Assembly: GCF_017565745.1 (NCBI RefSeq) | Contig: NZ_JAGDYM010000003.1 | Span: forward strand, 62,001 to 126,000 | Direction: 5' to 3' | From: Leucobacter weissii | GTDB lineage: Bacteria; Actinomycetota; Actinomycetes; Actinomycetales; Microbacteriaceae | Length of the DNA: 64,000 bases | In this document: one piece after another, positions 1 through 64,000 of the stretch | How positions within the stretch are numbered: position 1 is the stretch's first letter | How the letters are laid out: every line of letters begins with the position of its first letter | The notes under the pieces: model-generated | Databases searched by the model: none | Told to the model about the DNA's origin: nothing | What the model saw: the letters and a program-made list of their open reading frames with translations, nothing else | Made by a program: the position numbers and the translations under genes

Positions 1-844
1 GACCGCCCGGCTGGCCGAGCTCGGCATCGGCCCCGATCTCGGCGCCGGCTCGCGCGTCGAGACCGTCGGCAACGGGATCGACGTCGCGGCGTTCGCGGCG
101 GGGCTGCGCGGTTCTGAGGAGCCGGGCGGCCCCGAGAGTCCGCGCGGCGCCGAGGATCCTGGCCGAGCCGCGGAGCCGGGTCGAGCGGAGGAGCCGGGTC
201 GAGCGGAGGAGCCGGGTCGAGCGGAGGAGCCGGGCCGCGCCGTGGATCCGTCGCCGGCGCGGTCCTCGGCGGCGCAGCCGCCGACCTTCGTCTACGCGGG
301 AACCGCGAGCGAGTGGCACGGCGCCGAGGTGTTCGTCAGGGCGATGCCGGAGGTGCTGCGGGCCGAACCGGCAGCGCGGTTGCGCTTCATCGGAGGGGGG
401 TCCGAGCGCGGGGCGCTCGAGTCCCTGGCGGTCGAGCTCGACGTCGGCCGAGCGGTCTCGTTCGAGCCGGTGCTGCCGCCCGATCGGATCGCGCCGGTGC
501 TCCGCGCGGCGTCGGCGGCGGTGGCGAGCGTCCGCCCCGGCACGGGCTACGACTTCGCCTTCCCCACCAAGCTCTACAGTGCCGCCGCCTGCGGCGCGCC
601 GCTCATCTACGCGGGTCCGGGCCCGGCGGTGGCGTTCATGGCGGAGGAGGTCGACGGGCGCCCCGTCGGCGTCGCCTGCCCCCTCGACCCCGTCGCCGTC
701 GCCCGGGCCATGATCGAGGCGGCCGAGGATCCGGCGTCGCCTGCGCGCCGCGCCCGCGTCGCGGAGTGGGCGGGCGAGCGGGTCGGTCTCGACCGCGTGG
801 CGGCGCGCATCCGGGCGATCCTCGAGGCGCTCGTCCCGCGCTGA
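1..844 (+). CDS. Glycosyltransferase, GT4-type, C-terminal part (5' end outside window)
   Basis: The reading frame is open from the first base to a TGA at 842-844, so the N-terminal acceptor domain lies upstream of the window. The visible part begins just before a GNGID motif, the usual hinge of GT-B glycosyltransferases of the group 1 (GT4) type. A donor-binding Rossmann domain follows (FVYAGTASEWHG, RLRFIGGGSER, then a KLYSAAACGAPLIYAG segment where the family contacts the nucleotide-sugar). Between the two halves is an unusual linker of about 45 residues made of EPGRAE repeats, encoded by 18-bp tandem repeats. The convergent neighbour and the next + strand GT are similar enzymes, so it probably adds a sugar during surface-glycan assembly in the cytoplasm. 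Donor and acceptor cannot be told. Confidence 0.8.
   Translation, partial: TARLAELGIGPDLGAGSRVETVGNGIDVAAFAAGLRGSEEPGGPESPRGAEDPGRAAEPGRAEEPGRAEEPGRAEEPGRAVDPSPARSSAAQPPTFVYAGTASEWHGAEVFVRAMPEVLRAEPAARLRFIGGGSERGALESLAVELDVGRAVSFEPVLPPDRIAPVLRAASAAVASVRPGTGYDFAFPTKLYSAAACGAPLIYAGPGPAVAFMAEEVDGRPVGVACPLDPVAVARAMIEAAEDPASPARRARVAEWAGERVGLDRVAARIRAILEALVPR
173..226 (+). repeat. 18-bp in-frame tandem repeat in glycosyltransferase linker
   Basis: Three identical 18-bp units (gagccgggtcgagcggag) are followed by a diverging fourth. Each encodes EPGRAE. Exact copies suggest recent slippage expansion of the interdomain linker. Confidence 0.85.
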
Positions 845-846
845 CG

Positions 847-1095
847 CTCCCGCTTTCGGCCCCGCTCTCCTGTTTCCGCTTTCGGCCCTCGTTCTCCTGT
901 TTCCGCTTTCGGCCCTCGTTCTCCTGTTTCCGCTTTCGGCCCTCGTTCTCCCGTTTCCGTTTTCGGTCCTCGTTCTCCTAATTTCCGTTCTCGGTTCTCG
1001 TTCTCCTAATTTCCGCTTTTCGGCCCTCGCTCTCCCGTTCCGGCTTTCGGTCCTCGTTCTCCTGTTCCCGTCCTCGTGCTCCCGTCTCTATTTCC
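847..1095 (+). repeat. Intergenic tandem array of ~27-bp pyrimidine-rich units
   Basis: About eight to nine head-to-tail units lie between two convergent glycosyltransferase genes. Units at 867-893, 894-920 and 921-947 are identical (ctcctgtttccgctttcgg, then ccctcgtt). Flanking units carry substitutions and 1-2 nt indels. The units touch with no unique spacers, so this is a minisatellite rather than a CRISPR array. I see no gene in 845-1276. The 3' end of the array runs into the hairpin at 1136-1184, and after that the + strand becomes very G-rich up to 1270. Confidence 0.85.
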
Positions 1096-1135
1096 CGCTC
1101 GCCTGGTGCCCCGCCCCTGCGATCTCGCCTGCGAG

Positions 1136-1184
1136 TGGACCCGAAGTGCCCTTTCAGGTAGCAGCAAAGGGCACTTCGGGTCCA
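1136..1184. repeat. 49-bp dispersed hairpin element, copy 1
   Basis: Perfect 19-bp arms (TGGACCCGAAGTGCCCTTT and its complement) enclose an 11-nt loop at 1155-1165. The same architecture recurs at 9671-9719 and 62655-62703. Here it sits between convergent genes, where it could terminate transcription from both sides, but there is no run of T after the stem. Confidence 0.9.
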
Positions 1185-1276
1185 ATGCCGGGGCTTAACC
1201 CCGAGGATGGGGAGGCGCGGGCGCGGGCGCGCGCGGGCGGGCGGGCGGACGCGCGGGCGAGGGGAAGCGCGCCGGA

Positions 1277-2491
1277 TCAGCCGCGGGCGGCGATCCGCTC
1301 CACGAGCTCGCTCCACACCCGCGCCTGCACCTCGCCCGAGAGTTCGCGGGCGTGCTCGTGGGCGGCGCGCTTCCAGGCGTCGACCCGCTCGGGGGTGAGC
1401 TCGTCGAGCACGCGCGCGAGCGCCTCCGCCGTGAAGTCGTCGGCCGTCTCGCCGAAGCCGTAGCGCTCGATGAAGCGGGCCATCTCGGGCGAGGGGCCGA
1501 TGATCACGCCGAGCCGGGCCTGCACGAAGTCGAAGAACTTGTTGGGCAGGCACCATTCGAGGTTGAACGTGGTCGGGGCGATCAGGCTCAGTCCGACGTC
1601 GTAGCGGTGCAGGGTCCGCACGAGTTCCGCGTAGGGCACCGGATCGCGGAAGACGATCCGCGGGTCGCCCCCGGCGCGGGCCTTCAGCTCGTCCAGGTAG
1701 GCGCGGTTGTTCTGCATCAGGTACAGGTCCAGGGTCACCTCGGAGCGGGTGGCCAGCACCGCGTCGATCATCACCTCGAGCTTGCGCGCCGGCGCCGGCA
1801 GGCCGCTGTGCACCAGCTTGATCGGCGACGCGGTCGGAACGGGCGCGAGCTCGTGCCACGGCGTCGCGTTGATCGCGAGTTCGCCACGGAAGCCGTAGAC
1901 GCGCTCGTACTCGTCGAGGATCCCCTGGCCCACGCTCGTGACCCCGGCGACGCCCCGGCCGTCGGCTCCGCCGCCCCGGCCACCGGCGCCGCCCCGGCCG
2001 ACCGTCCCGCCGCCGGCCACCTCGGTGCGCAGGATCCAGTCGAAGAACGGCGCGATCAGCAGGCGCCAGAGCCACCGGTTCTCGCCCTGCCTCGGGGCGT
2101 ACTCGTGCAGGTCGGCGATCACGCCGAGCCGCGACCGCAGCCGGTTCGCGATCGGCACGCCCAGCAGATCGTTCGAGACGATCAGGTCCCACTCGCCGTC
2201 GCGCAGCTTCTCGAGCGCCTCGCCCACCAGGGGGTGCGCGTTCAGCGTGCCGCGGTGCCGCCGGAACAGCTGCCGCAGCGCGTTCTTGATCCGCCAGACC
2301 CTCCCCCCCTGCAGCTCGGCGAGCGTGCGGAACTCGACGTGGGGCAGATCCGGGAACGGCGACGGGCCGATCCCCGCGGTGGTGACGCTGTGGTGCCGGC
2401 GCAGCTCCTGCACCTGCTTGATGCCTCGGGGCTCGGTCATGAACGGCGTGACGGCGAGCACGAGGATGTCGAGGCGGGGCTGGTCGGTCAT
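1277..2491 (-). CDS. Glycosyltransferase, GT-B fold (GT4-like), paralogue of the 4495-5760 gene
   Basis: 404 residues, starting at ATG (MTDQPRLDILVLAV). The C-terminal donor-domain signature LPNKFFDFVQARLGVIIGPS is almost the same as in the + strand enzyme at 4495-5760 (LPNKFFDYVQARLGLAIGPS), and the DLHEYAPRQ segment matches its DLHEWAPEE. The two are therefore paralogues flanking an ABC exporter. An odd glycine-rich insertion (roughly residues 155-182, EVAGGGTVGRGGAGGRGG...) interrupts the position where the paralogue runs straight into VTTVSEGI. It lies downstream of and co-directional with the ABC exporter gene (131-bp gap), so probably one transcript. Likely a cytoplasmic sugar transferase for surface-glycan assembly; substrate unknown. 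Confidence 0.8.
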   Translation of the reverse strand: MTDQPRLDILVLAVTPFMTEPRGIKQVQELRRHHSVTTAGIGPSPFPDLPHVEFRTLAELQGGRVWRIKNALRQLFRRHRGTLNAHPLVGEALEKLRDGEWDLIVSNDLLGVPIANRLRSRLGVIADLHEYAPRQGENRWLWRLLIAPFFDWILRTEVAGGGTVGRGGAGGRGGGADGRGVAGVTSVGQGILDEYERVYGFRGELAINATPWHELAPVPTASPIKLVHSGLPAPARKLEVMIDAVLATRSEVTLDLYLMQNNRAYLDELKARAGGDPRIVFRDPVPYAELVRTLHRYDVGLSLIAPTTFNLEWCLPNKFFDFVQARLGVIIGPSPEMARFIERYGFGETADDFTAEALARVLDELTPERVDAWKRAAHEHARELSGEVQARVWSELVERIAARG

Positions 2492-2505
2492 CGGGTCCGT
2501 TCGGG

Positions 2506-2547
2506 TCGGGGCAGGGAGTTCGGGGCAGGGAGTTCGGGGCGGGGGAT
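2506..2547. repeat. 14-bp G-rich tandem repeat between exporter and glycosyltransferase genes
   Basis: Two exact copies of TCGGGGCAGGGAGT and a diverged third lie in the gap between two minus-strand genes. The + strand (template for these genes) carries repeated runs of three to five G, so it could form a G-quadruplex; on the mRNA the stretch is C-rich. Confidence 0.6.
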
Positions 2548-2622
2548 CGGAGAAGGAAGCGGGGCGGGGGCGGTGTTGGCGGGCGGGAGCAGGATCGGGA
2601 TGGGGCGATCGCGGGCGCGGCG

Positions 2623-4404
2623 TCAGTCGAGGAGTCCGGAGAGCCGGGCCTGGCGCCGGAACCCCTCGACCTCTCGCACGAGTTCGTCGAACGCGCCGTG
2701 GGCGGCGAGACGGCCGTGCTCCAGGTAGAAGAGCCGGTCGGCCTGCCGCACCGTCGACAGCCGATGGGCGACGAGGATCACGGTCGTCGATCCGCGGAGC
2801 GCGGCGACCGCGTCGGAGATGGTGGCCTCGGTCTCGGCGTCCAGGGCGCTCGTCGCCTCGTCCATGATCAGCACGCGCGGCTCGCCGTAGAGCGCCCGGG
2901 CGATGCCGAGCCGCTGCCGCTGCCCGCCGGAGAGCGACAGTCCGCGTTCGCCGACCGCGCCGTCGATGCCGCCCGGGCGCCGCTCGACGAGGGGCAGCAG
3001 CTGCGCCCGTTCGAGCGCGGAGCGCACGCGGTCCGGGTCGATGTCGTCGCCCCAGGTGAGTGCCACGTTCTGCGCGACCGTGCCGTCGAAGATGGAGACC
3101 TCCTGCGGCACGTAGCCGACGCGGGACCCCCAGGCGCGGCCGAGTTCGGGGATGGGGATCCCGTCCACCGAGATCCCGCCGGAGGAGGGCGAGAGCAGTC
3201 CGAGGAGCAGGTCGATCATCGTGCTCTTGCCCGAGCCCGACTCGCCCACGAACGCCACCGTCTGGCCGAAGGGGATCGTGAACGACACCTCCGTCAGCGC
3301 GTCGACGGCGGAGCCCGCGTAGCGGAAGCTCAGGTCCTGCACCTCGATGGCCCGCGGATCGGCCGGGAAGTCGGCGTTCCGCTCGGGCGCCGCCCGCCTG
3401 GCGGCGTGCTCGCTGCCGTCGATCTCGTCGGCGACGCGCCGGGCGTGCGCCGAGGTCGCGTTCATCTGCGACATGATCGTCTGGAAGCGGATCACTGACG
3501 GCGCCATGCGGAACCCGGCGAGGGCGAACAGCGCCACGGCGGTGAGCGCGGACGCGGCGCCCCCCAGCAGGAACGACGTCCCGCCGATCAGCAGGAAGCC
3601 GCCGACGATGCCCGCGTCGAGCACGAAGCGCGGCACCTGGCCGAGGAACTGCACGTTGGCGCGGGCGCGGGTCGTGGTGCGGCGGTTCGCCGAGAGCACG
3701 GCGGCCACCTCGCCGAACTTGCCGCGGAGCGCGATCTCCTTCAGCGCTCCCACCATCTCGGTGATGAGCCGCGAGTTCTTGAGCGCGTAGCTGAGCGTGA
3801 TCTTGCCGGCGGCGCGGGCGTGCCGTGCGATCCACAGGTAGAGCACGAGGCCGATGAGGCCGAGGTAGACCAGGGTGATGACCGCGACGAGCGGCTGCGC
3901 GATGGCGAGCACCGCGATGACGGCCACGAGGCTCGCGGCCTCGCCCAGCAGCGTCGCGCCCGGCAGCAGGAAGTTGCTGATCGTGATCGCCACACTGTTG
4001 TCGACGAGCCGCACGAGGTCGGCGGAGTTCTTGCCCAGCCGCTCCTCCCACGGGGCACGGAGGTAGCCGGCGAAGAGCCGGTCGCCGAGCTCCAGCTCGT
4101 AGCGCGCGAAGCCGCGGGTCGCCCAGCGGAGCAGCACGACCGAGACGATCGCCTTCGACATCATGAGCAGGCAGATCACGGCGATCGCCCACACCACGCC
4201 GGCGGTGTCGAGATCGCCGACGAGCGGCAGCGAGACGGCGGCGCCCTGGCTCAGCGGCGCGATGATGAGGGCGAGCAGGCCGAGGGCCGCGGCGTCGAAG
4301 ACCGCGAGCACGGCGAGCGCGGCCGAGTAGAAGCCCAGGAACCGCCGGGCGTCGGCGGGCAGGATGCCGAGCACTCTGCGGTAGAGGCGGAACACGTCCC
4401 TCAC
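2623..4404 (-). CDS. ABC exporter with fused membrane and ATPase domains (PglK/MsbA-like glycan flippase candidate)
   Basis: 593 residues. The GTG start at 4404 is chosen because a strong GGAGGAG ribosome site ends 4 nt upstream. Residues 1-300 form a six-helix exporter domain. The C-terminal ATPase has Walker A GESGSGKST, Q-loop YVPQE, signature LSGGQRQRLGIARAL, Walker B VLIMDEATSALD and H-loop VAHRLST, so it should be an active homodimeric half-transporter. The FAGYLRAPWEERLGKNSADLVRLVDN region resembles oligosaccharide-lipid flippases of the PglK type, and glycosyltransferase genes lie on both sides, which favours flipping a lipid-linked glycan. A general lipid or drug exporter is the alternative. 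Transcribed divergently from the + strand glycosyltransferase at 4495. Confidence 0.82.
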   Translation of the reverse strand: MRDVFRLYRRVLGILPADARRFLGFYSAALAVLAVFDAAALGLLALIIAPLSQGAAVSLPLVGDLDTAGVVWAIAVICLLMMSKAIVSVVLLRWATRGFARYELELGDRLFAGYLRAPWEERLGKNSADLVRLVDNSVAITISNFLLPGATLLGEAASLVAVIAVLAIAQPLVAVITLVYLGLIGLVLYLWIARHARAAGKITLSYALKNSRLITEMVGALKEIALRGKFGEVAAVLSANRRTTTRARANVQFLGQVPRFVLDAGIVGGFLLIGGTSFLLGGAASALTAVALFALAGFRMAPSVIRFQTIMSQMNATSAHARRVADEIDGSEHAARRAAPERNADFPADPRAIEVQDLSFRYAGSAVDALTEVSFTIPFGQTVAFVGESGSGKSTMIDLLLGLLSPSSGGISVDGIPIPELGRAWGSRVGYVPQEVSIFDGTVAQNVALTWGDDIDPDRVRSALERAQLLPLVERRPGGIDGAVGERGLSLSGGQRQRLGIARALYGEPRVLIMDEATSALDAETEATISDAVAALRGSTTVILVAHRLSTVRQADRLFYLEHGRLAAHGAFDELVREVEGFRRQARLSGLLD

Positions 4405-4440
4405 AGCGCTCCTCCGCAGGTTTGTTCGTGGCGGGTATCG

Positions 4441-4478
4441 TTTGTGTCTGACGCAACATACTAATGCGCTCCGAGACG
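4441..4478. promoter_or_regulatory. Possible overlapping divergent promoters
   Basis: The 90-bp gap between the divergent ABC exporter and glycosyltransferase starts contains the only AT-rich stretch nearby. It carries TAGTAT on the minus strand, overlapping CATACT/TACTAA on the + strand. No good -35 is visible for either direction. Confidence 0.3.
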
Positions 4479-4494
4479 AGGAGGATGAAAGGAC

Positions 4495-5760
4495 GTGGTG
4501 GACGCGGTGAAGCCCCGGATCCTCTGCATCTCGCTGACGCCCCTCCGCCGGGACGCGCGGGTGCTGCGGCAGATCGCGCTGCTGGCCTCGCTCGGCGAGG
4601 TCACGACGATCGGTTTCGGGGAGACCCCGGAGGGGGCCGCGCACCACCTCCGGGTGCCGGACGGGCTGGCCACGCTGCCGCAGACCCCGGCGGGCGTCGC
4701 GCGTCTCGCCCTGCGCGCGCACCGCTCCGCCGAGTGCTCCTCGCCCGCGGCGAGGTGGGTGCTGCGGCAGCGGGTGCCGCGCGACGGGCTCCGGGCCGAG
4801 GGGCTCGAGGCGGACGGGCGCGGGGCCGGCGCCCGCCCGGACGGCGAACCGTGGGTTGGCGAGCACTGGGATCTGGTGGTGGCCAACGACGCCCGGGTGC
4901 TGGATCTCGCGTTCCGGCTCGCCGGCGATGCGCCGGTGTGGGCGGATCTGCACGAGTGGGCGCCGGAGGAGCGCACCCACATCCGGTCGTGGCGCCTGCT
5001 CGTCGCGCCCTTCATGGTGCACCTGTGCGCCCGCTACCTGCCGCGCGCGCCGCTCGTCACGACGGTCTCCGAGGGCATCGTCGAGCTGTACCGGGAGCGC
5101 TTCGGCGTCGACGCCCGGCTGATGACCAACGCCGGCCCGTTCCGCGGGATCGCCGTAGGTCCGGCGCCGGGGAACGGCGGCCCGGCCCCTCGGGTCGAGG
5201 ATTCACCGGTCCGCTGCGTGCACAGCGGTGCGGCGATCCACGGCCGCGGCCTCGAGCGGATGATCGCGGCGTTCCTGCGCCTGCCCGAGCGCTTCACGCT
5301 CGATCTGTTCCTCGTGCCCGGCGGTGACGGCGGCGCGCACCTGCGCGAGCTGCGGAGCCTCGCGGCGGGATCGCCGCGCATCGCGTTCCGGGATCCGGTC
5401 GCCCCGGCGGAGCTGCCCGACGCGCTCGCCGCCTACGATCTCGGCGTGTTCTGGATCCCGCCCACGCACACGAACGCGCGGCTCACCCTGCCGAACAAGT
5501 TCTTCGACTACGTGCAGGCGCGGCTCGGGCTGGCGATCGGGCCGAGCGAGGAGATGGTGCGGGTGCTGGAGCGCTACGGGCTCGGCGTGGTCAGCGACTC
5601 CTTCGAGGTCGAGGATCTGGTGGCCTCGCTGCGCGACGTGACCGCGGCGCAGCTCGACGGGTGGAAGCGCGCGGCGGATCGCGCCGCCGAGCCGCTCGGC
5701 TTCGAGGCGCAGGCCGCGCCCATCCGGGCGGCGCTCGGCCAGCTGCTGCGCCCCGCCTGA
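4495..5760 (+). CDS. Glycosyltransferase, GT-B fold (GT4-like)
   Basis: 421 residues from a GTG at 4495 (a second in-frame GTG follows at 4498), with GAAAGGA just upstream as ribosome site. It shares with the minus-strand paralogue at 1277-2491 the N-terminal ILCISLTPLRRDARVLRQ strand-loop, an acidic DLHEWAPEE motif, an SG segment opening the second Rossmann domain (VHSGAAIHGRGLERMIAAF) and the donor-site block LPNKFFDYVQARLGLAIGPSEEM. A short low-complexity stretch (EADGRGAGARPDGEP) lies near residue 105. Likely cytoplasmic transfer of a sugar from a nucleotide donor during surface-glycan assembly. The C-terminal motif suggests the paralogues use related donors, but the sugar cannot be named. 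Confidence 0.82.
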   Translation: MVDAVKPRILCISLTPLRRDARVLRQIALLASLGEVTTIGFGETPEGAAHHLRVPDGLATLPQTPAGVARLALRAHRSAECSSPAARWVLRQRVPRDGLRAEGLEADGRGAGARPDGEPWVGEHWDLVVANDARVLDLAFRLAGDAPVWADLHEWAPEERTHIRSWRLLVAPFMVHLCARYLPRAPLVTTVSEGIVELYRERFGVDARLMTNAGPFRGIAVGPAPGNGGPAPRVEDSPVRCVHSGAAIHGRGLERMIAAFLRLPERFTLDLFLVPGGDGGAHLRELRSLAAGSPRIAFRDPVAPAELPDALAAYDLGVFWIPPTHTNARLTLPNKFFDYVQARLGLAIGPSEEMVRVLERYGLGVVSDSFEVEDLVASLRDVTAAQLDGWKRAADRAAEPLGFEAQAAPIRAALGQLLRPA

Positions 5761-5812
5761 ACGGCGCAAGCTCCGTGCCCCGGGGCAGGATCGCAGCGAG
5801 AGCGCGGGGGCG

Positions 5813-5818
5813 TAGACT
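5813..5818 (+). promoter_or_regulatory. -10 box (TAGACT) of leaderless start at 5825
   Basis: TAGACT followed by a 6-nt spacer and the GTG start; no ribosome site is present. This is the spacing expected when transcription begins at the start codon. Confidence 0.7.
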
Positions 5819-5824
5819 CGTCGC

Positions 5825-7114
5825 GTGAGAATCGCAGTCGTCGCCACCGGCAAGATCGGGCTCCCGCTCGCCGTCCAGTACGCCTCGATGGGCCACGAGG
5901 TCGTCGGGGTCGATGTGAACGAGGCGCTGGTCGCCGCCATCAACCGCGGCGAGGAGCCGTTCCCGGGCGAGGCGCAGCTCGCGGAGAAGCTGGCCGAGCT
6001 GGTGCCGAGCGGTGCGCTGCGGGCCACCACCGACTACGCCGACGCGATCCCGGGCGCCGACGCCGTGGTCCTGGTGGTGCCGCTGCTCGTGGACGAGGAG
6101 ACGTGGCAGCCCGACTTCGGGTGGATGGACGCCGCGACGCGCTCGCTCGCCGAGCACCTGACGCCGGGCACCCTCGTCTCCTACGAGACCACGCTGCCCG
6201 TCGGCACCACGCGCGGGCGGTGGAAGCCGCTGATCGAGGAGGTCTCGGGCCTCGTGGAGGGCGACGACTTCCACCTCGTGTTCTCGCCGGAGCGCGTGCT
6301 CACGGGCCGGGTGTTCGCCGATCTGAGGAAGTACCCGAAACTCGTCGGCGGGCTGAACGAGGCCGGGACGACGCGGGCGATCGAGTTCTACGAGGCCGTG
6401 CTGAGCTTCGACGACCGCGACGACCTGCCGCGGCCGAACGGGGTCTGGGACATGGGTACCGCCGAGGCCGCCGAGATGGCGAAGCTCGCGGAGACCACCT
6501 ACCGCGATGTGAACATCGGCCTCGCCAACCAGTTCGCGCGCTACGCCGACACCGCCGGAATCGACGTGTACCGGGTGATCGAGGCGTGCAACTCGCAGCC
6601 GTTCAGCCACATCCACCGGCCGGGGATCGCGGTGGGCGGGCACTGCATCCCGGTCTACCCCAGGCTCTACCTCTCGACCGACCCCGACGCCGACATCGTG
6701 CGGACCGCGCGCAACGTCAATGCTTCGATGCCGGCCTACGTGGTGGATCGCGTCGAGCAGACGATCGGGGATCTCGCGGGGCTGCGGGTCGTCGTGCTCG
6801 GCGCGGCGTATCGCGGCGGCGTCAAGGAGACCGCGGTCTCGGGCGTGTTTCCCACCGTGGAGGAGCTGACGCGGCGGGGTGCGACGGTGACGGTGCACGA
6901 TCCGCTGTTCGGCGATGACGAACTGGCGGGGCACGGCTTCGCGGCGCATCGGATCGGCGACCCGGTCGACATCGCGATCCTGCAGGCCGATCACGCCGGG
7001 TACCGCGAACTCGGGCCGGCCGACTTCCCCGGCATCCGGCTCTTCGCGGACGGCCGCAACTTCACCGATCCGGCCGCCTGGCGCGGGGTGCCCCGCATCG
7101 TCATCGGCGCCTGA
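5825..7114 (+). CDS. UDP-N-acetylhexosamine 6-dehydrogenase, WecC/VipA-like
   Basis: 429 residues, starting with the NAD-binding strand-loop MRIAVVATGKIGLPLA (GxGxxG in altered form: ATGKIG). Family blocks are present in order: YETTLPVGTT, FSPERVLTG, the helix EMAKLAETTYRDVNIGLANQ, and the active-site cysteine in GIAVGGHCIPVYP. These define the two-step NAD-dependent oxidation of a UDP-hexosamine to its uronic acid. The FSPERVLTGRVFADL form is closer to ManNAc/GlcNAc dehydrogenases than to UDP-glucose dehydrogenase. It would supply an aminouronic acid for the polymer. It is one of three dehydrogenases within 12 kb and the most divergent of them. Confidence 0.85.
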   Translation: MRIAVVATGKIGLPLAVQYASMGHEVVGVDVNEALVAAINRGEEPFPGEAQLAEKLAELVPSGALRATTDYADAIPGADAVVLVVPLLVDEETWQPDFGWMDAATRSLAEHLTPGTLVSYETTLPVGTTRGRWKPLIEEVSGLVEGDDFHLVFSPERVLTGRVFADLRKYPKLVGGLNEAGTTRAIEFYEAVLSFDDRDDLPRPNGVWDMGTAEAAEMAKLAETTYRDVNIGLANQFARYADTAGIDVYRVIEACNSQPFSHIHRPGIAVGGHCIPVYPRLYLSTDPDADIVRTARNVNASMPAYVVDRVEQTIGDLAGLRVVVLGAAYRGGVKETAVSGVFPTVEELTRRGATVTVHDPLFGDDELAGHGFAAHRIGDPVDIAILQADHAGYRELGPADFPGIRLFADGRNFTDPAAWRGVPRIVIGA

Positions 7115-7177
7115 CGCCCCGGCGGACCGTGTCCGCCGGTTCTCGAGGGCGCGGCGTGCCCGACCCGCAGCGGCCGA

Positions 7178-7576
7178 CTACCGCGCGGGCGTCACGATGA
7201 GGCGCTTCTCCGTGCCGCGCTCCACGATGTTCAGCCGCTCGTCGATTCGAGCGACCGTCAGCTTGAGGCCCTCCAAGTTCTTGCGCAGCTCGTCGACGTC
7301 AGCGCGGAGCCTGTCGACGTCGGCGCGGAGCCTGTCGACTTCGGCGCGGAGCCTGGTGACTTCGGCGCGGAGACTGTCGACTTCGGCGCGGAGACTGTCG
7401 ACTTCGGCGCGGAGACTGGCGACTTCGGTGCGGAGGCTACCGACATCGGCCTCGATCTTGTCGAACCGGGCGTTGAACTCGGCGCGCAGGCTGTTGTGGG
7501 ACGACCGCGTGAAGCCCCAGATGGCGAGAATGGTCACCACCACGCCCAGCACCGTCACCCAGCTCTCCACGCTCAT
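7178..7576 (-). CDS. Small membrane-anchored coiled-coil protein with heptad repeats
   Basis: 132 residues. One N-terminal transmembrane segment (residues 6-21, WVTVLGVVVTILAIWGF) is followed by about 100 residues of heptad coiled coil in which the unit SLRAEVD/RLRADVD repeats seven times, then a short basic tail (RGTEKRLIVTPAR). The repeats are encoded by near-identical 21-bp DNA units. No enzymatic motif. It is similar in plan to the protein at 60308-60850, although that one is built mostly of 11-residue repeats. Function unknown. It lies convergent to the dehydrogenase gene, and its upstream gap (7577-7849) holds nothing else recognisable except the promoter of the next gene. Confidence 0.7.
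   Translation of the reverse strand: MSVESWVTVLGVVVTILAIWGFTRSSHNSLRAEFNARFDKIEADVGSLRTEVASLRAEVDSLRAEVDSLRAEVTRLRAEVDRLRADVDRLRADVDELRKNLEGLKLTVARIDERLNIVERGTEKRLIVTPAR
7302..7448 (-). repeat. 21-bp tandem repeat encoding the coiled coil
   Basis: Seven contiguous 21-bp units read on the + strand as gcgcggagcctgtcgacttc plus g. Units 7365-7385 and 7386-7406 are identical; the others differ by 1-5 bases. Each encodes one heptad. Confidence 0.85.
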
Positions 7577-7837
7577 GCCTCGATTCTTTCAGGAAGTCCG
7601 TCCGATTGCGAGCAACGCTACCGCCGCTGGAGCGCGCGAGCACACGGTTCCGCGGGATCTGTGGATAGCTTGCGCGGAACCCTCTATCGTGCCGTCCGGT
7701 GAGGGGCGACCGCTCCTCGGCGGGAGGGGCGTCGCTTCGCGACGGGAGCGGCGGCGCATCGCCGCGAGGACATCAGGGCGTCGGCGCGGCTCCGCCCCGC
7801 GCCGCAGCCGCGCCGGGGACTCCCACCGGCGTTCGGA

Positions 7838-7843
7838 TAAGAT
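7838..7843 (+). promoter_or_regulatory. -10 box (TAAGAT) of leaderless start at 7850
   Basis: TAAGAT, 6-nt spacer, GTG start; no ribosome site. Confidence 0.7.
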
Positions 7844-7849
7844 GTCCGG

Positions 7850-8731
7850 GTGACTCAACACCCCGCGCTCAGCGACCCTGAGTATGCCACCCCGGGCACC
7901 AGTCGCGGCCTCATCAGTGTGTTCCAGCACCGGTACCTCCTGTCGCTGCTGCTCAAGAAGGGCATCGCGACCAGGTACTACGGCTCCGCCCTCGGCTGGG
8001 CCTGGTCCTACATCCGGCCCCTGGCCCAGTTCCTCATGTACTACGTGGTCATCGGCATCCTGCTCGGGCTCGAACGCTCGGTCCAGCCGTTCCCGATCTA
8101 CCTGTTCTCGGGCATCATCGTCATCAACCTGTTCAGCGAGACCTTCCGCAGCACGACCGACGCGGTCCTCAACAACAAGTCGCTGATCCGCAAGATCTAT
8201 CTGCCGCGCGAGCTGTTCCCGGTGGCCGCCGCGGGCGGGGCGATCATCCACTTCCTGCCGCAGGCCGCGGTGCTGCTCATCGTCTGCATCATCGTCGGCT
8301 GGACCATCTCCTGGGTGCAGATCCTCGCCTTCCTGGCCCTCGTGGTCATCGTCGTCGTGTTCGCTCTCGGCCTGGGGCTCTTCTTCGGGGCCTTCAACGT
8401 CGCCTACCGCGATTCCAAGAACATCGTGGACATCATCCTCATGTTCTCCACCTGGGTCTCGCCGGTGCTCTACACCTCGTACATGGTGAAGGAGCGCGCG
8501 GCCGGGATCGGGATGGACTGGGTCTACCAGCTCTACATGATCAACCCGGTCACGACCGCGGTGGAGCTCTCCCACCTGGTGTTCTGGAGGCCGGTCTCGC
8601 AGGACGCCCCGCCCGCGCCCGATCTGCTGCTCACCTACAGCTTCACGGGCATCGGGTTCGCGCTCGTGGCGCTGGTGCTCGGCCAGCTCATGTTCCGAAA
8701 GATGGAGGGGCGCTTTGCCCAAGACCTCTGA
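7850..8731 (+). CDS. tagG: Polysaccharide/teichoic-acid ABC transporter permease (TagG/Wzm family)
   Basis: 293 residues with six predicted membrane helices (for example FLMYYVVIGILLGL, FLPQAAVLLIVCIIVGW, ILAFLALVVIVVVFALGLGLFFG, and the last at FALVALVLGQLMF). The N-terminal region contains the amphipathic stretch LLLKKGIATRYYGSALGWAWSYIRP typical of ABC-2 glycan export permeases that push a finished, lipid-linked polymer across the membrane. The ATPase gene starts inside its 3' end, so the two are translationally coupled. Together with that partner it forms a second export route in this locus, distinct from the fused exporter at 2623-4404. The start is the GTG placed by a leaderless promoter. 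Confidence 0.88.
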   Translation: MTQHPALSDPEYATPGTSRGLISVFQHRYLLSLLLKKGIATRYYGSALGWAWSYIRPLAQFLMYYVVIGILLGLERSVQPFPIYLFSGIIVINLFSETFRSTTDAVLNNKSLIRKIYLPRELFPVAAAGGAIIHFLPQAAVLLIVCIIVGWTISWVQILAFLALVVIVVVFALGLGLFFGAFNVAYRDSKNIVDIILMFSTWVSPVLYTSYMVKERAAGIGMDWVYQLYMINPVTTAVELSHLVFWRPVSQDAPPAPDLLLTYSFTGIGFALVALVLGQLMFRKMEGRFAQDL

Positions 8732-9494
8732 CGCATCCGCCGCGGCCGTCGACACGAAGCCCGCGATCATCCTCCACGAGGTGGTCAAGGAGTTCCGGAT
8801 CAAGCACGCCAGGTCGCTGAAGGAGTCCTTCGTCTCCCTGTTCAGGCGGAACGGTCCCGCGACGGACGACTTCCGCGCGCTCGACGGCGTGAGCTTCGAG
8901 GTGGGCCGCGGCGAGTCGCTCGCGGTGCTCGGCCGCAACGGCTCGGGCAAGTCCACCACGCTCAAGCTGATCTCCGGCGTGATGCTGCCGGACGAGGGCT
9001 GGGTGCGCACGCGGGGGCGGGTCGCGGGTCTCCTGGAGGTCGGCGCCGGGTTCCATCCCGACCTGACCGGCCGCGACAACATCTACCTGAACGCCGCCAT
9101 CCTCGGCATGTCGAAGCAGGAGACCGACGACCGCTTCGACGAGATCGTGGAGTTCTCCGGCATCGAGCAGAAGTTCCTCGAGACCGAGGTGAAGCGCTAC
9201 AGCTCGGGCATGCGCTCGCGGCTCGGCTTCGCCGTGGCGGTGCATACCGAGCTCGACGTGCTGCTGGTCGACGAGGTGCTCTCGGTGGGAGACGCCGCGT
9301 TCCGCGCGAAGTGCAACGAGAAGATCCTGGAGCTCCGCGATCAGGGCAAGACCATGTTCGTGGTGAGCCACAACATCCGCACCGTCAAGGCCCTCTGCGA
9401 GCGGGGCATCGTGCTCGAGCGCGGCAAGGTCGTCTTCGACGGCCCGATCGACGAGGCCGCCAAGCTGGTCGCGCCGAAGCGCCCCCGGCGCTGA
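8715..9494 (+). CDS. tagH: Polysaccharide/teichoic-acid ABC transporter ATPase (TagH/Wzt family)
   Basis: 259 residues, TTG start, overlapping the permease gene by 17 bp, with GGAGGGG 4-10 nt upstream. Motifs are Walker A GRNGSGKST, the family-specific YLNAAILGMSKQE stretch, signature YSSGMRSRLGFAVAV, Walker B VLLVDEVLSVGD and switch histidine VVSHN. The GAGFHPDLTGRDNIY segment is diagnostic for the TagH/Wzt/KpsT-type glycan exporters. It stops soon after the ATPase core and lacks the C-terminal carbohydrate-recognition domain of some Wzt proteins, so polymer length or capping is probably not read by this subunit. Confidence 0.9.
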   Translation: MPKTSDASAAAVDTKPAIILHEVVKEFRIKHARSLKESFVSLFRRNGPATDDFRALDGVSFEVGRGESLAVLGRNGSGKSTTLKLISGVMLPDEGWVRTRGRVAGLLEVGAGFHPDLTGRDNIYLNAAILGMSKQETDDRFDEIVEFSGIEQKFLETEVKRYSSGMRSRLGFAVAVHTELDVLLVDEVLSVGDAAFRAKCNEKILELRDQGKTMFVVSHNIRTVKALCERGIVLERGKVVFDGPIDEAAKLVAPKRPRR

Positions 9495-9888
9495 CCCGCG
9501 CGGCTCCCTCCCCTTTTTCTTTCTTTCCTCGCGCTTCCCCCTGCCTTTCTCCCTCCCGCGCCTTCCGCCCTTTCTCGCGCCTTCTTCCTTTCCTGCGCCT
9601 TCGTTTCTTCTCGCTCCCTCCCCTTCCTTCGCCTTCTTCCCTTCCCACCCTCTTCCCGCTCCGCTTGTGGACCCGAAACGCCCTTTGCCGAGGTATGAAG
9701 GGGCGTTTCGGGTCCACAAGCGGCGAGACGCGCGGGGAGCGGGGAGGCAGGAGAGGATGGAGATGCGCGGGGAGGCGGGAGATGCGGGAGACGCGGGGGC
9801 AGGCGGAAGAGGAGAGGCGGAAGAGGAGAGGCGGAAGAGGAGAGGCGGAGCCGGGAGAACCGGGAGAGGTGAGGGAGGGGCCGGGCGC
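9495..9888. repeat. Intergenic low-complexity region: pyrimidine tract, hairpin, purine tract
   Basis: Between the convergent ATPase and acyltransferase genes the + strand is almost pure C/T from about 9506 to 9664. Then comes the hairpin copy 2, and after it the strand is almost pure G/A from about 9724 to 9885, including repeats of gcggaagaggaga near 9797-9846. The two flanks are roughly complementary, so the whole stretch could fold into one very long imperfect hairpin. Frames that stay open across it are compositional artefacts; I see no gene. Confidence 0.7.
9661..9723. repeat. Dispersed hairpin element, copy 2 (arms extended to 23 bp)
   Basis: The arms at 9661-9683 and 9701-9723 pair perfectly. 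The 49-bp core (9671-9719) matches copies 1 and 3 but reads CGAAACGCCC where they read CGAAGTGCCC, and its other arm changes to match. Two base pairs have thus changed while pairing is kept. Loop length is again 11 nt. Confidence 0.9.
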
Positions 9889-11880
9889 TCAAGGCGCGGG
9901 CAGCGCCTCCGCCAGCGCCTCGGCGAGCACCGGCGCCATCTCCCGCGAGAAGGTCTGGGAGATGTGGTGCGAGTCCTTGAACACGAGCACGTCGCCCTGG
10001 ATCGGCGGGCAGGAGTCCGCGTTGCAGACGTAGTCGGTGAAGTCGAACTCGACCAGGTCGAAGTCGGCGAGGAGTCCGTCGTCGACCTCCCGGAAGCCCG
10101 GCTTGAAGCCGTCCTCCCGCGAGACCGAGCAGGCATCGGGGTCGCCGGTGCTCCCCGAGAGGCAGGCCATCGGGTCGCCGGGGAAGGCGGGCGTGTCGCG
10201 GATCAGCACGACGCGGCTCTCCTCCGGCAGCTCCGGGAGCAGTTCCCGCATGCCGAGGTCGTACGCCTCGGGCAGCGTCTGCCCCACGGAGTTCGCGATG
10301 AGGATGACCTCCGGCTGCTCCTCGTGCAGCAGCTCGATCACGTCGTCCTTCCAGCTCAGGCAGTCGCGCGATTCCGTGAGCTCGCCGGTGAGGGTGCGAT
10401 CGTAGATCGTGCACCCGCTCCGCACGTGGGCGGTGAGGAAGATGTCCCCGGCGTCGGCGATCTCCTCGAGTCCGGGCGCCCACTGGGCGGCGTGGGAGTC
10501 GCCGACGAGCGCCACGCTCGGCGCGTCGGGGTCGCTCCCGTAGGTGCAGGCCGGCGGCGGATCGGAGCTCGTGACGGTGAGGTTGCAGCCGCGGCCGCTC
10601 GGGATCGCCTTCTCGCTCTGGAAGTCCTGGAGGCGCACGCTGAGGTTGGAGCCGACGATCGGGGCGGAGACCGGCTGCTCGCTCAGCGAGAAAGCGGGGG
10701 CCGGCTCGCCGGCGTGCAGTTCGGCGGATGCGATGCTGCGCATGCCGACCACCGAGACCCCGGCGACGAGCGCGCTCGCGAGCACGGCCGAGGCGAGCGG
10801 GAGCCACACGGCGCGCCGGCCGGTGGATCGCGGCCTGCGGAACGGTGTCTCGATGAAGCGGTAGCTCAGCCAGCCGAGCGGGAAGGCGAGCAGCCCGAGC
10901 AGCAGCGACTGCCACAGCTCCAGCGGCGTCATCCAGGCCCCGGCGGCCTGGGGCAGGATCAGCAGCGGCCAGTGCACGAGGTAGACCGAGTAGGAGATCG
11001 CGCCGATCCAGAGCGCGGCGCGATTCTGGAGCAGCGCCCCGACCGCGCCTTCGTAGGGGCCGGCGAGGATGACCGCGGCGGTGGCGAGCACCGGCACGGC
11101 CGCCCAGTAGGAGGGGAACGGGGTGGTGTGGTCGAAGAGCAGGGCGGCGCCCAGCAGCACGAGCAGCCCGGCGATGCCGATCCACGAGCGCGCCCGTGCG
11201 CCCAGGCGCAGTTCGCGGCGCGCGAGCAGCACGGCGATGATGCCGCCGACGCCGAGCTCCCAGGCGCGGGTCGGGAGGAGGAAGAACGCCCACGGCTGCT
11301 GCGTCTCGGTGAGCACGACGGACCCGGCGAACGACGCCGCGACGAGGATCGCCGCGGTCCAGAGCACCGCGCCGATCCGGCGCCCTGCGAGCCGGTACAC
11401 GGCCCAGAGGATCAGCGGCCAGAGCAGGTAGAACTGCTCCTCGATGCCGAGCGACCAGTAGTGCTGGAAGAGGCTCGGTTCGCTCGAGGCGAGGTAGTCG
11501 GTGCCCTCGCGCGCGAAGAGCAGGTTCGGCACGTACAGGGCGGTCCACGCGGCGTCCCGGCCTATCCGGGCGAGTTCGAGCGGCGGAACCACGAGCCAGG
11601 CGATCACGAGGCTGGCGATGAGCACGGCGAAGGAGGCGGGCAGGATGCGCCGGACGCGCCGGGCGTAGAAGGAGCCGAAGGAGAACTCGGAGCGCTGCAG
11701 GCTCCGCGCGATGTGGCCGGTGATGAGGAAGCCCGAGATCACGAAGAACACGTCGACGCCGATGTATCCGCCGCCGAGCAGCGGCAAGCCGGCGTGGTAG
11801 AGCACCACGAGCACGACGGCGACGGCTCTCAGGCCCTGGATGTCCGGCCGGAACGACTGCGGCTCGGTTGCGGTTCCCAC
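9889..11880 (-). CDS. Membrane O-acyltransferase with SGNH domain (OafA-like)
   Basis: 663 residues; GTG start fixed by a leaderless promoter. Residues about 8-350 form the acyltransferase-3 domain with roughly ten helices and the signature blocks FRPDIQGLRAVAVVLVVLYH, GVDVFFVISGFLIT, FYARRVRRILPA and YWSLGIEEQFYLLWP. After a linker, the extracytoplasmic SGNH hydrolase-like domain has its nucleophile block VALVGDSHAAQW near residue 460 and its catalytic D-x-x-H at the C-terminus (VFKDSHHISQTFS). Such enzymes move acetyl or other acyl groups from the cytoplasm onto surface glycans. It is one of four acyltransferases in the window and closest in layout to the one at 48710-50848. Confidence 0.88.
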   Translation of the reverse strand: MGTATEPQSFRPDIQGLRAVAVVLVVLYHAGLPLLGGGYIGVDVFFVISGFLITGHIARSLQRSEFSFGSFYARRVRRILPASFAVLIASLVIAWLVVPPLELARIGRDAAWTALYVPNLLFAREGTDYLASSEPSLFQHYWSLGIEEQFYLLWPLILWAVYRLAGRRIGAVLWTAAILVAASFAGSVVLTETQQPWAFFLLPTRAWELGVGGIIAVLLARRELRLGARARSWIGIAGLLVLLGAALLFDHTTPFPSYWAAVPVLATAAVILAGPYEGAVGALLQNRAALWIGAISYSVYLVHWPLLILPQAAGAWMTPLELWQSLLLGLLAFPLGWLSYRFIETPFRRPRSTGRRAVWLPLASAVLASALVAGVSVVGMRSIASAELHAGEPAPAFSLSEQPVSAPIVGSNLSVRLQDFQSEKAIPSGRGCNLTVTSSDPPPACTYGSDPDAPSVALVGDSHAAQWAPGLEEIADAGDIFLTAHVRSGCTIYDRTLTGELTESRDCLSWKDDVIELLHEEQPEVILIANSVGQTLPEAYDLGMRELLPELPEESRVVLIRDTPAFPGDPMACLSGSTGDPDACSVSREDGFKPGFREVDDGLLADFDLVEFDFTDYVCNADSCPPIQGDVLVFKDSHHISQTFSREMAPVLAEALAEALPAP

Positions 11881-11886
11881 CCGAAC

Positions 11887-11892
11887 AAGCTA
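11887..11892 (-). promoter_or_regulatory. -10 box (TAGCTT) of leaderless start at 11880
   Basis: On the minus strand TAGCTT, 6-nt spacer, GTG. It shares a 90-bp divergent gap with the next gene's promoter. Confidence 0.65.
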
Positions 11893-11957
11893 CCCCAAAA
11901 CGGTTCGAGGATCGTCGCCATCCCCCGTCCGCTTCGTCTTTTCGGGCGAGTGTTTTG

Positions 11958-11963
11958 TAAGCT
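11958..11963 (+). promoter_or_regulatory. -10 box (TAAGCT) of leaderless start at 11970
   Basis: TAAGCT, 6-nt spacer, GTG start; no ribosome site. Confidence 0.7.
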
Positions 11964-11969
11964 GTTCGA

Positions 11970-13241
11970 GTGACGGTAAAAGAACACCCGAAGCTGGCGG
12001 TCATCGGCCAGGGCTATGTCGGACTGCCGCTCGCCATGCGGGCGGTCGACGCCGGGTACGACGTGGTGGGCATCGACTTCGACCGTGCCCGGATCGAGAT
12101 GCTCGCCGGCGGCGAATCCTACGTCGACGACGTGACCGGCGACACCCTCCGCGCCGCGCTCGGCACCGGCCGCTACGCGGCGACGGCGGAGTACGCTCCG
12201 GCGGCCGGCTTCGATTTCGCGGTGATCACCGTGCCGACGCCGCTGCGCGATGCGCGCCCCGACCTCAGCTACATCGAGAGCGCCACCCGTTCGCTCGCGC
12301 CGCTGCTCACCCCGGGCGCGACCGTGGTGCTCGAGTCGACGACCTACCCCGGCACGACGCAGGAGCTGATGGTGCCCCTGCTCGAGGAGCTCAGCGGTCT
12401 GCGCGCGGGGGTCGACTTCTTCGCCGGGTACAGCCCGGAGCGGATCGATCCGGGCAATCGCCGGTTCACGTTCCAGACGACGCCGAAGATCGTCTCCGGG
12501 ATCGATGCGGCCTCGCTGGAGCGCGTCGACGGGCTGTTCTCCGACCTCGTCGACACGACGGTGCCGGTCGGGTCTCCGCGCGAGGCGGAGATGGCGAAGC
12601 TGCTCGAGAACACCTTCCGCCATGTCAATGTGGCCCTGGTCAACGAGCTCGCGATCTACGCGAACGAGCTGGGTGTCAACGTCTGGGAGACCATCGAGGC
12701 GGCGGCGACCAAGCCGTTCGGCTTCATGAAGTTCACCCCGGGCCCCGGCGTGGGCGGTCACTGCCTGCCGATCGATCCGAGCTACCTCTCGTGGAAGGTG
12801 AAGACCGATCTGGGGCGCGACTTCCGCTTCGTGGATCTGGCCAACGACGTCAACGAGCACATGCCGGAGTACGTGGTGCAGCGCGCGATGCACGTGCTGA
12901 ACGATCACCGGAAGTCGCTGCGCGGCTCGAAGGTGCTCGTGCTCGGAGTCGCCTACAAGCGGGACTCCAGCGATGCGCGCGAGTCGCCGGCGCTGGAGGT
13001 GATCCGCCTGCTGAACGAGTACGGTGCGGAGGTGACCGGTGTCGACAGTCATGTGGAGGATCGCCGCTGGCCGGCGGGTGCGGCCCGCGAGGAGCTGACC
13101 GCCGAGCTCGTGGACGAGGTCGACCTGGTGATCCTCATCACCGATCACTCCGATATCGACACCGGGCTGCTGGAGAACGCCGCCACGCCGGTGTTCGACA
13201 CCCGGAACAAGCTGAGCGGCGAGAACGTCACCCGCCTCTGA
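11970..13241 (+). CDS. UDP-N-acetylglucosamine 6-dehydrogenase-like (WbpA type)
   Basis: 423 residues. N-terminal dinucleotide site VIGQGYVGLPLA; VLESTTYPGTT; YSPERIDPGN; helix EMAKLLENTFRHVNVALVNE; catalytic cysteine in GPGVGGHCLPIDP; C-terminal domain block VAYKRDSSDARESPALEVI. The ERIDPGN and GPGVGGHCLPIDP forms are typical of the UDP-GlcNAc (WbpA) branch rather than UDP-glucose dehydrogenase. The product would be an N-acetylated aminouronic acid donor for the polymer. It heads a tight + strand run with the large GT2 gene and ugd, but each of the three has its own leaderless promoter. Confidence 0.85.
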   Translation: MTVKEHPKLAVIGQGYVGLPLAMRAVDAGYDVVGIDFDRARIEMLAGGESYVDDVTGDTLRAALGTGRYAATAEYAPAAGFDFAVITVPTPLRDARPDLSYIESATRSLAPLLTPGATVVLESTTYPGTTQELMVPLLEELSGLRAGVDFFAGYSPERIDPGNRRFTFQTTPKIVSGIDAASLERVDGLFSDLVDTTVPVGSPREAEMAKLLENTFRHVNVALVNELAIYANELGVNVWETIEAAATKPFGFMKFTPGPGVGGHCLPIDPSYLSWKVKTDLGRDFRFVDLANDVNEHMPEYVVQRAMHVLNDHRKSLRGSKVLVLGVAYKRDSSDARESPALEVIRLLNEYGAEVTGVDSHVEDRRWPAGAAREELTAELVDEVDLVILITDHSDIDTGLLENAATPVFDTRNKLSGENVTRL

Positions 13242-13279
13242 CTCCCGTGGCGGGATCATGCGGGGGCGGCGCCCTCGGT

Positions 13280-13285
13280 TAGGAT
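13280..13285 (+). promoter_or_regulatory. -10 box (TAGGAT) of leaderless start at 13293
   Basis: TAGGAT, 7-nt spacer, GTG start. Confidence 0.65.
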
Positions 13286-13292
13286 CGACCTC

Positions 13293-15890
13293 GTGCCCAA
13301 GTACCATCTTCGCAATCTGCGCCTGCCCCAGCCGGTCATCGAGGGGGAGGCCGGGCTGCGGCTGTTCGGCGAGGAGGACTATCTCGGCATCTCTCGCCGC
13401 ACGGCCGGCGCGATGATGGAGCTCGGCACCAGGATGCTCTCGCCCCAGATGATCGATGCGCTCACGCGCGTGGGCACGGAGGGCCGCTTCGACTGGCCCG
13501 GCCTGTGCGCGCATCTGCGGGAGTCGGGCCTGCGGGAGCTGCCGGAGGAGTGGCACCTGCCGTACCTGCTCAACGCCGCGTTCCTCAACTCCACCGTGGT
13601 GGGGGGAGCGGAGGCGATCCAGCAGGCGGCCGCGCTCGTGCGTCTGTCGCTGGAACACATCTACTTCCCCGAGGCGCTGAAGCGGCTCCGCTCCCGGCTC
13701 TACGTGCTGCAGATCGCGCATCTCTCCCGGGACCGGGAGCTGCTGCGCGAGGTGTTCGCGCGGGTGCCGAACACGGTGGACCGCCGCAACGGCAGCGTCT
13801 CGTGGGCGGTGCGCACGGACGAGCTGCTCCCCGTCGAGTGGACCGAGGACGACGAGGAGCGGGTCGAGGAGTGGTGGCGGGCCTTCAACGAGCCGTTCGC
13901 CGAGGCGGGGCTGGAGGACTGGGAGTTCCGCCGCTCCGAACTCTCGATCGGCAGGTCGGTCTTCTCGTGCATCCACGCGCCGCGGCTGCGCACCTGCGAG
14001 GTGCCCGTGGACCGCCAGCCGCTCGTCACGGTGATCGTGCCCACCTACTGCCCCGGGCAGTCGTTCCTCAACACCATCGAGTCGCTCGTGCACCAGAGCT
14101 GGCAGAATCTCGACATCCTCATCGTCGACGACGCCTCGCCCAGCGGCCAGGAGTTCATCGATCGCGCGGTCGCCAGCGATCCTCGGATCCGCATGGTGCG
14201 CATGGAGGTCAACGGCGGCGCCTACAAGGCCCGGAACCGGGGCATGCGTCTCGCGCGCGGCGAGTACGTCACGGTGGTCGACTCGGACGATCAGTCGCAT
14301 CCCCGCAAGATCGAGCGGCAGATCATCCCGCTGCTGCGGGATCCGTCGCTCCTGGGCACGATGGCCTATGCGATGCGCGTGTTCGACAACGGCAGCATCG
14401 TCAATCTGGGCGGGCATCCCGTCGGTCACCACCTCCCCTCGCTGCTCTACCGCAAGGAGCAGACGATCTCGGCGCTCGGGTACTACGACGACGTGCGCAA
14501 GGCGGCCGACACCGAGTACGCGGCGCGGCTGCGGCACCGCTTCGGCGGGCGGGCGATCCTCAATCTGGAGCAGCCGCTCGATCTCTACCAGTTGACCGCC
14601 GGGTCGCTCTCGCGCAACGATTTCCGCGCCGGATGGTTCAGCGATCGGCGGGTGGCCTACCGTCATCAGTGGAAGACCTGGCACGAGAACGTCCTGGTCG
14701 ATCCCGAGGTGGATCACTCCCCGATCCGCCCGGACGGGTCGCGGGCGTTCGTCGCTCCTCCGGCGTATCTGAAGGAGCCGATGGTCGAGTTCGTCGAGTT
14801 CGCGTACCTCTCGGAGTGGGCGACCTCGGTGGAGCAGCACGAATCGCCGGCCGAGACCGTCCGCGCGCTCGCGGCCGCGCGGCCCGAGCATCCGGTCGGG
14901 CTGCTGCACGGCGTGCATCCGCGCTGGACGCCGCCGGAGCGCGAGTTCAGCGTGTCGCATGAGACGTGGGAGCTGGTGGAGACGGGCGCGGCCGCCTGGA
15001 TCAGCTGGGACGAACCGGTTCACGTGGGAACCCTGGTGGTCCCGTCGCCCGAGTACCTCCTCTATCTGCCGGTCGAGGGCGAGAACGCGCTCGTCGTCGA
15101 CCGGGTGGTGATCGGGGTCGACACGGTCCTGCAGGACGAGGACGGGCGTGCGGGCATCCTCGACCCGCGCGTCATCGAGGAGCGCTGCCGCAGCGCGTTC
15201 GGCGTCGAACCGTCCTGGATTCCGGCGACGTCGCGGATCGGCGCGGCGCTCGCCCCCGCCGCGACGGCGGAGCTGCTGCCGGCGGGCAGCCTGCGCGTGG
15301 CTGCGCCGGATGCGGGCAGGGACGCCGTGGGCGCTGGGGATCCGCCGATCTTCGGCTTCGCCCCGTTCGCCCCGTTCGGAGGCGGTCTCGGTCGTCTGCG
15401 GCGCTTCTTCCGCGCCGTTCCGCGGGGGTCGCGCGCGCTGGTCTACGACGGATACGGGGCGTTCCCGTTCTGGGCGCGGGCGGCCAGGCCGCACCGCGTC
15501 TCCTTCATCGCGCAGGACGAGCTCTCCCCGAGGGAGTTCGTCGAGCGCGTGGATGTGCTCGTCCTCGACCCGTTCGAGTACCGCTTCCCGCTGCCGCAGG
15601 CCTATCTCTGGGCGGCTCTGGCCCGCGGCGTCGTGGTGGTGGCGCCCGAGGGCTATCGCAACGAGCTCGGTGACGCGGTGACCGCATTCCCGCCCGGCGG
15701 CCTCGAGGATCTTCTCGCGCGGCTGGGCGGCGATCGGGAGTTCTTCGGGTCCCGTCGCGAGGCCGCGCGGAGCGCCTGGGCGGAGCATGCGTCGCCGGCT
15801 GCGTTCGCGGGCGTGCTCGCGCGTGCGGGGCTGATCGGGGAGGGGTCCCCGCAGGCTCAGAAAGCTCCGAAGCGCGAGCCAGTAGAGTAG
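13293..15890 (+). CDS. Large multidomain GT2 glycosyltransferase
   Basis: 865 residues in three parts. Residues 1-240 are helical and unrecognised (they include RRTAGAMMELGTRMLSPQMID). Residues about 245-450 are a GT2 catalytic domain: VTVIVPTYCPG, LDILIVDDASPSG, NGGAYKARNRGMRLARGEYVTVVDSDDQSHPRKIE, with the DSDD metal-binding motif. The C-terminal 270 residues look like an additional Rossmann-type region (LVVPSPEYLLYLP, VLDPFEYRFPLPQAYLWAALARGVVVVAPEGY). The minus-strand gene at 17342-19897 has the same three-part plan and matching motifs, so they are paralogues. Being on either side of ugd suggests that each adds a residue to the same polymer. The C-terminal part might act as a second transferase, but no catalytic residue can be assigned. 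Confidence 0.82.
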   Translation: MPKYHLRNLRLPQPVIEGEAGLRLFGEEDYLGISRRTAGAMMELGTRMLSPQMIDALTRVGTEGRFDWPGLCAHLRESGLRELPEEWHLPYLLNAAFLNSTVVGGAEAIQQAAALVRLSLEHIYFPEALKRLRSRLYVLQIAHLSRDRELLREVFARVPNTVDRRNGSVSWAVRTDELLPVEWTEDDEERVEEWWRAFNEPFAEAGLEDWEFRRSELSIGRSVFSCIHAPRLRTCEVPVDRQPLVTVIVPTYCPGQSFLNTIESLVHQSWQNLDILIVDDASPSGQEFIDRAVASDPRIRMVRMEVNGGAYKARNRGMRLARGEYVTVVDSDDQSHPRKIERQIIPLLRDPSLLGTMAYAMRVFDNGSIVNLGGHPVGHHLPSLLYRKEQTISALGYYDDVRKAADTEYAARLRHRFGGRAILNLEQPLDLYQLTAGSLSRNDFRAGWFSDRRVAYRHQWKTWHENVLVDPEVDHSPIRPDGSRAFVAPPAYLKEPMVEFVEFAYLSEWATSVEQHESPAETVRALAAARPEHPVGLLHGVHPRWTPPEREFSVSHETWELVETGAAAWISWDEPVHVGTLVVPSPEYLLYLPVEGENALVVDRVVIGVDTVLQDEDGRAGILDPRVIEERCRSAFGVEPSWIPATSRIGAALAPAATAELLPAGSLRVAAPDAGRDAVGAGDPPIFGFAPFAPFGGGLGRLRRFFRAVPRGSRALVYDGYGAFPFWARAARPHRVSFIAQDELSPREFVERVDVLVLDPFEYRFPLPQAYLWAALARGVVVVAPEGYRNELGDAVTAFPPGGLEDLLARLGGDREFFGSRREAARSAWAEHASPAAFAGVLARAGLIGEGSPQAQKAPKREPVE
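15883..15888 (+). promoter_or_regulatory. -10 box (TAGAGT) inside the end of the GT2 gene, leaderless start at 15896
   Basis: TAGAGT overlaps the stop codon of the preceding gene and is followed by a 7-nt spacer and ATG. The gene may be transcribed both by read-through and from its own start. Confidence 0.6.
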
Positions 15891-15895
15891 CTCTC

Positions 15896-17206
15896 ATGAA
15901 ACTCTCTGTCATCGGTTGTGGCTACCTGGGCGCCGTGCATGCTGCGGCGATGGCGTCGATCGGGCACGAAGTCGTCGGCATCGACGTCGATTCGGCGAAG
16001 ATCGCTTCTCTCACCCGGGGCGAGGCCCCCTTCTTCGAGCCGGGACTGCAGGAGATCCTCACCGAGGGCGTCGCCTCGGGGCGTCTGCGCTTCACGACGG
16101 AGACGAGCGAGGCGAAGGGCGCGCAGGTGCATTTCATCGGCGTCGGCACGCCGCAGAAGAGGAACGGCAAGGGCGCCGATCTGACCTACGTGAACGCCGC
16201 GGTGGACGCGCTCCTCCCGCATCTCTCCCCGGGCGACATCGTCGCCGGCAAGTCGACGGTGCCCGTGGGCACGGCCGAGGCGCTCGCCGAGCGCGTGGCG
16301 CCGACCGGCGCGACGCTCGTGTGGAATCCCGAGTTCCTGCGCGAGGGCTTCGCGGTGCAGGACACGATCGATCCCGACCGGCTCGTCGCGGGCGTCCCCG
16401 AGGGGCCCGAGGGCGAGCGGGCGGAGGGGATCCTGCGGGAGGTCTACCACACCGCCGTCGCGAAGGAGACGCCCTTCATCGTCACCGACTACGCGACCGC
16501 GGAGCTCGTGAAGGTGGCGGCGAACGCGTTCCTGGCGACCAAGATCTCGTTCATCAACGCGATGGCGGAGATCGCCGAGGTGACCGGCGCGGATGTGACG
16601 CAGCTGGCCGACGCGATCGGCCACGACGCCCGGATCGGGCGCCGCTTCCTCGGAGCGGGCATCGGCTTCGGCGGGGGATGCCTGCCGAAGGACATCCGCG
16701 CCTTCTCGGCGCGGGCGGAGGAGCTCGGCCGGGGCGAGTCGGTGGCCTTCCTTCACGAGGTGGATGCGATCAACCTGCGCCGCAGGGAGCGCGCGGTCAC
16801 GCTCGTCGTCGAGGCGCTCGGCGGCAGCGCGGTGGGCAAGAAGGTGACCGTGCTCGGCGCGGCGTTCAAGCCCCACTCCGACGACATCCGCGACTCCCCG
16901 GCGCTCGATGCGGCGGTGCGGCTGCGCGGGCTCGGCGCGAACGTGGTGGTCACCGACCCCGAGGCGATCGACAACGCCCGGCGCGTGCATCCGCAGCTCG
17001 CCTACGAGCGCTCGACCGACGAGGCGCTGCGCGATGCCGACGCGGTGCTCGTGGTGACGGAGTGGGACGAGTACCGTCGGGAGCTGGCGCCCGAGCGCGC
17101 GGCCGCGCTGGTGCGGACGCAGACGATCGTCGACGGCCGCAACTGCCTCGACCCGAAGCAGTGGCGCGCGGCCGGCTGGGAGTACCGGGGCATGGGCCGC
17201 CCCTGA
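15896..17206 (+). CDS. ugd: UDP-glucose 6-dehydrogenase
   Basis: 436 residues, the normal length. NAD site MKLSVIGCGYLGAVHA; acidic residue ending the second strand (GIDVD); FIGVGTPQKRNGKGADLTYV; STVPVGT; WNPEFLREGFAVQDT; catalytic cysteine in GIGFGGGCLPKDIRAF; C-terminal GAAFKPHSDDIRDSPALD. These are the complete signature blocks of UDP-glucose dehydrogenase (Ugd/TuaD/RkpK), which makes UDP-glucuronate by two NAD-dependent oxidations. It is the third sugar dehydrogenase of this locus and argues for a uronic-acid-rich surface polymer. Starts 5 bp after the GT2 stop codon. Confidence 0.92.
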   Translation: MKLSVIGCGYLGAVHAAAMASIGHEVVGIDVDSAKIASLTRGEAPFFEPGLQEILTEGVASGRLRFTTETSEAKGAQVHFIGVGTPQKRNGKGADLTYVNAAVDALLPHLSPGDIVAGKSTVPVGTAEALAERVAPTGATLVWNPEFLREGFAVQDTIDPDRLVAGVPEGPEGERAEGILREVYHTAVAKETPFIVTDYATAELVKVAANAFLATKISFINAMAEIAEVTGADVTQLADAIGHDARIGRRFLGAGIGFGGGCLPKDIRAFSARAEELGRGESVAFLHEVDAINLRRRERAVTLVVEALGGSAVGKKVTVLGAAFKPHSDDIRDSPALDAAVRLRGLGANVVVTDPEAIDNARRVHPQLAYERSTDEALRDADAVLVVTEWDEYRRELAPERAAALVRTQTIVDGRNCLDPKQWRAAGWEYRGMGRP

Positions 17207-17219
17207 CGCGCGTCCCGAT

Positions 17220-17233
17220 CACGATGCATCGTG
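17220..17233. other. Perfect 14-bp palindrome
   Basis: CACGATGCATCGTG lies just after ugd in a 135-bp convergent gap. It is too short and too close to the stop codon to assign; it could be part of the terminator region or a chance site. Confidence 0.3.
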
Positions 17234-17264
17234 CGGGCCGGGAAGATCGATGATGTCGCGCGAA

Positions 17265-17293
17265 TGGTCGCTGCACGGCGCTTCGTGCGACCA
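17265..17293. terminator. Hairpin between convergent genes
   Basis: TGGTCG-ctg-CACG pairs with CGTGCGACCA across a 6-nt loop, with one 3-nt bulge. It lies midway between the ends of ugd and the GT2 gene; no T tract. Confidence 0.4.
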
Positions 17294-17341
17294 TGCGTGC
17301 GGCATCACGTGCCGGCGGGCCCAGCGCGCTGAGCGGACGGC

Positions 17342-19897
17342 TCAGGCGGTGCGCCACTCCTCGACCGTCAGCGGGGCGTGCCAGGCGGGGATCCGCGCGG
17401 CGTAGTCGCGGGCGGCGGCGACCCGCTCGGCCCTGAGCACGTCGTCGAGCGCCAGGAGCAGCGCCAGATCCCCGCCGCCCCCCGTCACGAAGGTGCTCAC
17501 CAGCTCGCCGTACTCCGCGGCGTAGCTGCGCGGGGCGACCACGGGCACGCCCCGCCGCACGGCTTCCTCGATCCACGAGGGGGAGGAGAGGAGGCGCCGG
17601 TCGAAGGGGTCGAGGATGAGCGCGTCGATCGTGTCGAGGAACTCGGCTCGGCTGCGCTCGGCACCGGGCACCAGCGTCCACTCGTCGGTGCTGACCAGAT
17701 CCTCGCCGAGGTACTCGGCGGCGAGGCCGGTCTCATCGTAGATGAGCGATTCCGCGAGGCTCGGCGATGGCAGGAGCGCCCGCAGCCTGCGGGGGCGCCA
17801 CTCGAGCCTGTCGCGCGGCGAGTACCAGGGCAGACCGAGGACGGGGAGTCCCGGCTCCCGGGAGGATGCGCGGGCCGTGCGGGGCGGTTCCGCGCCCGTG
17901 GAACGGCCCGCCCCGAAGCGGAAGGATCCGATGCGCGCCTCGGCTCCCAGCTCGGTCAGGGCCTCCGCGATGCGCGGGGAGACGGTGAGCCATTCCGGTC
18001 GGACGCCGAAGACCGCCTCGACGCGGCGGTCGAACCAGTCCGTCGGGGGCAGCGCGGAGCGCCCGCGCACCCGGCGCGTCGACCCTTCGAGCGCGATGAT
18101 CACCCGTTCGGCGCGCAGCCCCACCTCTGCGGCGAGCGGCAGGTAGCTGAGATATTCCGGATCGGTGATGATGAGGGTGCCGATCTCGGTGCGGTCGGCC
18201 CAGGCCATCCAGCGGGCCCGGCGCTCCGCGACGTGCCGGTACAGTTCGACGGGGATGGTCGCGCGGCGGAAGGAGCTCAGCCGGGGGTTCACTCCGCTCA
18301 GCACCCCCACGGCAGATCCGGCTCGCCGGTGCAGCTCGGGGATCGTCGGCAGCCAGTTCTCGGCGGTCGCGTATTCGCGCTCCCAGTCGGAGAGCACGGC
18401 GATCTCGATGCGCTCGGGCGCGGGGACGCCGAGGATCGAGACCGGCAGCACCTCGGCGGCGGCACGCTGCGCGTCGTCCAGGCGCCACTCGGGCGCCGCT
18501 CCGTCGCGTTCGGCGCGCGCGCGCGCCGCCTCGTTCCTCGCGCGGAAGTGCAGACGGTAGTTCGAGCGGTCGTCGGACATCCAGCCGTAGCGGAAGTCGG
18601 CTCGTGAGAGAGAGCCCACGGTGAGCTGGACGAGGCTCAGCACCTCCTCCATGCGGAGGATGGCCTCCTCGCCGAACGCCTCCAGCAGGCGCACCTCGAA
18701 CTCGGAGTCCGCGCCCTTCCGCGTCAGCTCGAAGCCGCCGATGCGCTCGAGCACCTCGGCCCGCCGGAAGAGCAGGGAGGACATGTTCATCCGCATCGGG
18801 GGATAGCCGAAGTAGGTCACCCGCCCGTCGCTGAGCAGTCGCAGGGAGCGCGAGGTGGTGGCGGTGAGACCGGGGTCGTCCAGGAGCGGGATCGCCTGCA
18901 GCTCGATGCGCCGGGAGTGGGTGATGTCGTCGGCGTCGAGGAAGGTGACGAACTCGCCCCGGGCGGCCCGCACGCCGGCGTCGCGGGCGCGGTAGGCGCC
19001 TCCGTTCTGCGGCTGTCGCAGCACGCGGACCCGCGGGTCCATCGCCTCGGCGGCGCGGAAGAACTCGTCTCCCCCGGGGGAGCAGTCGTCGACGACGAGC
19101 ACCTCGAGGGCGCGCCAGGACTGCCGCACCAGCGATTCGACGGTGCTCAGGAAGCCCTCGTCGGGGTTGTAGGTGGGGACGACGACGGTCACGAGCGGCT
19201 GGTCGGCCTCCGCGATCGCGCAGCCGCTCACCACCGGGGCGTGCGCCGAGGCGAACACCGCGTCGGGGTCGAGGTCGTCGGCGTCGAGTGCGAAGGGCTC
19301 GACGCCCGAGAGCCGGAACGGTTCGTTGAGCGCGGCCCACCAGCGCCGCCGGGCCTCCGGATCCTCAGCCGCGCCGTCGACGGCGGCATCCCGCAGGAGG
19401 TCGGTCTCGGCCGCCCAGAACTGCTCCTCGGCGCGACTGCGGTGGGAGGCGAGCGCCTGCCGCGCCGCGCCGTTCCGGGTCACCGCCGTGACCTGCACCG
19501 CGAGGCGCAGGAGGCCCTCGTTCTCCTCGTCGGAGAAGTCGATCTTGCCGGACCGGCCCAGCGCGGCGAGCGCGAGCGCGAAGTTCTCCTCGCTCGGGTC
19601 GAGCACGCAGGCGAGCAGCGGGGCGAGCGGCAGCGCCGGGTTCTTGCGCAGCGAGCGGGGCGCTTCGGCGAGCGCTCGAGCGAGGGAGGCCCAGTCGTGG
19701 GCGCCTCCGGTGGCGCGACGGCTCAGTTCGTCGACGATCTCGGGGGAGCGCATTCGCGTCCCGAGCCTGAAGAGCATCCAGGGCGAGATCCTGCGGGTGC
19801 GCAGTTCCGCGACGGTGTAGGCCCGGAATCTGCCGAGCTCCTCCGCCGACTCGGCGAGCGGCGGGCGCGTCCCCGCGTCCGGGAGGCGCTCAGGCAT
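17342..19897 (-). CDS. Large multidomain GT2 glycosyltransferase, paralogue of 13293-15890
   Basis: 851 residues. The N-terminal helical region contains PWMLFRLGTRMRSPEIVDELSRR, matching RRTAGAMMELGTRMLSPQMIDAL of the paralogue. The GT2 domain at about 245-450 has VTVVVPTYNPDEGF, LEVLVVDDCSPGGDEF, NGGAYRARDAGVRAARGEFVTFLDADDITHSRRIE with a DADD metal motif. The C-terminal region has LILDPFDRRLLSSPSWIEEAVRRGVPVVAPRSY, matching the paralogue's end. Its ATG overlaps the stop of the upstream small membrane-protein gene (ATGCCTGA), so the two are translationally coupled. Probable cytoplasmic glycosyltransferase for surface-polymer assembly; the sugar is unknown. Confidence 0.82.
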   Translation of the reverse strand: MPERLPDAGTRPPLAESAEELGRFRAYTVAELRTRRISPWMLFRLGTRMRSPEIVDELSRRATGGAHDWASLARALAEAPRSLRKNPALPLAPLLACVLDPSEENFALALAALGRSGKIDFSDEENEGLLRLAVQVTAVTRNGAARQALASHRSRAEEQFWAAETDLLRDAAVDGAAEDPEARRRWWAALNEPFRLSGVEPFALDADDLDPDAVFASAHAPVVSGCAIAEADQPLVTVVVPTYNPDEGFLSTVESLVRQSWRALEVLVVDDCSPGGDEFFRAAEAMDPRVRVLRQPQNGGAYRARDAGVRAARGEFVTFLDADDITHSRRIELQAIPLLDDPGLTATTSRSLRLLSDGRVTYFGYPPMRMNMSSLLFRRAEVLERIGGFELTRKGADSEFEVRLLEAFGEEAILRMEEVLSLVQLTVGSLSRADFRYGWMSDDRSNYRLHFRARNEAARARAERDGAAPEWRLDDAQRAAAEVLPVSILGVPAPERIEIAVLSDWEREYATAENWLPTIPELHRRAGSAVGVLSGVNPRLSSFRRATIPVELYRHVAERRARWMAWADRTEIGTLIITDPEYLSYLPLAAEVGLRAERVIIALEGSTRRVRGRSALPPTDWFDRRVEAVFGVRPEWLTVSPRIAEALTELGAEARIGSFRFGAGRSTGAEPPRTARASSREPGLPVLGLPWYSPRDRLEWRPRRLRALLPSPSLAESLIYDETGLAAEYLGEDLVSTDEWTLVPGAERSRAEFLDTIDALILDPFDRRLLSSPSWIEEAVRRGVPVVAPRSYAAEYGELVSTFVTGGGGDLALLLALDDVLRAERVAAARDYAARIPAWHAPLTVEEWRTA

Positions 19898-20315
19898 CTG
19901 CGTGCTTCGTGCCGCCGGCCGGCTCCTCCCGGTCGGCGCTGCCGTCGCGCAGCTCGCCCAGCAGCGCGTTCCGCATGCGTGCGAGGTCTGCGGCGGAGCG
20001 CACCGACAGCCGCTCCGGCAGCTCTTCCTCGAGGCGGTCCATGCGCTGGTCGAAGGCGGCGATCGCGGCGTTCAGCTCCTGCGTGGCGCTGCGCAGCTGC
20101 GACATGTAGCCGCGGGGTCCGGTGCGGTCGTCGACGACGGACCGGATGGTGTAGTAGCGGAGCAGCAGGATCGTGATGGTGAGTCCGACGAGGATCATGC
20201 CCATGATGACGAGGGCGACGATCCGCCACGGCGCGAACAGCGCGACGAGGGCGCTCACCGCCACCGCGAGCACGAGGAGGGTGATCATGACCTTGAGATT
20301 CTTGAGAATCTTCAC
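19890..20315 (-). CDS. Small bitopic membrane protein with two helices and a coiled-coil tail
   Basis: 141 residues from a GTG with AAAGGAT upstream. Two adjacent transmembrane segments (LKVMITLLVLAVAVSALVALFA and IVALVIMGMILVGLTITILLL, residues 7-28 and 32-52) are followed by a soluble region with a predicted helix (YMSQLRSATQELNAAIAAFDQRMDRLEEELPERL). No catalytic motif. Because its stop overlaps the GT2 start, I infer that it may tether or organise that glycosyltransferase at the membrane, but nothing in the sequence proves this. Confidence 0.65.
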   Translation of the reverse strand: MKILKNLKVMITLLVLAVAVSALVALFAPWRIVALVIMGMILVGLTITILLLRYYTIRSVVDDRTGPRGYMSQLRSATQELNAAIAAFDQRMDRLEEELPERLSVRSAADLARMRNALLGELRDGSADREEPAGGTKHADA

Positions 20316-20402
20316 TGGCGGGATCCTTTCGTCAGGGGCGCCGCAGACTTCGATCGCCCTGCCGGACGGCCGGGGCCGACTGGGGCGAGGGCGACCACAC
20401 CG

Positions 20403-20408
20403 ATCCTA
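20403..20408 (-). promoter_or_regulatory. Candidate -10 (TAGGAT) for the minus-strand membrane protein / GT2 pair
   Basis: TAGGAT on the minus strand lies 88 nt before the GTG at 20315, leaving a leader that includes the AAAGGAT ribosome site. No clear -35. Confidence 0.4.
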
Positions 20409-20520
20409 CACAGGCATCGCCCCGAGTCCGCTGCGGGAGCGCGAGAGTGTGAGAAGATGCTAAGCGGTGCCCGCGCAGCCGGGCGAGCGGACGCGCGTCT
20501 GCCGCGGAGGGAGCTGAACG

Positions 20521-21441
20521 ATGGATGAGACCGGCCGGGTCGCCCGCGTCGCGGTGGTGATCCGCACGAAGGACCGCCCCGAGCTGCTGCGGCGGGCCTT
20601 CCGCAGCATCGTCGGTCAGACCTTCGGGGAGTGGGAGGCCGTGGTCGTCAACGACGGCGGCGACGCCGCGGCCGTCGACGCCCTCATCGCGGCCCAGCCC
20701 GAGGGGGTGCGGGAGCGGTTCCGCGCCGTCCACGCGGAGACCTCCCGCGGCCGGTGGGTGAGCGCCAACGCCGGGGTGCTGGCGACGACCGCGCCGCTGC
20801 TCGTGCTGCACGACGACGACGACTCCTGGCATCCCGAGTTCCTGGAGCGCGCCGCGGCCTATCTCGACGCGCATCCCGAGCGTCAGGGCGTGGTCTCCCG
20901 CATCCAGATCGTGTGGGAGAAGCTGGTCGAGGGGCGCCTGCGCACGGTGCGGAAGGAGATCTTCGAGGAGGGCCTGCCCGTGCCGACGCTCTCGGACGAG
21001 CTGCTCTACAACCGCTTCGTGCCGATCGGCTTCCTCTACCGTCGTGCGCTGCACGAGGAGCTCGGCCTCTACGACGAGAGCCTGCCGGTGGTGGGCGACT
21101 GGGCCTTCTACCTCAAGGTGCTCGCCCGCGGCTCGCTCGAGTATCTGGGCGAGACCCCCTACGCCTACTGGCATCAGCGCGAGCGCTCGGAGGGCGCCGA
21201 GTCGAACAGTGTGATCGGCGCGAGCGGGGATCACGCCAAGTACGATGCGCTGATCCGCGAGCGGGCGCTGCGCGAGTACGTGGAGGAGCACGGCCTCGGC
21301 CTGGTGCTCTATCTCACCAAGTACATCGACCAGCGGCTGGAGGAGACCGAGTTCCGGGTGCGCCACGAGGTGCGCAAGTTCAATCCGGTCGAGCGGGTCT
21401 ATCAGAAGCTGCGCACGATGCGGGAGCAGCGCCGGGGCTGA
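20521..21441 (+). CDS. GT2 family glycosyltransferase
   Basis: 306 residues from an ATG preceded by GGAGGGA (11 nt before). GT-A fold motifs: VAVVIRTKDRPELLRRAFRS, WEAVVVNDGGD, and the metal-binding DDDD in LLVLHDDDDSWHPEFLERAA. Acceptor-side residues VGDWAFYLKVLARG and an EYLGETPYAYWHQRE segment are typical of O-antigen and teichoic-acid GT2 enzymes. The C-terminal 60 residues form a charged helix (LEETEFRVRHEVRKFNPVERVYQKLRTM). It faces the sialyltransferase-like gene with only 10 bp between the two stops. Confidence 0.82.
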   Translation: MDETGRVARVAVVIRTKDRPELLRRAFRSIVGQTFGEWEAVVVNDGGDAAAVDALIAAQPEGVRERFRAVHAETSRGRWVSANAGVLATTAPLLVLHDDDDSWHPEFLERAAAYLDAHPERQGVVSRIQIVWEKLVEGRLRTVRKEIFEEGLPVPTLSDELLYNRFVPIGFLYRRALHEELGLYDESLPVVGDWAFYLKVLARGSLEYLGETPYAYWHQRERSEGAESNSVIGASGDHAKYDALIRERALREYVEEHGLGLVLYLTKYIDQRLEETEFRVRHEVRKFNPVERVYQKLRTMREQRRG

Positions 21442-21451
21442 GCCGACGGGA

Positions 21452-22753
21452 TCACCTCGCGGCCTTCGTGCCGTCGATCCAGGATCGGCGCACGGCGGCG
21501 CCGCCGCGCGCCCAGCCGTCGGAGAGGCGTGCCGGGCGCCCCGCCCCGTCCGCGCGTTCGAGCAGCTCGCGAAGCCGCTCGGCCGCGGCTCCGCCGTCGA
21601 CGGCGCACCAGGCGACCGCGTGGTCGCGGAGGGCGCCGCGGTCGACCTCGCCGCGCCGTGCCCGCTCCGCGAAGCCGCGGGCGTCGTCCGGGGTGCGGAT
21701 CGCGGGGGCGACCCGCTCGTCGGCCAGGAAGCGGTAGCTCACCGGGGCGTCGTCGAGTCGAACGGTCGCGGTGGGGACGCCGAGCGCCGCGCTCTCCCAC
21801 GCCACCCCGCTGGAGAAGTGGAAGAGGAAGGGGGCGCCCTCGGCGAGCAGGTCGATGGTGCGCACGTCCTCGCGCAGCGTCCAGCCGGCGGGCAGCAGCT
21901 CGCGCAGCTCGTCGAGGTCGGAGCGCGGGTGCGGGGCCACCGCCATGGGGCCGAGGCCGTCGCCGGCGACGGCCTCGAAGATCCTCCGGATCGTGGGGGC
22001 GGGGTGCGGGGAGAGCGCGAGGATGCCGGGCGCATCGGGGCGGAGCGAGGGCACGGGGGAGGAGAGGACGTCGCTGGCCAGGTTGCCGACCTCGTCGAGC
22101 AGCGTCGCCGGGACGCCGAGGGCTGCGGAGTAGAACTCGCGTTCGCCTCGTCCGCGCAGTCCGGCGTAGCCGACGGGCAGGTCGAGGTAGGCGCTGTTGT
22201 CGGCGGCGGGGGCGTGCGGCACGTAGACGACGGGCACCGCCTGCTCGTTCGCCGCGACGATGAGCGCCCGGATGATGGGGGAGTGCTGGGTCGAGACGAG
22301 CACGCCGCGGTAGGCCCGCAGATCCATGCCGCGGTAGAGGTCGAGGGCGAGGGCGACCTTGTAGAGCTGGTTGACGAGGGAGTCGCTCACTCCGGCGCTC
22401 ACCGCTTCTCCGGGTCGGCGGGAGATCGCGTGGAGCATCCGCCGCTGCGCGGCGCTCACCGCCTTCGCGTCGAGCACGGGGGCGCGCGCCGCCTCGCTCG
22501 GCGCCTCGATCGGGAGGGCCTCGGCTTCGGCGGCGATCAGCCGTTCGAGGGCGCGCGCCTGGTTGACGGTCTCGGTGACGACGAGGTGGGAGCGGAAGCG
22601 GGAGTGGGTCGCGGGCCGGAAGGGCCGCTCCTCCGGCCGCAGGGCCGCGATCTTCTCGGGCAGGGGCCCGCGCAGGTGCAGGAGGTCGAGGGGCGGGCGC
22701 ATGCACCAGAGCAGCGTCTCGGCTTCGGTGCTGGCCCGCATCGGTCTCCTCAC
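21452..22753 (-). CDS. Putative sialyltransferase-like glycosyltransferase (candidate legionaminic-acid transferase)
   Basis: 433 residues. No strong family match by eye, but the C-terminal half reads as a nucleotide-binding GT-B domain. It carries the two motifs used by bacterial sialyltransferases of the GT38/GT52/GT80 type: an HP motif in MAVAPHPRSDLDE and a paired-serine motif in LFHFSSGVAWESAALGVPTATV. The middle part has VVYVPHAPAADNSAYLDLPVGY, resembling acceptor-side loops of polysialyltransferases. It is located directly beside the legionaminic-acid genes on the same strand. I infer that it transfers the CMP-activated sugar. The start is the GTG placed 6 nt after TAGGGT; an ATG four codons in, with GAGGAG upstream, is the alternative. 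Confidence 0.5.
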   Translation of the reverse strand: MRRPMRASTEAETLLWCMRPPLDLLHLRGPLPEKIAALRPEERPFRPATHSRFRSHLVVTETVNQARALERLIAAEAEALPIEAPSEAARAPVLDAKAVSAAQRRMLHAISRRPGEAVSAGVSDSLVNQLYKVALALDLYRGMDLRAYRGVLVSTQHSPIIRALIVAANEQAVPVVYVPHAPAADNSAYLDLPVGYAGLRGRGEREFYSAALGVPATLLDEVGNLASDVLSSPVPSLRPDAPGILALSPHPAPTIRRIFEAVAGDGLGPMAVAPHPRSDLDELRELLPAGWTLREDVRTIDLLAEGAPFLFHFSSGVAWESAALGVPTATVRLDDAPVSYRFLADERVAPAIRTPDDARGFAERARRGEVDRGALRDHAVAWCAVDGGAAAERLRELLERADGAGRPARLSDGWARGGAAVRRSWIDGTKAAR

Positions 22754-22759
22754 CCCTCC

Positions 22760-22765
22760 ACCCTA
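22760..22765 (-). promoter_or_regulatory. -10 box (TAGGGT) of leaderless start at 22753
   Basis: Minus strand TAGGGT, 6-nt spacer, GTG. It lies within the last bases of the upstream acyltransferase gene. Confidence 0.5.
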
Positions 22766-23851
22766 TCCGTGCGGTCCGGCCGTCGCCGGAACCCCGGGCT
22801 GCTCGCCCGGCCCGGAGAGCCGCCGGCCGAGGCGGTTGAGGGGGATCTCGAGGCAGCGGTAGCTCAGGTAGGCGGCGGCGAGGGTGAGCGCCATCGCGAG
22901 GGGGATCAGCAGGGCTGGCGGGAGCACGTCGGCGCCGAGCCGTTCGAGGATCTCGTGGACCAGCGGATGCAGCAGGTAGACGGCGTAGCTGATGTGGCCG
23001 AGGGTGACGAGGGGCACGTGCAGCGGGCGCGGCAGCGACACGGGCATCTTGTAGACGGCGATCACGAGCGCGGCGCACAGGGCGGTGAACGCCAGGCGGT
23101 TCCAGCCGGTGACGAGGTCGATCTGCTCGGCGCCCGTGGGGAGGAGGACGAAGGCCGCGACTCCGCCCCAGAGCAGCGCGTGCGCGGCGGGTCGAGGGAG
23201 GCGCACGGAGCCCAGCAAGCGGCCGATGAGCACGCCGAGGAAGAAGAGGAAGGCCTGGCCCAGCGGGTTGATGTAGTGGCTCCACTGCTCGGAGAGCGGG
23301 ACCGAGGCGCTGAGGATCCCGAACGCGAAGAGCAGGTAGACGCCGCCGAGCACGGCGCCCGCGACCCAGAGGCTCCAGGGGCGCCGCGCGGCGAGCGCGA
23401 TGATCGGGAACATCGCGTAGAAGACCAGCTCGTTGCCGATGGACCACACGCCCGGCGAGAAGTAGGTGTCCCAGGCGACGAAGCCGAAGAGGCCGGTGAG
23501 GTTGAGCGCGAGGTCGGCGGGATCCGGCGGCTGCTGCGACAGTGCGACGGCGAGCAGCGTCACCGCCCAGAGCAGCGGGAAGATGCGGAAGCCGCGGCGG
23601 ATGAAGAAGCCGCGCACCGAGCGGATCGTGCCCATCCGGTCGGCGTAGACGTGCTGGAGGGTCAGCCCGCTCAGGATGTAGAACACCGAGACGCCGTAGA
23701 TCCCCACGCGCCCGAGGACGGTGTCGGCCGGTTGCGGCCCGTGCTCCCACGAGGCCAGGTGGTACGCCATGATGCCGAACGCGGCGGCCCCGCGGAGGTA
23801 GTCCAGCGCGTCCAGCCGCGCGGCGGTGCGGGGCTGCGGATCGTGGGGCAC
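22763..23851 (-). CDS. Membrane O-acyltransferase (acyltransferase 3), no SGNH domain
   Basis: 362 residues, about ten transmembrane helices. Signature blocks: RLDALDYLRGAAAFGIMAYHLASW with the conserved histidine, GVSVFYILSGLTLQHVYA, FFIRRGFRIFPLLWAVTLLAV and SIGNELVFYAMFPIIA. It ends after the membrane domain, unlike the three larger acyltransferases in this window. It likely acylates a surface sugar; position next to the legionaminic-acid genes makes that sugar or the unit carrying it a plausible acceptor. GTG start set by a leaderless promoter. Confidence 0.85.
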   Translation of the reverse strand: MPHDPQPRTAARLDALDYLRGAAAFGIMAYHLASWEHGPQPADTVLGRVGIYGVSVFYILSGLTLQHVYADRMGTIRSVRGFFIRRGFRIFPLLWAVTLLAVALSQQPPDPADLALNLTGLFGFVAWDTYFSPGVWSIGNELVFYAMFPIIALAARRPWSLWVAGAVLGGVYLLFAFGILSASVPLSEQWSHYINPLGQAFLFFLGVLIGRLLGSVRLPRPAAHALLWGGVAAFVLLPTGAEQIDLVTGWNRLAFTALCAALVIAVYKMPVSLPRPLHVPLVTLGHISYAVYLLHPLVHEILERLGADVLPPALLIPLAMALTLAAAYLSYRCLEIPLNRLGRRLSGPGEQPGVPATAGPHG

Positions 23852-23857
23852 GCTGCC

Positions 23858-23863
23858 ATCCTA
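23858..23863 (-). promoter_or_regulatory. -10 box (TAGGAT) of leaderless start at 23851
   Basis: Minus strand TAGGAT, 6-nt spacer, GTG; lies just after the legC stop. Confidence 0.65.
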
Positions 23864-23877
23864 TGCGCGGCGGCGCG

Positions 23878-25083
23878 TCAGCCGCGGGCGTAGAAGCCGA
23901 GCACGGCGTCGATCACCCGGGCCTGGTCGGCCTCGCTCAGCTCCGTGGAGCTCGGCAGCGAGACGCCGCGCTCGAAGAGGGAGGCGGCGACGGAGTCCCC
24001 GGCCGCGGCCTCGTCCGCGCTGCCGCCGGACCCGCCGCGCACGAGCCGTCGCGCTCCGGCGAACGGCGGTTGCGCGCTGAGCGGCCGCCACAGCGCGCGG
24101 GCGCCGATGCGCCGCTGCTGCAGGTGATCCAGCAGCAGGTCCCGTTCCGCGGCGTCGCGGGCGAGGATCGAGTACAGCCAGTAGCTCGACTCGGCGCCCG
24201 GCAGCCGCGGGGGGAGCCCGACGGGCAGCTCCCCGAAGGCGGCCTCGTAGCGGCGCGCGATGGCGAGCTTGGCGGCGATGAACTCGGGGAGCCGGCCGAG
24301 CTGCGCGTTGCCGAGCGCGGCGGCGACGTTGGTGAGCCGGTAGTTGTAGCCGACCTCGTCGTGCAGGTAGCCGACGCCGGGCGCCTTCGCCTGCGTGGTG
24401 AGGTGGCGGGCGCGTTCCGCGAGGGCCGCGTCGTCGGTCACGATCATGCCGCCGCCTCCGGTGGTGGCGATCTTGTTGCCGTTGAACGAGAAGCAGCCGA
24501 TCCGGCCCGCGGTGCCGGTGGCGCGGCCGGCGAGCGCGCCGGACGACCAGCCGGCCCCGAGCGATTCCGCGGCGTCCTCCACGACGGGCACGCCGTGGCG
24601 CTCGGCCGCGTCGAGCAGCGCGTCCAGGCGTGCGGGCTGGCCCAGGATGTGCACGGCCTCGATCGCGGCCGGCTGCCGTTCGCCGGCGGCGGCACGCCGG
24701 TCGAGCTCTCGGACGACGAGCTCGGGGTCGAGGTTCCAGCTCGCGGCCTCGGAGTCGACGAACACGGGCACGGCGCCGAGGTAGGCGATGGGGTTCGCCG
24801 ACCCGATGAACGTGAAGTCGGAGCAGAGCACCTCGTCGCCCGCGCCGACCCCGACGAGCCGCAGCGCCACGTGCAGGGCGGCGGTGCCGCTCGCGCAGGC
24901 GACCGCGTGCGTCGCGCCGACGGTCTGCGCGAAGCGCTGTTCGAAGGCCTCGACCTCCGGGCCGACCGAGGAGACGAAGCCGGAGGCGACGGCGGCCTGC
25001 GTCGCCGCGATCTCCGCGAGCCCGATGTTCGGCACGGCGAGGGGGATGAACGACGGTTCGGCTGGTGATGCGGGATGCGTCAT
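23878..25083 (-). CDS. legC: LegC-type PLP aminotransferase (DegT/DnrJ/EryC1 family)
   Basis: 401 residues. Family blocks in order: VASGFVSSVGPEVEAFEQRFA, AVACASGTAALHVALRL, CSDFTFIGSANPIAYLGAVPVFVD, DAAESLGAGW, and the PLP lysine in CFSFNGNKIATTGGGGMIVTDD. In the legionaminic-acid pathway this enzyme installs the 4-amino group on the 4-keto-6-deoxy sugar made by LegB. The SFNGNK variant and the TFIGSANPI block are typical of LegC-like enzymes rather than of the DesV type. It starts 12 bp after the legB stop and is the last gene of the leg operon. Pathway assignment rests mainly on the neighbours. Confidence 0.85.
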   Translation of the reverse strand: MTHPASPAEPSFIPLAVPNIGLAEIAATQAAVASGFVSSVGPEVEAFEQRFAQTVGATHAVACASGTAALHVALRLVGVGAGDEVLCSDFTFIGSANPIAYLGAVPVFVDSEAASWNLDPELVVRELDRRAAAGERQPAAIEAVHILGQPARLDALLDAAERHGVPVVEDAAESLGAGWSSGALAGRATGTAGRIGCFSFNGNKIATTGGGGMIVTDDAALAERARHLTTQAKAPGVGYLHDEVGYNYRLTNVAAALGNAQLGRLPEFIAAKLAIARRYEAAFGELPVGLPPRLPGAESSYWLYSILARDAAERDLLLDHLQQRRIGARALWRPLSAQPPFAGARRLVRGGSGGSADEAAAGDSVAASLFERGVSLPSSTELSEADQARVIDAVLGFYARG

Positions 25084-25094
25084 CTGGTCGGTCC

Positions 25095-26114
25095 TCAGCG
25101 GTGGTATCGCTGGGCGGTGGCGAGGTCGACGCGGCCGCGCAGCCAGTCGGCGGTGCGGGCGAGGCCGTCCTCGAGGCCGACGGTGGGGGACCAGCCCAGC
25201 AGCTCGCCGGCGAGCGAGGGGTCGGAGAGCAGGATCTCCACCTCGGAGGCGGCGGGTCGTACGCGGTCCTCGTCGTGCTCGACGGCGGCGTCGTTGCCGG
25301 TCACGGTCTTGCAGAGCTCGACGAGCTCGCCGATCGACACGGTGCGCCCGGTGCCGAGCTGCACGGTGGCGCCCGGCTCGAGGTCCGCGACCGCGGCGCG
25401 CGCGAAGCCGTCCGCGGTGTCGGTGACGAAGGTGAAGTCCCGCTGCGGGCTGAGGGCGCCGAGCCTGATCCGCTCCGCCCCCGCGAGCAGCTGCGAGAGC
25501 ACGGTGGTGATCACGGCGCGGGCGGACTGGCGCGGGCCGAAGGTGTTGAAGGGGCGCAGCACCGTGAGCGGCAGCTCGAAGGAGCGCGCGTACGACTCGG
25601 CGAGCTTGTCGGCGCCGATCTTCGAGGCCGAATAGGGCGACTGCCCCTTGAGCGCGTGGTCCTCGCTGATCGGCACGCTGTCGGGCGTGCCGTAGACCTC
25701 GGAGGTCGAGGTGTGGACGAGGCGCTCGATGCCGTGCTGCCTGGCGGCCTCCAGCACGTTGAGGGTGCCGCCGATGTTGGTGTCGACGTAGGATCGCGGC
25801 GCCGAGTAGGAGTGGGGGATGGCGATGAGCGCGGCGAGGTGCAGCACGATCCGCTGCCCGGCGACCGCCTCGCGCACGTGCTCGGGGTCGCGGATGTCGC
25901 CGAGCACGGTGCGGGCGCGGTCCTCGGCGAGCGCCGCCTGGAACGTCTCGGATTCGTCGAGCCAGCCGAGCGTGCCGAAGGAGTTGTACATGCAGAACGC
26001 GGTCACCTCGGCGCCCGCGGCGAGCAGGCGTTCGACCACGTGCGAGCCGATGAAGCCGTCGGCTCCCGTCACGAGGACGCGCGCGCCGGAGAGGGGGTGC
26101 TGGTCGGGGGTCAC
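25095..26114 (-). CDS. legB: LegB-type nucleotide-sugar 4,6-dehydratase (extended SDR)
   Basis: 339 residues. The GTG start overlaps the ptmE stop (GTGA). Motifs are NAD-binding GADGFIGSHVVE, DIRD, LAALIAIPHSYSAPRSYVDTNIGGTLNVLEAA, active-site STSEVYG and YSASKIGADKL (YxxxK), and the product-side RPFNTFGPRQS. It dehydrates an NDP-GlcNAc to the 4-keto-6-deoxy intermediate. The N-terminal FCMYNSFGTLGWLDE stretch is a familiar feature of LegB-like dehydratases. The adjacent guanylyltransferase implies a GDP-linked substrate, as in Campylobacter. UDP-GlcNAc 4-epimerase activity is unlikely given the leg context. Confidence 0.85.
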   Translation of the reverse strand: MTPDQHPLSGARVLVTGADGFIGSHVVERLLAAGAEVTAFCMYNSFGTLGWLDESETFQAALAEDRARTVLGDIRDPEHVREAVAGQRIVLHLAALIAIPHSYSAPRSYVDTNIGGTLNVLEAARQHGIERLVHTSTSEVYGTPDSVPISEDHALKGQSPYSASKIGADKLAESYARSFELPLTVLRPFNTFGPRQSARAVITTVLSQLLAGAERIRLGALSPQRDFTFVTDTADGFARAAVADLEPGATVQLGTGRTVSIGELVELCKTVTGNDAAVEHDEDRVRPAASEVEILLSDPSLAGELLGWSPTVGLEDGLARTADWLRGRVDLATAQRYHR

Positions 26115-27166
26115 TGTGCTGCTCCTTGTGCTCGTGCGAGGTCGTGCGGGGTGCCGATGTCGATCCAGCCTGCGTCGATCGCCCAGGCGCTCACCCGTCG
26201 GCCGGAGTCGAGGCACTGCTCGGCGAGTCCCGGCATCGTGCTCGGGCGGTTGTAGGGGAGCAGTCGCACGAGCTCGGCGTCGATGCAGTAGATGCCGGTG
26301 TTGATCTCGACGGCCAGCTCCGGCTTCTCGGAGACGGCGGTGATCGTGCGCTCCTCGTCGTATTCGACGACGCCGAAGGGCACGGTGTGGCGGTAGGTCT
26401 TGACCCCCATCGTCAGCGCCGCTCCCGATGCCTCGTGCTCGCGGATGAGCCTGGCGGCGTCGAACTCGACCAGCAGGTCGGCGTTCAGCACGAGCAGCGG
26501 AGGCGCCTGGGCGGAGGTGACCGCGGGGTCGAGCAGCGTGAGGGAGCCCGCGGTGCCGAGCGGGTTCTCCGCGGTCTCGCGCAGGTAGTCGATGGAGCAG
26601 CCGAGGCGGCTGCCGTCGCCGAGGCGCGCCTCGATCTGCTCGGCGAAGTGGTTGACGCTGATCGAGAGGTTGCGGATGCCGTTGCCGACGAGCTGCAGGA
26701 TCACCCATTCGATGATGGGGCGGCCCGCGACGGTGATCAGCGGCTTCGGCACGTGGCGGGTGAGGGCGCCGAGCCGGGTGCCCTTGCCTCCGGCCATGAT
26801 CACGGCCCGGTTCGGCAGCACGGCGCCGCCGATGATCTCGGAGAGGGTGTGGATCGAGGCGACCGTTCCGTCGGGGGCGATCTCGGGCACGGCGTTGATG
26901 CGCAGCGCGGTCATGAGGTCGAGGATGTGCGCGCGGGCGGTGCCGGTGGGCACCGTCCTGGGCGCGCGCTTCACGTGCGGTGCGATGGGATCCTCGAGCC
27001 GGGCGCCCGAGATGAGGGCGCGTCGCAGGTCGCCGTCGGTGATCACCCCGACGAGCTTCCGGGCGTCGTCCACCACGCAGGCCAGGCCGGTGGCGCTGCC
27101 GTCGATGGCGGTGAAGGCGTCGAGCACGGTGGCGTGCTCGCGCAGCAGGTAGTCGGCGATCATCAT
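26111..27166 (-). CDS. ptmE: PtmE-type CBS-domain nucleotidyltransferase
   Basis: 351 residues. Residues 1-115 form a CBS pair (TGLACVVDDARKLVGVITDGDLRRAL, INAVPEIAPDGTVASIHTLSEI). Residues 120-345 form a sugar-phosphate nucleotidyltransferase with MAGGKGTRLGALTRHVPKPLI, LNADLLVEFD and GIYCIDAELV. This fusion is the hallmark of PtmE, which makes the GDP-hexosamine that feeds legionaminic-acid synthesis in Campylobacter. The CBS part may sense nucleotide levels. It overlaps legG by 4 bp upstream and legB by 4 bp downstream, so it sits in the middle of a translationally coupled operon. Guanosine specificity is inherited from the family and is not proven by residues here. Confidence 0.85.
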   Translation of the reverse strand: MMIADYLLREHATVLDAFTAIDGSATGLACVVDDARKLVGVITDGDLRRALISGARLEDPIAPHVKRAPRTVPTGTARAHILDLMTALRINAVPEIAPDGTVASIHTLSEIIGGAVLPNRAVIMAGGKGTRLGALTRHVPKPLITVAGRPIIEWVILQLVGNGIRNLSISVNHFAEQIEARLGDGSRLGCSIDYLRETAENPLGTAGSLTLLDPAVTSAQAPPLLVLNADLLVEFDAARLIREHEASGAALTMGVKTYRHTVPFGVVEYDEERTITAVSEKPELAVEINTGIYCIDAELVRLLPYNRPSTMPGLAEQCLDSGRRVSAWAIDAGWIDIGTPHDLARAQGAAQ

Positions 27167-28362
27167 TCTCCCAGCGCCGTCCCGCCTGGCAGGGTGCGGA
27201 ACGGCTTCATACGCAGGGTATCCGGTGCGGGCAGGATCGACGATTCGATGGCGGCGACGATCTGCTCGGCGGCGGATCCGTCGGGGCCGGCGTCGTTCCG
27301 GTACGGGTTGCCGAAGCGGCGGCCCGGCCCGCGGGGCAGCGCGAGGGCCGCCTCGACGGCGCGCGCCACGTTCTCCCGGCCCTCGTCGGCGTGCAGCACG
27401 GAGTCGGCGCGGAGCCTGCCCTGCTGGCGCTGCCCGATGTCGACCGACGGCACGAGCGCGGTGGGCGCTTCGATGATGCCCGAGGAGGAGTTGCCGGCGA
27501 CCACGTCGACCGAGGCGAGCACGCGGGGGAAGTCGGCGCCGATGCTGTCGACGGGGATGACGCGGGGCTCGCCGTCGGCGACGTGCCGCAGCGCCGCGAT
27601 GATCCGCTCGCGGCCGGTGTCGTAGCCCGGTGCGGTGACGATCACCGTGCCCGTGCGGTCGAGCACGCCGCGGAGGGCGGCCGCGGCCGCGGCGCCCGGA
27701 TCGGCCGCGGCGCCCGGATCCTCGCCCGGGTTCGCGGAGGTCGGCGGGTGGTAGGTGAACAGGGCGATGGGGCGGGCGAGTTCGCGGCCGAAGCGCTCCC
27801 GCAGTTCCGCGTCGCTCAGCGGCGCGGCGCCGGCGATCCGGTCGAGTCCGGGTGCGCCGGTGCGGACGATGCGCTCCGGCGGCTCGCCGAGCTGCCGCAC
27901 CCGTGCGGCCGCGTCGGCCGACGCCACGCAGTGGAGGTCTGCGAGCTTCGTCACGGCGTGGCGGACGCGCTCGTCGAGGGCGCCCTCCGTGACTTCGCCG
28001 CCGTGCAGGTGGACGATGGGGATGCCGTGCAGAAACGCCTGCGGCACGACGAAGAGCAGTTCCCAGCGGTCGCCGAGCACCACGAGCGCGTCGAAGCGGT
28101 GCTCGGCGAACACGCGGTGGGCGCCGGCGACGAGCAGCTCGCCCTGGGCGGCGACGGCGTCCCGGTCGAGGGAGCGCAGCGGCGGGGCGAGGGCGTGGAT
28201 CTCGGGCTCCGCGCCGAGCCGCTCGGCGAGGGACGCCGCGTCGAAGGCGACCCCGGTGAGCAGGTGCAGCGCGATGCCGGGGCGACGCCGGAGGGCGGAG
28301 AGCACCGGCTCCAGGGGGCCGAGGTCGGCGCGGGTGCCGACGAACACGGCGACGTGGTGCAT
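27163..28362 (-). CDS. legG: NDP-diacetamido-trideoxyglucose 2-epimerase, hydrolysing (LegG/NeuC family)
   Basis: 399 residues. Begins HHVAVFVGTRADLGPLEPVLSAL. Other GT-B-type epimerase blocks are DALVVLGDRWELLFVVPQAFLHGIPIVHLHGGEVTEGALDERVRHAVTKLADLH, VRTGAPGLDRI, and the C-terminal GNSSSGIIEAPTALVPSVDIGQRQQGRL. The enzyme removes the nucleotide and inverts C2, releasing 2,4-diacetamido-trideoxymannose. An extra alanine-rich stretch (DPGAAADPGAAAAAALRG, about residues 217-234) comes from a short DNA duplication (gcggcgcccggatc repeated). Starts 4 bp after legI. Confidence 0.86.
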   Translation of the reverse strand: MHHVAVFVGTRADLGPLEPVLSALRRRPGIALHLLTGVAFDAASLAERLGAEPEIHALAPPLRSLDRDAVAAQGELLVAGAHRVFAEHRFDALVVLGDRWELLFVVPQAFLHGIPIVHLHGGEVTEGALDERVRHAVTKLADLHCVASADAAARVRQLGEPPERIVRTGAPGLDRIAGAAPLSDAELRERFGRELARPIALFTYHPPTSANPGEDPGAAADPGAAAAAALRGVLDRTGTVIVTAPGYDTGRERIIAALRHVADGEPRVIPVDSIGADFPRVLASVDVVAGNSSSGIIEAPTALVPSVDIGQRQQGRLRADSVLHADEGRENVARAVEAALALPRGPGRRFGNPYRNDAGPDGSAAEQIVAAIESSILPAPDTLRMKPFRTLPGGTALGE

Positions 28363-28366
28363 GGCG

Positions 28367-29416
28367 CTACCCCCGGTCTCGTTCGGGGTGCTCCTCGAGG
28401 TGCTCCTCGGTGATGGGGTCGTGGGCGCGGAGGTCGCGGGCGAGGCGGCGCCCGGCGATCGCCTGCGAGGGGCGCAGTCCGGTCTCCGGGCGCAGCGCGA
28501 CCAGGTCCTCGGCGGTCAGGACGTGCCCGCGCGGGAGCGGTCTGGCGGCGTGCCAGGAGCGGCGCACGAGCGGTGCGTTCTCCTCCTCGGAGGGCATCCG
28601 CCGCTTGCGTCCGTCCCCGAGCATGGCGATGGCGCGGGCGATGCGCGCGGCGTAGTCGCCGAGTTCGTCCGGGGTGAGGCTGGCCTGGTGGTCGGGCCCG
28701 GGGAGCGTCCGGTCGAGGGTGAAGTGCTTCTCGAAGAGGCGGGCGCCGAGCGCCGCGGCCGCGAGCGCCGCGTCGGCGCCGAGGGTGTGATCCGACCAGC
28801 CGACCGGCACGCCGAAGCGCTCGTGCAGGGCGGGGATCGCGGCGAGGTTGCAGTCCTCGGGGGGTGCGGGGTAGGCGGAGACGCAGTGGAAGAGGGCGAC
28901 GGCGGGGGCGGCGCTCGCCGCCGCGAGCGCGGCGTCGATCTCCGGGAGCTCCGCCATGCCGGTGGAGAGGAGCAGCGGCAGGCCGGCTCCGGCCAGCTCG
29001 GCGATGAACGGCGTGTTGGTGAGTTCGCCGGAGGGCACCTTGAGCGCGTCGACGCCCAGGTCCACGAGCAGCCGGGCGCTGTCGAGGTCGAAGGGGGTGC
29101 TGAGGAACCCGATGCCGGCGTCGTCGGCGTGGCGCCGCAGCTCGGGCCACGCCTCGCGGGGCAGGGCGAGGGAGCGCAGGAGCGCGGTCTGATCCTGCGG
29201 TCCGCCCTGGCGGCGCTGGTAGGGGGTGGAGGCGGCGTCGGGCGCGACCAGCTGGTCCACGACGAACGTCTGGAACTTGACGATGTGCGCGCCCGCGGCG
29301 ACTGCGGCGTCGATGAGCCGGTGCGCCAGCGCGAGGTCGCCGTTGTGGTTGACGCCGGCCTCGGCGATCAGCGCGAAGCCGTCGCCGCCCTGCGCGATGT
29401 TCCGCAGCTCAGCCAC
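28367..29416 (-). CDS. legI: Legionaminic acid synthase (NeuB family)
   Basis: 349 residues, GTG start overlapping the end of legH. The TIM-barrel NeuB domain is complete: FALIAEAGVNHNGDLALAHRLIDAA, IVKFQTF, LLSTGMAELPEID, ALFHCVSAYPAPPEDCNLAAI, VGWSDHT, LFEKHFTLDRTLPGPDHQASLTPDEL. The C-terminal SAF (antifreeze-like) domain is at about 285-340 (RPLPRGHVLTAEDLVALRPETGL). It condenses the mannose derivative with phosphoenolpyruvate to form the nine-carbon acid. NeuB, LegI and PseI are hard to separate by eye; LegI is preferred because legB, legC and ptmE are beside it and no pseB or pseG-like gene is present. Confidence 0.88.
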   Translation of the reverse strand: MAELRNIAQGGDGFALIAEAGVNHNGDLALAHRLIDAAVAAGAHIVKFQTFVVDQLVAPDAASTPYQRRQGGPQDQTALLRSLALPREAWPELRRHADDAGIGFLSTPFDLDSARLLVDLGVDALKVPSGELTNTPFIAELAGAGLPLLLSTGMAELPEIDAALAAASAAPAVALFHCVSAYPAPPEDCNLAAIPALHERFGVPVGWSDHTLGADAALAAAALGARLFEKHFTLDRTLPGPDHQASLTPDELGDYAARIARAIAMLGDGRKRRMPSEEENAPLVRRSWHAARPLPRGHVLTAEDLVALRPETGLRPSQAIAGRRLARDLRAHDPITEEHLEEHPERDRG

Positions 29417-30053
29417 GGTCGCCTCCGATCGGTCTCGCGGGCGTGCCGACGACCGTGCTGCCCGGGGGCACGTCGGCGACGACGGTGGCTCCGGCGCCCA
29501 CCGTCGCGCCCGCGCCCACGGCGAGCCCCGGCAGGATCGTGGCGCCGGAGCCGATCAGCGCCTCGGCGCCGACGGCGACGCCGCCGAGGAGTCGCGCGCC
29601 GGGTGCGATGTGCGCGCCCGCGCCGACCTCGCACTCGTGCTCGACCACGGCCGAGGTGTTGACGATCGCGCCGGCGCCGATCGCGGCGCGGGGGCCGACG
29701 TGGGCGTGCTCGAGCACGACGCTCACGGCGCCGATCGCGGCCGAGGCGGAGACCGACGCGGTCGCGGCGAGCAGCGGAGGGAGGGCGAGGCCGGCGGGGA
29801 TGCGTGAGAAGAGGGCCATCCTGGCGCGGTTGTCGCCGATCCCGACGAGGATCCGGATGCGATGCAGCTCCGCGTGCGCGATCGCGGCGCCGTCGTCCTC
29901 GAACGCGACCGGGAGCACGCTGGCGGCGGGGTCTCCCGCGTGGCCGGCGATGCGGAATCCGGCCCGGACGAGCGCATCGGCTACACTCAGGGCGTGGCCG
30001 CCGGCGCCGAGCACCAGCACCTCTTCCGCTGGGGTTCCGGGCGACGAGGACAC
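29409..30053 (-). CDS. legH: LegH/PglD-type sugar N-acetyltransferase
   Basis: 214 residues, first gene of the leg operon. The N-terminal NeuD/PglD Rossmann domain (EVLVLGAGGHALSVADAL, RILVGIGDNRAR) is followed by a left-handed beta-helix of hexapeptide repeats (AAIGAVSVVLEHAHVGPRAAIGAGAIVNTSAVVEHECEVG...). The histidine in VVEHECEVG corresponds to the general base of PglD. It would acetylate the 4-amino group installed by LegC. The GTG start is supported by TAGACT 6 nt upstream with no ribosome site. It overlaps legI by 8 bp. Confidence 0.83.
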   Translation of the reverse strand: MSSSPGTPAEEVLVLGAGGHALSVADALVRAGFRIAGHAGDPAASVLPVAFEDDGAAIAHAELHRIRILVGIGDNRARMALFSRIPAGLALPPLLAATASVSASAAIGAVSVVLEHAHVGPRAAIGAGAIVNTSAVVEHECEVGAGAHIAPGARLLGGVAVGAEALIGSGATILPGLAVGAGATVGAGATVVADVPPGSTVVGTPARPIGGDRG

Positions 30054-30059
30054 GGAGAC

Positions 30060-30065
30060 AGTCTA
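30060..30065 (-). promoter_or_regulatory. -10 box (TAGACT) of leaderless legH start, leg operon promoter
   Basis: Minus strand TAGACT, 6-nt spacer, GTG at 30053. It would drive legH-legI-legG-ptmE-legB-legC. Confidence 0.7.
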
Positions 30066-30129
30066 TCGGGCGGCCGTTCCGCGCGGACCGGCGCCCGAGC
30101 CCGACGGATGACGACGAGGGGAGCCCAGC

Positions 30130-30813
30130 GTGTCGACGATCGCGACCATCTGCGCGCGCGGCGGATCCACCGGCGTGCCGGGCAAGAACATCCGCGTGCT
30201 GCAGGGCAGGCCGCTGATCGCCCACACCATCGGGCAGGCGCTGGCCTGCCCGGAGATCGACGGCGTCTACGTCTCCACCGACTCGGCCGAGATCGCCGAG
30301 GTGGCCGAGCGCTTCGGGGCGACGGTCCTGGGTCTGCGCCCGGCGGAGCTCGCCACGGACGAGGCGCCGAAGCTGCCGGTGATCCGCCACCTGGTCGAGG
30401 CGGTCGAGGCCTCGGGCGCGACGGTGCGCCGCATCGTCGATCTCGATCCGACCTCGCCGCTGCGCGAGGTGGCCGACATCTCCGCGTGCCTGGGGCTGCT
30501 CGACGCGCGCACCGATCTGGTGATCACCGGGTATCTCTCCGACAAGAACCCGTACTTCAACATGGTGGAGGAGCGCGAGGGCGGCGTGTTCCGCCCGGTC
30601 GTGCATACGGGGCGCGATGTGGTGGCCCGGCAGCTGGCGCCGCGCGTCTATGCGATGAACGGGTCGGTCTACTGCTGGTGGCGCGAGACGTTCTCCGAGA
30701 GCCTGTGGGCGGGGCGGACGCGGCTGCACGAGATGCCGCGGGAGCGCTCGGTCGACATCGACCACGAGCTGGACTGGAAGCTCGTCGAACTGCTGCTGGC
30801 CGAACGGCCCTGA
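30130..30813 (+). CDS. legF: CMP-legionaminic acid synthetase (NeuA/LegF family)
   Basis: 227 residues from a GTG with GAGGGGAG 7-14 nt upstream. Signature P-loop-like ATICARGGSTGVPGKNIRVLQGRPLIAHT, VYVSTDSAEIAEVA, DLDPTSPLREVADI, and C-terminal SVDIDHELDWKLVELLL, where the two aspartates bind the metal. It activates the nonulosonic acid with CTP for transfer. It is divergent from the leg operon with a 76-bp gap. Length and motifs are normal for NeuA/PseF/LegF; specificity for legionaminate is inferred from the operon. Confidence 0.87.
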   Translation: MSTIATICARGGSTGVPGKNIRVLQGRPLIAHTIGQALACPEIDGVYVSTDSAEIAEVAERFGATVLGLRPAELATDEAPKLPVIRHLVEAVEASGATVRRIVDLDPTSPLREVADISACLGLLDARTDLVITGYLSDKNPYFNMVEEREGGVFRPVVHTGRDVVARQLAPRVYAMNGSVYCWWRETFSESLWAGRTRLHEMPRERSVDIDHELDWKLVELLLAERP

Positions 30814-30924
30814 AACGGCGCGGGAGGCACACCCGAGCTTCTCTACTCGCAGGTATGCAGGAGTTGAAACAAGGCAGCAGTCTCCGTCGAGATCCACCAG
30901 GGATTCGCCTCGTGGTGGCGTCAC

Positions 30925-31035
30925 CAGATGGGTCTGAAGATTCTCCCCTGCCCGATTCGGCTGTTCTGGTCGAATCGCATGCAAACCTATCGGACGCGCC
31001 ACCATGTCAGCGACTTGCAGGCCGGCACTATTGCA
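30925..31035 (-). pseudogene. Relic of a DUF3800-type gene (C-terminal motif only)
   Basis: Translated on the minus strand, the stretch contains GLQVADMVARPIGLHAIRP followed by EQPNRA. This closely resembles the C-terminal block of DUF3800 proteins (an LQLADLIAYPIGRHV...PNRAF pattern, quoted from memory). The frame is not part of a plausible gene: the upstream sequence has no related residues and the downstream 20 or so codons are unlike the family. It is thus a decayed fragment. DUF3800 genes are often carried by mobile or defence-rich regions. Confidence 0.45.
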
Positions 31036-31128
31036 CTGTTTGCTGAGTTCGCTTTTTTCTGCCCGGCATCCCCGAACGGGGGTGACAGAACGGGAGTGGA
31101 GCGGGTGCGAGATACCCATCGCGCGGGG

Positions 31129-31239
31129 CGTCCGGACGTGGTGCTGATGGACATCAACATGCCGCCGGGCATGTCGGGGGTCGAGGCCACCGCGCAGCTC
31201 GTGATCCGGGCGGTCGAGTGCCGCTACATCAGCATCTGA
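31129..31239 (+). pseudogene. Relic of a NarL/LuxR-type response regulator with internal deletion
   Basis: Thirty-six codons read RPDVVLMDINMPPGMSGVEATA joined directly to QLVIRAVECRYIS and a stop. The first part matches the phosphoacceptor region of the response regulator at 43953-44666 (RPDVVLMDINMSPGISGIEATA). The second matches its last residues (AQLVVKAVEYRFIS). About 135 residues between them are missing. A receiver tip fused to the C-terminal helix cannot fold as a regulator, so this is a deletion relic. It ends at TGA; no start codon or related sequence is visible upstream. Confidence 0.75.
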
Positions 31240-31324
31240 GGCATTCGGCAGACCAGGGGAACGCGAAGCGTCCGGGAGGGGGACCGGGAGCACAGGGGGG
31301 CAGAGAACACCGGGAAGTAACACA

Positions 31325-31364
31325 CGTGGCGGGGCACCCACCGCAGAGTAGACACCCCGCCACG
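31325..31364. other. Hairpin in non-coding stretch 31240-31531
   Basis: CGTGGCGGGG and CCCCGCCACG are perfect 10-bp arms around a 20-nt loop. The 290-bp stretch holds no gene I can recognise. The hairpin could be a terminator or a decayed element end. Confidence 0.4.
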
Positions 31365-31492
31365 CGACCAGTTATCCGAAATGCCGCGCCCTGGCGATAG
31401 CGCTGGCAGTCCGTGAACCATCCTGCTTGCTGACGCATACCCGGATGGATGGCATCAGTCTAAGCAGACCGACCGAACACCGTCAATGGATC

Positions 31493-31517
31493 TGCGGGTT
31501 CTCAGCCGACACCCGCA
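31493..31517 (-). terminator. Terminator candidate after the 31532-33745 gene
   Basis: TGCGGGT and ACCCGCA pair around an 11-nt loop, beginning 15 nt after the stop codon on the minus strand. Confidence 0.45.
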
Positions 31518-31531
31518 GGCAGCCGCGGCGC

Positions 31532-33745
31532 TCATCTGAGCCTGACCCGGAGCTTCTTCACCGTCTTCGCCGCCCGGTGGGTGGTGGTGACGATCTGCGT
31601 CGAGGTGGCCTTGGTCGTCCGGTAGCTCGCCCGGGGCACGGTCGCGGTCACCCGCACCCGTTTGCCCTTCTTCAGCCGCTTGGCCTTGCCGCCGAGGCGG
31701 AGGGTCGCGGTGCCGTTCCTCAGCTTGACCGGATAACTGCCCTTGACCCCGGCGACTCGCAGGGTCGCCCTGCCCGGGAGGCGGCTCTTCGCGTAGCCGC
31801 GGTTCGCCGTCACCGTGATGCGCAGCTTCTTGCCCGTGAGCGCCTTCACCGCGACCCGGTAGTTCGCCGAGGCGGTGGAGGTCACGCGCGGCTTCGCGGG
31901 CGGCACGGTCACCGGCTTCGCGGCCTCGACCGGGGCGGTCGCCTCGGAGACCGCCTCGGCGGGCTGCAGCAGCGGCGGGTGATCCGGCCACGGCAGATAG
32001 CTCGCCCGCAGCGAGAGGGTGCGCCCCAGGTCGGCTGCCTTCACCGTGTAGCTCACGGGGGTGGTGCCGTCGGTCTGCCAGTCGGTGCGGGTCTCGACGA
32101 TCTCGGTGCGCGCGCCGGGGATGGGCTGCCCGTCGCGCAGCCACTCGTAGGCGTAGCCGGGGCGGTAGAACCGGTGCGCCGCTTCGACGGGTGAGGTCCA
32201 TTCGGCATGGGTCGCGGTGATCGTGTCGCCGATCCGCGGCGGCTCCCCGCCGGTATCGGTATGCCCGTCGGCGTCGGCCCAGGAGAGCGCGGGCGCGGGG
32301 GTGGCGAGGAACGTCGGCGGCTCGGGCTCGACATAGCCCGTGGTGGTGGTCGTATCCCAGTAGCCCGCTTTCGAGACGGTGACGACGGCGCGTCTGGCGT
32401 CGGGAACGATGATCGTGCCGTCCGGGGCTCGCTCGTAGCCGGGGGTGTGGCCGGCGGCGGTCTCGCCTGCCAGGTCGGCGCCGTCCGCGTCCTGCCACTG
32501 GATGCTCACCCGGTCGGGGGTGGGGGTGATACCGCTCACGTCGACGGTGACCGCCTCGCCGATCACCGCAGTCTCGGGCAGCACCGCCTCGCCGGTGAAC
32601 TCCCCCAGCACCGCCTCGGGCGGGGTGGTGGGCACGCCGGGGCAGTTCAGGGTGCCCTGACGGATCAGCACGCCGCCCGCGCCGTTGTCGTCGGCCCACC
32701 ACACAGGCCGCACCCCTGAGACGCACTCCGCTTCTGGGGCGAAGGCGAGCCCCTCCCAGTTCGAGTTCGGCAGCCCGGAAGGCCGGTTCAGCACTCGGGT
32801 CAGCTGGAGGGTGCCCCGCTTCTCGCCGCCGGCGACGAGCTGGTACACGGCAACGCGGCCCGAGCAGTGGTTGTCGCACAGCGCCCACAGCTGCCTGCGG
32901 TCCACGTCCCAATGCAGCCCCATCACGGTACCCGCGCCGAGCCGGGCCGCGTCGGCGGTTGCCGCGATCGTCGCGATCCGGGTGTACGCGCCCGTGGTGT
33001 GATTCAGAGCATAGGCATGAATCCCGCCACCCTGCTCCACACCGACAAAGAACAGCCCCTCCGCATGATCGCCGTACCGAGAGGGATCGTAGACCGCGCC
33101 CGTGTTCTGATCGACGAACCCCGCCGTCACCAAATCCGCATCCGGCACCCACTCGACCGATTCGAAGCCCGAGTTCGCTTCGAGCCCGGGGAAGTCGGGG
33201 GTGAGGTTCCACTCATGGGTCGCGTTCTGGCGGAGCCCCGAGGTCGGCGGCGGACCGGTCACGTCGTAGCGGAGGATGCTCACCCGCGACACTCCGTTCT
33301 GGGTGCCGTTGCCGCGCTCAGAGGCGACGTACACCCCGGCGGCAGAACCGCCGCCGGTCAGGGTGACGCCCTCGGAGTCCGGTCCGAGCGAGAACGCCGG
33401 GGTCCCGCCGATCAGCCGCAGCTCCTTGCGCACCCATGCTCCGCCTTCCCGGTCGTAGCGGTACAGGTAGGAGCGGTTATTGACCACCCACAGTTTGGCC
33501 GGGGCGTCAGCGGTCGCCGGCTCGTAGGCGAGCCCGGAGGTGTCTTCCCCGGTTCCAGACAGTGCGGTGGTCACCGCGCTGCCGCCGGGCCACGTCGTCG
33601 CCGCGGCAGGCGGAGACGGCGCGCCGCCCCAGTCCGGCTCGGCGGCCGACGCGGCGGGGCCGGCGGCGCTCACCAAGCCCCCGGCGAACATCGCCACTGC
33701 CATGAACACGCCGGTGAGCCTGCGACGCAGACGCTGCTGTTGCAC
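31532..33745 (-). CDS. Exported beta-propeller protein with Ig-like modules and basic C-terminal domain
   Basis: 737 residues; GTG start with GAGGGAGA upstream. Signal peptide at residues 1-33 (RRRLTGVFMAVAMFAGGLVSAAGPAASAAE). Residues 40-365 resemble phytase-like/SdiA-regulated beta-propellers: DTSGLAYEPATADAPAKLWVVNNRSYLYRYD, GLEANSGFESVEWVPDADLV, LHWDVDRRQLWALCDNHCSG, NSNWEGLAFAPEAECV. Residues 370-610 hold two or three Ig-like repeats including a YEWLRDGQPIPGA motif. The last 115 residues form a Lys/Arg-rich domain (KALTGKKLRITVTANRGYAK...KKLRVRLR) shared with the next two genes upstream. No LPXTG or transmembrane anchor. Probable wall-bound or secreted protein. Propeller esterase activity on phosphorylated substrates is possible but not shown by residues. 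Confidence 0.75.
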   Translation of the reverse strand: MQQQRLRRRLTGVFMAVAMFAGGLVSAAGPAASAAEPDWGGAPSPPAAATTWPGGSAVTTALSGTGEDTSGLAYEPATADAPAKLWVVNNRSYLYRYDREGGAWVRKELRLIGGTPAFSLGPDSEGVTLTGGGSAAGVYVASERGNGTQNGVSRVSILRYDVTGPPPTSGLRQNATHEWNLTPDFPGLEANSGFESVEWVPDADLVTAGFVDQNTGAVYDPSRYGDHAEGLFFVGVEQGGGIHAYALNHTTGAYTRIATIAATADAARLGAGTVMGLHWDVDRRQLWALCDNHCSGRVAVYQLVAGGEKRGTLQLTRVLNRPSGLPNSNWEGLAFAPEAECVSGVRPVWWADDNGAGGVLIRQGTLNCPGVPTTPPEAVLGEFTGEAVLPETAVIGEAVTVDVSGITPTPDRVSIQWQDADGADLAGETAAGHTPGYERAPDGTIIVPDARRAVVTVSKAGYWDTTTTTGYVEPEPPTFLATPAPALSWADADGHTDTGGEPPRIGDTITATHAEWTSPVEAAHRFYRPGYAYEWLRDGQPIPGARTEIVETRTDWQTDGTTPVSYTVKAADLGRTLSLRASYLPWPDHPPLLQPAEAVSEATAPVEAAKPVTVPPAKPRVTSTASANYRVAVKALTGKKLRITVTANRGYAKSRLPGRATLRVAGVKGSYPVKLRNGTATLRLGGKAKRLKKGKRVRVTATVPRASYRTTKATSTQIVTTTHRAAKTVKKLRVRLR

Positions 33746-33781
33746 GATTCTCCCTCAGATCTCTCCCGTGGCCCCGGACCT

Positions 33782-33826
33782 TTCGCCAGGCTCAGGGACC
33801 GAACCGCGTTCCCTGAGCCTGGCGAA
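33782..33826. repeat. REP-like palindrome (CCTGAGCCTGGCGAAGG type)
   Basis: TTCGCCAGGCTCAGGGA and its complement form a 17-bp stem with an 11-nt loop. It lies 14 nt downstream of the stop codon of the 33841-36432 gene, where it may act as terminator or mRNA stabiliser. The sequence belongs to the CCCTGAGCCTGTCGAAGGG type that recurs in high-GC genomes, and is related to the pair at 36485-36569. Confidence 0.8.
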
Positions 33827-33840
33827 GGGGACGTTCCCGA

Positions 33841-36432
33841 CTACCGCAGTCGAACCCGCAGCTTCTTCGACGCCTTCGGCACCGTGTACTTCGTTGTCGT
33901 CACTTTCGCGGCGGTGGTTTTCTTGACCTGGTAGGACAGTTTCGGCACGGTCACGGTCACCCGCACCCGCGTGCCCTTCTTCAGCCTCTTCGCCTTCTTT
34001 CCGAGCTTGACCGTGGCCTGACCGTTCTTGAGCTTGACCCGGTAGGAGCCCTTCACGCCGGCCACTTTCACCGTCGCCCGCTGGGAGAGGCGGCTCTTGG
34101 TCACGCCCCGGTTCGCGGCGACGGTGACCTTCAGCTTCTTGCCGGTGACGGTCGCGACCTTCACGGAAGGCTTCGAGGTGACGCTCTTGGTCTCCTGTAC
34201 CGGACGGGCAGGCGCTTTCGCGCCGATCCTCGGGGTCGGCTGCGAGGTGAAGGTCTTCGTCTCGTAGCCGGCCCTGGTGCCGGTCACCCGCACCGCGAGG
34301 GTGAAGCCCTCGTCGGCGGCGACGGTCTTGTAGCTTGCGGCGGTGGCGCCCCGGATCGGGGAACTGCCGCGCAGCCACTGGTAGCCGAACTGCGCGGCCG
34401 GCGCCCACTCCCCCGTGTCGGCGGTGAGCGTGTCGCCGACCCGCGGGTTCGACGCGCCGATCACCGGCGCGGGCGCGGCGGTGAATGTCCCTTGCGCGGC
34501 GATGCCGGTGAGGCTGAAGTCTGTGGTGAACAGCGGGGCGCTGCTCTCCACGTGCAGTCGGGCATAGGAGACGGTGCCCCCGCGCTGCGGGGCGAAGCGC
34601 ACGGTCGCGGTGGTGGTGTCGCCCGGTTCGAGCACGGTGCCCGCGCTGCTGCCCGGATCGAGCTGGAACTCGTCCGCGTAGTCGCCCTGCACGCTCAGCG
34701 CGTCGATCGGGACCGTCTTACGGCCGACATTCGTGATCGTCGCGGTGCGCGGCTCTGAGACGGTGCCCGGCGTCTGCTCGGCGAACGGCTCCTCCAGCCC
34801 GGTCACCGAGAGCTGGTAGCCGAGCGCCCCGCGCAGCGTGTAGACGTCGCTGCGGGACTTGCGCTGCGCGTCGGGCACGACGTCCTTCGTTCGTCCGCCT
34901 TGGTACTGCGCCTCCGTCCAGACTCCCACAGGCCGGTAGACGCCATAGTCGTGGCCCTGGTCGAGGATCAGCCGCACCTGACTGCCGGGCTCCAGCCGGT
35001 CGGGCACCTCCGCGATCGCCTCCCACGAGCCGTTCGCGCCGGCTTCGACGTGGGCGGGCAGGGCATGGTCGTGTTCGTCGCTCAGCTGCTGCGGCTGCGT
35101 GTCGGGGTGGCCGTCCCAGTACCAGAGGTGCGCGGGCTCGGTGATCTCGGTGTGCTGCAAATCCTCGTCGATGACGGCGCCGTCCTTGGAGAGGATCAGG
35201 TATTCGCCAGAGGCGTTGCGGCGGATCTCGCGGATCGAACCGCCGTTCAGCTTGAGCTCGATCGGCTCCCCGAACACCGCCCGCGTCGAGGCGGGCCGGT
35301 CCGGGTCGGTGAGCTCGTGGATGTTGGTCACCGGCACGATCAGGGCGTCGCCGCCGCGCACGCCGCCCACGAGCGGGGCACGGAACCCGAGGTACAGGGT
35401 GGTGCCGTCGGGAGCGAACTCGGCACCCTCCACGTTGAAGGCGTCGGCGCCCGAGGGGTACTGGCCCTCGGCAGAGAACTGCTGGAAGCGGTACTTCTGG
35501 CCGTTCGCGTTGTCCCACGCGATCAGATCGTCGCGCAGGCCCCCGTAGGAGCCGATGGTCGAGATCTTCGCGTCCTTGCCACTGCCGGTGAGCTTCGTCT
35601 CATAGACGGTATGGCGGCCGCGCTGCACCTCGCCCTTGCGCGAGTTGCCCTGCGAACCCAGCCAGAACACCGAGTCATCGTTGTCCCAGGCCGAGGCCTC
35701 GAAGTCGTCTTCACTGCCCAGAATGCCCGTGTTGGGGTTGTAGCCGATATGGAACCGCGCGGTCGGCAGCCCCGATTGGTCGCCCTTATAGAGGCGGATC
35801 CAGGGGGATTCGTCGTCGGCGAGGAGGAAGTAGCCGTCGCCCACATCGATCGCGGTCGACCCGTCGGAGCTGTAGAGCAACTGCCGGCTGGTGGGCGTCG
35901 CCGACTTCGAGGCGTAGTAGTCGATCGTGTACGAGGCGGTCTTGCCGCCCTCGCCGGTGACGGTCACCACCACGTTCGCGTTGCCGTAGTCGACCGGGGT
36001 GAAGTCGATGCGGCGCACGCCGGGGCTGCCCTCGACCGCCGACACGGTGACCGCGTCGGCGGCGGGGGTCGCGCCGAACGGCGGCACCCGCGTACCCTTC
36101 GCCTCGATCGCGGTGGTCACCGTGAGCGACGCCGGATCCACCGGCTGCCCATCGGCACCGGTCTGAGCCACCTGCACGAGGAAGCCGGGGTTTGTCGGAT
36201 CACCGGCCGCGCCCGAGTGCACATTCTGCCCGATGATCGTCGCTTGTCTGACACCCCCGACCCAGTTGGTCGAGGTGATCGTGCGCGGCACCTGCGAGAT
36301 CGTCGGCGCCACCGCCTCCGCGGCCTGCGCGGCCGGCACAGTCACGCCGCCGGCGAGCAGCGCCAGGGCGAGGGCGGCGCCGACCGCCGCCCCGAGCTGC
36401 CGCGACCGCGGCCGGAAAGTCTTACTGTTCAT
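33841..36432 (-). CDS. Exported DUF3616-like beta-propeller protein with basic C-terminal domain
   Basis: 863 residues. Signal peptide 1-37 (LGAAVGAALALALLAGGVTVPAAQAAE). Residues about 170-510 look like a DUF3616-type propeller: DVGDGYFLLADDESPWIRLYK, EDDFEASAWDNDDSVFWLGSQ, FNVEGAEFAPDGTTLYLGFRAP, ALIVPVTNIHELTD. Residues 545-645 are a choice-of-anchor/ASPM-Hydin-like beta domain (TITNVGRKTVPIDALSVQGDYADEFQLDP). About 650-735 is one Ig-like repeat (FGYQWLRGSSPIRGATAASYKTVAADEGF). The last 110 residues are the shared basic domain ending KKLRVRLR. Order and tail are like its downstream neighbour, so both probably serve the same surface. Catalytic function unknown. Confidence 0.75.
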   Translation of the reverse strand: MNSKTFRPRSRQLGAAVGAALALALLAGGVTVPAAQAAEAVAPTISQVPRTITSTNWVGGVRQATIIGQNVHSGAAGDPTNPGFLVQVAQTGADGQPVDPASLTVTTAIEAKGTRVPPFGATPAADAVTVSAVEGSPGVRRIDFTPVDYGNANVVVTVTGEGGKTASYTIDYYASKSATPTSRQLLYSSDGSTAIDVGDGYFLLADDESPWIRLYKGDQSGLPTARFHIGYNPNTGILGSEDDFEASAWDNDDSVFWLGSQGNSRKGEVQRGRHTVYETKLTGSGKDAKISTIGSYGGLRDDLIAWDNANGQKYRFQQFSAEGQYPSGADAFNVEGAEFAPDGTTLYLGFRAPLVGGVRGGDALIVPVTNIHELTDPDRPASTRAVFGEPIELKLNGGSIREIRRNASGEYLILSKDGAVIDEDLQHTEITEPAHLWYWDGHPDTQPQQLSDEHDHALPAHVEAGANGSWEAIAEVPDRLEPGSQVRLILDQGHDYGVYRPVGVWTEAQYQGGRTKDVVPDAQRKSRSDVYTLRGALGYQLSVTGLEEPFAEQTPGTVSEPRTATITNVGRKTVPIDALSVQGDYADEFQLDPGSSAGTVLEPGDTTTATVRFAPQRGGTVSYARLHVESSAPLFTTDFSLTGIAAQGTFTAAPAPVIGASNPRVGDTLTADTGEWAPAAQFGYQWLRGSSPIRGATAASYKTVAADEGFTLAVRVTGTRAGYETKTFTSQPTPRIGAKAPARPVQETKSVTSKPSVKVATVTGKKLKVTVAANRGVTKSRLSQRATVKVAGVKGSYRVKLKNGQATVKLGKKAKRLKKGTRVRVTVTVPKLSYQVKKTTAAKVTTTKYTVPKASKKLRVRLR

Positions 36433-36484
36433 GCGAACTCACTACTGCTTTCGATTCGTGTTGCGTTTTCGTCTGTGAGGGGCC

Positions 36485-36569
36485 GGGGGCGTTCCCTGAA
36501 CCTGTCGAGGGGAACGCCCCCCGTGGGAATGGTTCCCGGTCCCTTCGACACGCTCAGGGACCGGGAACC
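36485..36569. repeat. Tandem REP-like hairpins
   Basis: Two hairpins lie directly downstream of the 36580-39708 gene: 12-bp arms at 36485-36496/36510-36521, and 13-bp arms at 36531-36543/36557-36569. Their loops carry cctgaacctgtcgagg and its near complement ttcgacacgctcagg, so the two hairpins could also pair with each other. Same sequence family as 33782-33826. Confidence 0.8.
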
Positions 36570-36579
36570 GCCATTGGCG

Positions 36580-39500
36580 CTACTTGATCTTGACGCGGAC
36601 CTTCTTGGTGGCCTTCGCCGCCGTGAACGTCGTGGTCGTGATCTGCTTCGACGTGGTCTTCACCGTCTTGTACGACGCCCTCGGCACGGTCGTGCTTACG
36701 GTCACCCGCTTGCCCTTCTTCAGCTTCTTACCCTTCGCGCCGAGCTTGAAGGTGCCCTTGCCGGACTTCAGCTTCACGCTGTAGGTGCCCTTCACGCCCG
36801 TCACCTTCACCGACACCTTCTTCGGCAGCTCGGCCTTCGCGAAACCGCGGTTCGCCGTCACGGTCACGGTGAACTTCTTGCCCTTGAGCGCCTTCACCTT
36901 CACCGCGACCTTCGACGACACCTTCTTGGAGACCTTCACCTGCACCAGCGGCACCTTCGTGGTCGCCTCCGACACGGCCTCCTTCGACACGTAGCCGGGC
37001 AGCGCACCGGTCACCCGCACGCTCAACGCCTTGCCGACGTCGGCGGCGACGACGGTGTACCAGGGCTCGTCCGCGCCCGAGATGGGCTGGCCGTCGCGCA
37101 GCCACTGCCACTCGGGCTCGACCGCCGGCGACCAGTCGCCCACCGACGCCGAGAGGCGGTCGCCGACCTTCGGTGCGGTGTTGTCGATCACGGGGGCCGG
37201 GGCCTGGGTGAACTCGGCACCGGCTACCGCGGCGGTCGCCTGCGAGACGACCTCTTTGGTCTCGACGCCCGAGGCCGTGCCGGTGACCCGCACGCTCAGC
37301 GCCGCCTCCACATCGGCCGCGACGGTCTTGTACGACGCGCTCGTGGCTCCCGGGATCGGCTGCCCGTCGCGCAACCACTGATAGGCGAACGACGCGGCCG
37401 GCGTCCACTCCGGCGTCGAGACGACGAGCGTGTCACCGAACGCCGGGGTGGTGTTGCTGATCACCGGCTCCGGGGCGGCGGTGAAGGTCCCCCGGACTGT
37501 CTCCGTCTCCTCGGACACGGCGTCGCTGTCGAAGCTGCTGTTGACCACATGACTGAGACCGGTGACCCGCAGAGAGATTTTCTTCCCGAGATCGTCGACG
37601 GTCGTGCGATACGCGACCTGTTTCGGCCCGGCGCCGCCGATGCTGGGCTCCACCCGCTCGGTGGCACCCGCGATTGGCGCTCCGTCTCGCAACCACTGGT
37701 ACTCGTAGCCGACGCGGTAATTCAACTCGGCCGGGAAGAGCGTGGTCCACTCCTCGTGGCTCGCGACGATCGACTCGCCCAGACCCGGCGTGGTGGTGCT
37801 CAGCACGGGCGTCTTCTTCGCGCCGGGTGCCCAGTCCTCCGCCGTCGGCACCAGCTCGGTGGTCCGCAGCTGCCAGGTCTGGGTCTTGTGTCCCGGCTTC
37901 GACGCCGTCACCGTGGCCCGGTAGAAGACCGTACCATTCACATACGGTCGATAACCGTTCTCATCGTTGACCACCCGGAACACCGGATAGTTCGCCCTGG
38001 TAGACCCTTCCACGTTGTGCCAGGTCGGAGAGCCAGTGGTTTGGATTGCGTACGACCACTGATACGAGATCGTGGCGTCGGCCGGGGTGATGGCCGAAGG
38101 GTCCACCGTGAGGGTGTCGAAGTAGCGCGGCGTCGTGGTCGAAAGCGTCGGGGTACCAGAGAACTCCCCGATCGTCACCGTCACCGTGTGCGGAGCCGAG
38201 ACCTCGGAGTCGGTGTAGGGGTCGCTCGACCCGGCCGAGGCGTACGTCGCGGTGAACCGGTACTCGGTGCCCGCAGTGGAGCCCGGAAGCCCGGTCGCGG
38301 TCCACGTCGCGACCCCGTCGGTGACGGTCACCGGGCCGGAGCGGTTCGAGCCGTTCTGCGCGAACGTCACCCGGCCCGCCGCATCGGTGGCGACGCCCCC
38401 GCCGGGCTTCGTCACGGTCGCGGTGAGGGTGACGCTGCCGTTACCGGTCGCCTCGCTCCCGGTCACCGTGGTCTCGCCGGCCACGGCGACGGTCGGCACC
38501 TGCTCGGACTGCCCGAACACGTTCTCCGTGCCGAAGGTGCCCAGCCCGGTCGTGTCCCACGCGCCGCCGCCCGGCGCGGTGCGCCCGTAGGTGGTGATCG
38601 CGTGCTCGGTCCAGGCGTAGCCGTCGATCTTGGTCGCCGGCCCGAACTCGGTCGTGCCGGGGGCATACAGCCCGATCGAGTCGTCGGCACCGAGGTCGAA
38701 GCCGCCGCTCACCACGAACGCCCGGTATCCCCCGGCGGCGATCGTGCTGTCCTCACCCTCGGGGATCACGAACTGATCCCCCGCCTGGTTCGTCAGGATG
38801 AGGCCGGCGAGGTCGAGTTCGCTCTCGCCCGTGTTGTAGAGTTCGACCCAGTCGCCGCGGGTGTCGCCGTCGGACTCGACCTCGTTGACCCGCAGCGTCT
38901 CGAACCGGTAGGGGTTCTCGGTGAAGTGCACCGTCCACAACGGGTCGACCTGCGAGGTGCCGACGTTGAAGCCCAGGCTGGTCGTGTTCTCAGGGTCGGT
39001 CAGGGCCAGCACCCCGGTCGCCCGGTCATAGGTGGCAGCGGTCGACGGGATCGGTCGAGGCCGCGAAGCGGCCGGATAACTCGCATCAGGGTCCTGGATG
39101 CCGAAGGTCACCAACCGCGGGTCGAGAGTGATGCTCGGCTCGGTGTACGCCCCGACGTACAGATGCTGCGGAGTGACATGCTCCTTAAATATTGTCGAGG
39201 AAGTTCGGTAAAGGGGAGAGAGGTCCGCGATCTGGTTCCCGCCGAGCCACACTTGGTTCCCCCAGCGGCTGCCGCGGACCGGCGAGAGGTCGGTCAGACG
39301 ATTGTTGCGCAGATCGATCGTGTAGAGCTGCGTCAACGACGCGATCGGAGTGATGTCGGCGATCCGGTTGTTCGCCACCACCAGGTGCCTCAGCTCAGTG
39401 AACGCTCCAATGCCTTCCAGCGACCGGATGGGGGCGTCCTGCTCCGCACCATCCCACGTGACGGTCGTCGCCTTCACCGCGTCCTCGTCGGTGATCGTCG

Positions 39501-39708
39501 CGTCCGGCTCGCGCTCGGTTTCCGTCGCCGCAGCGATCGCGGCATTCAGCGCGGTCTTCAGATTCGCATCCGGCACATCGACCACTTCGGCGGCATGGGC
39601 AACAGGAGCGCTGAGGGTCAGGCCGCTCAGGGCGACGGCCGCAGCGGCGAGCATCGCGAGCAGGCGTGGAGTTCGTGTGCGCCGTTCAGACGCAGAAATC
39701 ACAGGCAT
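36580..39708 (-). CDS. Exported leucine-rich / lamin-tail / Ig-repeat surface protein with basic C-terminal domain
   Basis: 1042 residues from the ATG at 39708 (an in-frame ATG at 39726 is the alternative; 39708 has GGGAG upstream). Signal peptide 1-38 (RLLAMLAAAAVALSGLTLSAPVAHAAE). About 90-180: leucine-rich repeats of internalin style (LRHLVVANNRIADITPIASLTQLYTIDLRNNRLTDLSPV). About 280-420: lamin-tail domain (LRVNEVESDGDTRGDWVELYNTGESELDLAGLILTN). About 425-540: bacterial Ig-like domain. About 545-915: four repeats with the YQWLRDGQPIPGA motif. From about 925: the shared basic domain (VKALKGKKFTVTVTANRGFAK...KKVRVKIK). No membrane anchor or LPXTG. A PHO-box-like promoter lies upstream, so phosphate starvation probably induces it. 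Confidence 0.78.
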   Translation of the reverse strand: MPVISASERRTRTPRLLAMLAAAAVALSGLTLSAPVAHAAEVVDVPDANLKTALNAAIAAATETEREPDATITDEDAVKATTVTWDGAEQDAPIRSLEGIGAFTELRHLVVANNRIADITPIASLTQLYTIDLRNNRLTDLSPVRGSRWGNQVWLGGNQIADLSPLYRTSSTIFKEHVTPQHLYVGAYTEPSITLDPRLVTFGIQDPDASYPAASRPRPIPSTAATYDRATGVLALTDPENTTSLGFNVGTSQVDPLWTVHFTENPYRFETLRVNEVESDGDTRGDWVELYNTGESELDLAGLILTNQAGDQFVIPEGEDSTIAAGGYRAFVVSGGFDLGADDSIGLYAPGTTEFGPATKIDGYAWTEHAITTYGRTAPGGGAWDTTGLGTFGTENVFGQSEQVPTVAVAGETTVTGSEATGNGSVTLTATVTKPGGGVATDAAGRVTFAQNGSNRSGPVTVTDGVATWTATGLPGSTAGTEYRFTATYASAGSSDPYTDSEVSAPHTVTVTIGEFSGTPTLSTTTPRYFDTLTVDPSAITPADATISYQWSYAIQTTGSPTWHNVEGSTRANYPVFRVVNDENGYRPYVNGTVFYRATVTASKPGHKTQTWQLRTTELVPTAEDWAPGAKKTPVLSTTTPGLGESIVASHEEWTTLFPAELNYRVGYEYQWLRDGAPIAGATERVEPSIGGAGPKQVAYRTTVDDLGKKISLRVTGLSHVVNSSFDSDAVSEETETVRGTFTAAPEPVISNTTPAFGDTLVVSTPEWTPAASFAYQWLRDGQPIPGATSASYKTVAADVEAALSVRVTGTASGVETKEVVSQATAAVAGAEFTQAPAPVIDNTAPKVGDRLSASVGDWSPAVEPEWQWLRDGQPISGADEPWYTVVAADVGKALSVRVTGALPGYVSKEAVSEATTKVPLVQVKVSKKVSSKVAVKVKALKGKKFTVTVTANRGFAKAELPKKVSVKVTGVKGTYSVKLKSGKGTFKLGAKGKKLKKGKRVTVSTTVPRASYKTVKTTSKQITTTTFTAAKATKKVRVKIK

Positions 39709-39802
39709 GGTGGTATTGACTCCCATGGCAGACAGCGATCTGCCAACTAGATGGCGGAGATTTTTCCGCACGACAAACAAAGGCCACTCGATGCCACGCA
39801 AT

Positions 39803-39858
39803 AATCTAGGCATCGGAGGTGAACTCCACGCCTCGTCAACCATGAACGAATGGTGAAC
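39803..39858 (-). promoter_or_regulatory. PHO-box-like promoter of the leucine-rich/lamin-tail gene
   Basis: On the minus strand GTTCACC (39858-39852) and GTTCATG (39847-39841) are spaced exactly 11 nt. A third GTTCACC (39824-39818) follows 34 nt from the first. Nine nt further on is TAGATT (39808-39803), a TANNNT -10. Eleven-nt direct repeats with a GTTCACC core are the known PhoP target in actinomycetes. The predicted leader is about 85-90 nt. Confidence 0.6.
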
Positions 39859-39899
39859 AGAAGGTTCCGCTCCGGGGAAGAGGGAGGCGGGCAGCGCTA

Positions 39900-39934
39900 C
39901 GCCCCCGGCAGCATCGAGTAGGTGGCCGGGGGCG
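39900..39934 (-). terminator. Terminator candidate after the lamin-tail gene
   Basis: CGCCCCCGGC and GCCGGGGGCG form a perfect 10-bp stem with a 15-nt loop, 49 nt past the stop codon of the 39983-41434 gene. Confidence 0.5.
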
Positions 39935-39982
39935 CAGCTATTCAGTTGTTATTCAGTTATGGGTGCGCGCGGGTAACGCAGC

Positions 39983-41434
39983 TCAGGGAGCGACGTTCAC
40001 CGCGCCCGGGGTGGGTGCCCCAGTCTGACCGAAGGGACCGGTCTCATTGGGGATCCGACCCCAGGTGTGGTCCGCGTGAGAGGTCCACGAGGTCTCGTCG
40101 ATCGATGCCGGGAGGTTGTTCGGATCCGAGAAGTCGGTGCCCGAGTTGTACAAGCGCGCCGCATCCACGTTGCCGAGGCCGAAGCTGCCGCTCGTCGACG
40201 CCGGATCGTCGACGCGCACCACGAGGTAGCCGCTCGCGGGGATGTTGGTGCCCAGCGGGATCGTGTAGGTGTGCGTGGGATCGTCGTCCGTCAGCACGAG
40301 GCCCCCGACGTGCAGGGCGGTGCTCTGCTTGTTCTTCAGTTCGATCCAGTCACCGGGCTGGGCCGCACCGGTCTGCGGCTGCGACTCCACCTCGTTGATG
40401 ACCACCTGAGCGCTCGTGACGGGCGTCGGCAGGCTACCAAAGGTGTTCGGCAGTTTGATGGTCGCCCCCGTGGTCACGCCCCAGCTGCCCTTGGTGGTGT
40501 AGGCGGTGCCCCGGTTGAGGCCCCAGGTAAGGTTCGTGCCGGCGTGCGAGGTCCACTTGATCCGGTCGATCGGCTCCGCGGTCGACACGTCCACGGTGCC
40601 GGGGGCGAAGAGGCGGGCCTCATCGTTGGCGCCGAGGCCGAAGCCGTTCGAGCCGGCGTCGGGGTAGACCACGGCGTAGCTGCCGGTCAGCGCGCTGCCC
40701 GGGTCGAGCACGGTGCCTGCGGGAACGGTGACCTGGTGGCCGTTGTTGTCGTCCGACAGGATCGCACCCGAGATGTCTTTCGACGTCGTCGTGGTGTTGT
40801 AGAGCTCGATGAAGTCGGTGCCCTGCGTGCGCACCTCGTTGATCACCACACCGGCCCAGGCGTCGGGCTCCGGGTTGGTGCCCGGGTTCGTCCACTGGTT
40901 GGGCGCACCGGGGCTCGCCGCATCGAGGGTGACCCAGCTGTTGGGCTCGCCGTCAGTGTAGAGACCGTAGGTGGTCGCCGCGTGCTGGGTCCACGAGTAC
41001 TCGTCGACCACTGCATCGCCGGGGCCTTCGCCCTCGTCGTAGAGACGAACGGCATCGTTGTTACCCAGACCGAAGTTCCCCGGGAGGTTGGGGTCGTCGG
41101 TCTCGATCACGAAGAAGCCACCGGCCTCGATCGTGCCGCTGAAGCGGATCACGTGGGTGTCGTTGTCGTCGGCCAGGGCGACATCCTCGAAGACGATGTC
41201 CTCGTCGCCGGTGTTGTAGAGCTCGACCCAGTCGGGCAGATCGTTGCCGTTCGAGTCCTTGGCGTTGGACTCGATCTCGTTGAGCACCACGTTCTCGCCG
41301 AACGCGGTGACCGCGTTCGCAGCGGGAGCGGTGAGGGCGCCGAGAGTCAGCGCGGAAACGGCGAGCAGGGGCGTCGCGACGAGCACGACCGCCTTCCTGC
41401 TTGACTTGAGCCCGAAGGCTTGCTTGAAAGACAT
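39983..41434 (-). CDS. Exported protein with three lamin-tail domains
   Basis: 483 residues. Signal peptide about 1-38 (SRKAVVLVATPLLAVSALTLGALTAPAANAV). Three successive lamin-tail (LTD) domains begin at about residues 43, 175 and 320, each opening with a VNE motif: VVLNEIESNAKDSNGNDLPDWVELYNTGD, VVINEVRTQGTDFIELYNTTT, VVINEVESQPQTGAAQPGDWIELKN. Each is followed by a D-x-A-R-L-Y/F segment and a W-T-S/Q-H-A block. It has no basic tail, unlike the next three genes, and ends right after the third domain. LTD domains occur in secreted bacterial proteins near nucleases and phosphatases. No catalytic domain here, so a binding or structural role is likely. Confidence 0.8.
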   Translation of the reverse strand: MSFKQAFGLKSSRKAVVLVATPLLAVSALTLGALTAPAANAVTAFGENVVLNEIESNAKDSNGNDLPDWVELYNTGDEDIVFEDVALADDNDTHVIRFSGTIEAGGFFVIETDDPNLPGNFGLGNNDAVRLYDEGEGPGDAVVDEYSWTQHAATTYGLYTDGEPNSWVTLDAASPGAPNQWTNPGTNPEPDAWAGVVINEVRTQGTDFIELYNTTTTSKDISGAILSDDNNGHQVTVPAGTVLDPGSALTGSYAVVYPDAGSNGFGLGANDEARLFAPGTVDVSTAEPIDRIKWTSHAGTNLTWGLNRGTAYTTKGSWGVTTGATIKLPNTFGSLPTPVTSAQVVINEVESQPQTGAAQPGDWIELKNKQSTALHVGGLVLTDDDPTHTYTIPLGTNIPASGYLVVRVDDPASTSGSFGLGNVDAARLYNSGTDFSDPNNLPASIDETSWTSHADHTWGRIPNETGPFGQTGAPTPGAVNVAP

Positions 41435-42031
41435 GATGGTTAGTGCCTTTCGTTGAAGGTGAGGCCCGCTGGTATTGGTAGTGCTCGGGTCTCGACTAGC
41501 TGACTGAAGCCGACCCGCAGTTGGCGGGCCGCACCGCCCCCAACTGCGGGCCGGTGCTCCATCTCGCTGGCGATCGCTGATGGATTCTCGTGAGCGGATA
41601 GCGAGGTCGAAGAGGCCGCATCCCGACTCCAACTGCGTTCGAGTGCTGCGCTCCGTCGACCTGGGCATCAGCCTCCCAGACCGCCGGCACCCGGTCAAGC
41701 GGCCGATTCGCGCCATCGGGGCACCGGTTTCGAGGCCGGGAACCACCCGGATCAGTTACGCACCAAACCCGAGTTTCGCCGCTTCACACTTGGTCATCTG
41801 CCGATCCGCCTGATGCCGCGGCCCCATCGCCGGGCACCCTCCCGTAACCGCGCGTTGGCCGAAAGCTTGCCTTCGTGATGTAGAGTGTTGTGTTTGTGCG
41901 CCTGAGGCGTTTCTCGGCCCTTCCGAGCCCCGCGCAACCCGCAGACTCACAGGTTTCTTTCAGCTTGGGCTGCGGGCGCACTAGAGCACGCGTCGATCCG
42001 CGGGAGGCGGTACTCCCGCGCGCGTATCCGC
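41435..42031. other. Long intergenic region with hairpin at 41514-41550
   Basis: About 600 bp without a recognisable gene. It lies between the helicase-associated-domain gene (minus, ends 42032) and the lamin-tail gene (minus, starts 41434). CCCGCAGTTGG (41514-41524) and its complement (41540-41550) form an 11-bp stem 80-116 nt before the lamin-tail start, in its probable leader or promoter zone. TAGAGT at about 41882 on the + strand has no gene behind it. Confidence 0.5.
41999..42020 (-). terminator. Terminator candidate after the 42032-42994 gene
   Basis: CGCGGGAG and CTCCCGCG pair around a 6-nt loop starting 11 nt after the stop codon. No T tract. Confidence 0.5.
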
Positions 42032-42994
42032 TCAGATCCGATCGCCGACGCTGCGGCGGAGCTTCGCGCGCCGGGCGCGAATCGACCCGACAGTGCGGTG
42101 GAGGAGCCGTGCGAGCTCGAGATCCGTGGTCTCGGCCACCAGCACCAGGCGATCCTCGGCCATCGTCCACGGCGCGTTCCGGCGAGTCGGAGGGTTGCCC
42201 TGCGACTCGCGGACGCGCTGCTGCTGCGCCCGCTCCCTCGCGCAGACCCCGCACCGCGAACCGCCGCGGCCGTCCGAGACCAGATTCTCCGCACGCTGCG
42301 GGTGCCCGGCGCGGCACACTCCGCCGCGGAGCGGCGCCCCCGCCTCCTCTGCGGCTTCGGCAGCGGCCGATGACGGCGGCGCCGGGAGCTGCTGCCCGGC
42401 CGGATGCCGGCGCAGCCACGTGCGATAGGCGGACCTGTTGACGCCCGTCGCTCTGGCGAGCATGCCGAGCGGCACCCGATACCGTTCGTCGATCTCGGCC
42501 AACAGGCCGCGGAGTTCCGCGATCGCCTCGGGCGCCGCGCCCGGGAGCGCGCCTCCCTCCGGCGACACGAGATACCACAGCTCCACCACTCGATTCAGCA
42601 GCGCTACCGGCACGCGCAGCACCGTGTCCTGCATACGGAACCCGCCGACCCTGCGCCTCCGATACCGCGATACCGGCCGCTGCCTCTCGGCGGCGACCGC
42701 GCCCGCCGGACGGCCCTGACCCGGGCCCGCGGTGCGATCGTTCCCGTGAGCCGGCGATCGGGACTCCCGCCGCCGCTTCGCGCGGAGCGTGCCGCCGAGT
42801 CCGGCCTCTTTCAGCCGCAGCAATCGCCCGGTCTGAAGCCGGCCCTGACCCGCGAGCATGGACTGATGCGCCAGCCACGTTCCCAGTCGACGCTCGGTCG
42901 CGTTCCGCGGCTGCACATCATCCGGCCGGCGGCCGTGCGCCGCCAGCCAGGCCACACAGGCCGAGAACAGCTCTTCCCACGCCTCGGAGTCCAC
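42032..42994 (-). CDS. Helicase-associated-domain protein with zinc-ribbon and Myb-like ends (putative DNA-binding)
   Basis: 320 residues, GTG start. Residues 4-65 match the helicase-associated (HA) domain pattern: WEELFSACVAWLAAHGRRP, ERRLGTWLAHQ, RLQTGRLLRLKEAGL. There is no DEAD/DEAH ATPase, so this is not a helicase. About 120-200 is a region shared with the neighbour at 43110-43922 (VLRVPVALLNRVVELW, RGLLAEIDERYRVPLGMLARATGVNRSAYRTWL), which looks like a helix-turn-helix. About 230-258 has CRAGH...RCGVC, a zinc-ribbon pattern seen in actinobacterial DNA-binding proteins. The end (PWTMAEDRLVLVAETTDLELARLLHRTVGSIRARRAKLRR) resembles a Myb/SANT-like helix set. Probably a DNA-binding effector. 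Its promoter carries the 27-bp element also found before the exported peptide gene. Confidence 0.65.
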   Translation of the reverse strand: MDSEAWEELFSACVAWLAAHGRRPDDVQPRNATERRLGTWLAHQSMLAGQGRLQTGRLLRLKEAGLGGTLRAKRRRESRSPAHGNDRTAGPGQGRPAGAVAAERQRPVSRYRRRRVGGFRMQDTVLRVPVALLNRVVELWYLVSPEGGALPGAAPEAIAELRGLLAEIDERYRVPLGMLARATGVNRSAYRTWLRRHPAGQQLPAPPSSAAAEAAEEAGAPLRGGVCRAGHPQRAENLVSDGRGGSRCGVCARERAQQQRVRESQGNPPTRRNAPWTMAEDRLVLVAETTDLELARLLHRTVGSIRARRAKLRRSVGDRI

Positions 42995-43063
42995 GACAGT
43001 TGGACCCCCTCCCCGGCCGGACCGTGCTAGATCGCTCTCAAGCTAGCCCCGGAACAGCGAGGC

Positions 43064-43090
43064 GTATACCCCACGTTCGTGTGGTTTTTC
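43064..43090 (-). promoter_or_regulatory. Shared 27-bp promoter element, copy 1
   Basis: Identical at 24 of 27 positions to 44897-44923, with 18 consecutive identical bases (CCCACGTTCGTGTGGTTT on the + strand). It contains the inverted repeat CCAC...GTGG. On the minus strand it ends in TATAC, which could begin a -10 box, 70 nt before the GTG of the 42032-42994 gene. Confidence 0.75.
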
Positions 43091-43109
43091 GCGGTGCGCA
43101 CGGCGGCGC

Positions 43110-43922
43110 TCAGGGCCGCGCCGCGGTTCTCAAGACGTCGCGATCCAGGCCGGTGACCCGCGCGAGCCCGGTCAGAGTGACTCCACCGCGCTCGGCGAGT
43201 TCCACCAGCAGCCCCCGGAACTCCGCCGTCCACACGTCTGACCGGGTTGCGGCAGACGTGTGATGCCCCACCTCTGCGAGAGCATCGTGCAGCGCCACGA
43301 GTCGGGTCAGCTTCTCGACCGGGAGCTGCAGGATCGGATCGCGCGAGCGGCACCCGTTGATCCGTCGTTTGCGCTGCCGCGCCGCCTGGTGCCGCTGTTC
43401 AGCGAGGCGAAGCCTCGGCGCCAGCCCGTAATCCCGTTCCGGACACCGGTCCTTGTCGGGGCGGTACTCGGCGCAGTAGGTTCCTGCTCCCGAGCTGCTG
43501 GTCTGCAGCATCGCACCGATCTCGGAGAGCCGCCATCCGGCGGCATGGAGATGATGCGCCGCCGAGCGCACATCCCACACATCCGCTGCCGCCCTGATGT
43601 CTTGCGCGGCGGACTCCGGAATGCGCGCCCACTTCGCGGCCCGGTCGTTGATGATCGGCGGACGCCACCGGCGCCTCGGCGGCGTCCGCCAGCGACGCCG
43701 GCCGGCCTGCCAGAGCCCGGCCTCCCGGAGCCTCAGGAATCGGCCCGTGGGCAGCTCTCCCACCTCGGCAAGCGCCACCTGGTGTTCGAGCCATACCCCC
43801 AGCCGCTGCTCTTCGGGGCTTTGCGCCTCGCGCGGAGAGGGGTGACTGTCATGAGTCCTCATCCAGGCGAGGCACGCCGCGAACCTGTGCTCCCAGTCGT
43901 CGCTCACCAGCGTCACCGTCAT
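43110..43922 (-). CDS. Helicase-associated-domain protein, paralogue of 42032-42994
   Basis: 270 residues from an ATG 30 bp after the response-regulator stop. Residues 10-70 are an HA domain: WEHRFAACLAWMRTHDSHP, EEQRLGVWLEHQVALAEVGELPTGRFLRLREAGLW. The C-terminal region (ILQLPVEKLTRLVALHDAL, FRGLLVELAERGGVTLTGLARVTGLDRDVLRTAARP) aligns with the middle of the paralogue. The central part (CAEYRPDKDRCPERDYGLAPRLRLAEQRH) has two cysteines but no clear zinc site. It lacks the zinc-ribbon and Myb-like end of the paralogue and has no ATPase motif. Likely nucleic-acid binding, co-transcribed with the peptide and response-regulator genes. Confidence 0.62.
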   Translation of the reverse strand: MTVTLVSDDWEHRFAACLAWMRTHDSHPSPREAQSPEEQRLGVWLEHQVALAEVGELPTGRFLRLREAGLWQAGRRRWRTPPRRRWRPPIINDRAAKWARIPESAAQDIRAAADVWDVRSAAHHLHAAGWRLSEIGAMLQTSSSGAGTYCAEYRPDKDRCPERDYGLAPRLRLAEQRHQAARQRKRRINGCRSRDPILQLPVEKLTRLVALHDALAEVGHHTSAATRSDVWTAEFRGLLVELAERGGVTLTGLARVTGLDRDVLRTAARP

Positions 43923-43952
43923 CTTCAGGGCCGAATGGTGTCGTCGTCTTCC

Positions 43953-44666
43953 TCAGGAGCTGATGAAACGGTATTCGACGGCCTTGACGACGAGTTGCGC
44001 GAGGTTGGCGGCGTCGAGCTTCTCGCGAAGGTGCCGAGCGTGGTCTTTGACCGTGGCAGGACTGACGCTGCGGCTCTCGGCGATCTCGTCGTAGCTGCGG
44101 CCCTTGCAGATCAACTGCAGGGTTTCGAGTTCAACCGCCGTGAGCCGAGGGACAGCGGTCTGAACCGAAGCGTCCTGGTTGCCCGAGATGAACACGTCGG
44201 CGGCGAGCCCGCCGAGGAGCGCCGGATCGTCGCCGGCCGCCGCGATGCGGATCATCTCGATCAGCGCATATGAGGAGGCGTCCTTGTCGACGGCGGCCAG
44301 CGCCCCCGCCTCGAGAACCCGCACCAGCCCAGGCCCCGGAGCGATCGTCGTGAGCGCGATCACCCGCGCGTCGGGATCGTCTCGGAGGATCGCGGCGGTG
44401 GCCTCGATGCCCGAGATGCCCGGTGACATGTTGATGTCCATGAGCACCACGTCCGGGCGGAATGCCCGGTATGCGCGTATCGCCTCCTCGCCGCTGCTCA
44501 CGGGCTCCAGCAGTTCGAGCCCGGGTGTGCCCGAGAGCACCGCGGTGAGGCCGCGGATCGTCCAGCGATCGTCGTCGACCATCAGCAGACGGATGGGATC
44601 GCTTCGGCCCCGGTCGGCCTGGCGCGAGACGGCGGGCACGGGAGGCGAAACAGCGGGCACGGTCAC
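43953..44666 (-). CDS. NarL/LuxR-family response regulator
   Basis: 237 residues. The GTG start at 44666 shares GTGA with the stop of the upstream peptide gene. Receiver domain at about 25-145: RLLMVDDDRWTIRGL, phosphoacceptor Asp77 in VVLMDINMSPGISGIEAT, ALTTI, and the lysine in AAVDKDASSYALIEMI. The LuxR-type helix-turn-helix is at about 170-235 (LTAVELETLQLICKGRSYDEIAESRSVSPATVKDHARHLREKL). The cognate kinase is almost certainly the HisKA_3-type protein at 44922-46109, with the peptide gene between them. It ends AQLVVKAVEYRFISS, the segment also found in the relic at 31.2 kb. Its target may be the 27-bp element (inference). Confidence 0.88.
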   Translation of the reverse strand: MTVPAVSPPVPAVSRQADRGRSDPIRLLMVDDDRWTIRGLTAVLSGTPGLELLEPVSSGEEAIRAYRAFRPDVVLMDINMSPGISGIEATAAILRDDPDARVIALTTIAPGPGLVRVLEAGALAAVDKDASSYALIEMIRIAAAGDDPALLGGLAADVFISGNQDASVQTAVPRLTAVELETLQLICKGRSYDEIAESRSVSPATVKDHARHLREKLDAANLAQLVVKAVEYRFISS

Positions 44667-44866
44667 AGGCAGTACTTCCGGTACAGAGCGGGGTTGGTCT
44701 CTCTCCACAGCGCGCACTGCGCCACGGTGACCAGGGGCACGACTTCGGGGTCTGGCACGGTGGTGATCGAGGAGCTCCCACTTGCCACCGGAGCCGGGGC
44801 GGCGACCGGGGCGTTGAGCGGGAGAATGAGGGCGAGGGCGGCGAGGATGCTGACGAGAGTGCTCAT
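44663..44866 (-). CDS. Small exported peptide with C-terminal Cys-loop (signal-peptide candidate)
   Basis: 67 residues. A hydrophobic N-terminus (TLVSILAALALILPL) followed by small residues and A-x-A sites (NAPVAAPAPVASG) suggests export. The mature end is VTVAQCALWRETNPALYRKYCL, with Cys51 and Cys66 bracketing a 14-residue loop one residue from the C-terminus. The stop overlaps the response-regulator start by 4 bp, so the two are translationally coupled. The shared 27-bp promoter element lies 31 nt upstream. No homologue is recognised. I infer either a secreted autoinducing or signalling peptide sensed by the adjacent kinase, or an extracytoplasmic accessory protein of it. A tiny protein could also be a leader without function, but overlap and promoter argue that it is real. 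Confidence 0.6.
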   Translation of the reverse strand: MSTLVSILAALALILPLNAPVAAPAPVASGSSSITTVPDPEVVPLVTVAQCALWRETNPALYRKYCL

Positions 44867-44896
44867 ACCTCAATCACATAGCGCGCACCTCACCTT

Positions 44897-44923
44897 GCAT
44901 ATCCCACGTTCGTGTGGTTTCTC
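44897..44923 (-). promoter_or_regulatory. Shared 27-bp promoter element, copy 2
   Basis: Second copy of the element at 43064-43090, overlapping the kinase stop codon. On the minus strand it ends in TATGC at the position where copy 1 has TATAC, 31 nt before the peptide start codon. It would control peptide, response regulator and the first HA-domain gene. Confidence 0.75.
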
Positions 44924-46109
44924 AGTCCGGGATCGGGAAGGACAGCCGGACGTGCACCACGCCGTTCTCGGCGACCATGCGGCAGGTGCCGCCGCGGGTC
45001 TCGGCCCGATAGCCGAGGCTTCTCGGGGTGAGCCCGACGTCGGCGGTTCCGGAGTTCGTGGTTTCGAAGCTGAGCGTCGCCTGCCCATTCTCGGCGCTGC
45101 GGGTGACGTTCAGCTCGCAGGGGCCGTCGCCGGCGTGCTTGACCATGTTGGTGATCAGTTCGCGCAGCACGAAGCGCACATCCTCCATCATCTCCGGCGG
45201 AACGGCGTCGGGCAGATCCCCGACCCGCACGCGCACCCGGGTGCCGCCGGTCTCCGCCGCCGCCGCGAGGCTGTTTGCGATGCGGGCCACCTCGGTTTCG
45301 AAGCGGACCTCCGAACGCGGCTGTTCCTCATCGTGCTCGGCGAGGCGCAGCAGCAGTTGACGGAGCTGCTGCTGCGCGTCGCGGTTCACCAGCGCGAGTT
45401 CGCCGAGCATCCGAGTGCGCTCCTGGTCGTCGGGCTCGTGGGCCGCAGCGCGGATGATGCCCGACTGCAGAGCGAGGCTGTGCTCGACCGTGTCGTGGGT
45501 GTCGTTCATCAGCCCGAAACGGATGCGCTGCACCTCGCGCTCATGCTCGCGCGCCGCCTCGATCTTCCGGGCGGTCTCCCGGTTGACGCGCCACTCCAGA
45601 TACGCGCCCGTGAGCGCGAGCGCCGACCCGGTACTCCAGGTGTACAACAGCAACGAGAAGGGTGTTGCGACAAGGATCTCCAGCCGATGCTCGAGTGCGA
45701 CCACGAGGAACGCCGCACCCGTCAACACGAGCGACAATCGCCAGCGCAACTTCGCGAGCAGCACGGCGGCCGCAAACATGATCGGCGCCAAGAACGGGTT
45801 GATGTAATCGGGGTACACCGCGATGAACACGATGAACAGCCCGGTGGCGAGCAACCCAGAGATCCCAGCCGCGAAAGGGGTGAGGAGGATCACTCCGACC
45901 GCGAGCGGGTAGATGAACAGGAGATACCAGACCTCGTCGGTCTCTGCGCGAAGCGGAGAGATCCCGGAGAACGCATAGATCAGAGCGAACACCCGGATCG
46001 GCGGATCGACCAGGCGCGGGCCGATGACCACTCTCACCAGACGGTCGAGGCGGGAGCTGCCGGACGAGGCGAGTGCGGCGCTGATGCGGTGGAAGACACG
46101 CTGAGGCAA
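44922..46109 (-). CDS. Sensor histidine kinase, NarX/DesK-like (HisKA_3)
   Basis: 395 residues. The N-terminal 185 residues contain five or six membrane helices (VFALIYAFSGI, VWYLLFIYPLAVGVILLTPFAAGISGLLATGLFIVFIA, FLAPIMFAAAVLLA, LVLTGAAFLVVA, ATPFSLLLYTWSTGSALALTGAYL) with almost no extracytoplasmic loop. Then comes the dimerisation/phosphoacceptor helix with HDTVEHSLA (first His phosphorylated) and a HATPase domain (VLRELITNMVKHAGDG N-box; the G-box LGYRAETRGGTC is weak). A sensor embedded in the membrane fits a hydrophobic, envelope or small-peptide signal. The TTG start is supported by TAGGAC 6 nt upstream; a GTG 4 codons in is the alternative. Confidence 0.85.
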   Translation of the reverse strand: MPQRVFHRISAALASSGSSRLDRLVRVVIGPRLVDPPIRVFALIYAFSGISPLRAETDEVWYLLFIYPLAVGVILLTPFAAGISGLLATGLFIVFIAVYPDYINPFLAPIMFAAAVLLAKLRWRLSLVLTGAAFLVVALEHRLEILVATPFSLLLYTWSTGSALALTGAYLEWRVNRETARKIEAAREHEREVQRIRFGLMNDTHDTVEHSLALQSGIIRAAAHEPDDQERTRMLGELALVNRDAQQQLRQLLLRLAEHDEEQPRSEVRFETEVARIANSLAAAAETGGTRVRVRVGDLPDAVPPEMMEDVRFVLRELITNMVKHAGDGPCELNVTRSAENGQATLSFETTNSGTADVGLTPRSLGYRAETRGGTCRMVAENGVVHVRLSFPIPD

Positions 46110-46277
46110 GGGGCAGTCCTAACGCTGAGATGACGACGGAGAGGGAGCCCGCCGATCCTGATTCTTCTCATCCGGCTTCTTCGAGAGACGCGGAGCGGGG
46201 GTGCCCCCACTGCTGCAGCGGTGACTGGCCGGTACCGTGTGTTGTCGTCGACGGTGAGTGTGTCCGAGAGTCAAATT

Positions 46278-46297
46278 ACTCGAACCGCGGTTTGAGT
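46278..46297. promoter_or_regulatory. 20-bp palindrome, operator candidate
   Basis: ACTCGAACCGCGGTTTGAGT: ACTC-G-AACCG pairs with CGGTT-T-GAGT, with one mismatch on each side. It lies 170 bp before the kinase gene and 225 bp before the acyltransferase gene, in a position where a repressor or activator of either could bind. Confidence 0.4.
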
Positions 46298-46347
46298 TGA
46301 ACCGTCAACGATCGACTTCTCACGATTCGCCCGCTCAGATGATGAGA

Positions 46348-46413
46348 ATTCATCCCTGATTCAGTCGGGTTCACCGCACCGCTACCGGCGGTTCACCTCA
46401 GGTTTCGTAAAGT
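46348..46413 (+). promoter_or_regulatory. PHO-box-like promoter of the 46522 acyltransferase
   Basis: ATTCATC (46348), ATTCAGT (46359), GTTCACC (46369) and GTTCACC (46391) follow an 11-nt period (steps of 11, 10 and 22). The last unit ends 10 nt before TAAAGT (46408-46413), a TANNNT -10. Repeats overlapping the -35 region at this spacing match PhoP-activated promoters in actinomycetes. The leader would be about 100 nt. Confidence 0.6.
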
Positions 46414-46521
46414 CGTCGGGGTATCCGCCTGCACCGCGCTGAAACGCTCGGAGCAACGCTGGGCGCCGGATGACGTATCCTCGTAGTCGTCGCGTCGGCG
46501 GCCACGGATCGAGGAGCGGGG

Positions 46522-48645
46522 ATGTCGAGGACGGCGGTGAGCGACGGCGCGAGGAAGAGAACCCGCCCGCCGCGGTCGCGCAGCGCCTACATGCACGAGA
46601 TCGACGGGGTGCGCGGCATCGCGCTCACCCTCGTCGTGCTGTTCCACGTGTTCGGCAACGGGCGTGTCTCGGGCGGCGTCGACGTCTTCCTCGTGCTCTC
46701 GGCCTTCTTCCTCACCCGTAAGCTGCTCGGGTATCTCGACGGCGCCGCCCCCGCAGCGTCCCCCCGCGAGCGGCGGGGCTGGCTCGGCGCCCACTATCTC
46801 CGCGTCGCCACGCGGCTCCTCCCGAGCGCCATGATCGTGCTGGCGGGCGTCCTCGTCGCGACCTGGCTGTGGACCCCGGTCACCCGTCACGCCCAGACCC
46901 TCGCCGAAGTGCTCGCCTCCGCCCTCTACTACGAGAACTGGGAGCTCATCTTCTCCCAGCTCGGCTACGAGGCCGCAGGCCCCGCCTCCAGTCCCCTGCA
47001 GCACTTCTGGTCGCTCTCCGTGCAGGGCCAGTTCTTCATAGTCTGGCCCCTCCTCGCCTTCGCCCTCTTCGCGATCCTGCGCCGCTCCCGGCCGGGCCTC
47101 CGCGGCGCCTTCCTCGCGGTCACCGCGCTCGCCACCGCCGCCTCGTTCGCCTGGGCCGTCTCCCTCGTCTCCGTCGACCAGGAAGTCGCCTACTTCGACT
47201 CCTTCTCGCGCTTCTGGGAGCTCGGCGCCGGAGCGCTCATGGCGTTCGTGCCGGGCCGCCTCGCCGCCCGCCCGTGGGTGCGCGAAACCCTCACCTGGGT
47301 CGGGCTCGCCATGATCGTCGCCAGCGGCTTCCTCTTCGACGGCGCCTCCGTGTTCCCCGGCATCCCGACGCTCTGGCCCGTCCTCGCCACCGCCCTCGTC
47401 CTCTTCGGAGCCTCCCGGGAGGTCGCCGCCGGATTCTCCTCCGCAGTGCTCAGCACCGCCCCCGTCCGATTCCTCGCGCGCATCGCCTACCAGCTCTACC
47501 TCTGGCACTGGCCGGTCCTGATCTTCTACATCCAGCACCGCGGCCACGACGCGGTCGGATGGCGCGGCGCGCTCGTGGTGCTGGGCGCGTCCGTCGTGCT
47601 CGCCGTGCTCACCGAGCGCGTCACCTCCGCCGCGCTCCTCTCCCGGCTCGCCGGACGCGGCGCGCTCCGCGCGATCGCCGTGCCCCTCGTGCCGCTGCTG
47701 CTCGTGGCGGGCACCGCGGTCTGGTGGGGCGCCGCCGTCCGCGCCGCCGGCCAGGGCTCGGACGGCACGGGCCCGGAGCTGAGCGCCGCGCACGTCGGCG
47801 CCCTCGCGCTGACCGACCCGGATCCCACCGAGTTCGCCGGCGCCGGCGGCTCCGTCACCGGCTCCACCAACGACCCCGACGTCGAGTTCCTCCCCCGGCT
47901 CGAAGCCGCCTATCTCGACCGCGCCGCCATCTACCGGCAGGGCTGCGTGCAGACCAACCGCGAAGAACCGGGCTCCGAGCAGGTGCTCGTCTGCGACAAC
48001 GACCACTACGGCGACCGCAGGACCATCGTGCTGACCGGGGGATCCTATGCGGCCCAGTGGCACCCCGCGCTCCGCGAGATCGCCGAGCAGCAGGGATGGC
48101 GCCTCGTCGTCATCGAGAAGAACGGCTGCCGGCTCCGCAGCGACAGCACCCGCGCCGACTGCGCCGAATGGAACCGCAACGTGATCCCCGTGATCGCCTC
48201 CTACGAGCCCGACGCCGTCATCACCCTCGGCACGGGCATCCAGCTGAACCGCGAGTCGCCCGAGCGGATCATGCAGGCCGAGCTCGACCCGATCCGCGAG
48301 CTCGGCGAACTCGGCATCCCCGTCATCGGGATCCGCGCCACCCCGAAGTTCCCCTTCGTCGTGCCCGACTGCCTCGCCGAGCACGACAACGACATCGCCG
48401 CCTGCTCGTACCCCCGCGCCGAGATCTTCGATCCGCACATCTTCGAGGGCCAGGGGCTCGAACTGCCAGACAACCTCAGCTTCGTCGACCTGAGCGACGG
48501 GCTGTGCGGGCCGACGCTGTGCGAGCCCGTGGTCGGCAACGTCCTGGTCTACCGCGACGCGGGGCACATGACCGCCACCTACGCGGCGACGCTCGCCCCC
48601 GCCCTCGAGGCGGCCATGCGCGAGGCCGCGCCCCAGCTGTTCTAG
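46522..48645 (+). CDS. Membrane O-acyltransferase with variant SGNH domain
   Basis: 707 residues; ATG with GAGGAG 10-15 nt upstream. Acyltransferase-3 domain at about 24-390: YMHEIDGVRGIALTLVVLFHVFGNG with the conserved histidine, GGVDVFLVLSAFFLTRKLL, HYLRVATRLLPSAMIVL, FWSLSVQGQFFIVWPLLAFAL. The C-terminal SGNH-like domain starts near residue 500, but its nucleophile block reads TGGSYAAQW where the others in this window have GDSHAAQW or GNSHAASW. The serine is kept while D and H are replaced. The terminal D-x-x-H survives in VYRDAGHMTATYA. It probably acylates an extracellular glycan, with altered SGNH chemistry. The upstream PHO-box-like array suggests induction by phosphate limitation. Confidence 0.84.
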   Translation: MSRTAVSDGARKRTRPPRSRSAYMHEIDGVRGIALTLVVLFHVFGNGRVSGGVDVFLVLSAFFLTRKLLGYLDGAAPAASPRERRGWLGAHYLRVATRLLPSAMIVLAGVLVATWLWTPVTRHAQTLAEVLASALYYENWELIFSQLGYEAAGPASSPLQHFWSLSVQGQFFIVWPLLAFALFAILRRSRPGLRGAFLAVTALATAASFAWAVSLVSVDQEVAYFDSFSRFWELGAGALMAFVPGRLAARPWVRETLTWVGLAMIVASGFLFDGASVFPGIPTLWPVLATALVLFGASREVAAGFSSAVLSTAPVRFLARIAYQLYLWHWPVLIFYIQHRGHDAVGWRGALVVLGASVVLAVLTERVTSAALLSRLAGRGALRAIAVPLVPLLLVAGTAVWWGAAVRAAGQGSDGTGPELSAAHVGALALTDPDPTEFAGAGGSVTGSTNDPDVEFLPRLEAAYLDRAAIYRQGCVQTNREEPGSEQVLVCDNDHYGDRRTIVLTGGSYAAQWHPALREIAEQQGWRLVVIEKNGCRLRSDSTRADCAEWNRNVIPVIASYEPDAVITLGTGIQLNRESPERIMQAELDPIRELGELGIPVIGIRATPKFPFVVPDCLAEHDNDIAACSYPRAEIFDPHIFEGQGLELPDNLSFVDLSDGLCGPTLCEPVVGNVLVYRDAGHMTATYAATLAPALEAAMREAAPQLF

Positions 48646-48709
48646 GAGCCCCGCGGTTTCAAGGGCCCGGCGGTCTCGCGGCCGCCGCGGTGCCAGGGAG
48701 CGCGCGGTC

Positions 48710-50848
48710 TCAGTCCGACGCGGTCTCCTCGCGGATGACGTCCGCGAAGATCGGCGCGAACTCGCGGCTGAAGGTCTCGGTGAGATGGTGGCTGTCGCGG
48801 TACACCAGCGTGTTGCCCAGGATCGGCGGGCAGGTCTCGCCGCACAGCCAATCCGTCACGGGCAGATACCGTGCGCCCGTCCGCTCCGCGGTGTCGCGCA
48901 CCGCATCGTTCACGTCCGCGCGGATCAGATCCTCGGCCGCCGGCGCGCAGCCGGAGGTGTCGTCGAGATTGCGCGAGAGGCAGACGTCCGGGCCCTCCTC
49001 GAACTCCGGCAGGTCATCGAAGTTCGGGACGTCCTCGATCACCACGACCCGGCTGGGCGGCTCGATGCGCTCGATCGTGCTGCGGAAGCCCTCCGACCAC
49101 TCCTCCGGCGGGGTCTTGCCCATGTTGGTGTTGTTGCCCAGGAACACCACGGCCGGCTTCAGCTCGGAGATCGCGTCGAGCACGTTGTCGCGCCACTCCG
49201 AGCAGATGCTGCCCGGAGGGGTGGTGACCGAGACGTCCGCCGAGGGGCAGGAGCTCTTGGTGAGGGAGAGCAGGGCGATCTCGTCCCGCTCCGCCAGCTC
49301 GTTCAGCGCCGGGAACCAGGACGCGGCGTGCGAGTTGCCGAACAGCACCACCAGCGGAGGCCGCGCGGCGGACTCCGGGGAGAGACCCGTGGCTGATCCG
49401 CCGCCGCTGGCCGACACCTGCGCGACCGGGCCGTTGCCCGCCGAGGTGAAGAGGCAGTCGTCGCGCAGCTCGGTCGTGTCCTGGTCGAGGTGGCAGCCGT
49501 CGTCGTAGATGATCGGGTTGTCGTCCTCGGCGCGGCTCAGCGACGGGGTGAGGTTGTTCGGCACGAACGCCGTTCCCGTCGGGTGCAGGGCGAGCGTCGT
49601 CTGCTCGCCCTGCTTGCCCGAATCGAGCGGGATGTTGTTCAGGGCGTTCGCCGCCGGGATCGCGGCGAGCGCGAACGCCACCGCACCGGCGAGGGCCACC
49701 GGGAGGGAACGGCGGCTGGAGGCCGCCCACCAGCGCTTGGGGGAGCGGCCGGGCTCCTCCACGAAGCGCCAGCACAGCCAGGCGATCGGGATGCTCAGCG
49801 CGCCCAGGGCCAGCGTGACCGGCAGCGGAAGCGGATCCCCCCAGCCCCGCACGGCCTGCGGCAGGATGAGCAGCGGCCAGTGCACGAGATACAGCGAATA
49901 CGAGATCTTCCCGAAGAACTGGAACGGCGCCGTCGCCAGCACCCGGCCGAGCACCGTGCCCGACTGCGCGCCGGTGCCGGCGCCGACCCCGGTTCCGGCG
50001 AGGATGACGAGCGCCGTGCCGATCACCGGGACCGCCGCCTGCCAGCCCGGGAACGGGGTGGCCGAGGTGTAGACGAACGCGGTGACGCCGACCGCGGCGA
50101 TCCCGAGCCAGGCCAGCCAGGGCTTCCACCGCGCATCCTCCCGGAGACGCGGCCACAGCACGAGCGCGAGGGCGAGCAGCGCGCCGACGCCCAGCTCCCA
50201 CGCCCGGCTCGGCAGCAGGAAGAAGGCCCACGGCTCGCGCCACTCCGTCAGCCACAGCCCCAGCACGAACGACGCCGCGGTGATCACGGCGGTGGTCGCG
50301 AAGAGCACCGGGCGGGATCCTCGGCACATCCTCCAGACGAGCAGCAGGATCAGCGGCCAGAACAGGTAGAACTGCTCCTCGATGCCGAGCGACCAGTAGT
50401 GCTGGAAGGCCGAGGGCGACTCGTTGGCGAGGTAGTCGGTGCTGCGCCAGGCGAAGAGCATGTTGGGGATGTAGGCGATCGTCGCGGCCGCCTCGGTCAG
50501 CAGATCGGGCAGCACGATCCGCGGCAGGAAGGCGACGCCGAACACCACCGTCAGCACCGCCACCGTCCAGGCCGCGGGCAGCAGGCGCCGCACCCGGCGG
50601 GCGTAGAAGTCGGAGAGGCGGAGGCCGCCGCCCTCCAGCCGCTGCACCAGGTGGCTCGTGATGAGGAACCCCGAGATCACGAAGAAGACGTCGACGCCGA
50701 TGAACCCGCCCGAGAGCTGGCTCACACCGGCGTGGTAGATCACGACCAGGAGCACCGCGATCGCGCGGAGCCCCTGGATATCGGTGCGGAACCCCGCCGA
50801 GGCGCGGTTCGCGTCGGCTCGGCGGGGAGCCTCGCGTACATCTGGCAT
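48710..50848 (-). CDS. Membrane O-acyltransferase with SGNH domain (OafA-like)
   Basis: 712 residues from the ATG at 50848, chosen because TAAAAT ends 6 nt upstream; a GTG two codons earlier would abut the -10 box. Acyltransferase-3 domain: FRTDIQGLRAIAVLLVVIYHAGVS, GVDVFFVISGFLITSHLV, FYARRVRRLLPAAWTVAV, YWSLGIEEQFYLFWPLILLLV. SGNH domain: VVLFGNSHAASWFPAL near residue 504, with GNSH in place of GDSH, and VYRDSHHLTETFS at the C-terminus. Close in layout to 9889-11880, so the two may modify related sugars. Faces the 46522 gene with a 64-bp gap. Confidence 0.88.
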   Translation of the reverse strand: MPDVREAPRRADANRASAGFRTDIQGLRAIAVLLVVIYHAGVSQLSGGFIGVDVFFVISGFLITSHLVQRLEGGGLRLSDFYARRVRRLLPAAWTVAVLTVVFGVAFLPRIVLPDLLTEAAATIAYIPNMLFAWRSTDYLANESPSAFQHYWSLGIEEQFYLFWPLILLLVWRMCRGSRPVLFATTAVITAASFVLGLWLTEWREPWAFFLLPSRAWELGVGALLALALVLWPRLREDARWKPWLAWLGIAAVGVTAFVYTSATPFPGWQAAVPVIGTALVILAGTGVGAGTGAQSGTVLGRVLATAPFQFFGKISYSLYLVHWPLLILPQAVRGWGDPLPLPVTLALGALSIPIAWLCWRFVEEPGRSPKRWWAASSRRSLPVALAGAVAFALAAIPAANALNNIPLDSGKQGEQTTLALHPTGTAFVPNNLTPSLSRAEDDNPIIYDDGCHLDQDTTELRDDCLFTSAGNGPVAQVSASGGGSATGLSPESAARPPLVVLFGNSHAASWFPALNELAERDEIALLSLTKSSCPSADVSVTTPPGSICSEWRDNVLDAISELKPAVVFLGNNTNMGKTPPEEWSEGFRSTIERIEPPSRVVVIEDVPNFDDLPEFEEGPDVCLSRNLDDTSGCAPAAEDLIRADVNDAVRDTAERTGARYLPVTDWLCGETCPPILGNTLVYRDSHHLTETFSREFAPIFADVIREETASD

Positions 50849-50854
50849 GGGCAC

Positions 50855-50860
50855 ATTTTA
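50855..50860 (-). promoter_or_regulatory. -10 box (TAAAAT) of leaderless start at 50848
   Basis: Minus strand TAAAAT, 6-nt spacer, ATG. It decides the start codon of the acyltransferase. Confidence 0.75.
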
Positions 50861-50867
50861 TGGGTGA

Positions 50868-52103
<1,236 letters not shown>

Positions 52104-52142
52104 GGCCCTGGCCCGCGCGCTCGCCCCGCGCCCGGCCCGCCC

Positions 52143-53405
52143 TCAGCCGCGCGGGATCGGCACCCGGCGCCAGGGCAGCATCCTCGGCTCGGTGCCCTGC
52201 GCCGGGAGCGCGAAGTCGAAGCGCGTCTTCACGGCCAGCGTCACGAGCAGCAGCCATCCGCCGTCGACCAGGATGCTGCTGTCGGCGACCGACTGCACCA
52301 TCAGCGCCACCATCGCCAGCCACGGCCAGAGCGCGCTCGTCGCGTAGGGCAGCGCCGGGCCGGGCCCGCGACGGGGCGGATCCACCGCGCGGAACCACAC
52401 CCGGAAGAGCGTCAGCACCACGAGCGGGGCGAACAGCAGCAGCCCGACGAGGCCGGTCTGCAGCCACACGTCGAGCCAGGCGTCGTGCGCGCTCGCGACC
52501 GCCGGGCCCGAGGCCGCCTGCAGACGATCGAACGGCGCGACCTGCTCCGGCCAGGCCCCCACCCAGCCCCAGCCGACCGCGGGGCGCTCGAGCACGAGCC
52601 CCCAGACCCCGTCCCACGCCTCGGCGGGCCCCGCGAGGCGCCCGGCGCCGTTCAGCATCGCGGAGAGGGCGTCGCGGGCGACGATCGCCACGACCGACAC
52701 CGCGGCGAAGAGCACCGCGGCGGTCGCGTAGAGCGGCACCCGGCGGTGCTGCGGGATGCGGCGGCCCCACATCGCGAAGCCGAGCCCCGCGAGCACCGCC
52801 ACCAGGCCCGCCCAGACCATCGGCGTGCCCGCCAGCACGATCGCCACGACCGAGACGCACACCCAGAACCAGCCGGTGAACGGGCGCACCAGTCCCGCGC
52901 GGAGCTGGATCCCCCAGACGATCAGCGCCAGCAGCGCGAGGAACCCGGACGGCGCCGGATCGCCCGGATCCGCCGCCGCGCCGCCCGCGAACAGCGCCGA
53001 CCACAGTTCGAACGCCAGCCGCAGGCCGATCAGGATCCGCAATGCCGCCGCGAGCGTCCGCAGCAGCTCGTGCCAGGTCAGCACGTAGGAGAGCGCGACG
53101 GCCACCGCCGTGGTCGCGAGCACCGTCACCAGGCCGATCAGGCTCGGCAGCAGGGTGGCGGACCACAGCAGCGACAGGGCGCTCCAGGCGAGGAACCAGT
53201 AGAGCGGCGACGGCAGACGGTACCAGCGGAAGCGATCCGGGCGCACCCGCACGAACACGAGCACGCTCGCCGCGACCACGACGACCGCCAGCGAGACGAA
53301 GAGCGGTGGCGGCAGGATCGCGCGCACCTCGTCCGCGCCGAGGACGAGGGCGAACACGATCGTCGCCCACGCGCTGACGGCCAGTCGGGTTCTGCTCTCG
53401 GCCAT
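52143..53405 (-). CDS. O-antigen ligase/polymerase-like membrane protein (Wzy_C family)
   Basis: 420 residues with about eleven membrane helices. The periplasm-facing loop carries AVGWGWVGAWPEQVAPFD, and before the last helices ASAHDAWLDVWLQTGLVGLLLFAPLVVLTLF. The H-(N/D)-x-x-L-x-x-x-x-x-x-G-x-x-G pattern is that of the Wzy_C / O-antigen ligase family. In a Gram-positive cell it would polymerise or ligate glycan units outside the membrane, complementing the flippase-type exporter. The ATG start is fixed by TACCAT 7 nt upstream. A family member of unknown function is the main alternative. Confidence 0.78.
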   Translation of the reverse strand: MAESRTRLAVSAWATIVFALVLGADEVRAILPPPLFVSLAVVVVAASVLVFVRVRPDRFRWYRLPSPLYWFLAWSALSLLWSATLLPSLIGLVTVLATTAVAVALSYVLTWHELLRTLAAALRILIGLRLAFELWSALFAGGAAADPGDPAPSGFLALLALIVWGIQLRAGLVRPFTGWFWVCVSVVAIVLAGTPMVWAGLVAVLAGLGFAMWGRRIPQHRRVPLYATAAVLFAAVSVVAIVARDALSAMLNGAGRLAGPAEAWDGVWGLVLERPAVGWGWVGAWPEQVAPFDRLQAASGPAVASAHDAWLDVWLQTGLVGLLLFAPLVVLTLFRVWFRAVDPPRRGPGPALPYATSALWPWLAMVALMVQSVADSSILVDGGWLLLVTLAVKTRFDFALPAQGTEPRMLPWRRVPIPRG

Positions 53406-53412
53406 AGTCGGT

Positions 53413-53418
53413 ATGGTA
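53413..53418 (-). promoter_or_regulatory. -10 box (TACCAT) of leaderless start at 53405
   Basis: Minus strand TACCAT, 7-nt spacer, ATG, in the 39-bp divergent gap shared with manA. TATGGT at about 53412 on the + strand could serve manA. Confidence 0.6.
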
Positions 53419-53444
53419 GCGGGTGACCATCAGGAGACACGCTT

Positions 53445-54752
53445 TTGCTCATCTTCATCGAGAACACGCCGCGGGCCTACGCCTGGGGATCCCGCGAGGC
53501 GCTGCCCGAGCTGCTCGGCACGCGACCGACCGGGGAGCCGCAGGCCGAGCTCTGGCTCGGCGCCCACCCCGGCGGGCCGGCGACCGTCGCCAAGGCCGCG
53601 GCGGCGGGCCTCACGCTGATCGAACTGATCGAGAGCGATCCCGAGAGATACGGGGTGGACGGCGGGCAGCTGCCCTTCCTGCTCAAAGTGCTGGCCATCG
53701 GGGCGCCGCTCTCGCTGCAGGTGCACCCGGATCTCGCGCAGGCGCGGGCCGGCTTCGCGGCGGAGGAGGCGGCCGGGATCCCGCGCGGCGCGCGCGAGCG
53801 CAACTACGGCGACCCCAACCACAAGCCCGAACTGCTGGTCGCGCTGAGCGAGGTGTCGGCGCTGAGCGGCTTCCGCCCCCTCGCCGAGGCGCGGGCCGAG
53901 CTGCTCGCGCTCGGCGGCGCGGTGGCGGGGCCGGATCGTGACGCGCTGCGCCGTGCCGCGGACCGCTGCTCCGCCGCCCGCCCCGAGGACGAACCCGAGG
54001 CGCGCCGGAGCTTCCTCGCCTGGGCGCTCGGCGGGGGAGCCGAGGCGCTCGCCGCGGTCCGCGCCCTCGGCAGCGCCGCCGGCGAGCACGCTGCGGCCGC
54101 CGCGGCCGACGGCGTTCCGGAGCGCCGTCTCGCCTGCCTGCGCGAGCTCCGCGCGACGCACCCCGACGATCCCGGCGCGCTCGTGTCGCTGCTGCTGCAC
54201 CTCGTGCACCTCCGGCCGGGGGAGGCGATCTATCTCGAGGCGCGGCAGCTGCACGCCTACCTCGCAGGCGTCGCGGTCGAGGTGATGGCCGCGTCCGACA
54301 ACGTGCTGCGCGCCGGCCTCACCGAGAAGCACGTGGACGTCGCCGAACTGCTGCGGATCCTCGACCCCGACGAGCTCGCCGAGCCGCGGATGCCCGCCCG
54401 CCGGGCGGCCCCCGGCCTGCTCGCCTGGGAGCCCGGGGTCGCGGATTTCCGCTTGTTACGCGCGCGCCTCTGCGAGCCGGGGGAGGCCGAGGGCGGCTTC
54501 CCGGAGCCCGCATCGGACGCCGCGGGCCCGGCGGACGCCGCCGCCCTCGTCGAGGTCGACGCCGCGCATCCGCTGGTGCTGATCGTCACCGCCGGCCGCG
54601 TCCGCGTGGAGCGTCCCGCGGCCGAGCTCGACGAGGTGGCCAGCGTCGGGCGCGGGCAGTCGCTCTACGTCTCCGCGGGCGAGGTGATCGAGCTGAGCGG
54701 TCGCGGCGAGGCCTTCCTCGCCACGGTCGGAGCCCCGTACGAGGGAGCCTGA
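53445..54752 (+). CDS. manA: Mannose-6-phosphate isomerase, class I
   Basis: 435 residues; TTG start with AGGAG 10-14 nt upstream. It begins LIFIENTPRAYAWGSREALPELLG, the normal ManA start. Zinc ligands are visible in SLQVHPDLAQA, NHKPELLVAL (H and E) and EARQLHAYLAG. The catalytic arginine is in MAASDNVLRAGLTEKHVDV. It connects fructose-6-phosphate with mannose-6-phosphate and so supplies mannose donors. manA near whiB and mtrAB is also seen in mycobacteria, so this end of the window is core chromosome. Confidence 0.92.
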   Translation: MLIFIENTPRAYAWGSREALPELLGTRPTGEPQAELWLGAHPGGPATVAKAAAAGLTLIELIESDPERYGVDGGQLPFLLKVLAIGAPLSLQVHPDLAQARAGFAAEEAAGIPRGARERNYGDPNHKPELLVALSEVSALSGFRPLAEARAELLALGGAVAGPDRDALRRAADRCSAARPEDEPEARRSFLAWALGGGAEALAAVRALGSAAGEHAAAAAADGVPERRLACLRELRATHPDDPGALVSLLLHLVHLRPGEAIYLEARQLHAYLAGVAVEVMAASDNVLRAGLTEKHVDVAELLRILDPDELAEPRMPARRAAPGLLAWEPGVADFRLLRARLCEPGEAEGGFPEPASDAAGPADAAALVEVDAAHPLVLIVTAGRVRVERPAAELDEVASVGRGQSLYVSAGEVIELSGRGEAFLATVGAPYEGA

Positions 54753-54774
54753 ACGCCCCCGGCGTGTCGTGAAA

Positions 54775-54793
54775 CCTCAAGCCGCTCTTGAGG
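54775..54793 (+). terminator. Terminator after manA
   Basis: CCTCAAG and CTTGAGG pair around a 5-nt loop, preceded by AAA and followed by CTTT, 23 nt after the stop. Confidence 0.55.
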
Positions 54794-54809
54794 CTTTAGA
54801 ATCTTCAGC

Positions 54810-54838
54810 TTGACTTGTGCGAATCACAACGGTGTAAT
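54810..54838 (+). promoter_or_regulatory. Sigma-70-type promoter of whiB
   Basis: TTGACT and TGTAAT separated by 17 bp, the clearest two-box promoter in the window. The transcript would have a leader of about 60 nt that includes GGAGGAG (54891-54897). Confidence 0.7.
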
Positions 54839-54907
54839 TGTGTGCAGACGCAGGAGCGTCGTCACCGCAGCTCAGATCGCCGAGAGACCAGGAGGAGTGC
54901 ATCTCCC

Positions 54908-55222
54908 ATGACGCAGCAACTCCCTGAACCGCAGGTTCCCGGCAACTGGTATGTCGACCCCGTCTTCCTCGGCGTGCCCGGGGTCCGTCCCGACGAGAGC
55001 GAAGCGCTCGCCTGGCAGGCCGACGCGCTCTGCGCGCAGACCGACCCCGAGGCGTTCTTCCCCGAGAAGGGCGGCAGCACGCGCGAGGCCAAGCGCGTCT
55101 GCGAGGGCTGCGAGGTGCGCAGCGAGTGCCTCGAATACGCCCTCGCCAACGACGAGCGCTTCGGCATCTGGGGCGGGCTCTCCGAGCGCGAGCGCCGCAA
55201 GCTGCGCCGCGAAGCGATCTGA
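54908..55222 (+). CDS. whiB: WhiB-family iron-sulfur transcription factor (WhiB2/WhmD-like)
   Basis: 104 residues from the ATG with GGAGGAG 11-17 nt upstream. The four [4Fe-4S] ligands are Cys42, Cys65, Cys68 and Cys74 (ALCAQTD...VCEGCEVRSEC). GIWGG follows at 86-90 with the basic DNA-binding tail SERERRKLRREAI. The length and position next to manA and not far from mtrAB match WhiB2/WhmD, which is needed for septation in mycobacteria. It is the only gene here with a full two-box promoter and a long leader, which fits regulated rather than leaderless expression. Confidence 0.9.
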   Translation: MTQQLPEPQVPGNWYVDPVFLGVPGVRPDESEALAWQADALCAQTDPEAFFPEKGGSTREAKRVCEGCEVRSECLEYALANDERFGIWGGLSERERRKLRREAI

Positions 55223-55349
55223 CCGGACTCCGCACCCGGGCACGCCTCCGCGGCCGGACCCGGGCCGCGCCGGGCGTCGGCGATCCGCGCTCAGGGAGGT
55301 TTCCCAGTTCCCGCCCGGCGAGGCTCCCCGCTGCGACGGGCGCGCGATC

Positions 55350-55355
55350 TAGGCT
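55350..55355 (+). promoter_or_regulatory. -10 box (TAGGCT) before the start at 55365
   Basis: TAGGCT, 9-nt spacer, ATG. The transcript would be leaderless or have a leader of 2-3 nt. Confidence 0.55.
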
Positions 55356-55364
55356 GGCCACGTT

Positions 55365-58300
55365 ATGCGCAGCACCATAGTCACCGCCGTCGTCGTCGCC
55401 CGCGAGGGCGGCGACTGGCTGGAACAGACGATCGAGGCGCTGAGCCGGCAGACCCGACCGGCCGACCGCATCATCGCCGTCGTCACCGGAGGGAGCGACC
55501 CGACCGCCCAGCAGCTGGTGCGGGGCGGGGCGCAGCGCGTCGTCACCACCAACGGCGCCCTCCCCTTCGGCGCAGCGGTCCGCCTCGGCGTCGCGGCGAT
55601 CCCGGGCCTCGAGGCCGAGCACGACGGCGACCGCGTCGAGGCCGACGGCGGCGAAAGCGGCCGCGGCGACGTCGCCCCCGAGCACGAATGGCTCTGGCTG
55701 CTCAGCGAGGACGCCGCCCCCGAGCCCGAGGCCCTGCAGCGGATCCTCGCCACCGTGCAGCGCGCGCCCTCGGTCGCGGTCGCGGGCCCCAAGCTCGTCG
55801 ACTGGGACCGGCCCGAGCACATCATCGAGCTCGGCCAGAGCCTGACCCGCAGCGGCGAGCGGTGGCTGCTCCGCCGCCAGGAGCTCGACCAGCAGCAGTA
55901 CGACCACCTGCAGGACGTCCTCGGCGTCGGCCCGGTCGGCATGCTCGTGCGTCGCGACGTCTGGGACGAGCTCGGCGGGTTCGACCCCGCGCTGCCCGTC
56001 TTCGACGACGGACTGGATCTCTCCGTGCGCGCCCGTCTCGCCGGATACCGCGTGGTCGTGGCCCCCGGATCCCGGATCCGCTTCGCCCAGAGCGGCATCG
56101 CCGGGCCGCGCATCGACCGCTCCCGCGCGGTCATGCGCACCGCCCACCGCCAGGGGCGCGCCGCCGACCTGCGCCGACGCATCGCCTACGCGCCCGCCAT
56201 CCTCGCGCTCCCCATGTGGCTCGGACTGCCGCTGCTCGGCGTCGCCCGCGTGCTCTGGGCGCTGATCCGCGAGCATCCCGGCCGCATGGTGGGCGAGTTC
56301 GCCGCCGCGCTGGGCGTGTTCTTCACCCCGGCCAGGATCATCGCCTCGCGCCGCAGGATAAAAGCCGTCAACCGGGCCGGCTGGTCCGCCGTGCGGCCGC
56401 TGCGCGTCGACCCGAAATCGGTGCGCACCGCCCGCATGATCGACCGCGAGGCGATCCTCGCCGCCCAGGGGCGGCGGTTCCACGAACTCCACTTCATCTC
56501 CTCAGGCGGGCTCGCCGTGCTCGTCGCCGCAGCGGTGCTCGCAGCGATCCTCTGCTGGTGGGCCTTCGCGCAGACCAGCCTCAGCGGCGGCGGACTCGCC
56601 CCCCTGAGCCCCCTCGGCGAACTCTGGCAGCACACCCGCGCCCAGGGCGGCGTGCCCGCCGACCCCTTCACCTGGGTGCTGGCCGTGCTTGGCACGCTCA
56701 CCTTCTGGAACCCCTCGCACGCGATCGTGCTGCTCTTCATCGCCGCGATCCCGCTCTCCGCGCTCGGCGGCTGGATCTGGGGGGCGCAGCTCACCGAGAG
56801 CAAGGCCGGGCGCGCCCTCGTCGGCCTGGGCTGGGCCGTCAGCCCCGTGCTCCTCGGCTCGCTCGGCGCGGGGCGCGTGACCACGCTCGTGCTCGCGGTG
56901 ACGCTGCCGTGGCTGCTGCTCGCGGCCTCCCGCTGCCGCGAATCGTGGAGCTGGGCCGGCACCGCCTCGCTCCTCGCCGCGGTCGCCCTCGCCAGCGCGC
57001 CCGTGCTCATCCCGGCCGCACTCGTCCTGCTGCTCGCGGGCCTCGTCAGCTCCCTGCACGGCATCGCGCGCGTCCTCACCACCGCCATCGCGCCGCTGAT
57101 CCTCTTCGCGCCGAAGATCGTCCAGGCCATCGGCGGCTCGCCCCTCGACCTGCTGCTCGACCCGGGCATCACTCCCGTGTTCCGGCCCGGCAGCGTGTGG
57201 CAGCTGCTCCTCGGCTTCCCCGAGTTCGGGCTCGAGGGCTGGGCGGGCATCTTCGACGGCCTCGGCCTCGGCGGCGCCCCCGCGACGCTGCTCGTGGGCG
57301 TGCTGCTGCTGCCGATCGTGCTGCTCGCGGCGCTCGGCCTCCTCACCGGCCGGGTGCTCGTCACCGTGCTGAACGCGCTCCTCGGCGGGCTGGGGCTCGC
57401 CACGGCCCTCGGATCCGCGCAACTGAGGCTGCTCAGCGAAGGACCGGAGACGGTGGCCCTGTGGACCGGCTCCGGGCTCGCCCTCTACTGGATCGGGGTG
57501 CTCGGGCTCGCCGCCGTCGGCTGCACCGTGCTGGCGCGCGCCGCGACGCCGCTCGTCGCCGTCGCGCTCACCCTGGCGCTCGTCGCGGTGGCGCCGCTCG
57601 GCGCGCGCCTGCTCTCCGGACAGACCGGCCTCGTGCCGGGCGACGCCCAGATGCCCGCCATCGTGCAGGCGGCCGGCGCCTCCGACCCGGCGCTCCGCAC
57701 CCTCGTCCTCACGGCCGAGAGCGACAGCGCGGTCCGCGCCCGCCTGGTCACCGGAAGCGGATGGCGCCTCGACCAGGTGCGCACCGCCGACCGCACCGCC
57801 GAGGCCACCGCGCAGGACGCGTGGGTCGCCGAACTGGTCGCGGCTCTCGCGAGCACCGGCGCATCCTCCGTCGCGGCGGACGAGCTCGCCGGGCACGGCA
57901 TCGGCTTCGTGCTGCTGGGCGGAGGCGGATCCGACGCGGAGCGCGCGGAGCTCCAGGCCGTGTTCGACCAGAACGCGGCGCTCTCGGGCGCCGGCCAGAC
58001 CGAGCACGGGCTGCTCTGGCGCGTGGACGCGGAGGGCGCCCCCGACGAAGCCGCCGACGAGGGGGACGCCTCCGAGCCCGCCGGCTCGGAGGCAGACGGG
58101 GTCGCCTCCGAGCCCGTGGATCCGGCTGCCGAAGGGAACGCCTCCGCTCCCGTCGAGGGCACCACCTTCAGCGGCTACACCGTCTGGTGGGTGCAGCTCG
58201 CGGTGCTGTTCGGGATGCTCCTGCTCGCCCTGCCCACCGGGGAGGTGGTCGAGCGGCCCGAGCGCCGGCGCCGCGGCAGCAGGACGCCCGTGCTCGAGGA

Positions 58301-58886
58301 GACCGAGTCGGGCGTCGCGGGCGCGGATCCGGGCGCGGCGCCGGACGCGGAGGGCGGTGCGCTGGGTCGTGCGGAGTCCGCTGCGGTGAGTCATGCGGAG
58401 TCCACCGGCGAATCCGCTGATGCCGACGAGCCCGCTGGTGGCGCCGGGCCCGCTGGTGCCGACGGGCCCGCTGGTGGCGCCGGCACGGTCCTTGCCGGCA
58501 CCGCTGCCGGGGTCGACGGTGCTGCCGGGGTCGCCGGGCCCGCGGCGCTCGACGATTCCGCGGATTCTGCGGCGCTCGATGATCCTGCGGATTCTTCCGA
58601 CCCCCATGATGCTGCCGGGTTCGATGATCGTGCCGAGTCCGGTGAACCTGCGCAGGTCCGGGAGGGCGATGATCCGCTCGACCCGGACGGGCACGGCGAT
58701 CCGGTGCCGGACACCGCGGAGGTGCCGGTGGTGGCGGCCGCGGAGCCCGCCGCGCCCGCCGACGAGTCCGCGGCCAGGGACGAGCAGGGGACCCGAGACG
58801 AGGCGGAGCCGCTCGACGCAGCGGACGACGCCTCGGGAGACGTGTCGGACGGAAGCGGTGCGCCGCGTGAGGGGGGTCCGCGATGA
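55365..58886 (+). CDS. Giant GT2 glycosyltransferase with multi-helix membrane domain and acidic tail
   Basis: 1173 residues. GT2 domain 1-280: TIVTAVVVAREGGDWLEQTIEALSRQTRPADRIIAVV, EHEWLWLLSEDAAPEPEALQRI, LLVRRDVWDELGGFDP with DDGLDLSVRARLAGY. A short charged insert lies near residue 90 (EHDGDRVEADGGESGRGD). About 380-790 has a dozen membrane helices; about 790-910 is an extracytoplasmic domain; 930-955 is a last helix (VWWVQLAVLFGMLLLALP). The final 210 residues are acidic, Ala/Gly/Pro-rich and repetitive (PAGGAGPAGADGPAGGAG, LDDSADSAALDDPADSS). Large GT2-membrane fusions beside whiB and a DUF5719 gene are a recurrent actinobacterial arrangement. Likely transfers a sugar to a wall polymer; acceptor unknown. 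Its stop overlaps the next ATG. Confidence 0.82.
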   Translation: MRSTIVTAVVVAREGGDWLEQTIEALSRQTRPADRIIAVVTGGSDPTAQQLVRGGAQRVVTTNGALPFGAAVRLGVAAIPGLEAEHDGDRVEADGGESGRGDVAPEHEWLWLLSEDAAPEPEALQRILATVQRAPSVAVAGPKLVDWDRPEHIIELGQSLTRSGERWLLRRQELDQQQYDHLQDVLGVGPVGMLVRRDVWDELGGFDPALPVFDDGLDLSVRARLAGYRVVVAPGSRIRFAQSGIAGPRIDRSRAVMRTAHRQGRAADLRRRIAYAPAILALPMWLGLPLLGVARVLWALIREHPGRMVGEFAAALGVFFTPARIIASRRRIKAVNRAGWSAVRPLRVDPKSVRTARMIDREAILAAQGRRFHELHFISSGGLAVLVAAAVLAAILCWWAFAQTSLSGGGLAPLSPLGELWQHTRAQGGVPADPFTWVLAVLGTLTFWNPSHAIVLLFIAAIPLSALGGWIWGAQLTESKAGRALVGLGWAVSPVLLGSLGAGRVTTLVLAVTLPWLLLAASRCRESWSWAGTASLLAAVALASAPVLIPAALVLLLAGLVSSLHGIARVLTTAIAPLILFAPKIVQAIGGSPLDLLLDPGITPVFRPGSVWQLLLGFPEFGLEGWAGIFDGLGLGGAPATLLVGVLLLPIVLLAALGLLTGRVLVTVLNALLGGLGLATALGSAQLRLLSEGPETVALWTGSGLALYWIGVLGLAAVGCTVLARAATPLVAVALTLALVAVAPLGARLLSGQTGLVPGDAQMPAIVQAAGASDPALRTLVLTAESDSAVRARLVTGSGWRLDQVRTADRTAEATAQDAWVAELVAALASTGASSVAADELAGHGIGFVLLGGGGSDAERAELQAVFDQNAALSGAGQTEHGLLWRVDAEGAPDEAADEGDASEPAGSEADGVASEPVDPAAEGNASAPVEGTTFSGYTVWWVQLAVLFGMLLLALPTGEVVERPERRRRGSRTPVLEETESGVAGADPGAAPDAEGGALGRAESAAVSHAESTGESADADEPAGGAGPAGADGPAGGAGTVLAGTAAGVDGAAGVAGPAALDDSADSAALDDPADSSDPHDAAGFDDRAESGEPAQVREGDDPLDPDGHGDPVPDTAEVPVVAAAEPAAPADESAARDEQGTRDEAEPLDAADDASGDVSDGSGAPREGGPR

Positions 58887-60277
58887 GCGGGGGAGCGAAC
58901 CGGGTGCTCGTCGGTGGGCTGCGCGCGGCGACGGGTGTGCTGATCATCGCGGCCGCTGCCGCGATGGCGCTGTTCCTGGGCGCGGTCGAGCTTCCGGCCG
59001 TCGAACGCGACCCCGTCGCGATCCAGGTCGACACCCGCCAGAACGCCGAGCAGATACGCGTCTGCGCGGGATCTTTCGCGGAGCTCGGCGCGGACCCGGA
59101 GCGCTCCGGCACGGCGCTCCCGGTCGGGACCGCCGCCGTGGTGCAGGCCGGGTCGGCAGACGAGCAGTTCGAGCTCGAGCGCGAGGAACCGGGCGGCAGC
59201 GCGCCGCAGGTGTTCCGCGCCGCGGCGGACGAGACCTTCGCCGCGGCGCAGCGGCAGGACGTGTCGAGCGACAATCTCCGCGGGCTCACCGCCCTGGCCT
59301 GCGCCGAGCCCCTCAACGAGCAGTGGCTCGTGGGCGGGGCCACGAGCGTGGGGGTGTCGACCACGCTGAACCTCGGCAACCCCTACGATGTCCCGGCCAC
59401 CGTGGAGCTCACCGTCTATGACGAAGAGGGGGAGCTCGATGCGGCGCAGACCAGTGGCGTGCTGGTGCCCGCCCGCGGCGAGCGCGTCGTCTCGCTGAAC
59501 GGCTACGCGCCCGGCCGGGAACGACTCGCCGTGCGCGTCGTGAGCACCGGTGCGGCGGTGACGGCGTCGCTCGGGGTCGGCCAGGTCGACGGGCTCAGCT
59601 CGTTCGCGGTCGATACGGTCACCCGCCAGGCCGAGGCGCAGAACACCCTCGTGGTGCCGGGCATCGTGAATCTCAGCGAGCACGAGCACGGGCCCGGCGA
59701 CGCCGGTGAGCTCGATGCGTTCCCGGTGGTCGTGCGCGCGCTCTCAGCCTCCGGCGAGGCGAAGACCGCTCGCGTGCGCGCGCTCCTCGGCACCGGCGGC
59801 TCCGAGGACCTCGGAACCCTCGAGTTCGACGGCGCGGCGGTCGCGGAGCTGATCGTGCGTCACTGGCCCGAGGAGGCGCACGCCATCGTGATCGAGGCCG
59901 ATGCGCCCATCGTCGGCGGTGTGCTCGCGTCGGCCGATGCCGGCGGCGAGCATGACTACGCCTGGTACGCGCCCGCGCCCGAACTGCCGGAGGAGACCGA
60001 GCACGCCGTCGCGGTCGTCGACGGCGGGAGCCTGGTGATCGCCAACCCCGGGTCGAGCGAGGCCGAGGTGAGGGTCTCGGGGGCGAAGACCGACCCGAGC
60101 GACTACGTCGTGCCCGCGGGAGGCGCCATGGTGGTGCGCGCCCCGGCGGATGCGCGGCTGAGCAGCACGGTCCCCGTCTTCGCCACGGTACGCGTCGCCT
60201 CCCGCTCGGATCTCGCCGCCTACCCGGTGCTCGCCGCAGCCGAGCGGACCACCGCGCTGACCGTGTATCCGCGCTGA
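58883..60277 (+). CDS. DUF5719-like exported/anchored protein
   Basis: 464 residues. The ATG overlaps the preceding stop (ATGA), so it is coupled to the giant GT2. One N-terminal transmembrane segment (LRAATGVLIIAAAAAMALFLGAV, residues 13-35) puts the rest outside. The rest is beta-rich with repeated short motifs (TTLNLGNPYDVPATVELTVYDEEGEL, VVPGIVNLSEHEHG, SLVIANPGSSEAEVRVSG), like two or three Ig-type folds. No catalytic residues evident. The position directly behind the GT2 gene suggests an extracytoplasmic partner of that enzyme. Confidence 0.72.
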   Translation: MSGGANRVLVGGLRAATGVLIIAAAAAMALFLGAVELPAVERDPVAIQVDTRQNAEQIRVCAGSFAELGADPERSGTALPVGTAAVVQAGSADEQFELEREEPGGSAPQVFRAAADETFAAAQRQDVSSDNLRGLTALACAEPLNEQWLVGGATSVGVSTTLNLGNPYDVPATVELTVYDEEGELDAAQTSGVLVPARGERVVSLNGYAPGRERLAVRVVSTGAAVTASLGVGQVDGLSSFAVDTVTRQAEAQNTLVVPGIVNLSEHEHGPGDAGELDAFPVVVRALSASGEAKTARVRALLGTGGSEDLGTLEFDGAAVAELIVRHWPEEAHAIVIEADAPIVGGVLASADAGGEHDYAWYAPAPELPEETEHAVAVVDGGSLVIANPGSSEAEVRVSGAKTDPSDYVVPAGGAMVVRAPADARLSSTVPVFATVRVASRSDLAAYPVLAAAERTTALTVYPR

Positions 60278-60307
60278 ATGCCGGGCTGCTCCGTGCCCGC
60301 GGCAGGG

Positions 60308-60850
60308 TCAGGAGGAGCGATCGGTGAGCAGTCGGTAGTGTGGACCCTCGAGACGTGCGACCGAGACCGCAAGCTCGTTCACCTCGCCGCGCACCTCCTT
60401 CAGCTCGTGGCGCAGCTCTCCCATTTCGCCTTTGAGTTCTGTTCGCAGTTCGCCCATCTCGCCCTTGAGCTCTGTTCGCAGTTCGCCCATCTCGCCCTTG
60501 AGCTCTGTTCGCAGTTCGCCCATCTCGCCCTTGAGCTCTGTTCGCAGCTCGCCCATCTCGCCCTTGAGCTCCGCGCGCAGCTCGCCCATCTCATTCTTCA
60601 GCTCTGCGCGCAGTCCACCCATCTCGCTCTTCAGCTCTGCGCGCAGCCCTCCGACTTCGCCGCTCATCTCGCCATGCAGTCCGAGCATCTCACCGCGCAA
60701 CCCGCTCATCTCGCCGCGCAGCCCGCTCATCTCGCCGCGCAACTCGTTGATCGGTGCGCGCAGCAGGGCGAAACCGGCGATGACGACTCCGAGAAGCGTG
60801 ACGAAGAGCGTGGCCCCCGACACCACGATCGCGATCATCTCGGGGCTCAT
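60308..60850 (-). CDS. Membrane-anchored coiled-coil protein with 11-residue repeats
   Basis: 180 residues from the ATG at 60850, which has GGAGGT 7 nt upstream (60858-60863); in-frame ATGs at 60856 and 60865 are too close to or before that site. The N-terminal helix MIAIVVSGATLFVTLLGVVIAGFALL anchors it. About 40-65 consists of heptads (GLRGEMS). About 70-150 consists of hendecads (GEMGELRTELK) repeated seven times, some identical at the DNA level. The tail is REVNELAVSVARLEGPHYRLLTDRSS-like. No enzymatic motif. Same plan as 7178-7576 but a different repeat period. Function unknown. Confidence 0.7.
   Translation of the reverse strand: MSPEMIAIVVSGATLFVTLLGVVIAGFALLRAPINELRGEMSGLRGEMSGLRGEMLGLHGEMSGEVGGLRAELKSEMGGLRAELKNEMGELRAELKGEMGELRTELKGEMGELRTELKGEMGELRTELKGEMGELRTELKGEMGELRHELKEVRGEVNELAVSVARLEGPHYRLLTDRSS
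60405..60635 (-). repeat. 33-bp tandem repeat encoding hendecads
   Basis: Seven contiguous 33-bp units. Those at 60438-60470, 60471-60503 and 60504-60536 are identical, the fourth differs by one base, and the outer ones diverge. Such identity predicts variable copy number between strains. Confidence 0.88.
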
Positions 60851-61108
60851 GTACATGACCTCCATTCTTCCAGGCGGGTGACGGATTGCCTACCCCTCTA
60901 CTTCAGCAGCGCTCGGCCGTCGACGGGGTCCCAAGCGCAGAACTGTGGAGAAATCGGAGAAGCTCCGTTGCGGTGCAGAATTGTGAGGGGCGAATGTGCG
61001 CGCGAAGCGGAGGCGCGGCCTCGAAGTCGCCACGGAGCGACGACGCACGGCAGGACGACGGCGCCCAACGGATCAGCGGCACCCGACGGTGCGGCGGGGC
61101 ACAGGAGG

Positions 61109-61114
61109 TAGGCT
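61109..61114 (+). promoter_or_regulatory. -10 box (TAGGCT) of leaderless start at 61122
   Basis: TAGGCT, 7-nt spacer, ATG. Confidence 0.65.
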
Positions 61115-61121
61115 GAGCGTC

Positions 61122-61559
61122 ATGGCGAAGCGAGCGGCACGACGGGATCGGCAGGGCGTGGCGGCGAGGCGCCACGGGCGCCGTCCGATCCGCTCGTCCC
61201 TCTCGGGGCCGAGCCTGCCGAACCCGGAGAATCGGATCACCGGCTTCGAGTTCGACGCGCGAGGTGCGCTGACCCTGCTGCAGCAGCATCTCCCCGAAGA
61301 ATTGCACGGCGTGCGCATCGGTTTCTCCTCGGTGCCGCTCGCGATCGGCGAGAGCGGACAACCGTTGTTCTACGCCATCGACCGGGCCAGTCGGAGCATC
61401 CTGCTCTTCCGCATGCCGATCCAGCGGGCGAGGGGCCTGCACGTCGACGACGCCGAGCATCGACGCCTCTTCGTCGGGCACTGCGTCTATCGCGCCGTCT
61501 GCGAATACCTCGGCCGCGAACCCTGGGATCTGCTGCCGGGCTACTTCGACCACTACTGA
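61122..61559 (+). CDS. Zincin-like 'metallopeptidase family' protein lacking the HExxH motif
   Basis: 145 residues. A basic N-terminus (MAKRAARRDRQGVAARRHGRRPIRSSL) leads into a compact domain: FEFDARGALTLLQQHLPEELHGVRIGFSSVPLA, ILLFRMPIQRARGLHVDDAEHRRLFVGHCVYRAVCEYLGREPWDLLPGY. The RHGR...LFRMPIQRA plan resembles the small proteins beside whiB2 in actinobacteria that are annotated as metallopeptidase family (zincin-like). In those a HExxH-like helix stands where this protein has GHCVYRAVCEYLG, so the glutamate and second histidine are missing. It is probably not an active peptidase. The alternative is an unrelated conserved hypothetical protein. Confidence 0.55.
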   Translation: MAKRAARRDRQGVAARRHGRRPIRSSLSGPSLPNPENRITGFEFDARGALTLLQQHLPEELHGVRIGFSSVPLAIGESGQPLFYAIDRASRSILLFRMPIQRARGLHVDDAEHRRLFVGHCVYRAVCEYLGREPWDLLPGYFDHY

Positions 61560-61577
61560 GCGGGTCGTATTGCCGGG

Positions 61578-61621
61578 CGCTGCCGTTTCCGAGGCCGGGC
61601 CGGCACCCGGAAACGGCAGCG
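61578..61621. terminator. Bidirectional terminator between convergent genes
   Basis: CGCTGCCGTTTCCG and its perfect complement (14-bp stem, 16-nt loop) lie between the zincin-like and aquaporin genes. Confidence 0.65.
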
Positions 61622-61645
61622 CGGCAGGGCCCGTCGGGCTCTGCC

Positions 61646-62389
61646 CTACACCTCCAGCGCGCGCGTGCGATCGAACAGCGGCTTGAACAGCCAGCCCGCG
61701 AGTAGTGCGCCGACGATGGGGAAGACCAGGAACGCCCACAGCTGGACGAGCGCCTCGCCGCCGCCGAAGATCGCGCTCGCGATCGAACGGGCCGGGTTGA
61801 CCGAGGTGTTCGACACCGGGATGGAGATGAGGTGGATCAGCGCCAGCGTGAGGCCGATGGCCAGCGGGGCGAAGCCCGCTGCGGCGCGCTTGGAGGTCAC
61901 GCCGATGATGACGAACAGGAACACCGCGGTGAGCGCCACCTCGATGAGCGCCACCGAGAGCAGGTTGTAGCCGCCGGGGGAGGCCTCGTCGTAGCCGTTG
62001 GCGCCGAGCGTGCCCACGTAGCCGCCCGGCTGGCCGACCGCGATGCCGAAGATGAGCGCCGCGCCGAGGGCGCCGCCCACGATCTGCGCGATGATGTAGC
62101 CCGCGGTGTCCTTCCAGGCGAACCGCCCGGCCGCGGCGAGGCCGAGCGTCACCGCGGGGTTGAAGTGTCCGCCCGAGATCGGTCCGAAGGCGTACGCGCC
62201 GACCACCACAGTCAGGCCGAACGCGAGCGCCACGCCCAGGAAGCCGACGTTCACCGGGCTGCCCGGATCGCCGGGGAAGCCCGCGGCGAAGACCGCGGTG
62301 CCGACCCCGCCGAAGACGAGGATGAAGGTGCCGACCGCCTCGGCGATGAGGCGCGCACCGGTGGTGGGGGTCTGCTGGGTTTCGGACAT
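61646..62389 (-). CDS. aqpZ: Aquaporin Z (MIP family water channel)
   Basis: 247 residues from an ATG with AAAGGAT upstream. Six helices, and two NPA motifs in GGHFNPAVTLGLA and SVNPARSIASAIF. The N-terminal block LIAEAVGTFILVFGGVGTAVFAA is typical. The second motif is followed by arginine (NPAR), the selectivity-filter arginine of water channels. An extra loop (AVGQPGGYVGTLGANGYDEASPGGYNLLSVALIE) is as in bacterial AqpZ. Residues point to a water rather than a glycerol channel. Confidence 0.92.
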   Translation of the reverse strand: MSETQQTPTTGARLIAEAVGTFILVFGGVGTAVFAAGFPGDPGSPVNVGFLGVALAFGLTVVVGAYAFGPISGGHFNPAVTLGLAAAGRFAWKDTAGYIIAQIVGGALGAALIFGIAVGQPGGYVGTLGANGYDEASPGGYNLLSVALIEVALTAVFLFVIIGVTSKRAAAGFAPLAIGLTLALIHLISIPVSNTSVNPARSIASAIFGGGEALVQLWAFLVFPIVGALLAGWLFKPLFDRTRALEV

Positions 62390-62654
62390 GAGCGGATCCT
62401 TTCGTCTCACCGCGCGTATCGAACGGCTGTCTGAGGACAGGATATGTTCTTCCGCTCGCGGTGTCGCCACCCTGAACCGCGTGTTTCGCCCGGTTTCACG
62501 CCCGTCCTGCTCCTCACCCTCCCCGCGCCTCGCCCCCAATCCCGCCTCGTCCCGCTCCTCATCCCGCCCCGCCTCCACCCAGCCCCGACCGCCGCCCCCA
62601 TCCCGCCTCGCCCCCGCCCCCATCCGCCCCGCCCGCCCCTTTCGCCCCGTCGAT

Positions 62655-62703
62655 TGGACCCGAAGTGCCCTTTGACACCCCGCGAAAGGGCACTTCGGGT
62701 CCA
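62655..62703. repeat. 49-bp dispersed hairpin element, copy 3
   Basis: Arms identical to copy 1 (TGGACCCGAAGTGCCCTTT and complement) with a different 11-nt loop. Here it lies between divergent genes (aqpZ and mtrA), so it cannot be a terminator for either. Confidence 0.9.
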
Positions 62704-62820
62704 CTCGCCGGGCGACCCCCGCCCGTTCCACCGCCCCGCCCGCCCCGGCGGACGACGGAATCCGCCGCGGGTAACGAGCAAGTAACGAACAAGTAACGGG
62801 CGGAGACCGGGGAACGGGGT

Positions 62821-62826
62821 CATAAT
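62821..62826 (+). promoter_or_regulatory. -10 box (CATAAT) of leaderless mtrA start
   Basis: CATAAT, 6-nt spacer, ATG at 62833. Confidence 0.65.
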
Positions 62827-62832
62827 GGGAGC

Positions 62833-63528
62833 ATGAGCGCACGGATACTGGTCGTGGACGACGACAGGGCGTTGGCCGAGATGCTCGGTATGGTGCTGCA
62901 GAGCGAGGGCTTCCTGGCCGAGCACTCCGCGGACGGCCTCGAGGCCGTCGAGAAGTTCCGCGAGATCCGTCCCGACCTGGTGCTCCTCGATCTCATGCTC
63001 CCCGGCCTCGACGGCATCGAGGTGTGCGCCCGGATCAGGAGCGAGTCCGGCACGCCCATCATCATGCTCACCGCGCGCACCGACACCGTCGACGTGGTGC
63101 GCGGTCTGGAGGCGGGCGCCGACGACTACGTCATGAAGCCGTTCAACCCGGCCGAGCTCATCGCGCGGGTTCGGGCCCGGCTGCGCGAGCCGCAGCAGGA
63201 GGCCGGTGAGACGCTGCGGGTGGGGGACCTCGAGATCGACGTCTCGGCGCACGAGGTGCGACGCGACGATCAGGCGATCTCGCTCACCCCGCTCGAGTTC
63301 GAGCTGCTCGTGATCCTCGCCCGCAAGCCGCAGCAGGTCTTCACCCGCGAGGTGCTGCTGGAGAAGGTGTGGGGATACCAGTACAAGGCCGACACCCGGC
63401 TCGTGAACGTGCACGTCCAGCGGCTGCGCGCCAAGATCGAGCGCGATCCGGACCACCCCGCGATCGTCACGACGGTGCGCGGGGTCGGTTACCGGGCGGG
63501 GAGCACCTCCGCGAGCGAAGCGGAATAG
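62833..63528 (+). CDS. mtrA: Response regulator MtrA
   Basis: 231 residues. Receiver: RILVVDDDRALAEMLGMVLQSEGF, phosphoacceptor Asp53 in DLVLLDLMLPGLDGIEVC, MLTARTDTVDVVRGLEAGADDYVMKPF with the conserved lysine. C-terminal OmpR-type winged helix: LTPLEFELLVILARKPQQVFTREVLLEKVWGYQYKADTRLVNVHVQRLRAKIE. The VWGYQYKADTRLVNVHVQRLRAK block is almost diagnostic of MtrA, which controls cell-wall and division genes in actinobacteria. The kinase gene mtrB follows 10 bp later. Confidence 0.95.
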   Translation: MSARILVVDDDRALAEMLGMVLQSEGFLAEHSADGLEAVEKFREIRPDLVLLDLMLPGLDGIEVCARIRSESGTPIIMLTARTDTVDVVRGLEAGADDYVMKPFNPAELIARVRARLREPQQEAGETLRVGDLEIDVSAHEVRRDDQAISLTPLEFELLVILARKPQQVFTREVLLEKVWGYQYKADTRLVNVHVQRLRAKIERDPDHPAIVTTVRGVGYRAGSTSASEAE

Positions 63529-63538
63529 CCGCCCCGTC

Positions 63539-64000
63539 GTGGCCGATAGGGGAGGACGCTCGGCGCTGAGCCTGGCGCTGCGCCGTCTGCGGCTCCGCTG
63601 GTTCCGGTTGACCGATCCGCTGCTCGGCCCCGTCCGGGCGCGATGGCGGCGCTCGCTCCGGCTGCGGACGATGGCCGTGACCGGTCTCGTGACCGGGTTC
63701 ATGATCCTCGTCTCGGGGGCGTTCGTGCTCACCAGCGTCGGAGACGACCTGTACTCGTCGCGCCGGGATCAGGTGCTGCAGGACTCGGCGCGCGCCACGC
63801 TCGCCGCGCAGGGGCAGATCGACGCCTCCGACGCCACCGACCGGGCCGCGATGCTGGCGCTCTCGGCGTCGGTGCAGCGGGTGCTCCAGGACACCTCGTC
63901 GAGCCAGCTGATCTACGTGCGGCGGCAGGCGGGGCAGGATCCCGCGCCCGACGCGCTGGAGGACTTCACGACCTCGCCGTCGCTGGCCGAGACCGTCAGC
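63539..64000 (+). CDS. mtrB: Sensor kinase MtrB, N-terminal part (continues past window)
   Basis: A GTG start 10 bp after the mtrA stop; the frame stays open to the window end (154 codons). After a basic N-terminus (LRRLRLRWFRLTDPLLGPVRARWRRSLRLRT) comes the first membrane helix (MAVTGLVTGFMILVSGAFVLTSVG). An extracytoplasmic sensor region with helical DQVLQDSARATLAAQGQIDASDATDRAAMLALSASVQRVL follows. This matches the MtrB start and the mtrAB gene order. The HAMP, dimerisation and ATPase domains lie outside the window. Confidence 0.88.
   Translation, partial: MADRGGRSALSLALRRLRLRWFRLTDPLLGPVRARWRRSLRLRTMAVTGLVTGFMILVSGAFVLTSVGDDLYSSRRDQVLQDSARATLAAQGQIDASDATDRAAMLALSASVQRVLQDTSSSQLIYVRRQAGQDPAPDALEDFTTSPSLAETVS

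Follow-up and report, generated by a model that had tools for sequence, protein, structure and literature searches.

Three open reading frames on the minus strand of a 64,000-nt window (the whole stretch of Leucobacter genomic DNA analysed, to whose positions all coordinates refer) encode a DesK-like membrane sensor histidine kinase (44922..46109), a 67-residue protein (44663..44866) and a NarL/LuxR-type response regulator with Response_reg and GerE domains (43953..44666). This agrees with the original prediction of a small gene lodged between kinase and regulator, as does the 4-bp overlap (44663..44666, minus strand), in which the bases GTGA are common to the stop codon of the peptide gene and the GTG start codon of the regulator gene, making translational coupling likely. 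The small protein ends in C51-x2-W54-x11-C66-L67; its two cysteines, rightly described as bracketing the terminal segment, span 16 residues inclusive, with Leu67 trailing. The arrangement is considered to be beyond chance, since 18 further loci carry the ORF in the same position with its C-terminal pattern unchanged.

An imperfect palindrome, ACCACACGAACGTGGG (44899..44923, minus strand), lies between the kinase stop codon and the peptide start codon, in register with the palindrome of the homologous loci, and is a candidate operator for the regulator. A second copy of this 25-nt element (43066..43090, minus strand), 23/25 identical, is located upstream of a gene encoding a 320-residue protein (42032..42994, minus strand), a possible output gene. 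This protein and the 270-residue product of the next gene downstream of the regulator (43110..43922, minus strand) both show sub-threshold matches to HA (PF03457).

The kinase is predicted to comprise six transmembrane helices with short outer loops, a HisKA_3-like H-box (H205) and an N-box. Its AlphaFold model, with six membrane helices and outer loops of about 10 residues, agrees with the earlier description of a protein with almost no extracytoplasmic loops. The second outer loop carries P-x3-N-P in 13 of 18 aligned peptide-bearing kinases, an alignment that left out L152, where the kinase N-terminus is missing. Features of the DesK-like class are present: a DesK-like CA domain and a HisKA_3 H-box, the latter matched below the Pfam cut-off in the window protein (E=0.004) and in 8/8 aligned members (best 5.4e-6). 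The best solved matches are DosS and DesK (DosT also by sequence), with DesK the closest fold for the cytoplasmic part. The usual G1 box, DxGxG, is not recognisable by eye in the listed kinase C-termini.

The peptide family and its distribution

At 19 loci, spread over Leucobacter, Enteractinococcus (twice) and two genera of other families, the genes for a DesK-like membrane kinase and a LuxR-type regulator flank an intact gene for a 62-101-residue protein. The genome searches covered up to 2,000 genomes, with overlaps between searches, and the peptide gene was found in them only beside kinases of this DesK-like type. Excluded before counting were L140 and L151, which are truncated at contig ends, L159-L161, whose kinase matches are partial, L129 (a kinase remnant) and second copies of loci already counted; the frameshifted Auritidibacter peptide (L088) is likewise not among the 19. 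L161 contains one chance motif match.

Following a signal-like hydrophobic N-terminus and a variable linker, the members share the C-terminus C-x2-W-x3-[ND]-x3-[YF]-x3-C. The Cys, Trp and Cys at fixed spacing and the N/D and Y/F positions are each present in 19/19, so that both cysteines, whose conservation the original prediction had named beforehand as favouring it, are invariant. The segment YRKYCL is identical across Leucobacter and Enteractinococcus. Sequence comparison shows that the small genes form a genuine conserved family, and a peptide that could at first be assigned to no family now belongs to a definable one. The window peptide has no Pfam or NCBIfam match at E 0.001 and none in PADLOC or PHROGs; in the PDB its best sequence match is at E 0.51 and there is no match by fold, and the family was not found described in the literature surveyed.

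Detection depended strongly on the query. As a single sequence, the 67-residue protein found no matches among the genome contigs; single-sequence scans of plasmids and phages with the peptide, and of plasmids with the kinase, also found nothing. In 54 genomes of the genus the single-sequence search produced hits at E of 1 or less in 48, and true members, at E 5.9e-6 to 0.51, stood out from noise only through their location next to the kinase. Profile A1 gave 16 matches in 398 family genomes, namely the window, two real members (G172 and G103) and 13 others whose alignments stop before the C-terminus of the model. Class-wide, 29 of 394 genomes contained matches to the narrow profile A3 with E no higher than 0.1, only the window falling below 0.001. 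The C-terminal profile discriminates members from background sufficiently for further ones to be found.

A hydrophobic N-terminal stretch is present in 19/19 peptides by a simple hydropathy rule; read by eye, Lys or Arg occurs within the first residues of 16/19 and A-x-A at a plausible place in 13/19. The earlier claim of an exported peptide agrees with the signal-like N-terminus of the family; the signal sequence of the window peptide itself is atypical, having no Lys or Arg near the start and no clean A-x-A after the hydrophobic stretch. Judged by these heuristics, the small protein is probably exported. AlphaFold models its C-terminus as a helical hairpin with helices at residues 48-57 and 59-65 (block pLDDT 96 and 92 over residues 51-67).

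The original prediction counted absence of the ORF from otherwise conserved loci as evidence against it, and such absence was found. The peptide is missing from 14 kinase-regulator pairs of the same family: a 13-member clade of one genus (g93), in which the kinase retains its transmembrane region and an adjacent regulator, and one Leucobacter paralogue that keeps kinase and regulator. A profile search found no peptide elsewhere in the 13 g93 genomes. The presence pattern needs 4 changes on the kinase tree and is compatible with ancestral presence of the peptide and later losses. Decay was also seen. G051 has neither peptide nor regulator within 1.5 kb and its H-box His is changed to Gln; in Auritidibacter the peptide gene is frameshifted and only the end of the kinase is left. 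This joint decay was counted in favour of the peptide-sensing system proposed below. Neither peptide nor regulator lies within 1.5 kb in L153/L154, and G899 has an intact peptide gene with a kinase matching in two pieces around a transposase-like ORF; this locus, like the g93 clade, counts against that system.

Candidate operator and neighbouring genes

Of 14 representative loci, 11 have a palindrome, similar to CATCCCTC-N4-GAGGGATG in roughly half, whose downstream end lies 35-37 nt upstream of the peptide start codon. Like a LuxR/NarL-type operator, this dyad occupies a constant position relative to its target gene; it is absent from that place in the other 3. The pooled fixed-position score is 74, compared with 36.2 (sd 4.2, max 48) for shuffled sequences, and 0/500 shuffles reach it; only this pooled test is significant, the per-locus test over 120 nt being non-significant for most single loci. 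The window palindrome is weak alone (score 3). At up to 3 mismatches, the 22-nt core of the window element occurs at only two places in the genome, 44899-44923 and 43066-43090. From its sequence and placement, the palindrome is a candidate operator of the regulator.

The palindrome recurs at neighbouring genes in some loci. Under a strict rule, 14 operator-like sites were found in about 295 kb (17 regions). Of these, 13 are no more than 2 kb from a peptide gene, among them sites ahead of the kinase or after the regulator; in 7 of the 16 peptide-bearing regions the strict rule finds no site. Relaxing the rule makes operator-like sequences frequent, with 12 in 94,293 bases of control sequence. 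Of the 25 genome sites found, most are inside genes. A site common to G007 and G008, TCCGCGAACGGGGGATGC, was dropped as it lies inside a permease-like gene. A lipoprotein/ABC operon beside the module in three Leucobacter was not taken to be the output, since the block is present in L. zeae without the module; operator-like sequences occur near this block. In some relatives, secreted-looking proteins with small membrane or ABC genes are encoded nearby. The neighbour lists revealed no dedicated processing enzyme or exporter conserved at the loci, and no immunity-like gene at all of them.

Proposed mechanism and alternatives

These data support, at the level of sequence, a peptide-linked two-component system, and to this extent, with 19 loci and conserved cysteines, the originally predicted peptide-signalling system is partly borne out; that the peptide is released and acts as a signal is what we infer beyond it. 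The small protein would be exported and its conserved C-terminal 17 residues would form a helical hairpin held shut by a disulfide between C51 and C66. The hairpin, free or released from the variable pro-region, may act from outside on the six-TM kinase via its three short outer loops, and the kinase would pass phosphate to the LuxR-type regulator. Binding of the regulator to the palindrome some 36 nt upstream of the peptide gene's first codon would raise peptide and regulator together (autoinduction), and the regulator would switch neighbouring genes, in some relatives probably those for secreted proteins. The scheme builds on the family, gene order, overlap, conservation and palindrome with its recurrence, all read from sequence, and would add to them export and release, the disulfide, kinase binding, operator function and the sign of regulation. 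A peptide-sensing two-component system with the exported peptide as its autoinducing ligand is the reading we favour, at chances that we regard as evenly balanced.

Conservation of the C-terminus may partly have another origin. The peptide gene overlaps the regulator start in 19/19 loci (RTGA in 17, TAATG in 2), and the codons for R63-K64 resemble, by eye, a Shine-Dalgarno sequence of the regulator, which can explain part of C-terminal positions 13-15. In five close pairs, the last 17 codons have pN of 0.00-0.05 versus 0.17-0.34 elsewhere in the gene, and pS is also low there, 0.00-0.32 versus 0.46-0.55 for the rest. Between the window and two distant relatives, C-terminal pN (0.27, 0.31) is in effect not below pS (0.30, 0.32). 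Taken together, the low pS and the distant comparison indicate that some constraint may be on nucleotides. An ORF that mainly delivers ribosomes to the regulator start, its C-terminus conserved for RNA reasons, would account for the overlap, the Shine-Dalgarno-like codons and the low pS, yet the residues C, W, N/D, Y/F and C persist where the codons differ (for example TGC/TGT, TAC/TAT and AAC/AAT) and the hydrophobic N-terminus is kept in otherwise unlike sequence, which makes such a translational leader highly improbable.

Pheromones often diversify, and for a C-terminus that stays so constant from lineage to lineage a binding partner is no worse an explanation than a diversifying signal. 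The exported peptide might thus stay with its producer as an MgrB-like surface accessory that binds the kinase and sets its activity, by negative feedback or C51-C66 redox sensing, with no cell-cell communication. The two invariant outward cysteines, the candidate autoregulation site and the coupling of the peptide gene to the regulator gene fit this view, and MgrB offers a precedent with two essential periplasmic cysteines, PhoPQ-dependent expression and negative feedback (PMC10576120). Unlike TM-anchored MgrB, though, 13/19 members have a plausible A-x-A and all have a variable linker resembling a pro-region, and we hold the accessory role to be rather unlikely. Clearly improbable is a bacteriocin-like cationic disulfide hairpin governing its own synthesis, the kinase sensing the peptide or its damage. 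A C-terminal net charge of +2 to +7 in 16/19 members and the secreted-looking proteins and small membrane/ABC genes near some loci suit an antimicrobial, while the 3/19 C-termini at charge 0 or +1, the position of the gene between kinase and regulator, overlapping the latter, and the lack, in the neighbour lists, of an immunity-like gene common to all loci do not. Overall, the gene arrangement suggests undescribed peptide sensing in several actinobacterial genera, the peptide most likely being the bacteria's own. A broader generalisation is offered only tentatively: that peptide-pheromone two-component systems peculiar to Actinomycetota may exist, with no relation to agr, com or ComX. In these, DesK-type kinases would read a disulfide-stapled helical hairpin derived from the C-terminal part of an exported pro-peptide, autoinduction would run via a LuxR-type box centred near -43 relative to the start codon, and the output in several genera would be secreted antagonism or proteins that attack lipids.

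Comparison with known systems

What is known of peptide signalling via membrane kinases comes mainly from Firmicutes. With the compact, recognisable module of Leucobacter, Enteractinococcus and relatives, actinobacteria would have a peptide-sensing circuit open to testing, its parts being a candidate ligand of 17 residues with one disulfide, a receptor, a regulator and a DNA site. As in pheromone systems, a small exported-type protein, a multi-TM kinase and a regulator are conserved as a unit, here over 19 loci; what is observed of self-induction is only the conserved palindrome before the peptide gene. DesK, the structural likeness of which was noted above, is a multi-TM sensor with standard G boxes, and we know of no exported peptide in DesK-DesR.

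The AgrD thiolactone is unlike a penultimate Cys with its partner 15 residues upstream, the arrangement seen here. The Agr and ComCDE systems resemble the module in having an exported small protein beside a six-TM kinase; as a difference from them, no AgrB-like protease/exporter or double-Gly exporter was noticed in the neighbour lists. The CSP receptor ComD has six TM segments and three outer loops (PMC4873836), as does the kinase here. Agr and ComCDE pair a HATPase_c_5 kinase with a LytTR regulator (general knowledge and, in part, PMC8895600), whereas a HisKA_3-like, DesK-like kinase is found here with a LuxR-type Response_reg-GerE regulator.

MgrB is encoded apart from phoPQ and is TM-anchored; here the gene belongs to the operon, and the N-terminus of many members appears cleavable. 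No MgrB homology appears among Pfam and NCBIfam family profiles at E 0.001 for the window peptide. The likeness to MgrB-PhoQ consists of a small exported protein with two conserved cysteines in a sensor kinase circuit with candidate feedback (PMC10576120).

A census of ComQXPA records none outside Firmicutes (PMC4008528). The present module differs from this Bacillus system in its phylum, in the place of the peptide gene between kinase and regulator, in the two invariant cysteines and in having kinase and regulator, rather than a ComQ isoprenyl transferase, as neighbours of the peptide gene at the locus. It resembles ComQXPA in its HisKA_3-type multi-TM kinase with a NarL-type GerE regulator, its tight locus with gene overlaps and the Trp in its peptide.

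The module and its peptide family

Three genes on the minus strand make up the module: open reading frames for a kinase (44922-46109) and a 67-codon peptide (44663-44866), and a response regulator gene (43953-44666) whose product matches Response_reg and GerE. The 4-bp overlap claimed in the original prediction is real, the four bases GTGA being common to the peptide stop and the regulator GTG start. The window peptide has a hydrophobic N-terminus and only two cysteines, C51 and C66, the latter one residue from the end.

Full-length kinase relatives were found in five other genomes among 54 of the genus (G007, G008, G030, G051 and G053), and four of the five carry a small ORF with the same ending between kinase and regulator. 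An exact scan for C-x2-W-x7-YRKYCL-stop over genome_contigs, in which 84,980 species are each represented by a single genome, found the pattern at eight sites (five in Leucobacter, two in Enteractinococcus helveticum and one in Auritidibacter ignavus), all of them between a kinase, or kinase remnant, and a regulator. Further loci came from a kinase profile search of 396 genomes of the order; of loci L132-L158, 27 in all, 10 contain the peptide (nine besides the window), here with a more varied C-terminus. A profile of the peptide C-terminus (A5), searched against overlapping genome sets, matched 5 of 57 genomes of genus g93 (family f6) at E <= 1.1e-8, with a sixth, weak match at 0.023, and 5 of 38 genomes of genus g94 (family f7) at E <= 8.6e-6. 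It matched 10 of 391 order genomes, including the window, at E <= 1.1e-8 (three further matches, all partial, had E >= 0.0018), and among 198 phylum genomes the window only, with two partial matches at E >= 0.0019. This profile tells members from noise. Intact peptide genes number 19, from the window, G030, G007, G008, G053, G172 and G103 (both coded g51), Enteractinococcus (two), g93 (five) and g94 (five).

Cys, Trp and Cys are invariant in all 19 peptides, and conservation of both cysteines among homologues, which had been named as support for a signalling role, is thereby observed. Numbered from the first Cys, Asn or Asp stands at position 8, Tyr or Phe at 12 and Arg, Lys or Phe at 5. The Cys-to-Cys distance is 15 residues throughout, the second Cys being penultimate in 18 peptides and antepenultimate in one (genome G1197). 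Across five close pairs, pN is 0.00-0.05 in the last 17 codons versus 0.17-0.34 in the remaining gene, and pS is 0.00-0.32 versus 0.46-0.55. These low values indicate that the C-terminus is the most constrained part of the gene, and that the nucleotides may carry part of the constraint. Codons 13-15 of the pattern (CGG-AAG, AAG-GAG etc.) are at the right distance for the Shine-Dalgarno of the regulator, a role that cannot account for the Cys, Trp, Asn/Asp and Tyr/Phe. When the window is paired with two distant relatives, pN of the C-terminus (0.27, 0.31) is close to pS (0.30, 0.32), with pattern positions retained and intervening positions altered. The linker is variable in length and sequence, yet pN is below pS there too. 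Such a layout suggests a pre-pro-peptide with a functional C-terminus.

Export was called by simple hydropathy and motif rules rather than by a trained predictor. A hydrophobic stretch lies within the first 40 residues of all 19 peptides; judged by eye, Lys or Arg occurs near the start of 16 and A-x-A is plausibly placed in 13; the window peptide is among the least typical for a signal sequence. AlphaFold (eight sequences) predicts helices 48-57 and 59-65 in the window peptide, with block pLDDT of 96 and 92 over 51-67, low values elsewhere and a mean of 65.6. The modeled helix-turn(Asn58)-helix would put C51 close to C66.

Kinase relatives with and without the peptide

The kinase lies below Pfam cut-offs, with a weak HisKA_3 match in all eight aligned members. 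Among solved proteins, sequence comparison places DosS, DosT and DesK closest, and for the cytoplasmic part fold comparison again points to DesK. AlphaFold helices 35-50, 60-76, 81-98, 107-119, 123-142 and a long helix from 151 (mean pLDDT 79.0) would place the outer loops at about 50-60, 98-107 and 142-151, assuming that the N-terminus is inside. The second of these loops contains P-x3-N-P in 13 of 18 aligned peptide-bearing kinases (Tyr or Phe precedes it in 11); the motif is missing from the kinases of loci L150, L155, L156, L157 and L158, and 13 peptide-less g93 kinases have YP-x3-N-M there. The family retains the H-box and N-box, no DxGxG G1 box is recognizable by eye, and Asn352, R368, G373 and G374 are invariant in that region of the 8-row alignment. 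ATP binding may be unusual.

In the 13 g93 loci, a kinase with a C-terminal extension abuts the regulator directly. The peptide motif search found none in any of the 13, and three forward frames read between kinase and regulator in nine of them contained no other small gene. Absence of the ORF from otherwise conserved loci, which the original prediction held to be refuting, does occur. On a 36-row kinase tree, whose deep placement is unsure owing to long branches, presence of the peptide requires four changes, as many as the well-supported branches impose; none of 500 label shuffles came as low, a result that near-copies favor.

The peptide is also absent from L153/L154, with no regulator within 1.5 kb, and from the second G030 kinase locus, where the regulator is present and most of the TM sensor is missing. 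The G051 relative (L036) looks like a decaying copy: peptide absent, no regulator within 1.5 kb, the H-box phosphoacceptor His replaced by Gln, the N-box altered and P-x3-N-P retained in the second outer loop. In Auritidibacter ignavus (L088/L129) the peptide gene is frameshifted, only the kinase 3' end is left and the regulator frame is open; the kinase remnant adjoins a transposase-like gene (by eye). In G899 (L183) the peptide gene is intact, the regulator frame is open and the kinase matches in two pieces, split by a transposase-like ORF (6460-7872, by eye).

A candidate operator and possible outputs

Many homologues have a palindrome between kinase end and peptide start, which resembles CATCCCTC-N4-GAGGGATG in roughly half of the lineages and has a different sequence in the others. 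In 11 of 14 representative loci, the right arm (5 bp) of the best-scoring palindrome ends 35-37 nt ahead of the start codon. The pooled palindrome score is 74, versus a mean of 36.2 (sd 4.2, maximum 48) over 500 dinucleotide shuffles, and three windows further upstream score 39, 43 and 40; tested singly, most loci are not significant. The palindrome centre is near -43 from the start codon; were transcription to begin at or close to the first codon, this would be the position of a LuxR-type box.

The window's palindrome is imperfect (score 3). Its 25-nt element has one other copy, 23/25 identical, upstream of the gene at 42032-42994, and the 22-nt core, with <=3 mismatches allowed, is found nowhere else in the 3.37-Mb draft genome. 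In relatives, operator-like sequence also occurs ahead of the kinase (L033-L035) and past the regulator (L090, L133, L134). The palindrome may instead be an RNA hairpin, although its recurrence before other genes favors a DNA site. A strict rule, defined partly from peptide-upstream sites and not from other sites, gave 14 sites over 17 regions totalling ~295 kb. A peptide gene lies within 2 kb of 13 of these sites, and 7 of the 16 peptide-bearing regions contain none; under a looser rule, background sites are frequent (12 in 94,293 bases). In the gap between the kinase and a SucT-like acyltransferase gene, ~170 bp ahead of the kinase start, there is a near-perfect palindrome, ACTCGAACCGCGGTTTGAGT, at 46278-46297.

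Candidate output genes vary among lineages, and their control by the regulator is putative. Those of the window encode two adjacent HA-domain-like proteins (42032-42994 and 43110-43922) with weak helicase-associated (HA) matches; the former also matches an HNH-endonuclease PHROG over residues 219-283. In G986, the site behind the regulator is followed by genes for a secreted-looking protein of 142 aa, an ABC ATPase and a membrane protein. In Enteractinococcus, genes ~1 kb behind the regulator encode a secreted-looking protein and a small, PLDc_N-like membrane protein; a relative of the former (34% over 109 residues) lies upstream of the kinase in G871. At the second Enteractinococcus locus, the product of a gene upstream of the kinase matches prokaryotic phospholipase A2 below threshold.

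Homologous 77-78-aa two-TM-like proteins (46% identity over 74 residues) are encoded behind the regulator in Enteractinococcus (L127:11592-11825) and G871 (L179:10987-11217), the latter ~110 nt behind an operator-like site. L179:10304-10837, on the opposite strand, encodes a truncated second kinase N-terminus near two operator-like sites, possibly the remnant of a tandem module. Possible unlinked targets are membrane-protein genes in L105 (G030) and L117 (G007) that look orthologous, adjoin an oligoribonuclease-like gene (by eye) and have operator-like sites upstream. In G007, G008 and G030 (L120-L122) the module is flanked by a conserved lipoprotein/ABC operon on one side and a homoserine acetyltransferase-like gene on the other (genes named by eye); L. 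zeae (L124) has this block without the module.

Proposed circuit and comparison with known systems

The anatomy fits a peptide-kinase-regulator circuit in which the exported Cys-loop peptide would act from outside on the six-TM kinase, and the regulator would raise peptide and regulator together. The chances that the peptide is a released signal appear about even. Peptide-less kinase loci mean that it is not indispensable to the kinase family, and no other observation weighs as heavily against a pheromone in its simplest form. That the peptide is a cell-bound modulator seems rather unlikely.

The PMC literature, among the matches listed, and portions of PMC8895600 and PMC3466318 do not describe the system; subscription papers fall mostly outside this scope, and an earlier description is possible. 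Among known systems, ComQXPA, the CSP receptor ComD and MgrB-PhoQ come nearest. Kinase and regulator belong to the same classes as those of ComQXPA, for which the census, in the part cited here, reports none outside Firmicutes (PMC4008528). The module fails defining features of Agr and ComQXPA and is therefore not filed under either. Its kinase shares a six-TM, three-loop layout with the CSP receptor ComD, as excerpts of PMC4873836 describe it, and MgrB-PhoQ offers the comparison for a small two-cysteine regulator (PMC10576120, in extract).
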